Virus record (IMG/VR): IMGVR_UViG_3300026116_000098
Location: 1-23,231 of that record
Direction: 5' to 3' (one strand)
Origin: a virus
DNA: 23,231 nt
In this document: positions 1-23,231 of the stretch, piece after piece
Layout: the number at the start of each line of letters is the position of its first letter
How positions within the stretch are numbered: position 1 is the stretch's first letter
Notes under the pieces: generated by a model
Database searches by the model: none
What the model was told of the DNA's origin: nothing
The model's input: the letters and a program-made list of their open reading frames with translations, nothing else
Position numbers and translations under genes: made by a program

Positions 1-772
1 AATAGAATCTATTTTAACTGGGAAGTTTTATATTGGTAGCGCTACCTACTTTTGTCCTAGAAGAGCCCAGCATTCTCATCACTTAAAAAAGGGCACGCAT
101 AATAACCCTAAATTACAACACCATGTTAACAAATACGGATACGACGACTTGCTGTTTTCCTTTATAGAAAAGGATTTGACCGATGAAGAATTAATACCAA
201 GAGAGCAGCATTATATAGATGTACTTAACCCGTGGTTTAATATACATAAAATAGCTCAGTCTCCAAAAGGATTAAAAAGGACGCCAGAGCAAATACAAAA
301 TATGGTTAATGGAAGATTAGCTAAAAGCGGATACCCAAAAGGTAGATTTGTTTCCGAAGAAACCAGAAAAAAGCTAGGGGATGCTCATAGAGGAAAGAAA
401 CTGTCGCCAGAGCATATACAATTAATAAAAAAAAGAAACACAGGGGTTGTTCCATCTGCTGAAACAAGAGAAAAAATCAGACTCGCTTCTACTGGAAGGC
501 TTCATTCTGATGAATCAAGAAAAAAGATGAGCGAAGCCGCTATAGGGAATAAAAATTGGATGCACATAGATTACAAGTCTCCTATTAGGAGCGAAAAGCT
601 AAGGAAAGCCTTCTCTAAACCTGTTCTTCAGTTTAAAGATGGGGTTTTTATAAAAGAGTGGGCATCAAAAAAGGAAGCAAGTGTAGTGTTAAAGCTTAGC
701 TATGGAAATATTTGGCAATGTATTAATGGAAGAAGAAAAACTACTGGAGGTTATTCATGGAAATTAAAATAA
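1..772 (+). CDS. GIY-YIG homing endonuclease with NUMOD3/NUMOD1 repeats (5' partial)
   Basis: The frame is open from the left edge (codons start at base 2), so the true start and the first GIY of the catalytic motif lie outside. Visible first is the FYIGS half of the GIY-YIG core, then the family pattern of basic residues and HHLKKGTHNNPKLQ, then KYGYDDLLFSF, and REQHYID, whose Glu is the expected metal-binding residue. After this come about three NUMOD3-type DNA-binding repeats (SEETRKKLGDAHRGKK, SAETREKIRLASTGR, SDESRKKMSEAAIGNKN) and a C-terminal NUMOD1 segment (KPVLQF ... GGYSWKLK). This is the usual architecture of free-standing phage homing endonucleases, which cut a specific site and spread by repair. 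Its last bases overlap the start of the next gene. The TTG at 149 is only an in-frame codon, not the start. Confidence 0.9.
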   Translation, partial: IESILTGKFYIGSATYFCPRRAQHSHHLKKGTHNNPKLQHHVNKYGYDDLLFSFIEKDLTDEELIPREQHYIDVLNPWFNIHKIAQSPKGLKRTPEQIQNMVNGRLAKSGYPKGRFVSEETRKKLGDAHRGKKLSPEHIQLIKKRNTGVVPSAETREKIRLASTGRLHSDESRKKMSEAAIGNKNWMHIDYKSPIRSEKLRKAFSKPVLQFKDGVFIKEWASKKEASVVLKLSYGNIWQCINGRRKTTGGYSWKLK

Positions 773-1131
773 TGTCAGAGCAAGCTGTGCAGGCGTGTAT
801 TGTGAAATTTTACAACAACACCTATTGCCTCGCTCATCATTCTCCACGCTGCCTAATCTTAGCTATCCCCAACGGAGGAGAAAGGAACAAGGTTAACGCG
901 ATGATGTCGATAGCGGCTGGTGAATATGCGGGGGCGAGTGATTTACTTGTTATACATTATGGAAAAGTTATATTTGTAGAGCTGAAAACCCCTGAAGCAT
1001 ACGCAAAAAAGAAAAATCATGGGCAATCGGATGCGCAAATAAAATTTCAGGGCCACATTGAAAATATAGGGTTCCCTTATTATATAATAACATCATTAGA
1101 GGAGTTTAAAAATATTATAGCAACAATATGA
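757..1131 (+). CDS. VRR-NUC domain nuclease
   Basis: A 124-residue protein that is almost entirely one VRR-NUC domain, a PD-(D/E)xK nuclease fold seen in phage proteins and in FAN1-type enzymes. Visible are IPNGGERNKVNA (about 37-48), GASDLLVIHYGK with D62, VELKTP with E75 and K77, and a Gln in SDAQIKF (94), matching the D-ExK-Q active site. The length is normal for stand-alone phage VRR-NUC proteins, which are thought to act on branched or flapped DNA. The chosen ATG at 757 has GGAGG six bases upstream; a second in-frame ATG at 772 forms a TAATG junction with the previous gene and is also possible. The end overlaps the next gene by ATGA. Confidence 0.88.
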   Translation: MEIKIMSEQAVQACIVKFYNNTYCLAHHSPRCLILAIPNGGERNKVNAMMSIAAGEYAGASDLLVIHYGKVIFVELKTPEAYAKKKNHGQSDAQIKFQGHIENIGFPYYIITSLEEFKNIIATI

Positions 1132-1400
1132 AAGGCATCTTTCCAACATACAATGAGTTTAAATCGTTTAACGACGATTGGCGTAAGCACCTTAACAAGG
1201 AGCCTCAACACAAGTTTATAGTTGGATTTTATTATCCATTTGCAATACTTGGGTTGTTATTGGTGTATGGATTTCTCTTTGGAGCCATATCTTCAGCAAA
1301 GGAAAGAAGCAGGAAATCCTACCATAAAAACCCTGAAAAATACAGAAAAGTTATAAAAGAAGGTATTTTTTTTGACACCGTTGAATACCATGAAAGATAG
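1128..1400 (+). CDS. small single-pass membrane protein, unknown function
   Basis: A 90-residue protein that starts inside the ATGA at the end of the nuclease gene, which indicates translational coupling. Residues about 30-54 (FIVGFYYPFAILGLLLVYGF and on) are strongly hydrophobic and should form one membrane segment. A basic stretch follows (SSAKERSRKSYHKNPEKYRK), which by the positive-inside rule suggests a cytoplasmic C-terminus. There is no signal cleavage motif. I do not recognise a family. The last 11 bases overlap the next gene. Confidence 0.7.
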   Translation: MKGIFPTYNEFKSFNDDWRKHLNKEPQHKFIVGFYYPFAILGLLLVYGFLFGAISSAKERSRKSYHKNPEKYRKVIKEGIFFDTVEYHER

Positions 1401-1608
1401 AATTATAGAAATAGGAACTGTTGCTATACACGAGATGGCCAGGACATGTGCTAGAGAAAAAGCTGTAGTGATCATTGAGAATGAAAAGCAAAATCCTTTT
1501 AATGACAGTCCAGAGTTATTCATTACTAACCCTTACCAAATAGATAGCGGTATAGTTTTAAGCGGCAAGGAAAAAAGAAGACTAAGGAGAAAAAATAAAA
1601 AGAAATGA
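1390..1608 (+). CDS. small hypothetical protein with basic tail
   Basis: A 72-residue protein from the ATG at 1390 (MKDRIIEIGTVAIHEMARTC). A longer reading from a TTG at 1372 is less likely because the ATG sits at the usual short overlap. The body is mixed helical; the C-terminus is very basic (GKEKRRLRRKNKKK), suggesting nucleic-acid contact. It overlaps the previous gene by 11 bases and the next by 4 (ATGA), so it belongs to the coupled operon. No family recognised. Confidence 0.65.
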   Translation: MKDRIIEIGTVAIHEMARTCAREKAVVIIENEKQNPFNDSPELFITNPYQIDSGIVLSGKEKRRLRRKNKKK

Positions 1609-1820
1609 CACTACAAAAGAAAGCGCATGAACTTATTTTTATCAGCCAAATAAACAGAGATGGAAGCGGCACGCATCCTGTGGCTGAAAGCTACTTAAAA
1701 ACGATGCTCGAAAACAAGTTTTGCAAAGACGATATTTTTGAAGTAAGATGCTTGTCGTTAACAGAAAAAACATATATTGCGATGGGGTTCAATAGTTTTA
1801 TAGTTAGGTTAAAAGAATAG
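1605..1820 (+). CDS. small hypothetical protein
   Basis: A 71-residue protein beginning at the ATGA overlap with the previous stop. It contains a central GSGTHPVAESYLKTML segment and alternating hydrophobic residues toward the end (YIAMGFNSFIVRL), looking like a compact alpha/beta fold. There is no signal peptide or membrane segment. I do not recognise it. The next gene starts seven bases after its stop, within the same operon. Confidence 0.6.
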   Translation: MTLQKKAHELIFISQINRDGSGTHPVAESYLKTMLENKFCKDDIFEVRCLSLTEKTYIAMGFNSFIVRLKE

Positions 1821-1826
1821 AACATT

Positions 1827-2672
1827 ATGAGCAAAAAGAAAAAAGTAAAAAAGCGTATTAGTAAGCCACGCGCCCGCCGCCCAAAAAAAGGCGTCCGGTT
1901 CATCGCGCGTAGGTTGCAAAAGCAATACAAATCACGTTACCCTAATTATACATCTGCTTTATCTGATGCACGGTTAGTATTAGCGCAGATACGTGATGCC
2001 GGCGAAAAGGTAAATGTTAAAAACATACTTGACAAGACGCGAGAGAAGAAAGCAAAAAAAGAAACGGCACCGCAGCTTCCACCCGAAATGCGGCAGGAGA
2101 TAGATTACTTTAACTTGGAGGATTACATTAAATATATTGCTGACACACCGAAGTCTATTTATTTTATAAGCAAAATATTCCCATCGACGTTAAAGCAACA
2201 GGTAAGGGGAGGAGGAAATTACAGCTATAATGAACTATTTGCCGACTTCGTTGGTTATATGAACGAAATCCAAAGTAACAGTTCTAGTGCGGCAGGAGAT
2301 AGATATGTGCCGGATTTGTATTTGGCTACCGTTACAACAAAAGACCCTGTGTTTATTGATGGCAAATGGATTGCTGAAATAATCTACATGAGTCAAATTG
2401 ACTACGGCTGGGATGCAAGCAATGCGGGGAATGTTCCTGCTCCGAACATTATTGCGCCACCAGTCCAAGGACAACAGGAACCGACAGCATCGGCAGAAGA
2501 AGCAGTAAAAGAACAAGGCCCAGAACAAGGTGAAATAGAACGGTTGCGGTTAGAATTGGAACTGGAAAAAGAAAAAAACAAGAAACTAGCAGGCCGTATG
2601 GAGTACATTAAAGAACTTCGTTCGCTAGGCTTTACTAATGAGGAAATTAAAGAGGAGTTAAAAAAGTTGTAA
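1827..2672 (+). CDS. basic coiled-coil protein, unknown function
   Basis: A 281-residue protein in three visible parts. The N-terminus (1-45) is extremely basic (MSKKKKVKKRISKPRARRPKK), likely to bind nucleic acid. The middle (about 90-205) looks globular, with LEDYIKYIADTPKSIYFI and a DGKWIAEIIYMSQIDYGW segment. The C-terminus has a proline/glutamine linker (about 207-235) and a long charged coiled coil (EIERLRLELELEKEKNKKL) ending in LGFTNEEIKEELKKL. It could be a replication or packaging accessory protein, but I see no catalytic motif and assign no function. It is preceded by a seven-base gap and shares a TAATG junction with the next gene. Confidence 0.7.
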   Translation: MSKKKKVKKRISKPRARRPKKGVRFIARRLQKQYKSRYPNYTSALSDARLVLAQIRDAGEKVNVKNILDKTREKKAKKETAPQLPPEMRQEIDYFNLEDYIKYIADTPKSIYFISKIFPSTLKQQVRGGGNYSYNELFADFVGYMNEIQSNSSSAAGDRYVPDLYLATVTTKDPVFIDGKWIAEIIYMSQIDYGWDASNAGNVPAPNIIAPPVQGQQEPTASAEEAVKEQGPEQGEIERLRLELELEKEKNKKLAGRMEYIKELRSLGFTNEEIKEELKKL

Positions 2673-2908
2673 TGATAGATAGAAAGAGTGGCACAATAAC
2701 AATCCCTCAACCAACTTTGGTACAGAAGGCGTTTGCTATATATTTTATTTGGCTGCACGAAGTCCAGTTTGAGTTAGCAGAAAACCATCATCCAAGTTGG
2801 AACGGATACACTAAAAAATCTTTCTCAAAAATAATAAAACTAAAGGCTAAGATGACTGATGATGAAAGAAATGAGTTGGCCGAAAAAATAAAACCTTATA
2901 AAATATAG
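2672..2908 (+). CDS. small hypothetical protein
   Basis: A 78-residue protein whose ATG overlaps the previous stop (TAATG), consistent with coupled translation. It has an aromatic, amphipathic helix (AFAIYFIWLHEVQFELA) that does not look like a clear membrane span because charged residues interrupt it, then a lysine-rich C-terminal half (KIIKLKAKMTDDERNELAEKIKPYK). No family recognised. Confidence 0.6.
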   Translation: MIDRKSGTITIPQPTLVQKAFAIYFIWLHEVQFELAENHHPSWNGYTKKSFSKIIKLKAKMTDDERNELAEKIKPYKI

Positions 2909-2910
2909 CG

Positions 2911-3129
2911 ATGCAAATAAAATTACTGACAGTCAACATCGACGATTACAATATCGTTAAGTTAATACAATCAGAATTAAAGATAACCGAAGAAGCGGCC
3001 TCTTCCTTTTTGTTTGAGGTTGGATTGGTTAATATCTTAAAATATCCAACAGGAAATGAAACAGTGGATAATGTTTTAGGGGGACACGAGTTGTTAATTA
3101 ATAAAATAAAAGGAGTGTATTGCTTATGA
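2911..3129 (+). CDS. small hypothetical protein
   Basis: A 72-residue protein starting two bases after the preceding stop. It alternates beta-like and helical stretches (MQIKLLTVNIDDYNIVKL; EEAASSFLFEVGLVNILKY). There is no signal peptide, metal site or catalytic motif. The stop overlaps the next ATG (ATGA at 3126-3129), so it is part of the same coupled run. Function unknown. Confidence 0.6.
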   Translation: MQIKLLTVNIDDYNIVKLIQSELKITEEAASSFLFEVGLVNILKYPTGNETVDNVLGGHELLINKIKGVYCL

Positions 3130-3407
3130 AAACAGCAAAAGAAATATTGTTAAACCACTTCAATGGTTTGCAACAAGAATTTTTAAGTGCAGAACACAGG
3201 CAGCCGTTTGTAGAGAAAGCTATTGCTGCAATGGAAGAATATTCAGAACAAAACTGTGATGTTATACATGACCTGTTTAACAACCCGACAAAAGAACTGA
3301 AGCCGTTAGAAGATTTGTGGAGAAAAGAAAATTCTCCAGACAGATTTGTGATTCCAGATAGAACGAAATTTTATGAATGGATCAGATTAAAGATATTGAA
3401 AGAATGA
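3126..3407 (+). CDS. small hypothetical protein
   Basis: A 93-residue protein. The ATG at 3126 lies in an ATGA overlap with the previous gene and is preferred to a TTG at 3120. It is largely helical: MKTAKEILLNHFNGLQQEFL, then EKAIAAMEEYSEQN, then a C-terminal KFYEWIRLKILKE. Many small phage proteins of Bacteroidetes have this type of MKTAKEIL start, but I cannot name a function. It ends in an ATGA overlap with the polymerase-like gene. Confidence 0.6.
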   Translation: MKTAKEILLNHFNGLQQEFLSAEHRQPFVEKAIAAMEEYSEQNCDVIHDLFNNPTKELKPLEDLWRKENSPDRFVIPDRTKFYEWIRLKILKE

Positions 3408-4234
3408 GCAACTATGTAAAACTCCCCGCCAAACGCCATTTTATCCGGTTTGAAAAAACACCAGAACGTTATGACCTGTCTGTAAATACACAAATAGGGA
3501 ACCGAACCGCCTTTCGTGAGCACTATACTGGTGGAAGAAAAAAGCTGATCGTTTATGAAAAAATGATCAGCACTACGGCCAAGAAGCAAAATCTTAGCTT
3601 GGGTAAGCTGCCAAACAAAAGGTTCACGGCGTTTTTAGGGAGGTTCAACAAGCAGTTGTATAAACGGTTCCGAACAATTCCAGAACTATATTCTATAAAT
3701 ATTAATTTTACCGGAGCCAGCAGAGGTCGGAACGATGAGTTATGGGAAAGCATGCCTGATGGCAGATACTTCTACAACGTCGATGTTAAAAAAGCTTATT
3801 GGCAAATCGGGTATAAATTAGGCTACACTGATCATTCCATTTACATTGACTTTATAGAAAATGATTTATTTAAGCCGGCCCTACGTTACTGTTTTTCTTT
3901 TCTCGCCAGGCAAAACTATATGGTGTACCGAAAGGGAAGGAAAGAGAATAGGATTGATTGCTCTACCGATGTGCTAAAAAAGGTGTACGAGAATGTCCGT
4001 AAACAATTGTATTGTGAGATTGATCAGGCAAAATCGGGATTGGAGAATGTGATTGAGTGGAACATTGATGGGGTGAGCGTGTTAAAGGCGGATTTGGAAA
4101 CAGTTATGAGCCGGTTTAAAGAGCAAAAGCTAATAATCAAAGTTGTTGAGTGCCGAAAGATTGATGAATGGACCTATTCGTATGGGCATGATGGTAGGGT
4201 GAAAAATTTTAAGGTGAAGAGGGGCGAGAATTAA
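3404..4234 (+). CDS. putative polymerase-palm-like phage protein
   Basis: A 276-residue protein from the ATG at 3404, chosen because it makes the ATGA junction seen throughout this operon; an in-frame ATG at 3377 would overlap by 31 bases. Two motifs stand out: YFYNVDVKKAYWQIGY (about 122-137) and EWNIDGVSV (about 218-226). They resemble motif A (DxxxxYP type) and motif C (DTD type) of family B DNA polymerase palms, with D127 and D222 in the metal-ligand places, although the sequence is much shorter than a polymerase and no exonuclease domain is present. I recall similar unnamed proteins in Bacteroides phages. The polymerase link is inference; it may be a degenerate or new nucleotidyltransferase. 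It is the last gene of the operon before the TnpB insertion. Confidence 0.6.
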   Translation: MSNYVKLPAKRHFIRFEKTPERYDLSVNTQIGNRTAFREHYTGGRKKLIVYEKMISTTAKKQNLSLGKLPNKRFTAFLGRFNKQLYKRFRTIPELYSININFTGASRGRNDELWESMPDGRYFYNVDVKKAYWQIGYKLGYTDHSIYIDFIENDLFKPALRYCFSFLARQNYMVYRKGRKENRIDCSTDVLKKVYENVRKQLYCEIDQAKSGLENVIEWNIDGVSVLKADLETVMSRFKEQKLIIKVVECRKIDEWTYSYGHDGRVKNFKVKRGEN

Positions 4235-4260
4235 TTCGCTGTAAATATATTGTTATACTA

Positions 4261-5427
4261 ATGTTTCGTACTTATAAATACCGTATCTATCCAACTGCTG
4301 AGCAAGCGGAGTTAATCAACAAACATATTGGTTGCGTAAGATTTGTGTATAATTTAGCGTTGGAAACTAAGATAGCGGCATACAAAAGCAATAAGGTTAA
4401 CTTGACAGCTTTTGATTTGATAAATCAGTTACCGGAATTAAAAAAGGAGTATTTGTGGTTAAAAGAAGCCGGCTCTCATTCATTACAACAATCAATAATA
4501 AATCTAGACAAAGCGTACAAATATTTTTTCAAAGGCGCAGGGTTTCCAAAGTTTAAAAAGAAATCAGGCAAACAATCTTTTAATATTCCTGTTAACGTGA
4601 AGGTAATTGTTGATAAATTAATTATCGCTAAGTTTCAAGAGGGAATAAAAATAAACCTTCACCGACCAATAAAAGGGGGTATAAGGCAGGCTACAATTAG
4701 CAAAACATCTACAGGTAAATATTTTGCATCTATACTTTGTGAAACAAATACACCGATACCCGAAAAACAACCTATTAAAGAACAAACAACAGTAGGCATT
4801 GATTTAGGTCTTAAAACTTTTCTTGTAACCTCCGATGGCAAAGAATATGCTAATCCTAAATATTTACGTGATGCAATGAGCAAATTAAAGTACGTGCAAC
4901 GTAGGTATTCAAAATATAAAGGAAAGCGCACAAAACACAGATTGACCGTATTGCATGAAAGGATTGCTAATAAGCGTAGAGATTTTTTACACAAAACTTC
5001 AAGCGAACTAATCAATAACCACGATAGTATAGCGATAGAAGATTTGAATATACAAGGCATGATGGCAAACCATAAACTCGCTGGAGCTATTGGTGATGTT
5101 GCCTGGGCTTCCTTTGTAACTATGCTGGAATACAAAGCGGAATGGTACGGAAAGAATATTTTACGAATTGGTCGTTTTGAGCCTAGTAGTAAAACGTGTT
5201 CTGTATGCGGCACAATTAACAAAGAGTTATCGTTATCCGACCGCGAATGGATTTGCAGTTGCGGCTCTATACTTAATCGTGATGTTAATGCTGCCATAAA
5301 TATTAAAATTTTCGCACTTAAAAATTTAAATGTGTCTAGAACGGATACTCAAACTTGTAACGAGCTGCCCTGTATTAATAAGGGAGTGTTGACTTACGAA
5401 GCCCACCCGCCTTTAGGCAAAGGGTAG
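4261..5427 (+). CDS. tnpB: TnpB RNA-guided nuclease (IS200/IS605 family, lone)
   Basis: A full-length 388-residue TnpB, a transposon-encoded nuclease guided by omega-RNA. The N-terminal helix-turn-helix/WED region starts MFRTYKYRIYPTAEQ. The RuvC active site is complete: D181 in GIDLGLKTF, E260 in IAIEDLNIQGM, and D341 in NRDVNAAINI. The zinc finger has C313, C316, C332 and C334 (CSVCG ... CSCG). The C-terminus EAHPPLGKG is of the kind encoded by the omega-RNA scaffold. There is no TnpA transposase, so this is an IS1341-like, tnpB-only element. It lies 26 bases after the operon upstream and converges on the DGR operon. It could be a mobile insertion or a gene kept by the phage. Confidence 0.93.
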   Translation: MFRTYKYRIYPTAEQAELINKHIGCVRFVYNLALETKIAAYKSNKVNLTAFDLINQLPELKKEYLWLKEAGSHSLQQSIINLDKAYKYFFKGAGFPKFKKKSGKQSFNIPVNVKVIVDKLIIAKFQEGIKINLHRPIKGGIRQATISKTSTGKYFASILCETNTPIPEKQPIKEQTTVGIDLGLKTFLVTSDGKEYANPKYLRDAMSKLKYVQRRYSKYKGKRTKHRLTVLHERIANKRRDFLHKTSSELINNHDSIAIEDLNIQGMMANHKLAGAIGDVAWASFVTMLEYKAEWYGKNILRIGRFEPSSKTCSVCGTINKELSLSDREWICSCGSILNRDVNAAINIKIFALKNLNVSRTDTQTCNELPCINKGVLTYEAHPPLGKG

Positions 5428-5440
5428 TCCACTTGAACGT
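5290..5440 (+). ncRNA. probable omega-RNA / right end of the TnpB element
   Basis: TnpB guide RNAs normally overlap the 3' end of tnpB and run to the element's right end, with the guide taken from the flank. Here the last codons and the following bases form a nested hairpin: ACCC (5405-5408) pairs with GGGT (5422-5425), enclosing GCC-TTTA-GGC (5409-5418). This is followed by TAGTCCACTTGAAC, which resembles right ends of this family. The left limit is a guess, and the right limit, placed near 5438, is uncertain. The guide would then be the bases just after it, starting about CGTCGCAGTT. Confidence 0.4.
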
Positions 5441-5522
5441 CGCAGTTATTTTGAAGACGAGTACAGATATGGGAATTTGCCTTTAATATAAATTGTTTTA
5501 ACTGTGATTTTTTAATTATTTA

Positions 5523-5735
5523 TTATACCCTGTCTGCGTCACCATTGTTTAATTTGACTATTCTTTTATCTAACAACAATTGTTGCACCTCTTTTTCTGT
5601 TTTCACTTTAATATTTCCTTGTTTATCAGCAAACTCGTATGTTCTGTTACTCCACCAAGTAACACGATATTGTACGTTTTTAACCAAAACATCACAGTTA
5701 TGCGGAAGGCGGGGGAATATGCGTTCGTCACCCAT
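5523..5735 (-). CDS. small hypothetical protein, last gene of the DGR operon
   Basis: A 70-residue protein. It starts two bases after the stop of the 102-residue gene, so it is the last gene of the DGR-strand operon. The sequence alternates short beta-like stretches (CDVLVKNVQYRVTWWSNRTYEF, NIKVKTEKEVQQLLLDKRIVKLN), suggesting a small SH3/Tudor-like barrel. It is of a size and type found among phage proteins, but I do not recognise a family. It converges with tnpB on the other strand, with about 95 bases between the two stops and no clear hairpin terminator in that gap. Confidence 0.6.
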   Translation of the reverse strand: MGDERIFPRLPHNCDVLVKNVQYRVTWWSNRTYEFADKQGNIKVKTEKEVQQLLLDKRIVKLNNGDADRV

Positions 5736-5737
5736 AA

Positions 5738-6046
5738 TTACGAAAATGAAAACCGTTTGTTGTCTTTAATTATTTTAGTTTCAAATGGAAATCCATCCTG
5801 TGGTATTTGTTGCACTTGATCTATGAGTATGTTTGATACAGTGAACAAAACGTGAAATGTTTCATTAATAGATATCTGAAGATGAAGGCATTTATTCCTT
5901 CCTTTGTCTTTAGGGTATTTTGAATCTACAATTCTGAATTTGTAAACTTTTATAGTTGTATTGAAAACTTCATCCATATCAATCCTTTTCCCAACATAAG
6001 CAGACGAGGCCGTGTCTATTCCAAAATCTTTAAACTGTTTTGTCAT
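5738..6046 (-). CDS. candidate DGR accessory protein (unknown, overlaps the RT gene)
   Basis: A 102-residue protein whose ATG lies 17 bases inside the end of the reverse transcriptase gene, so the two are translationally linked. The chain is beta-rich: IKVYKFRIVDSKYPKDKGRNKC, LHLQISINETFHVLFTVSNI, then a charged IPQDGFPFETKIIKDNKRFSFS ending. The conserved-looking LFTVSNILIDQVQQIP and FPFETKI parts recall a small family I remember from Bacteroidetes phages and prophages, possibly OB-like. It is not an Avd protein, which is a four-helix bundle. The placement suggests help to the reverse transcriptase or cDNA, but this is inference. Confidence 0.6.
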   Translation of the reverse strand: MTKQFKDFGIDTASSAYVGKRIDMDEVFNTTIKVYKFRIVDSKYPKDKGRNKCLHLQISINETFHVLFTVSNILIDQVQQIPQDGFPFETKIIKDNKRFSFS

Positions 6047-6992
6047 GTAATAATTTTTTTAATAAGTGTTTACTATTACAATGCTTTGCCCATCCATAGT
6101 ATGAATTAATTGAAGCGTCGTTTCTTCTGTTGGCAAGCATTCTTGCAAAACTCTGTTTAATTTTTTTCCTCAGAAGCGTGTGCGTGTGAAAAAACACATA
6201 CCCAACAAAATCAACTCCGCGAGCTACAACCGGAAACACTTGATAATTATCCTTAACGGTAAGTTTCAAGTGTTGTATTAAATAGTCTGCTATATCACTA
6301 CGAAGTTGGTGCAAATACAATTTACTATCCGAGAAAACAACGATATCGTCAGCATATCTAAAATAATGCTTTACACGCTTTTCTTCTTTAATCCAATGGT
6401 CAAAATAGGTAAGATAAAAGTTTGCGAAGAACTGACTGAGATAGTTGCCGATAGGTACACCATTCGTACTGTCAATAATTTCATCCAATAACCATAATAA
6501 ATCTTGATCTTTAAATTTTCTCCTTAATAAGGATTTTAAAACAGCGTGGTCAATATTTGGATAAAACTTCTTTATGTCCAGTTTAAGACAATATGTTGTG
6601 CCCTCCACATCTTTTAATGCCACCTTAACCGATCGTGCTGCCCCATGTATCCCTTTATGTTTTATGCAGCTGTAAGTGTCTGTTGTAAACATGTCGGTAA
6701 ATATCTTTTCCAAATTATTCATTATTGCATGATGAGCAATTCTATCTGGAAAATATGGTAAACGAAACACTTCCCTCTCTTTGGGTTCATAAATTAAAAA
6801 TGTGGAGTATGGGGAAGTTTTGTAAGTTTTATTGATAAGCATTTGTTGTAGCTTTAATAAATTACCTTCTTTATCCCTATCAAAAACTTTAATGCCGTAT
6901 TGGTCCGCTTTTCCTTTTCGGGCTTTCGCATCAGCAAGAATTAAATTTTCCATGCTGTAAATTTTTTCGTAAATATTATTTTTTCTTTTCAT
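6030..6992 (-). CDS. DGR reverse transcriptase
   Basis: A 320-residue reverse transcriptase of the diversity-generating type. It would copy the nearby template-repeat RNA into cDNA with errors at adenines. Motifs in order: LKLDIKKFYPNID (136-148, first catalytic Asp 139), VPIGNYLSQFFANFYL (179-194, with the IGxxxSQ form that marks DGR enzymes in place of the usual QG), YADD (213-216) and GVDFVGYVF (259-267). The length fits DGR enzymes, which have only fingers, palm and a short thumb. The ATG at 6992 (MKRKNNIYEKIY) is chosen; an upstream in-frame TTG at 7133 would read through the template repeat and is rejected. It follows the TR by about 105 bases and overlaps the next gene by 17. Confidence 0.95.
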   Translation of the reverse strand: MKRKNNIYEKIYSMENLILADAKARKGKADQYGIKVFDRDKEGNLLKLQQMLINKTYKTSPYSTFLIYEPKEREVFRLPYFPDRIAHHAIMNNLEKIFTDMFTTDTYSCIKHKGIHGAARSVKVALKDVEGTTYCLKLDIKKFYPNIDHAVLKSLLRRKFKDQDLLWLLDEIIDSTNGVPIGNYLSQFFANFYLTYFDHWIKEEKRVKHYFRYADDIVVFSDSKLYLHQLRSDIADYLIQHLKLTVKDNYQVFPVVARGVDFVGYVFFHTHTLLRKKIKQSFARMLANRRNDASINSYYGWAKHCNSKHLLKKLLHDKTV

Positions 6993-7057
6993 GCTTTGCT
7001 TATCAGAGGTCGCGCTCACTTTCGTTACTAACACCCTATTCTTTAATCGTTGTTTTT

Positions 7058-7072
7058 TGCCATGAAGGCAAG
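7058..7072 (-). other. small hairpin between TR and reverse transcriptase
   Basis: On the minus strand, TTGCC-TTCAT-GGCAA forms a perfect five-pair stem with a five-base loop, followed by AAAACAACG. It lies within the expected template RNA, 3' of the TR and before the reverse transcriptase start. It could be a structural part of the template RNA or a weak attenuator. There is no U-run on the transcript, so it is not a standard terminator. Confidence 0.3.
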
Positions 7073-7096
7073 GTCTGTATTGGTAATTTTTTTCCC

Positions 7097-7168
7097 GCAT
7101 AGGTGCGAGCTGCAATTCGTATTCGTGTTCCAATTATCGTAATTCGAGTTCGAGAAGCTGACACCTGA
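7097..7168 (-). repeat. DGR template repeat (TR)
   Basis: A noncoding stretch between the last target gene and the reverse transcriptase, read on the minus strand. It carries many AAY codon-like triplets (aac, aat) and aligns without gaps to a segment in each of the three target genes. In the 67-base core (7102-7168) there are 20 adenines on the coding strand; 16, 15 and 17 of these differ in VR1, VR2 and VR3, and only one non-adenine mismatch is seen. This is the signature of adenine-specific mutagenic retrohoming. Beyond 7097 the match stops (TR has GGG where the VRs have other bases). Confidence 0.95.
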
Positions 7169-7203
7169 ACACCACAGCTCTTCCAATGCACAACCTTATT
7201 AAT

Positions 7204-7584
7204 CTATTTCAGTAAAAAATGGTCTTTGCATATTTCGGGAAATTGTTCCTGTATATACATTGCCAATTCAGACGATTTAAGCAAATGGCGCGAGCCGCAA
7301 CCCGTACGCGTGCGCCAATAATCGCAAGCCGAGACCGAGAAGCCGACACCCGATGGACACTCATCAGTAGCAGCTATTCTAGGGCACATATTATATTTAT
7401 ATTCATCATAATCATTAAAGTTGGGTTCCCAACCGTCATTATGCGCCTTGCAAATTATAGCTATTTTAAAATCAGCTATTTGAGATTTTTTATATTCTTC
7501 TGGTAACATTGATACATCTGGTAATGTCCCAGGTGTTAATCCGACTGCTATTTCGCACTCCTCATACGTTTTAAATTTTTTCAT
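7204..7584 (-). CDS. DGR target protein 1 (C-type-lectin-like variable protein)
   Basis: A 126-residue protein without signal peptide. Residues about 1-75 form a conserved lead (MKKFKTYEECEIAVG; KAHNDGWEPNFNDYDEYKYN), followed by the variable segment SGVGFSVSACDYWRTRTGCG (78-97, then SRHLLK), then a helix (SSELAMYIQEQFPEICKDHF). The motif GxxFS...W...CGSR is the variable loop scaffold expected of a C-type-lectin-like fold. The variable residues lie where the TR has adenines. It is the target nearest the TR and the most divergent at the VR end (RHLLK rather than RLCFK). It starts five bases after the stop of target 2 and belongs to the same operon. The ligand is unknown. Confidence 0.9.
   Translation of the reverse strand: MKKFKTYEECEIAVGLTPGTLPDVSMLPEEYKKSQIADFKIAIICKAHNDGWEPNFNDYDEYKYNMCPRIAATDECPSGVGFSVSACDYWRTRTGCGSRHLLKSSELAMYIQEQFPEICKDHFLLK
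7287..7353 (-). repeat. DGR variable repeat VR1
   Basis: Gap-free 67-base match to the TR core (7102-7168). By hand count there are 16 differences, all at positions where the TR has A on the coding strand: for example aac to gtc, aat to gct, aac to cgc, aat to cgt, aat to ggt. The four adenines kept are in gat, aat (to tat), and the two acg codons. Past the core toward 7281 the match to the TR breaks (VR1 has cat ttg where the TR has cta tgc). Confidence 0.93.
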
Positions 7585-7589
7585 GTTTT

Positions 7590-7970
7590 TTATTGGTTAA
7601 TTAAATAATATTCAACATATAGTTTTTTAAATTGCTCAATGGCATACATAACAAGCTCTCTGTTTTTAAAACAAAGGCGCGAGCCGCAATACGTAAGCGT
7701 GCGCCAAGCACCGTAACACGAGTACGAGAAGCCGACACCCGACGGCTTAGCTTTGGTAGCCTTAACTTCAAACCACGGAAAATATTTATATTCATTAATA
7801 TCGCTCCAGTTAGGCTCCCACCCTTCATTCAAGGCTTGCGTAATAATGATAAGTTTGTAATGAGCCAACAAAGCTTTACGATGTTTTTCTGGAATTGCCG
7901 AATAGTCTGGCAAAGTGGGTTTAATTTTTAATGCCTTGCAAGCACCTTCAAATGTTTTTATTTTTTTCAT
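7590..7970 (-). CDS. DGR target protein 2 (C-type-lectin-like variable protein)
   Basis: A 126-residue paralog of its two neighbours. Shared blocks: KTFEGACKALKI near the start, ITQALNEGWEPNWSDINEYKY (about 44-64), SGVGFSYSCYGAWRTLTYCG (77-96) with SRLCFK after it, and the closing helix (NRELVMYAIEQFKKLYVEYY). Like target 1 it begins at the KTFE block and lacks the N-terminal 40 residues of target 3. There is no secretion signal. The variable residues fall at TR adenine positions. It starts seven bases after the stop of target 3. Another frame over the same bases (75 residues) is a shadow. Confidence 0.9.
   Translation of the reverse strand: MKKIKTFEGACKALKIKPTLPDYSAIPEKHRKALLAHYKLIIITQALNEGWEPNWSDINEYKYFPWFEVKATKAKPSGVGFSYSCYGAWRTLTYCGSRLCFKNRELVMYAIEQFKKLYVEYYLINQ
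7676..7742 (-). repeat. DGR variable repeat VR2
   Basis: Gap-free 67-base match to the TR core with 15 differences by hand count, all at TR adenines (aac to tac, aat to tgt, gat to ggt, aat to gct, aac to cgc, aat to ctt, aat to tat and others). A further A-to-T change (cta to ctt) lies just outside the core. Codons 5' and 3' of the diverse centre match VR3 closely. Confidence 0.93.
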
Positions 7971-7977
7971 GATATAT

Positions 7978-8463
7978 TTATTTGGTGGTTAAAAATTGAT
8001 TATATATGTCGATAAATTGTTTCCCCGCGTAAGTCGCTAGCTCAGATGATTTAAAGCAAAGGCGCGAGCCGCAATACGTAGCCGCGGCCCAACCACCGCA
8101 ATCCGAGCGCGAGAAGCCGACCCCCGACTTATAGTTGCTGAAATAAGGATAGTATTTATATTGGCTACTGTCTGCCCAATCTGGTTCCCAACCCTCGTTT
8201 AACACACGGGCAATAATTGAAAGTTTAGCCATTGCTTGAGCGCCAAGCATATCTTTATCAATTCCATTGTACTTTAACAGAATATCTACATTATCGTGAT
8301 GGCCGACTTCATTGTAAGCGTCTTCAAATGTTTTAATACGATCTGTTATTTTTTGTGAAAAGAAATCCTTGCCCCAATTGGCTTCTAGCAGCTCTTTAAA
8401 TTCAAGGGATGCTGTTTTGTAGAGTTCTCTTGCTTTGCTATCTTCTAGTTGTAGTGTTTTCAT
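7978..8463 (-). CDS. DGR target protein 3, full-length (C-type-lectin-like variable protein)
   Basis: The first gene of the DGR operon, 161 residues from the ATG at 8463 (MKTLQLEDSKARELYKTA); a longer open frame to 8535 is rejected because it would run through the promoter. An N-terminal part of about 40 residues, ending ...SQKITDRIKTFEDAYNEVG, is absent from targets 1 and 2. Then come IIARVLNEGWEPDWADSSQYKYYPYF, split here as a conserved lead, SGVGFSRSDCGGWAAATYCG (113-132) with SRLCFK, and a final helix (SELATYAGKQFIDIYNQF). I recall proteins with this layout as common DGR targets in Bacteroides elements. There is no signal peptide, so it may act in the cytoplasm or be carried in the virion. 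Confidence 0.92.
   Translation of the reverse strand: MKTLQLEDSKARELYKTASLEFKELLEANWGKDFFSQKITDRIKTFEDAYNEVGHHDNVDILLKYNGIDKDMLGAQAMAKLSIIARVLNEGWEPDWADSSQYKYYPYFSNYKSGVGFSRSDCGGWAAATYCGSRLCFKSSELATYAGKQFIDIYNQFLTTK
8056..8127 (-). repeat. DGR variable repeat VR3
   Basis: A 72-base gap-free match to the TR (7097-7168). In the 67-base core 17 of the 20 TR adenines are changed by hand count (aac to cgc, aat to gat, gat to ggt, aat to ggt, aac to gcc, acg to gcg, aat to gct and others), plus one non-adenine difference (ggt to ggg) close to the 5' edge on the coding strand. The three extra bases tgc at the 3' edge match the TR exactly, making this the longest of the three VR matches. Confidence 0.93.
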
Positions 8464-8487
8464 TATTATGTTTTTAAAGTTAGACCA

Positions 8488-8519
8488 CAAACGTAAACAA
8501 TATTTTACATATCCGCAAA
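8488..8519 (-). promoter_or_regulatory. Bacteroidetes-type promoter of the DGR operon
   Basis: Read on the minus strand, TTTG (8519-8516) is followed after 20 bases by TACGTTTG (8495-8488). This matches the TTTG / TAnnTTTG promoter of Bacteroidetes sigma factors, at normal spacing. The start of transcription would fall near 8480, some 17 bases before the ATG of target 3. It overlaps a GTTTACG sequence that is also found in the forward promoters at 8568 and 17443. Confidence 0.65.
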
Positions 8520-8567
8520 AATTAGTTTTAAACATATATTTGTTAATAAAATAAATTGTAAATAATA

Positions 8568-8598
8568 GTTTACGGTATTGAAAAGATTTGTATGTTTG
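8568..8598 (+). promoter_or_regulatory. forward promoter-like element P1
   Basis: GTTTACGGTATT, then TATGTTTG at 8591-8598, a perfect TAnnTTTG -10 box, 16 bases before the ATG at 8614. The -33 box would be TTTA rather than TTTG at 18-base spacing. The whole 35-base block is closely repeated at 17441-17474, which supports it being a real regulatory element. It diverges from the DGR promoter. Confidence 0.55.
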
Positions 8599-8613
8599 TC
8601 AAAAATTAACGTA

Positions 8614-9225
8614 ATGAGCAAAATAACTACTTTCTCCCGCACCTTTCCTGCGTACCATGCAAAAAAGGGTCAGCCAACTTTCTTTGTTGAAGGGATATTG
8701 ACGCAGTTGGGAGTTGAATACACATCCGATGATTATTTTGAGTGGCTAAGAGAAAACAATATAGGTATAAATAGCACTTTTTTATGTGCGTTCTGGAAAG
8801 GGCTAGTTCCAAACATTCCCCCCAAATCACACACTATCCGTGATCATAAAAGACCATTGAAGGTTGCCGAGTTTATTAATCCTGTTTGTTGGGCCAGTAA
8901 GCCATACAACAAAACACCTGAAGGTTATTGGCAAATCAAGTTCGCTCCGGATGTGGAGGTGAAGAAGACCTGGGATATAAGATTCGTTACTGAGCCAGAC
9001 GACAGAGATAGCGATTGGAGCTTTGTCGATTTTAAAGAAAAACAATATACTGCTTACGGATATGGAGGATACGACGAAGAGATAATGGTTAAGTTAGCTA
9101 AAAATGATGGACTAGAGATTCGCGATTTTTACGATTGGCTTCTTCCTGTTAGAACTAGAAAACAGAAAGAAAGCGAGGAGCCAGCAAAAAAACATGTCAA
9201 ATCTACTGTTGGAACTCACAAATAA
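8614..9225 (+). CDS. conserved phage hypothetical, possibly ASCH/PUA-like
   Basis: A 203-residue protein from the ATG at 8614 (MSKITTFSRTFPAYHAKKG). An upstream in-frame codon at 8578 is rejected because it precedes the promoter box. Visible blocks are TFSRTFPAYHAKKGQPTFFVEGI, given here as one conserved start, then KSHTIRDHKRPLKVAEFINPVCW, GYWQIKFAPDVEVKKTWDI, and a DFYDWLLP segment near the end. The HTIR-then-beta pattern resembles ASCH/PUA-like RNA-binding folds, and I recall similar unnamed proteins in Bacteroides phages; both points are inference. The C-terminus is a basic disordered tail. It is the first gene under P1. Confidence 0.65.
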   Translation: MSKITTFSRTFPAYHAKKGQPTFFVEGILTQLGVEYTSDDYFEWLRENNIGINSTFLCAFWKGLVPNIPPKSHTIRDHKRPLKVAEFINPVCWASKPYNKTPEGYWQIKFAPDVEVKKTWDIRFVTEPDDRDSDWSFVDFKEKQYTAYGYGGYDEEIMVKLAKNDGLEIRDFYDWLLPVRTRKQKESEEPAKKHVKSTVGTHK

Positions 9226-9234
9226 ATTATTGAT

Positions 9235-9501
9235 ATGAAACGTATAACTTGGACAGAACAAAATATACGCTTCGGTTTAAATCATTGTACTAAATTCGGG
9301 GCTCACAAAGATTTCACATTTGACATCCGTTACGATTACGATGGCGACCCGAAAGTGAAGCCTGATTGCGGATGCGCGCTAGATATTTATTTTTACGGGG
9401 AAAGAATTTATAGTATCACAGGTCAGAGTATTGATTTGCTGGTAGATTTTAGTGAAGGATATTTGGAAAGGACACTTAATAAATTGATTAAAAACGTTTA
9501 A
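9235..9501 (+). CDS. small hypothetical protein
   Basis: An 88-residue protein, nine bases after the previous stop. It is mainly beta-like: DFTFDIRYDYDGDPKVKPDC, GCALDIYFYGERIYSITGQS. A pair of nearby cysteines (DCGC) is present, but there are not enough for a zinc site by themselves. No signal peptide. No family recognised. Confidence 0.6.
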   Translation: MKRITWTEQNIRFGLNHCTKFGAHKDFTFDIRYDYDGDPKVKPDCGCALDIYFYGERIYSITGQSIDLLVDFSEGYLERTLNKLIKNV

Positions 9502-9503
9502 TA

Positions 9504-9695
9504 ATGACAACAACCCCTCTCACCCTCCAACACGCAATAGATAATAAGTTTAGCTATATTGACTGCGTAAAGCACTTTAAGCCAGAATGGACTGATGAAC
9601 AATGTGATCATTATTTGTGGGAGACAACAGCCTTTCCGTTGAATGGCGCAGAAGAGTTGATAATCCAATTAAACTATAACTTTTTAAAGAAATGA
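9504..9695 (+). CDS. small hypothetical protein
   Basis: A 63-residue protein starting two bases after the previous stop and ending in an ATGA overlap with the next. Helical and acidic-aromatic (FKPEWTDEQCDHYLWETTAF), with a hydrophobic C-terminal helix (AEELIIQLNYNFLKK). Function unknown; the spacing shows that it belongs to the run of small phage genes from 8614. Confidence 0.55.
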   Translation: MTTTPLTLQHAIDNKFSYIDCVKHFKPEWTDEQCDHYLWETTAFPLNGAEELIIQLNYNFLKK

Positions 9696-9856
9696 GCTTA
9701 TTCCGCACATATATCGTCCACACCAATAAACGATTTGTCGTAGTGGAAAAAGCGGTGAGTAAAAATGATGCGCGAAAGAAGATTATTCACACGCTCGATT
9801 TAGATGAATGGGTGTTGTGGGTTTGCGAAAAAAAGGAAACTAATAAAAACAAATAA
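9692..9856 (+). CDS. small hypothetical protein (54 residues)
   Basis: A short gene starting at the ATGA overlap with the previous stop (ATG 9692). It reads MSLFRTYIVHTNKRFVVVEK, then AVSKNDARKKIIHTLDLDEW, then VLWVCEKK and a lysine/asparagine tail. The strand-helix-strand pattern and the coupled start support it as real. No family recognised. Confidence 0.55.
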   Translation: MSLFRTYIVHTNKRFVVVEKAVSKNDARKKIIHTLDLDEWVLWVCEKKETNKNK

Positions 9857-9858
9857 CT

Positions 9859-10044
9859 ATGAACTACACAAAAGAACAAATCGAAGGCTTTAAACATAAA
9901 GCCGAAAAATGGGATAAACTTGAAGAACAAATATCAAAGTTTTATGCTGATGAAGACGGTGAATATAGCGAAGACGAACCGGAACAAGATGGCGACCTCT
10001 GCGATATTGGCGAGTTGGCTGCAATAGCTTTTGGTTTTATGTAA
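9859..10044 (+). CDS. small acidic protein
   Basis: A 61-residue protein two bases after the previous stop. It starts with a charged helix (YTKEQIEGFKHKAEKWDKLE) and becomes strongly acidic (YADEDGEYSEDEPEQDGDLC), ending in a short hydrophobic GELAAIAFGFM. Acidic small phage proteins of this kind may act as DNA mimics or inhibitors, but nothing specific shows this. Its end overlaps the promoter at 10030-10060. Confidence 0.55.
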   Translation: MNYTKEQIEGFKHKAEKWDKLEEQISKFYADEDGEYSEDEPEQDGDLCDIGELAAIAFGFM

Positions 10045-10060
10045 TTTTTCCATACCTTCG
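10030..10060 (+). promoter_or_regulatory. Bacteroidetes-type promoter before the primase
   Basis: TTTG at 10030-10033, 19 bases, then TACCTTCG at 10053-10060 (TAnnTTYG form). Spacing and boxes match the Bacteroidetes consensus. The start site would be near 10067, just ahead of the small overlapping reading frame at 10081 and the primase ATG at 10191. The -33 box lies within the end of the preceding gene. Confidence 0.6.
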
Positions 10061-10080
10061 CCCCGCCGAAATACAACAAC

Positions 10081-10197
10081 ATGAACTTAACTAAACTCAT
10101 TCCCCCGATTTTTTCGCCTCTACTGTTGGGTACTTGTTGCCCTCCGGCCCAGTCGTTGCCAAGAAGGCGGGGGATACTTATTGGCCAGCTATGGACT
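10081..10197 (+). CDS. possible 38-residue leader peptide overlapping the primase start
   Basis: An ATG right after the promoter opens MNLTKLIPPIFSPLLLGTCC, then PPAQSLPRRRGILIGQLWT, and its stop overlaps the primase ATG (10191) in another frame. This would couple primase translation to the leader. The product is proline-rich and hydrophobic with a CC pair, a little like a lipoprotein signal. The region is richer in GC than its surroundings. It may instead be untranslated leader RNA. Confidence 0.3.
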
Positions 10198-11009
10198 TAA
10201 CCCTAATAAAATCAATAAGCTGCACCGATTATCTTCTTAACCGAGGCTACACTAAAGATAAGAAAAGCAACAACAACTTTTCTTTCTTTAAAAGCCCTTT
10301 ACGTGAGGAAAAGACAGCCTCGTTTGCTGTTAACGAGCGAAAGAACACATGGTTTGATTACGGTTCCGGCTTCGGGGGAGATGTTATAAAACTGGTCATG
10401 TTGTTGGATAATATAGAATTTAAAGACGCTATTGACAAATTAAATGAATCGACCTATTCGTGTATTTCAATTAAAGAAGAGGCTGTGCCGGAATTTTTTA
10501 TAACCAACATCAAGCCTCTAACAAACAATAATCTCTTAAACTACCTGCGCAACGACCGGAAAATTAATTTAGATTTGGCAAAAAAATATTGCCAGGAGGT
10601 TCATTTTGAAAACAAGAAAAAAAAACAATACGCAATAGGGTTTAAAAACGATAAGGGTGGATACGAACTAAGGAACAAGTTCTTAAAAATAGCGACTTCC
10701 CCCAAGTGGATAACAACAATAGCTGGCACAGAAGAGAAAAATATTTTCGAGGGGTTCATGGATTTTCTTTCTGCAATTACTTATTTTAATTGTGAACCCA
10801 AAGAAACCGTAATTGTATTGAATTCAGCATCCATGATTAACAGAGTTGAGTTGAACGGAAGGATTAAGTTTTGGGGAGACAATGATAAAACTGGGAACGA
10901 AACACTAGAAAAAATAAGAACAAATAGCATTGTAGTGGTTGATAAACGGGGGTTATATAAAAACTATAAGGATTTCAATGAGTTTTTGTGTCAGAATCCG
11001 AATTTTTAG
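10191..11009 (+). CDS. TOPRIM DNA primase with cysteine-less zinc-finger-like N-terminus
   Basis: A 272-residue protein from the ATG at 10191 (MDLTLIKSISCTDYLLNRGY); the longer frame from a TTG at 10134 is rejected. The N-terminal part resembles the CHC2 domain of DnaG (FSFFKSPLREEKTASFAVNE, WFDYGSGFGGDVIKLVMLL) but lacks the zinc-binding cysteines. The C-terminal TOPRIM domain shows the Glu motif in IFEGFMDFLSAI and the DxD motif in FWGDNDKTGNETLEK, ending DFNEFL. It would make RNA primers for element replication, or act with the primase-helicase encoded at 14919. Such short cysteine-less forms occur in mobile elements of Bacteroidetes. Confidence 0.82.
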   Translation: MDLTLIKSISCTDYLLNRGYTKDKKSNNNFSFFKSPLREEKTASFAVNERKNTWFDYGSGFGGDVIKLVMLLDNIEFKDAIDKLNESTYSCISIKEEAVPEFFITNIKPLTNNNLLNYLRNDRKINLDLAKKYCQEVHFENKKKKQYAIGFKNDKGGYELRNKFLKIATSPKWITTIAGTEEKNIFEGFMDFLSAITYFNCEPKETVIVLNSASMINRVELNGRIKFWGDNDKTGNETLEKIRTNSIVVVDKRGLYKNYKDFNEFLCQNPNF

Positions 11010-11045
11010 GCGAACGATTGAAGGAACTTAATAAAATTTAAAAAT

Positions 11046-11474
11046 ATGCAAAACAGAGAAATAAAATTTAGAGGAATTAGCAAGGAAACAAAAAAAACGG
11101 TATTTGGATGCTTGGTTAATAATATGTGGACTTACTCCGAATTAACACAAAGAGAAGGAGAGAAGGTTTGCGAAATAATAACAGGGGAATATGGCGGTGA
11201 TTGTTGGGAAGAGGCGGTTTTTGAAGATGGATGTATTGTAACTGTAATACCTGAAAGCGTGGGACAATTTATAAACTCAAAAGATGCTGATGGGAAAGAA
11301 ATATTTGAAGGAGATATTTTACAAGCGCCGGCAGGAAATATGTTTGAAGTAAAATGGCATGATGAAGAATTAAGGTGGGCAATGTATAGGTCGGACACTT
11401 TCTATAATATGAATTGTAGGCTTTTAAAAGTTGTCGGAAACATTTATAAAAACCCTGAATTACTAATCAGTTAA
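11046..11474 (+). CDS. YopX family phage protein
   Basis: A 142-residue protein with the YopX hallmarks in order: REIKFRGISKETKK at the start, VIPESVGQFINSKDADGKEI (about 70-89) followed by FEGDIL, FEVKWHDEELRW, and VVGNIYKNPELL at the end. YopX proteins are common in phages of Firmicutes and Bacteroidetes; their role is not known, and the fold contains a beta barrel. Normal length. The start at 11046 follows a 36-base gap after the primase gene. Confidence 0.92.
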   Translation: MQNREIKFRGISKETKKTVFGCLVNNMWTYSELTQREGEKVCEIITGEYGGDCWEEAVFEDGCIVTVIPESVGQFINSKDADGKEIFEGDILQAPAGNMFEVKWHDEELRWAMYRSDTFYNMNCRLLKVVGNIYKNPELLIS

Positions 11475-11579
11475 CCCTAAATCCGAGTACTTGGAAGAAA
11501 GGCTGGGAGAAATTAATAAATAAAGAGGAATGTTTTCTATGTTGATTATCAGTAAGTTACAAAATAAATGAAACTTTAT

Positions 11580-11612
11580 GTTGTATATATGATATATATG
11601 TTATATATTTAC
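11580..11612. repeat. AT palindromic stretch
   Basis: Within a 176-base gap between genes, a run of TATAT-type palindromes (gtatatatgatatatatgt, then tatatattta) could melt or form small cruciforms. A weak TAnnTTTA -10-like box (TATATTTA) overlaps the right part. It may be a promoter region for the gene at 11651 or an origin-like AT-rich element. Nothing in the sequence decides between them. Confidence 0.3.
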
Positions 11613-11650
11613 AGTGTCAAATTAATATAAACTCTTAAAATCTTGTTAAA

Positions 11651-11866
11651 ATGAGCGCAGCAAAACTAAACAGAGAAGAAAAGAAAGATCTTCATTTATT
11701 GTTAATTGGCAATGACGGTATGGGACATATATCAAGCGTATTACATCAACTTCAAAATATGCACGAAGATGCAACTTCTGTAAAATACAGAAAAGAATTA
11801 GGTAAGATAATAGACCAATTAACTAGCGTTGAAGAGTTTTTTCAAGAATACGAACAATTAATTTAA
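11651..11866 (+). CDS. small helical hypothetical protein
   Basis: A 71-residue protein with a clear ATG. It is fully helical and charged: AAKLNREEKKDLHLLLIGND, ISSVLHQLQNMHEDATS, IIDQLTSVEEFFQEYEQL. It looks like a short helical hairpin. Codon use is markedly AT-rich, like the following genes to about 14800. No family recognised. Confidence 0.6.
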   Translation: MSAAKLNREEKKDLHLLLIGNDGMGHISSVLHQLQNMHEDATSVKYRKELGKIIDQLTSVEEFFQEYEQLI

Positions 11867-11887
11867 TAAACTAATACCTTTAAAAAT

Positions 11888-12088
11888 ATGAAACTATCAG
11901 CATATACAATAGCAAAAAATTGTTCAGACTTAGCAGATGTTGAGGCAGGTATTGATGAGATAAAAAAATACTTTGCTAAGTGTGAAAATAAAGGAGAAAA
12001 GCCAAAAGATACTGCATATATAAGATTTGCAAAATTAAAACGACTTGAGGAAGAAATAAATGATGATCCTTATAAAGAAATAATATGA
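11888..12088 (+). CDS. small hypothetical protein
   Basis: A 66-residue helical, lysine-rich protein (CSDLADVEAGIDEIKKYFAK; YIRFAKLKRLEEEINDDPYK). The stop overlaps the next ATG (ATGA at 12085-12088), so it is coupled to the 167-residue gene. Function unknown. Confidence 0.6.
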   Translation: MKLSAYTIAKNCSDLADVEAGIDEIKKYFAKCENKGEKPKDTAYIRFAKLKRLEEEINDDPYKEII

Positions 12089-12588
12089 ACTCAACGCAAA
12101 GGAAATATTTAGTTGATAAAATAACTGAACGTATTAAGTTAAAAATAAAAGCATTAGAAGACACTAAACCAGAAGGTATCAGCCTTAATGTTTATATGCT
12201 TCACAGAGTAATGAGTAATGATTTTGAAATAAAATCAAATGAAGAATTAAAGAAAATTATTTTAGAAAAGGCGTTAAAAGCAGGGCAAAATAAATCTTAT
12301 AGAGAAGACTGGCTTGGCAATACTTGGGGTTCTGCCTCTAAAGGCAATGCAGCTTTTGATTTGGCAGAGTTTTTTATTATTCCACAAGAATACTTAGATA
12401 TGATTGAAAAAAGAAAACAAGAAGTGAATAAGATATATGCTGAAATATCTGATTTAAAAATACAATTGGAAACTATGGAGGTTAGAATTATGCTTGCAAG
12501 TGATAAAGCATTGCAAAATATAGTAAATGACGTTGACGACTTGGGTGATATTCGCCTTATAGATTCTAAAATTAAACTTATAGGATAA
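12085..12588 (+). CDS. helical/coiled-coil hypothetical protein
   Basis: A 167-residue protein coupled to both neighbours by ATGA and TAATG overlaps. It has an N-terminal charged helix (KYLVDKITERIKLKIKALED), a middle segment with WLGNTWGSASKGNAAFDLAE, and a C-terminal coiled coil (EKRKQEVNKIYAEISDLKIQ) with a final DDLGDIRLIDSKIKLIG. No catalytic residues or membrane parts. I do not recognise a family. Confidence 0.6.
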   Translation: MNSTQRKYLVDKITERIKLKIKALEDTKPEGISLNVYMLHRVMSNDFEIKSNEELKKIILEKALKAGQNKSYREDWLGNTWGSASKGNAAFDLAEFFIIPQEYLDMIEKRKQEVNKIYAEISDLKIQLETMEVRIMLASDKALQNIVNDVDDLGDIRLIDSKIKLIG

Positions 12589-12767
12589 TGAAAAAACTAA
12601 TTGATTTATCGGAAGATGTTGTTAAAGCAATAACGATACAGGCTGTAACGGAAGGAACTGTTTTTAAATTGAAAGCAGAACAAATTTTAAATGATTATGC
12701 TAAACCTTTCATGGTTTCAGATAAGCAAAAGAAAGTTAATAGTAAAAAAGTTAACCACCCATCCTAG
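12588..12767 (+). CDS. small protein, possible ribbon-helix-helix regulator
   Basis: A 59-residue protein starting at the TAATG junction with the previous gene. It reads MKKLIDLSEDVVKAITIQAV, TEGTVFKLKAEQILNDYAKP, followed by a lysine-rich tail. A short N-terminal strand, two helices and the pattern LSEDVVKAI ... G..FK are the form of Arc/MetJ-type ribbon-helix-helix DNA-binding proteins. If so it would regulate phage promoters as a dimer. The family is inferred from the pattern only. Confidence 0.5.
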   Translation: MKKLIDLSEDVVKAITIQAVTEGTVFKLKAEQILNDYAKPFMVSDKQKKVNSKKVNHPS

Positions 12768-12821
12768 TAAAGAAACAAAAGAGCGATACTGACAGAAGAT
12801 AAAATACTTAAATTAAACGAA

Positions 12822-13229
12822 ATGGAAACATTAACAGACCCGAAAGAAGTAAAAGCTATCAAAGAACATAGCTGTAATTTTTGTGGAACCAGAATAAATA
12901 TTGGTGAGATTTACATAAAATCAACTCATAAACATGATGGCGAGGTTTATGATTGGAAAACTCATAAATATTGTGCTGAAATAGCAATGCGATTGAAAAT
13001 GTATGATGATGCTGATGAAGGTATAACAATGGATTGTTTTATGGAAACAATAGATTGCAAGCATGACGACTTGTTGATAAGCCAATTACCATTTGATAAA
13101 GAGCCGACGGGAAAATTCAGCGATATTATCCAACAATTACGACACGTTAATTTTAAAGATAAACTTTGGTATGTTATACGTTATTATAAAAAACTTGATA
13201 AAGAAGCAGAAATTAAGCCTTCCATATAA
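12822..13229 (+). CDS. zinc-binding hypothetical phage protein
   Basis: A 135-residue protein. The first half looks like a zinc ribbon or treble clef: HSCNFCGTRINIGEIYIKST (about 16-35) gives CxxC, and WKTHKYCAEIAMRL gives His and Cys as the other ligands. This HSCxxCGxxIxxGExYI pattern with a later HxxC is frequent in small phage proteins. The second half is helical. It probably binds nucleic acid or a partner protein; no catalytic motif is seen. Its stop overlaps the ATG at 13229. Confidence 0.65.
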   Translation: METLTDPKEVKAIKEHSCNFCGTRINIGEIYIKSTHKHDGEVYDWKTHKYCAEIAMRLKMYDDADEGITMDCFMETIDCKHDDLLISQLPFDKEPTGKFSDIIQQLRHVNFKDKLWYVIRYYKKLDKEAEIKPSI

Positions 13230-13435
13230 TGTATGTATTACAAATCAACCGATACAAGAAATCAATAACCACTAAAATGAAAAAAGGATGCGCTTGTTAC
13301 GGTTCAAATTCCATCCATAAATGTTATTGTCATTCAAATGGGAAAAGTAATAAAAGTAATATTTCCAAATCAGAAAGAGTGGGAGAGAAAACAAAACATA
13401 AGGCAGTTAAAAATATTAATAGAACAATATGTTAA
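13229..13435 (+). CDS. possible small Cys/His-containing protein
   Basis: An open frame of 68 codons starting at TAATG with the previous gene; a shorter version starts at 13277 (MKKGCACYGSNSIHKCYCHS) after AATAACCACTAA. The Cys/His cluster could bind a metal, but the rest is low-complexity Lys/Ser/Asn. It competes with another frame at 13338-13493, so at most part of this may be real. Confidence 0.35.
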   Translation: MYVLQINRYKKSITTKMKKGCACYGSNSIHKCYCHSNGKSNKSNISKSERVGEKTKHKAVKNINRTIC

Positions 13436-13493
13436 AAGCGATAAGGCTTTTACTTTAAAAAAGGTAAAAAATGAACAACGGACAACGATTTAA
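13338..13493 (+). CDS. possible small helical protein
   Basis: A 51-residue frame overlapping the previous candidate. It reads MGKVIKVIFPNQKEWERKQN, IRQLKILIEQYVKSDKAFTL, then KKVKNEQRTTI. A beta start and an amphipathic helix make it look more protein-like than the overlapping Cys/His frame. It overlaps the next gene by 23 bases. No family recognised. Confidence 0.4.
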   Translation: MGKVIKVIFPNQKEWERKQNIRQLKILIEQYVKSDKAFTLKKVKNEQRTTI

Positions 13494-14043
13494 TTTAGAA
13501 AACGGGGTGCTGACAAAGATGAACAGAATCCATAAATTATCAAAAATTGCAAAGGCTGAATTTAAAAATTCAAATGATGAAACCTTACCAAACCAAGAAA
13601 AAGAAATTGCTGATTCGCGATTTACGTCTATGGTTGAACAGATGGAGCAACTCGTAAAAGAAATCAAGTCCGATTATAATAAATTAATAACCACTAACAA
13701 AACATACCGAGCGATGGAAATAGAAACAACAGAAGATTTAGCCGAAAAAATAGCTGATTGGCTAGGAATATACGGAGGCTGCAAAGATGATAAGAATGAA
13801 GGGTGCGCCTATGACAAAAGTAAGCCGTTTTGTTGTAGAGTAGGATTTGTGGGTGCAATAAAAGAACGAATGATTGAGGCAATTGAAAATGATAAAAAGT
13901 TATCGAGTAATATCGCCATCCCCGAACCGCAATTACCATTAGGTAAGGGTAAGGAGGAATGTTCCCATAATGATACTAGATTACAAAGTATAAGATGCAA
14001 TGTTTGCCATGATTGTGGTGAAATAATAGAAATAGATGTTTAA
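13471..14043 (+). CDS. hypothetical protein, possibly two joined modules
   Basis: A 190-residue frame. Residues 1-81 are helical and lysine-rich (MNRIHKLSKIAKAEFKN, VEQMEQLVKEIKSDYNKL). At residue 82 a second methionine begins MEIETTEDLAEKIADWLGIY, then a cysteine-rich part (GGCKDDKNEGCAYDKSKPFCC), a helix (GAIKERMIEAIENDKK) and a C-terminal CNVCHDCGE zinc-knuckle-like end. The DNA before residue 82 reads like an intergenic leader (AATAACCACTAA, also present before 13277), so the real product may start at 13714, or two genes may have joined in frame. Function unknown. Confidence 0.55.
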   Translation: MNNGQRFNLENGVLTKMNRIHKLSKIAKAEFKNSNDETLPNQEKEIADSRFTSMVEQMEQLVKEIKSDYNKLITTNKTYRAMEIETTEDLAEKIADWLGIYGGCKDDKNEGCAYDKSKPFCCRVGFVGAIKERMIEAIENDKKLSSNIAIPEPQLPLGKGKEECSHNDTRLQSIRCNVCHDCGEIIEIDV

Positions 14044-14046
14044 ACA

Positions 14047-14370
14047 ATGAAAACAAAGGATATATTAAAAATAAAGCACTCAATCAGGGAGGCAATAGAT
14101 TTTATTGCTACAAATTCAGATGGAGACAAAACAACAGTCAGCAGTGAAACAATAATTTTATTGCGTGATTCCCTCAAATTATTGCAGATTGAAAATGAAG
14201 ATAAAAACACAGTCTTTAATCTACCTTTAATAGCAAGCGCAATTTGCGATGCAATAGACGATAATCAGGAACAAAAAGTTGACAGGAATATGGAAATGTT
14301 CTTAACAATTGAAAAGGTTCTTAGGTTACATTTGCTAGTCACTATACATAATAAAACCTTTAAACGTTAA
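14047..14370 (+). CDS. helical hypothetical protein
   Basis: A 107-residue protein three bases after the previous stop. It is helical throughout: ILKIKHSIREAIDFIATNSD, SSETIILLRDSLKLLQIENE, PLIASAICDAIDD and MFLTIEKVLRLHLLVTIH. No signal peptide or motif. Part of the AT-rich run of small genes. Function unknown. Confidence 0.6.
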   Translation: MKTKDILKIKHSIREAIDFIATNSDGDKTTVSSETIILLRDSLKLLQIENEDKNTVFNLPLIASAICDAIDDNQEQKVDRNMEMFLTIEKVLRLHLLVTIHNKTFKR

Positions 14371-14388
14371 TGAACTAAAATCACAAAG

Positions 14389-14568
14389 ATGAAAAAAATA
14401 AAAATATGGTTGCTTGCTTGGGTGTGTAATTATCCATTTTTTAGAGTAATTTATAAAGATGGCAAAAGAACTCGTCCACTTTACCAAGCAGAAGCAAGTG
14501 TGTTAAAAGATGTATTTAATGGTAAAATTATAATTGATTATGAATATGGAAGCAATTATCTAAACTAA
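14389..14568 (+). CDS. small hypothetical protein (59 residues)
   Basis: An ATG at 14389 opens a 59-codon frame: MKKIKIWLLAWVCNYPFFRV, IYKDGKRTRPLYQAEASVLK, DVFNGKIIIDYEYGSNYLN. The hydrophobic start resembles a short membrane anchor, followed by a small beta-type tail. Position and spacing between neighbours support it as a real gene. No family recognised. Confidence 0.5.
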   Translation: MKKIKIWLLAWVCNYPFFRVIYKDGKRTRPLYQAEASVLKDVFNGKIIIDYEYGSNYLN

Positions 14569-14598
14569 AACAATCATCAACTAAATACTTGAAATGAA

Positions 14599-14802
14599 AT
14601 GAAAAAATTAATTCTAATACCAATTGTATTAATAGGTTACGGTTGTGTAAGTTATTCAGGAAAACCTTTTGTAATATCGAAATTTCCATTACAAGATACT
14701 AATTTTGTTCTTTGTACATTTTATTATGATGGAAGTGGTCGCCATGCTCAGGAATTTGTTGATTCATGTCATAAATATAATGTAGGAGATACTATAAAAT
14801 AA
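14599..14802 (+). CDS. small lipoprotein
   Basis: A 67-residue protein with an N-terminal lysine pair, a hydrophobic stretch and a likely lipobox (MKKLILIPIVLIGYGC, Cys 16). It would be exported and lipid-anchored, leaving a mature part of about 52 residues (SYSGKPFVISKFPLQDTNFV; HAQEFVDSCHKYNVGDTI). Phage lipoproteins of this size can block superinfection or alter the envelope; this role is only a possibility here. A second ATG at 14594 is in another frame. Confidence 0.6.
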   Translation: MKKLILIPIVLIGYGCVSYSGKPFVISKFPLQDTNFVLCTFYYDGSGRHAQEFVDSCHKYNVGDTIK

Positions 14803-14807
14803 TAACC

Positions 14808-14846
14808 ATGAAAAAATTGCTATTATTGCCATTGCTTTTGCATTAA
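14808..14846 (+). pseudogene. remnant of a second lipoprotein/signal-peptide gene
   Basis: Five bases after the lipoprotein stop, MKKLLLLPLLLH then stop. The start resembles the lipoprotein signal next to it (MKKLILIPIVL). In another frame the following bases continue as IIAIAFALKTSSDYKTGEHL before a stop near 14884. This looks like a decayed or frameshifted small gene. Confidence 0.3.
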
Positions 14847-14918
14847 AAACATCTAGCGATTATAAAACTGGCGAACACTTATAATTATGGGCACGCAACA
14901 ATAATACAAAAACAATTT

Positions 14919-17423
14919 ATGACCCACACGATTACCGTTTACAAGAACCTTTCCCCCACAGCTATTCCATATCACAAAAGTGTGTTAGTTGCACTTGAAA
15001 GAATACGCTCTGGAGCTGACTTGAAAATAGTTAACGCTATTCGTTTGGAGCCGGATAAAATAAAGCAAGCAGAGCTAAAGAAAAATTTAACCTCGTTCGC
15101 ACTGTCCGGCAAATTTTCTCACCGCTCCTCTTCCGGACTTATATCGCACAGCGGCCTGGTCTGTATTAGTATGGAGTTTGAAAACGAAGAAGAGCTTTTG
15201 CTACATCGCAGAGCCTTTTTGGAAAGCAAAGAAAAGGCAAAATATACATTTGCTTTATTTAAAAGCACTTCAAATTTAGGCTTAAAAGCCCTCATTAAAA
15301 TCCCAGCAGAAGAGAAGTATCATAAACTTTATTTTGCTGCACTGAAAGAGTCCTACAATAATCCATATATGGAAACCGACGAGCCGGATGTGTCGGCCCT
15401 AACATTCTCCTCTTATGATCCTGACCTGTATTTCAATCCAGACAGTGATACATGGATGGAGAAAGATGAAAACGAAGCTTTCGACCTTTCGGAAAAAACG
15501 CCAATATTAAAATTACGGGCTGAAGTAGGAGTGGTCTCTAATTTAGAAAAAATATACAACAAAAAATATCCAGGGAAGGAGGGAGAGAAAAAAACAAATC
15601 TTGTAAAGTTTTGCCAGTCATTTAATGAGTTTGGCATAAAACAGACGGAATGCGAAAGGTACATTGTGTCTAAATACAAAGACCTAGTAAAAGAAAAAGA
15701 ACTCTTAACCATCATCCGCAGCGCATATAAAGAGAAAGGGGGCACCAAGTTCTTTGAAGACCAGCAAGCGTTGGATTTATTGGAAAGGCAGATACGGTCC
15801 GGTGTGGAAACAAACAAAATTTTCAAAAAACTAAACGAAACCGGCGGGCATTCTAAAGAGGATGTTGAGGTAGCAATAGCAAGGGTGTCAAATTCGCTTC
15901 CGATTTCTGAATTTTGGTATTTCACTGATCGTGGCAAGGTGATGATAAGCAATGTGAAGTTTAAAGCGTTTTTAGAACAAAGGGGGTATTATAAATATTA
16001 TCCCGAAGGATCTGAAAATTTTGTATTTATCCACATAGAAAACAATATGGTGCAGGTGGTGAACGGGGACGAAATAAAAAGTTTTGTAACAGACTACTTG
16101 CTCCAACAGCCAAATACAGCGGCGTTTGAATTGATGACCAGTAACTCAAAATATTGGAAAGATGATTATCTCAACTTGATTGAAGAGGCAGATATCAAGT
16201 TTTATGAAGACACCATAAATTCTGGGGTGGTATTTTTCAGGAACGGGGCTGTGGTGCTGAAGACGACGCAAGAAACAATAAAAGAGCAAACAGATATAGG
16301 TATTAAACAAACAATAGTAAAAACAACCAAAACCGAATTGATTGATTACTTCCAATTAGAAGGACACGTATGGAAAGACCAGATTATACAACGGGATTAC
16401 ATAGAATGTGATTTTACTGATTCCGTTTATGGCAAGTTTATTAACCTGGTTGCAGGAAAAGATCTGAAAAGTGAGCTGGCTATACGGTCCACCATAGGTT
16501 ACCTAATGCACAGCTATAAAACGTCGGCCAATAATAAAGCAGTTATATTGAATGATGAAACTATTTCCGATAATCCAAATGGGGGGTCTGGTAAAGGATT
16601 GTATTGTTCGGCATTGGGCCACATTAAAAGGGTAGCAAAGTTGGATTGTAAGCTATTTGATGGAAGCAAAGCGTTTGCCTATCAAACAGTAGATACGGCA
16701 ACGCAGATATTAGTATACGATGATGTGAGTAAAAATTTTAAGTTTGAGAATTTATTTTCCGTCGTTACTGAAGGTATAACACTGGAAAAGAAAAATAAAG
16801 ATGCAGTTAAATTAACAGTTGGGAAGTCCCCTAAAATAATCATCACCACCAACTACACCATCGGTGGTGTGGGCGGATCGTTTGAAAGAAGGAAATGGGA
16901 ACTAGAATTTAGCTCTTACTTTTCAGACAAGCACACTCCTTTTCAGGAGTTCGGGCACCAGCTGTTTGAGGAGTGGCCCGAAGAGGAGTGGAGCCGGTTT
17001 GACAACTTTATGATATACTGTTTTAAGCTTTACCTAGAACAAGGGTTAGTCCGTCAGGAGTTCACCAATCTGGCTGAACGTAAATTTATAAAAGAAACAT
17101 CATTCGACTTCCGCGAGTGGGTTGTTGAAGATCCATTGCCTCTTGATGTTGTTATAATGAAAACTGAATATTTTGAAAAATTTGTGGGTATTTACCCCGA
17201 TTACAAGCATTCTAAATGGTTTGGACAAAAGAAGTTCTCTCAATGGCTGGAAAGGTATGCTGAATACAAAGGGTACAGCTGTTCAACCGGAACCTCCATG
17301 AATTTAAGGTGGATAAAGTATTCTAATAAGTTACGGGAAACACAGGAAACTTTGGATATAGGGCAGCAGGTTGAAGTAGATAATATTACTATAAAAAACG
17401 ATACTGATGAATTTGATTTTTAA
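14919..17423 (+). CDS. BT4734/VirE-like primase-helicase (SF3-type ATPase)
   Basis: An 834-residue replication protein. The N-terminal part (about 1-180) matches the BT4734/VirE N-terminal type found in Bacteroidetes elements (VLVALERIRSGADLKIVNAI; SGLVCISMEFENEEELLLHR; FALFKSTSNLGLKALIKI), thought to be primase-like. The middle is linker and helical. The C-terminal ATPase has Walker A near residues 552-560 (NPNGGSGKGL), an acidic Walker B near 598 (QILVYDDV) and KIIITTNYTIGG near 640, as in phage/plasmid SF3 helicases. It would open and prime DNA during phage replication. The start at 14919 follows a gap of about 70 bases. It probably acts with the TOPRIM primase at 10191. No frameshift seen. 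Confidence 0.88.
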   Translation: MTHTITVYKNLSPTAIPYHKSVLVALERIRSGADLKIVNAIRLEPDKIKQAELKKNLTSFALSGKFSHRSSSGLISHSGLVCISMEFENEEELLLHRRAFLESKEKAKYTFALFKSTSNLGLKALIKIPAEEKYHKLYFAALKESYNNPYMETDEPDVSALTFSSYDPDLYFNPDSDTWMEKDENEAFDLSEKTPILKLRAEVGVVSNLEKIYNKKYPGKEGEKKTNLVKFCQSFNEFGIKQTECERYIVSKYKDLVKEKELLTIIRSAYKEKGGTKFFEDQQALDLLERQIRSGVETNKIFKKLNETGGHSKEDVEVAIARVSNSLPISEFWYFTDRGKVMISNVKFKAFLEQRGYYKYYPEGSENFVFIHIENNMVQVVNGDEIKSFVTDYLLQQPNTAAFELMTSNSKYWKDDYLNLIEEADIKFYEDTINSGVVFFRNGAVVLKTTQETIKEQTDIGIKQTIVKTTKTELIDYFQLEGHVWKDQIIQRDYIECDFTDSVYGKFINLVAGKDLKSELAIRSTIGYLMHSYKTSANNKAVILNDETISDNPNGGSGKGLYCSALGHIKRVAKLDCKLFDGSKAFAYQTVDTATQILVYDDVSKNFKFENLFSVVTEGITLEKKNKDAVKLTVGKSPKIIITTNYTIGGVGGSFERRKWELEFSSYFSDKHTPFQEFGHQLFEEWPEEEWSRFDNFMIYCFKLYLEQGLVRQEFTNLAERKFIKETSFDFREWVVEDPLPLDVVIMKTEYFEKFVGIYPDYKHSKWFGQKKFSQWLERYAEYKGYSCSTGTSMNLRWIKYSNKLRETQETLDIGQQVEVDNITIKNDTDEFDF

Positions 17424-17440
17424 AAATAATTTGACAAAAA

Positions 17441-17474
17441 TAGTTTACGTATTAAATAAAATGTTTATGTTTGT
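17441..17474 (+). promoter_or_regulatory. promoter-like element P2, copy of P1
   Basis: TAGTTTACGTATTAAATAAA, then TATGTTTG at 17466-17473, 24 bases before the ATG at 17498. It lines up with the block at 8566-8599 with a one-base gap (shared TAGTTTACG, TATT, TATGTTTGT). It would drive the run of small genes from 17498. The box TATGTTTG fits the Bacteroidetes -10 consensus. Confidence 0.55.
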
Positions 17475-17497
17475 TGAGAAATAAAAATTGTAGAACA

Positions 17498-17869
17498 ATG
17501 ATAACAGTAAGCGAATTAAGAGTTGGAAATTTGGTGCTAAACGAAGATGGTATTATTCACGAAATTCATGGTATAGACTCCATAAGTATAACATCTAGGA
17601 AACCTAATATTGCAGAACCATTTGAGAATGCACATATACATAGATACGTTCCTGTCTCATTAACCGAAGAGAGGCTAGTTAATTTCGGGTTTGTGAAAGT
17701 GAAAGCAATATCAGGCGTGATATGTGCTTATAAAAAGGGAGGAATAAGAATAAATATAAGTAATAGCGGCAATTTTTATTGGAAAAACAAACCAGTACCT
17801 TATGTCCACTTATTGCAAAATATCTATTATTTCAATGAGTTAACTGGAGAAGAATTAAAAATAAATTAA
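17498..17869 (+). CDS. conserved Bacteroidetes phage protein, unknown function
   Basis: A 123-residue protein from the ATG at 17498 (MITVSELRVGNLVLNEDGII); the upstream TTG at 17471 overlaps the promoter and is rejected. It has the ELRVGNLV start, a PVSLTEERLVNFGFVKV middle and a VPYVHLLQNIYYFNELTGEE end. This pattern is one I recall from many Bacteroides phages and mobile elements, without an assigned function. It is the first gene after P2. Confidence 0.8.
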   Translation: MITVSELRVGNLVLNEDGIIHEIHGIDSISITSRKPNIAEPFENAHIHRYVPVSLTEERLVNFGFVKVKAISGVICAYKKGGIRINISNSGNFYWKNKPVPYVHLLQNIYYFNELTGEELKIN

Positions 17870-17874
17870 TAACA

Positions 17875-18126
17875 ATGAAAGACCCTCTAAGTGAAGCCAT
17901 AAAAATGGTGGCGATTAAATTCCACACCTATATTGACGATAATGGATGGATCCGTGACCCATTTCCAAGAAAAGGTTTTGAAGATAACAAGTTGCGTTAT
18001 TCTAATATAGCTATGATTGGTATTGATAGCGATGAACAATTAAAATTTTTCACCATTGACGAGCTCTATGAAATGTTTATTGAGAGTGAACAAAAACGGC
18101 TTAATGAACTAAAAGTTCTCAAATAA
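17875..18126 (+). CDS. small hypothetical protein
   Basis: An 83-residue protein five bases after the previous stop. It has a helical start (LSEAIKMVAIKFHTYIDDNG), a WIRDPFPRKGFED turn, and an acidic helical end (FFTIDELYEMFIESEQKRLN). No signal peptide or known motif. Function unknown. Confidence 0.6.
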   Translation: MKDPLSEAIKMVAIKFHTYIDDNGWIRDPFPRKGFEDNKLRYSNIAMIGIDSDEQLKFFTIDELYEMFIESEQKRLNELKVLK

Positions 18127-18199
18127 GCTCAAAAATAAAACCTTATTTTACCAAAAACGTTCAAATAAGAAAAAAGCGGTAATAATTAAACCTTAAAAG

Positions 18200-18415
18200 A
18201 TGAACGAGCCAACTATCAAATCCGTCACCAACTGCCCGACCTATGGAGCAGAATGTACTATAGAAGGAGATGTAACTCATTGTTATGTTCCTAAAAATAA
18301 ATATACTGATGAAGAGGTTCAAAAACTAATCGCTGATTGGGGCTTATACCTACTGTTAGCACACGATGATGATACTGTAACAGCGGAAGAGTGGTTTGAG
18401 AAACACAAAAAGTAA
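18200..18415 (+). CDS. small hypothetical protein
   Basis: A 71-residue protein after a 73-base gap. The N-terminus has cysteines (CPTYGAECTIEGDVTHCYVP) that may form a small metal-bound or disulfide knot; the rest is an acidic helix (YTDEEVQKLIADWGLYLLLA; TAEEWFEKHKK). The 73-base gap before it holds only AT-rich sequence. No family recognised. Confidence 0.55.
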   Translation: MNEPTIKSVTNCPTYGAECTIEGDVTHCYVPKNKYTDEEVQKLIADWGLYLLLAHDDDTVTAEEWFEKHKK

Positions 18416-18417
18416 AC

Positions 18418-18807
18418 ATGACAAAGCGTAACAATAAGTGTAAACATACAGGTTGTAACAACAAATCCGCCCCCAAGAAAAGAGAGTGTTGGAAATGTAG
18501 AAGCGCAAATAGTCGCCAAAAAGATCCTGTGGCTTACACCTTTTACTTTTTGAAGGGAAATGCGAAACGAAGAAAAAAAGTATTTGAGTTAAATCTTGAT
18601 TGGTTCCGTAATTGGGTTAAAGACAATGGTTATATGGAACATAAGGGTAGAGCATCTGAAAGCTTAACCATTGATAGGAAACGAAATCTAGAAGGATATA
18701 CACCGGATAATATACAGATTTTGCCCAAGCACGATAATTGCGTTAAATACAGCACCATTGATGTGTTGGCGGAATTGGGGCCACAAGCAGAAAATATACC
18801 GTTTTAA
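18418..18807 (+). CDS. HNH-like / zinc-finger phage protein
   Basis: A 129-residue protein two bases after the previous stop. The N-terminus is a likely zinc finger (CKHTGCNNKSAPKKRECWKC, residues about 8-27: Cys-His-Cys-Cys-Cys). The centre is FYFLKGNAKRRKKVFELNLD, and the end has SLTIDRKRNLEGYTPDNIQI then LPKHDN. The IDRxxxxxGYxxxNIQ form is typical of phage HNH-related proteins, in which IDR and N are part of the metal site, although the first HH pair is not evident, so activity is uncertain. It may nick DNA or just bind it. Confidence 0.65.
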   Translation: MTKRNNKCKHTGCNNKSAPKKRECWKCRSANSRQKDPVAYTFYFLKGNAKRRKKVFELNLDWFRNWVKDNGYMEHKGRASESLTIDRKRNLEGYTPDNIQILPKHDNCVKYSTIDVLAELGPQAENIPF

Positions 18808-18817
18808 AAATAACACC

Positions 18818-19027
18818 ATGACAACAGAAAAAACATTTTTATTGGTACAAGTGGGTAAAGGTATCAATAAACCAATTTATGGTCCACGTTCAATAACACT
18901 CGTCCAGGCAGAGAAGAAACGACTTAAAAACTTGGTCCAATATAAAGAATATGATTTGCAAGTGCGGACGCCTGCCGGCTATAAAGCGGTTAAAGTGTAT
19001 GATACTAAAAAGATGATGAAGAAATGA
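18818..19027 (+). CDS. small basic hypothetical protein
   Basis: A 69-residue protein from the ATG at 18818 (MTTEKTFLLVQVGKGINKPI). A longer frame from 18758 would overlap the previous gene by 50 bases and is rejected. It is rich in beta-type stretches and lysine (VQYKEYDLQVRTPAGYKAVK). No family recognised. Its stop is directly followed by the attC-like hairpin. Confidence 0.55.
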   Translation: MTTEKTFLLVQVGKGINKPIYGPRSITLVQAEKKRLKNLVQYKEYDLQVRTPAGYKAVKVYDTKKMMKK

Positions 19028-19092
19028 GTTATAACGGTTTGCAGCCTTACGCTGGCTGCTTTTCGCAGCTTGCGTTAAGGGTGCTGTTAGGT
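19028..19092 (+). other. attC-like recombination site (integron cassette type)
   Basis: The stretch begins GTTATAACGG and ends GTTAGGT (19086-19092), which fits the GTTRRRY core of an attC right end; TAAC (19032-19035) pairs with GTTA (19086-19089). Inside is an imperfect hairpin: CCTTACGC (19045-19052) with GCGTTAAGG (19072-19080), one unpaired base, and GCTGC (19055-19059) with GCAGC (19065-19069) around a five-base loop. Length (65 bases) and an extrahelical base are normal for attC. The left core TTATAAC is not a perfect RYYYAAC. No integron integrase is present. Confidence 0.5.
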
Positions 19093-19119
19093 GTCTGGTT
19101 TTAAATAAATATTTTTTTG
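19086..19119 (+). repeat. left inverted repeat of the LeuRS-like cassette
   Basis: GTTAGGTG, four bases, then GTTTTAAATAAATATTTTTTTG. The reverse complement of 20426-20457 is GTTAGGTG, three bases, then GTTTTAAATAAATATTTTTTG. The two copies differ only in the short spacer and one T. They bracket the LeuRS-like gene. Just inside each copy is GCGTTGGCA in direct orientation (19128-19136 and 20419-20427). Confidence 0.75.
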
Positions 19120-19147
19120 AGAGGGGTGCGTTGGCATCTATTTAATT

Positions 19148-20413
19148 ATGAAAGAACAAAAATACATAGCAGTAATGTTTCCTTACCCAAGTGGTAGCGG
19201 ATTGCATTGTGGACATTGGTATAACTACGCTATAATAGATAGCTATTGCCGATACCAAAAATTTATTGGTAACGATGTTTTTCAGCCGTTTGGCTATGAT
19301 GCTTTTGGATTGCCTGCTGAAAATTATGCGAAGCAAGTTGGTAGAGAACCGAAAGAAGTTACCTATGAAAACATTGATAAGTTTCGTTTGCAGATGAAAC
19401 AAATGAATACGGACTTTGAAGAATTGTTGATTACCTCTGACGAAAGCTATCAGAAGCACACGCAATGGTTATTTACAAAACTTTACGAAAAGGGATTGGC
19501 TTACAAAAAAGATGGTGAAGTAGATTACTGTGAAAGTTGCGAAACTGTATTGGCAAGAGAACAGGTTAAAGAAGGTAAATGTGATAGATGCAATTCGGTT
19601 GTAATTAAAAAAACATTGAACCAATGGTATTTCAAAACTACTGCATACAAAGAAAGATTGATTGCAAACTTGGATAAAATTGATTACCCGAAAAGCACAA
19701 TAAATGCACAAAGGGCTTGGTTGGAAAACTTGCACGATTGGTGTGTAAGCCGACAAAGAAAATGGGGTTGTCCTATTCCGATTGAAGGCGAAACAGATAC
19801 AATGGACACATTTGTTGATAGTAGCTTCTATTTCATCATTTACTGCTTGATTAAAGGCATAAAACCAAAGCCAGTTGATTTGTATGTAGGAGGAAGTGAA
19901 CATGCCTGTATGCACTTGATTTACGCAAGGTTTATTACAATGTTCCTTTACGATATTGGCTTTATAGATTTTGAAGAACCATTTACAAAAGTTATTCATC
20001 AGGGAATGATTTTGAATAATGGCGAAAAGATGAGTAAGAGCAAAGGTAATGTAGTGAACTTGGATAATTACGATAGCGATGAAATTCGTTTTTACTTAAT
20101 GTTCATCGGACATTACTTTGATGGTGGAAGTTGGAGCGACCAAAACATAAATGGAATACGCAGATTTATTGGCAAGATGAAAGAATGGATGAGCCGAACA
20201 GGAACAGAAACTATTGATATGGTTAAATTCAAAAAACAAGTATTTGCCTATACTGAAAGTTTCAAATTTAACAAAGTAGTAAGTTCATTTATGATTTTGT
20301 TGAACGAAAATAAGAGCAAGAATTTGACTGATGAATGCAAACAGGAAATAGTTGCAGTATTAAGTATTTATATGCCGAATGTTTTTAACCTTTTACATTT
20401 TTGCAAAAAATGA
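19148..20413 (+). CDS. compact leucyl-tRNA synthetase-like protein without CP1 editing domain
   Basis: A 421-residue class I synthetase, about half the length of bacterial LeuRS. It has the HIGH motif as HCGH (PYPSGSGLHCGHWYNY), a zinc-binding insertion (CESCETVL ... CDRCN), the tRNA-leucine-type WYFKTTAYKERL, then AQRAWLENLHDW running directly into CVSRQRKWGCPIPI. In normal LeuRS the CP1 editing domain sits between those two segments. Then come TMDTFVDSSFYF, VGGSEHACMHLIYARF and KMSKSKGNVV. The helical anticodon part is short and the C-terminal domain is missing. It could charge tRNA without editing or activate leucine for another use. It lies alone inside the inverted repeats and was probably acquired as a cassette. 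Confidence 0.88.
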   Translation: MKEQKYIAVMFPYPSGSGLHCGHWYNYAIIDSYCRYQKFIGNDVFQPFGYDAFGLPAENYAKQVGREPKEVTYENIDKFRLQMKQMNTDFEELLITSDESYQKHTQWLFTKLYEKGLAYKKDGEVDYCESCETVLAREQVKEGKCDRCNSVVIKKTLNQWYFKTTAYKERLIANLDKIDYPKSTINAQRAWLENLHDWCVSRQRKWGCPIPIEGETDTMDTFVDSSFYFIIYCLIKGIKPKPVDLYVGGSEHACMHLIYARFITMFLYDIGFIDFEEPFTKVIHQGMILNNGEKMSKSKGNVVNLDNYDSDEIRFYLMFIGHYFDGGSWSDQNINGIRRFIGKMKEWMSRTGTETIDMVKFKKQVFAYTESFKFNKVVSSFMILLNENKSKNLTDECKQEIVAVLSIYMPNVFNLLHFCKK

Positions 20414-20425
20414 GGAGAGCGTTGG

Positions 20426-20457
20426 CAAAAAATATTTATTTAAAACTTGCACCTAAC
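20426..20457 (-). repeat. right inverted repeat of the LeuRS-like cassette
   Basis: Inverted copy of 19086-19119. On the forward strand it reads CAAAAAATATTTATTTAAAAC, ttg, CACCTAAC. Its ACCTAAC end also fits the RYYYAAC left core of an attC site, though no GTTRRRY follows within the next 90 bases. A further pair, AGAGCGTT (20416-20423) and AACGCTCT (20472-20479), flanks this copy. Confidence 0.75.
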
Positions 20458-20547
20458 TACTATATGTAAGAAACGCTCTAAACAGCCAATAAAATCAATA
20501 TATTAAAAACCTGTTTTCTAAAATCAACAATACAATATTAGAAATCC

Positions 20548-21387
20548 ATGAATACAAAAGAATGGTTAGATAAATATCTTTTAGACTGCAAATTAAAATA
20601 TCCGAGCAAAGCAACTCAGGAAAACTACATCTCAGGTGTTGCATTGTTTTTAAATAATTTTAAGGAAGAAAAAGAGCCAAAAGCTATTTCTACTGATAAA
20701 ATAAAACAATGGCTGCTGAGTTGTAAAAACGAAAACTCTCGTAATCATAAACTTTGCGCGGTAAAATCGTTTTATCAATTAACAGTTGGTATGCCAGCAA
20801 AGATTGATAAAATACCGTACAGTAGAAAAGCGCAAAACTTGCCGATGCCGTTATCGTTAGAAGAAATTAAACTACTAATTGATAATTGCGAGAACAAAAA
20901 ACACAAAGCCATTATTTATTTACTTTTTGGTTGCGGAATGCGCGTTAGTGAGGTGTTAAATCTAATGCCGGAAAATATTGACAGAGCAAGAAAAGTAATA
21001 CACGTTGTAAACGGAAAAGGATTGAAGGATAGATTAGTTCCATTGGATGACTGTGTGTTAAAAACATTAGAAGATTATTGGCGCGAGTATCGTCCTATAA
21101 AATGGATATTTAATGGACAGTTTTCAACAAAATTAATTCCAACACAGTATACCGACAGAAGTGTAAATCAATTTATTAAAGATATAGGATTAAAAGCCGG
21201 ATTAACAAAAAGATTATATTCTCATTTAGGTCGTCACAGCTACGCTTCCTTGCTTGTTGAAAATGGTACCGATTTAGGTATTATACAAAACATTTTAGGA
21301 CACCGAAGACAATCAACAACATTAATATACGCTAAAATTACCAGCGCAACAGTAAATAAAATATCTTCACCGTTAGCGTTTATATGA
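20548..21387 (+). CDS. tyrosine recombinase (integrase, XerC/D-like)
   Basis: A 279-residue recombinase with an N-terminal SAM-like core-binding domain (about 1-90) and a complete catalytic domain. Active residues: R132 (GCGMRVSEVLNL), K157 (VNGKGLKDRLVP), H226 and R229 (SHLGRHSYASLL), H252 (ILGHRRQSTTLIY) and nucleophile Y261. The lack of an arm-binding domain makes it more like Xer or simple phage integrases. It could integrate this element, resolve multimers or move the cassette; no attP could be identified by eye. It ends in an ATGA overlap with the helicase gene, so the two are co-translated. Confidence 0.9.
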   Translation: MNTKEWLDKYLLDCKLKYPSKATQENYISGVALFLNNFKEEKEPKAISTDKIKQWLLSCKNENSRNHKLCAVKSFYQLTVGMPAKIDKIPYSRKAQNLPMPLSLEEIKLLIDNCENKKHKAIIYLLFGCGMRVSEVLNLMPENIDRARKVIHVVNGKGLKDRLVPLDDCVLKTLEDYWREYRPIKWIFNGQFSTKLIPTQYTDRSVNQFIKDIGLKAGLTKRLYSHLGRHSYASLLVENGTDLGIIQNILGHRRQSTTLIYAKITSATVNKISSPLAFI

Positions 21388-22802
21388 GCAAATTACGCCA
21401 CTACCAGGAGGAAACAGTTAACGCTCTCCGTCAATCCATCTTAAATGGACATAAAAAAATTGTTTTGTGTAGTCCGACTGGTTCGGGAAAAACTGTGATG
21501 TTCAGCCACCTTGTTTCTCAACATCTAAAGAAAGGAGGAAAGGTTCTTATCCTTACCCACCGCATAGAATTATTAAAGCAAGCTGGCCGAGACTTTGAAA
21601 AAGCAGAAGAAATAAAGGCGGGGCACGAGCCGGATCTGACTAAGCCGTTAATAATTGGCATGTGCGAAACGCTGTATCGTCGATTAGATAGGTATAAAAA
21701 CTACTTATCAACTATAACAATGCTTGTGTGTGACGAAGTGCATTCGCAAAACTTTAATAAAATATACCCTTTTATTTCAGAAAAAACTATTTGCATAGGC
21801 GCAAGTGCAACACCATTAAGAACAGGTAAACAGGAACCGCTTGACGCTTTTTATACGGACATGGTGCAATTAATTGATACGCCGGAATTAATAGAGTTAG
21901 GTTTTTTGGCGAAAGCTAAAACTTATGGTGTTGGTATTGATTTAAAAGGTGTAAAGAAAAAGGGTGACGATTACGATAGCGCAGACATGGCTAAAAGGTA
22001 CCATGACAATAAGATTTATGAAGGTGTTATTGAGAATTATCAAAAAATTTGTCCAGGAACAAAAGCCATTCTCTTTGCAAGTAATATAGAATCCAGTAAA
22101 GAAATGTGCTTAAAATTTAACATGGCCGGAATCCCTGCAAAACATTTGGATTCTGAAATGCCCGATCATGAAAGGCAAAGTATATTAAAATGGTATAGAG
22201 AAAGCAAAAATGGTGTATTGACCAATATTTCTATTTTAACAACCGGCTTTGATATTCCTGATATTCAAACAGTTATACTTTACCGTAGTACTTTGTCGCT
22301 TGCTCTTTTTTTGCAAATTTGCGGGCGCGGCGCTAGAGTTATTCCAGGTGTAAAACAAGATTTCTTTATTTTAGATTTTGGCAACAACCTGAAATTACAT
22401 AATTTTTGGGAAGCTCCCCGCACATGGTCCCTTCAAAAAAAGAAGCGATCTGAAAATTTAAAGCCGGCACCGGTAAAGATTTGCCCAAGCTGTCATGCGA
22501 TGTTACCAGTAAGTAGTAATGTGTGCACGTTTTGTAGTTACGCTTTCAAAAAGGAATATGGAGGGAAGAATGAGTTTGCTGAGTTGAAATTATTATCACC
22601 TCCAGAAGTATGGAAGGTGGCCAAGACAAAAACATTGGAAGAAAAAGCTGCAATGGCCAAGGAGAAGTTAATTAAACCGATGCGGGTACTTCATGAGTTA
22701 AAGACCAAAGAGGAAGGGTTAGAGTTTATAAAGGCAATGGGATACAAGCCTAGCTTTGCCTATTTAAACAGGCAAAGATTTAAATGTTTTGAGTCGTTAT
22801 AA
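21384..22802 (+). CDS. SF2 DNA helicase with C-terminal zinc ribbon
   Basis: A 472-residue DEAD/DEAH-type helicase of the phage UvsW/type III restriction-like group. Motifs in order: Q-like RHYQEETVNAL, Walker A CSPTGSGKT (29-37), DEVH (117-120), SAT (141-143), motif V TTGFDIPDI (286-294) and motif VI QICGRGAR (311-318). A zinc ribbon follows (CPSC at 367-370 and CTFC at 381-384), then a helical tail. It likely unwinds or remodels replication or recombination intermediates. It starts inside the recombinase stop codon (ATGA), and its last 23 bases overlap the end of the opposing gene. Confidence 0.9.
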   Translation: MSKLRHYQEETVNALRQSILNGHKKIVLCSPTGSGKTVMFSHLVSQHLKKGGKVLILTHRIELLKQAGRDFEKAEEIKAGHEPDLTKPLIIGMCETLYRRLDRYKNYLSTITMLVCDEVHSQNFNKIYPFISEKTICIGASATPLRTGKQEPLDAFYTDMVQLIDTPELIELGFLAKAKTYGVGIDLKGVKKKGDDYDSADMAKRYHDNKIYEGVIENYQKICPGTKAILFASNIESSKEMCLKFNMAGIPAKHLDSEMPDHERQSILKWYRESKNGVLTNISILTTGFDIPDIQTVILYRSTLSLALFLQICGRGARVIPGVKQDFFILDFGNNLKLHNFWEAPRTWSLQKKKRSENLKPAPVKICPSCHAMLPVSSNVCTFCSYAFKKEYGGKNEFAELKLLSPPEVWKVAKTKTLEEKAAMAKEKLIKPMRVLHELKTKEEGLEFIKAMGYKPSFAYLNRQRFKCFESL

Positions 22803-23142
22803 TATTTCCAACAAAGTTTATAATATATTTTCTGCGGTGTTCGCATAGATAACCGTCATCGTGATTACATATTTTCTCGTAGACCATTATAGAGTCTTGG
22901 TGATATGGTATTTTATAATTTCCGCTTGTGTTTAGTTTAATTTCTAGTTCAGCCAACAAATCGTTTCTTTTTTTATTAAAACTAACATAAGTGTCTTTAT
23001 TGATGCCGTTGGTTTTATATTGATTAATCCTCCATTCGCAAAAATCGACAGGGAAAAATTCGCTAAGTATTTTTATAACATCATCTTCAGTGAACACCGT
23101 TTTCTTTTCCATCTCTTCTAGTTTTTGTTTTTCCATATCCAT
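22780..23142 (-). CDS. hypothetical protein
   Basis: A 120-residue protein on the opposite strand. It has a charged N-terminal helix (MDMEKQKLEEMEKK), then DVIKILSEFFPVDFCEWRIN, a helical middle (RNDLLAELEIKLNTSG), and a YLCEHRRKYIINF part near the end with CNHDDGYLC (possible His/Cys metal site). A second ATG at 23136 is as likely a start. Its last 23 bases overlap the helicase tail. No family recognised. Confidence 0.55.
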   Translation of the reverse strand: MDMEKQKLEEMEKKTVFTEDDVIKILSEFFPVDFCEWRINQYKTNGINKDTYVSFNKKRNDLLAELEIKLNTSGNYKIPYHQDSIMVYEKICNHDDGYLCEHRRKYIINFVGNIITTQNI

Positions 23143-23144
23143 AT

Positions 23145-23231
23145 TTAATTTCCTTCCCCTATATCAACCGTCATCGGTTCCGTTGTTTCGAGAGTTTGTA
23201 GCCTTACACATTTTTTTCCAATTATCCAACT
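23145..23231 (-). CDS. C-terminal end of an unknown gene (5' partial)
   Basis: A frame open from the right edge to a TAA at 23147-23145 gives SWIIGKKCVRLQTLETTEPM and then TVDIGEGN. It ends just upstream of the 120-residue gene (a few bases), as in the coupled operons seen elsewhere here. Too short to identify. Confidence 0.45.
   Translation of the reverse strand, partial: SWIIGKKCVRLQTLETTEPMTVDIGEGN

Follow-up and report, generated by a model that had tools for sequence, protein, structure and literature searches.

A complete DGR was confirmed on the minus strand between positions 5523 and 8519 of a 23,231-nt stretch of virus DNA (IMG/VR record IMGVR_UViG_3300026116_000098, positions 1 to 23,231), here called the window. 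It consists of a single TR, a DGR-type reverse transcriptase (RT), and three VR-bearing genes (Table 1), and this arrangement of one TR with three tandem targets, proposed in an earlier sequence-only reading, was reproduced by both the TR/VR comparison and the RT matches. The 72-nt TR was slid along both strands of the whole window and mismatches at non-A positions were counted. Three places, the VRs, had 1 to 3 such mismatches to the TR, compared to 24 at the next best place, and all three VRs sit inside open target genes on the same strand as the TR. The RT motifs IGNYLSQ and YADD correspond to the xGxxxSQ-type motif of the DGR clade and the YxDD active site. The protein matched Pfam RVT_1 (E = 2e-16) and phrog_1423 (E = 1.5e-126), its best PDB match was 8ub7, 'Reverse transcriptase' (E = 1e-45, full-length coverage), and it was 35% identical to BPP-1 Brt over residues 2 to 306 (E = 1.6e-52). 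The site that had been called a clear promoter is favorably placed, lying 25 nt ahead of the first of the three targets, but its pattern occurs near chance frequency in the window (3 matches versus 2.1 expected), so it is the position that argues for a promoter.

Table 1. Features of the DGR locus in window coordinates
Feature	Position	Strand	Remarks
Promoter-like site, TTTG-N20-TACGTTTG	8488-8519	-	Bacteroidota -33/-7 type; upstream of first target
Target T3	7978-8463	-	First in transcription order; 'long' paralogue, 161 aa; ATG start
VR of T3, 67-nt core	8061-8127	-	TR/VR comparison
Target T2	7590-7970	-	Second; 'short' paralogue, 126 aa; ORF
VR of T2, 67-nt core	7676-7742	-	TR/VR comparison
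Target T1	7204-7584	-	Third; extra 'short' paralogue, 126 aa; ORF
VR of T1, 67-nt core	7287-7353	-	TR/VR comparison
Structured RNA element enclosing TR	7048-7195	-	RNAalifold, pair counts, covariance model
P1 5' arm	7183-7195	-	
TR, 67-nt core	7102-7168	-	16 interior and 4 edge adenines; full TR 7097-7168, 72 nt
P1 3' arm	7072-7083	-	
Hairpin P2	7057-7071	-	
DGR reverse transcriptase	6030-6992	-	320 aa, ATG ORF; IGNYLSQ, YADD; Pfam, phrog, and PDB matches
Accessory protein A	5738-6046	-	102 aa; overlaps RT stop; conserved beside RT
ORF	5523-5735		No conservation among the relatives searched

Target proteins and their genomic setting

The targets belong to an ancient, conserved pair of long and short paralogues that lies outside the structural module, a pairing missed earlier. 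T3 matched phrog_11581 (E = 1.6e-29) and grouped with the 'long' targets that lie upstream in relatives. The targets had been described as small, lacking signals, and placed among early rather than tail genes, and this was borne out: no membrane or export signals were found in them, and the early placement proved to be lineage-wide. In 16 (pro)phage loci, the neighbors of the cassette were MuA/MuB, DnaB, primase, and exonuclease genes upstream and methyltransferase genes downstream, and no tail genes were among the common neighbors. A target homologue in phage BI-TP1, which has no DGR adjacent to it, likewise lay among methyltransferase and PAPS-reductase genes. Because the target model had a pLDDT of only 56 to 61 in the VR and gave no significant PDB match, the target fold is unproven; its viral matches are uncharacterized. 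A CLec fold around the VR is at most possible: the VR was modeled at low confidence, and the part of the targets that aligned to tail-target profiles was the 28-residue VR hairpin (hhalign, 28 columns, probability 94.6). We propose that the products are small soluble proteins in which an alpha-helical body would bear a hypervariable hairpin.

Phage DGRs are generally read as tail-protein tropism switches. The targets described here are most likely intracellular, host-directed binders, and our tentative proposal, which may well be right, is that this DGR lineage diversifies soluble early-expressed proteins inside the host (counter-defense or takeover binders), relies on a dedicated OB-fold protein instead of Avd, and has a TR-enclosing RNA fold of its own. 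An ordinary tropism switch, with the targets acting as virion or tail-tip receptor binders and their early-region place being incidental, is unlikely. Tail proteins are indeed diversified by closely related RTs that share the RNA element, and their C-terminal hairpin has a homologue in the VR hairpin of the targets, but outside this hairpin the two groups have no common domain. In the 16 loci, moreover, the targets lie between replication/transposition and methylase genes, away from tail genes, and the BI-TP1 homologue likewise has methyltransferase genes around it. It is quite unlikely that the targets instead act in the lysogen, for example in superinfection exclusion or as repressor-like regulators, and are diversified to keep up with competing phages. 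Many cassette copies do occur in integrated prophages of Flavobacterium, Pedobacter, Elizabethkingia, and Dyadobacter, anti-repressors are found among the cassette neighbors, and two paralogues are retained, as expected for heteromers; against this, searches of the targets gave no match to a DNA-binding domain. The targets were also kept in a phage lacking RT, TR, and A (L016), a persistence that fits any useful role. If these proteins, hypermutated by a lineage found across Bacteroidota phages, do act intracellularly, targeted protein diversification would also serve inside the infected cell, which points to host factors to seek.

RNA element and putative accessory protein

The sequence-only reading had missed both an RNA structure around the TR and gene A, which adjoins the RT gene and is conserved across relatives. 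In 60 cassettes, RNAalifold recovered the P1 and P2 stems unaided, 95.9% of cells were paired compared to 82.6% after shuffling, and both-side changes numbered 146 compared to 33. A predicted RNA stem and hairpin enclosing the TR is thus supported by covariation. The covariance model, R1, scored 135 bits (E = 4.5e-28) on the window, which was among its training sequences, and detected the element in 15 DGRs whose targets are different (E <= 2.2e-8). The element was detected in the crAss-like phages cr55_1, cr52_1, and cr115_1, while R1 gave no match in BPP-1 and an Rfam search gave none either. A third helix seen in the window fold, pairing the 3' edge of the TR with a segment upstream of the TR, was rejected, as its mean best run was 5.3 versus 5.0 when shuffled (maximum, 5.33).

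In the model of A (pLDDT 87), a single helix is set between beta strands. None of its PDB matches fell below an E value of 0.001, and OB folds (HIN, RuvBL, RPA) recurred among the top ones, so that A is perhaps OB-fold-like. The Avd family, by comparison, is a four-helix bundle. A had no match to the bAvd profile (PF22296), and bAvd was found neither in the window nor in 12 relatives, with BPP-1 as the positive control (E = 2.2e-37). Neither A nor the targets fell into a Pfam, NCBIfam, or PADLOC family, and a single-sequence search with A gave no match. When 396 Bacteroidota genomes were searched by A alone, it was present in 6, and every one of the 6 copies lay beside a DGR RT. A goes with the RT lineage for early-protein targets and for unrelated tail-protein targets alike, occupies the usual place of Avd in some loci (L020 and L200), and in hankyphage p00 forms a C-terminal fusion with the RT. 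Avd is common but not universal in DGRs, and published work also admits analogues (PMC10743442). We infer that A stands in for Avd. The OB-like model and the frequency of single-stranded-DNA-binding proteins among early genes would also suit a general phage protein of that kind, present in the early region by chance and no part of the DGR, but this is very improbable given the consistent linkage to the RT described above and the overlap with the RT stop codon. Together, A and the RNA suggest that an unrelated protein can take over from Avd; they also make the lineage easily recognized and testable.

Adenine sites, activity, and proposed mechanism

Over the 67-nt VR cores, 16, 15, and 17 of the 20 TR adenines are changed, and the only non-adenine mismatch is a T to G in VR3; 48 of the 49 mismatches therefore fall at TR adenines. 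These counts agree with those made earlier but are inflated by four edge adenines. The latter are G in all three window VRs and nearly invariantly G in relatives, and so they are fixed TR/VR differences that cannot be counted as diversified. Of the 16 interior adenines, 12, 11, and 13 are changed, and the total of 36 of 48 (75%) matches the prediction of full randomization. At positions 0 and +7, every pair with a TR adenine had a G in the VR (198 of 198 and 214 of 214, respectively), so that VR and TR differ at their 3' edge, as IMH and IMH* do. RT sequence context was rejected as the sole cause of the edge changes, since an interior CAC at -15 keeps its A in 73 of 143 pairs while the edge CAC at +7 always has G (214 of 214). 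Protein selection was rejected as the whole cause, since the adenine at -55 falls on the third base of a codon (TCA/TCG in the window) but is still G in 101 of 106 cases, an argument weakened by varying VR length, which makes this position not strictly homologous in all cassettes. The fixed bases may mark where mutagenesis or transfer stops. No consistent structure resembling the BPP-1 stem-loop was found right after the VR (229 VRs; mean z, -0.45).

The sequence-only reading had named a lack of adenine-site variation, or an even spread of mismatches, as the outcome that would speak against it; in relatives, variation was concentrated at VR adenines. L045 and L154 differed at 21 of 44 VR adenine sites but at 0 of 124 other VR sites, 0 of 86 TR sites, and 0 of 2,039 other sites, and L020 and L017 differed at 23 of 59 VR adenine sites and at 0 of 113 and 0 of 808 sites elsewhere. 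Because the differences between near-identical relatives are almost entirely confined to VR adenine sites, the lineage is active. This activity is that of the relatives, as the closest RT found was 73 to 75% identical to that of the window and no near-identical relative of the window was found. For the same reason no recent change can be seen in the window itself, but that its TR and VRs are old repeats of a decayed element is extremely improbable, because all frames are open, interior adenines are changed at the level expected for full randomization with one other mismatch, and relatives are active.

Taken together, it is probable that this is a working DGR of a Bacteroidota phage in which A serves in place of Avd and the early targets are most likely intracellular. 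The observations behind this are the parts themselves, the RNA covariation, the A-RT linkage, the adenine-restricted variation in near-identical relatives, and the early location. In the proposed mechanism, T3, T2, T1, TR, RT, and A would be read as a single transcript. Sequences flanking the TR would pair across it (P1) and, with P2 behind, present the TR to the enzyme. Presumably aided by A, the RT would make cDNA randomized opposite interior TR adenines, and this cDNA would replace the matching stretch in each target, with the edges probably retaining the target's own bases. The target proteins, made from the early region, would then act in the cell by binding variable host or rival-phage factors, and not serve as tail receptors.

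The BPP-1 DGR (mtd-avd-TR-brt) likewise has a DGR-type RT, adenine-restricted TR/VR differences, differences at the 3' edge (IMH*/IMH), and a structured RNA near the TR, which in BPP-1 recruits the RT (PMC12875486). It differs in having Avd where an unrelated OB-like protein is found here, in its RNA element, in fixed edge differences that are mostly non-A rather than A to G, in a conserved stem-loop after the VR, and in its one target, the tail protein Mtd, compared to three small early-region proteins. The TR-enclosing RNA provides a second RNA architecture alongside that of BPP-1 for comparison. Hankyphage p00 and the crAss-like DGRs share the RT lineage, and the cr55_1 target similarly has a VR hairpin motif ending in GSRL, but both lack a separate A gene and have a single large target, a C-type lectin in hankyphage p00 (PMC6199706) and an annotated tail protein beside tail or lysis genes in crAss-like phages. 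In multi-target DGRs, as here, one TR serves several target genes. Tentaclin cassettes have two, which are C-type-lectin receptor-binding proteins rather than a long/short pair encoded outside the structural module. The three-gene array had been thought exceptional, a view that did not hold: among 148 relatives, two targets per locus are the norm (109 loci) and three are common (19 loci), multiple VRs occur in 28.6% of 948 surveyed DGRs (PMC6642488), and up to eight similar targets per DGR have been cited (PMC10743442).

Layout of the cassette and its relatives

The window, a complete IMG/VR virus record of 23,231 bases whose host field is empty, carries a DGR whose genes are probably read as one transcript. 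When the template repeat (TR) was compared with the window, three places differed from it by 1 to 3 non-A mismatches over 72 nt, while the fourth-best place differed by 24. Within the 67-nt core, 16, 15 and 17 of the 20 adenines were changed in the three diversified copies (VRs), together with one T-to-G change. The closest solved structure to the reverse transcriptase (RT) was 8ub7 (E 1e-45), and BPP-1 Brt was 35% identical to the window RT over its length.

Features of the window; cassette genes in reading order, then other genes
Feature	Position	Strand	Remarks
T3 target	7978-8463	-	161 aa
T2 target	7590-7970	-	126 aa
T1 target	7204-7584	-	126 aa
TR core	7102-7168	-
RT	6030-6992	-	320 aa
Gene A	5738-6046	-	102 aa; start overlaps RT end
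ORF	5523-5735	-	70 aa; within interval of sequence-only reading; no match in any of first 33 related loci
IS605-type TnpB/OrfB	4261-5427	+	OrfB_IS605 and Cas12f1-like_TNB; directly past cassette end, convergent with cassette
phrog_28855 protein	14919-17423	+	834 aa; weak primase/helicase likeness; no NCBIfam family
Leucyl-tRNA-synthetase-like protein	19148-20413	+	421 aa, about half normal length

Target searches yielded 33 viral loci, and from RT searches the best 80 of 356 viral loci were taken along with 80 genome loci, mostly from Bacteroidota (Flavobacterium, Pedobacter, Elizabethkingia, Dyadobacter, Chryseobacterium and others). VR-bearing targets numbered two in 109 loci, three in 19, one in 19 and four in one, with some of the one-target loci shortened by contig ends. 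When the targets were placed in a tree, those upstream (median about 154 aa) fell for the most part into one group and those downstream (about 130 aa) into another, with T3 among the long targets and T2 and T1 among the short ones. These counts and groupings indicate that the norm is an ancient long/short pair, to which the window adds one extra short copy. Multiple VRs occur in 28.6% of 948 surveyed DGRs (PMC6642488). In two Dyadobacter loci (L187 and L188), additional same-family targets with good VRs lay at a distance of about 4-9 kb from the TR; a single TR thus serves scattered targets in addition to tandem ones. In another related locus, L210, two VRs lay in a single open frame of about 286 aa (6928-7788) that resembles a fusion of a long and a short target.

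Variation at adenine sites

The sequence-only reading would have been refuted by a lack of variation at VR adenine sites or by mismatches spread evenly over other positions, and in the relatives it withstood this test. Near-identical cassettes from different records differed almost exclusively at VR positions opposite a TR A. Loci L045 and L154 differed at 21/44 VR adenine sites, 0/124 other VR positions, 0/86 TR positions and 0/2039 positions elsewhere, and the corresponding values for L086 and L087 were 22/69, 2/195, 0/90 and 1/2332. L020 and L017 differed at 23/59 VR adenine sites, the remaining counts being 0/113 and 0/808. L016, which has lost the A-TR-RT segment and kept both targets, differed from L020 at 1/59 VR adenine sites. 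Compared to L020, L016, L014 and L017 are natural losses of this segment that left both targets in place; the L016 junction lies a few bases from the stop of the last target.

Edge and interior adenines were compared across 119 loci, which gave 229 distinct TR-VR pairs; positions are counted from the VR codon that encodes the glycine of GSRL. The repeated block spanned about -57 to +10, its non-A bases matched near-perfectly between TR and VR, and interior TR adenines gave rise to all four bases. At the edges, a TR A was opposite a VR G at position 0 (198/198), +7 (214/214), -48 (120/128) and -55 (101/106). The four edge sites of the window were G in all three VRs, and when these were set aside 36 of the 48 interior sites were changed (75%), which is the value expected under full randomisation of every interior adenine. 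The edge sites probably let this RT lineage tell template from target in an IMH*/IMH-like manner.

RNA element and accessory gene A

The TR is enclosed by an RNA element in which its flanks can pair as a stem, P1 (5' GGU-UG-N8 with 3' N8-R-ACC), followed by a hairpin, P2 (UUGCC-N4/5-GGCAA). With the P1 arms located without use of complementarity, all eight N8 pairs were formed in 78 of 97 cassettes (mean 7.70, versus 5.99 with shuffled partners). In 60 aligned cassettes, 95.9% of cells paired versus 82.6% when shuffled, both-side changes occurred in 146 cells versus 33, and sliding the partners abolished the signal. Unaided, RNAalifold returned the same two stems. With a covariance model, 15 loci that carry targets of other types scored E 2.7e-16 to 2.2e-8, and three crAss-like phages gave weaker matches (E 1.5e-5 to 2.5e-6). 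TR sequence likeness contributed to these scores, but P1 and P2 did form there, from different bases. BPP-1 did not match the model, and an Rfam search gave no match. As far as could be checked, the P1/P2 architecture is undescribed; the principle is already known, since a structured spacer recruits the RT in BPP-1 (PMC12875486).

Gene A was linked to the DGR RT: the viral set had 96 matches for 100 RT loci, and A was present in 71/73 genome loci whose RT was at least 53% identical; both loci lacking it (L218 and L228) are interrupted by contig ends. A search of 396 Bacteroidota genomes with A only gave six matches, all adjoining a DGR RT; one of the six, G020, was itself the chosen centre. 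A accompanied both same-family targets and large tail-protein targets (L192-L205, L211, L217), and was found either behind the RT or between target and TR, the place taken by Avd, the accessory protein of the BPP-1 DGR. In hankyphage p00 the A domain is the RT C-terminus (residues 330-422, 55 bits). In the A model (pLDDT 87), strands and helix followed the OB-fold order strand-strand-strand-helix-strand-strand; Foldseek gave no match below E 0.001, and OB folds (HIN-200, RuvBL, RPA) recurred among its best matches, all with E > 0.001. Neither the window nor any of 12 relatives matched bAvd, which was detected in BPP-1, the positive control. We infer that A substitutes for Avd, perhaps handling RNA or cDNA.

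Target proteins and their genomic setting

The targets matched no family in Pfam, NCBIfam or PADLOC and belong to phrog_11581, whose function is not annotated. No membrane segments or export signals were found in the window targets by a hydropathy threshold, which 6 of 266 targets exceeded, none from the window. The AlphaFold target model had an alpha-helical body (pLDDT about 90) and an irregular VR region (pLDDT 56-61), and had no significant match in the PDB. Against the tail-target profile of related DGRs, the VR hairpin alone aligned (28 columns, probability 94.6, E 6.7e-8), and phrog_11581 matched a related-DGR tail protein at residues 449-487 only, indicating that the hypervariable hairpin is common to both while the carrier is different. 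The targets may be a reduced CLec variant.

Because of their location, size and absence of signals, the targets most likely bind variable host or rival-phage factors inside the cell. The main rival is a role in the virion. Related crAss-like and Bacteroides DGRs adjoin genes for tail and lysis functions, and the proteins they diversify are tail proteins. Neighbours were tallied for 16 (pro)phage loci among the 25 commonest families listed, from which a rare tail gene could escape: those upstream included MuA-type transposase, MuB, DnaB helicase, primase, exonuclease and anti-repressor genes, and those downstream included DNA methyltransferases, PAPS reductase and DnaB. In Mu-like phages, head genes lay beyond those downstream neighbours, often on the other strand. 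The window, with a DnaG-like primase, an XerC/D-like recombinase and a RadD-like helicase on the other strand, agreed with these loci, and phage BI-TP1 carried a target homologue among methyltransferase and PAPS reductase genes with no adjacent DGR.

Elsewhere in the window, the leucyl-tRNA-synthetase-like protein matched TIGR00396 in four stretches below the family cut-off (E 2.9e-110) and kept HCGH and KMSKS; judged by its sequence, it is a putative compact phage-encoded LeuRS.
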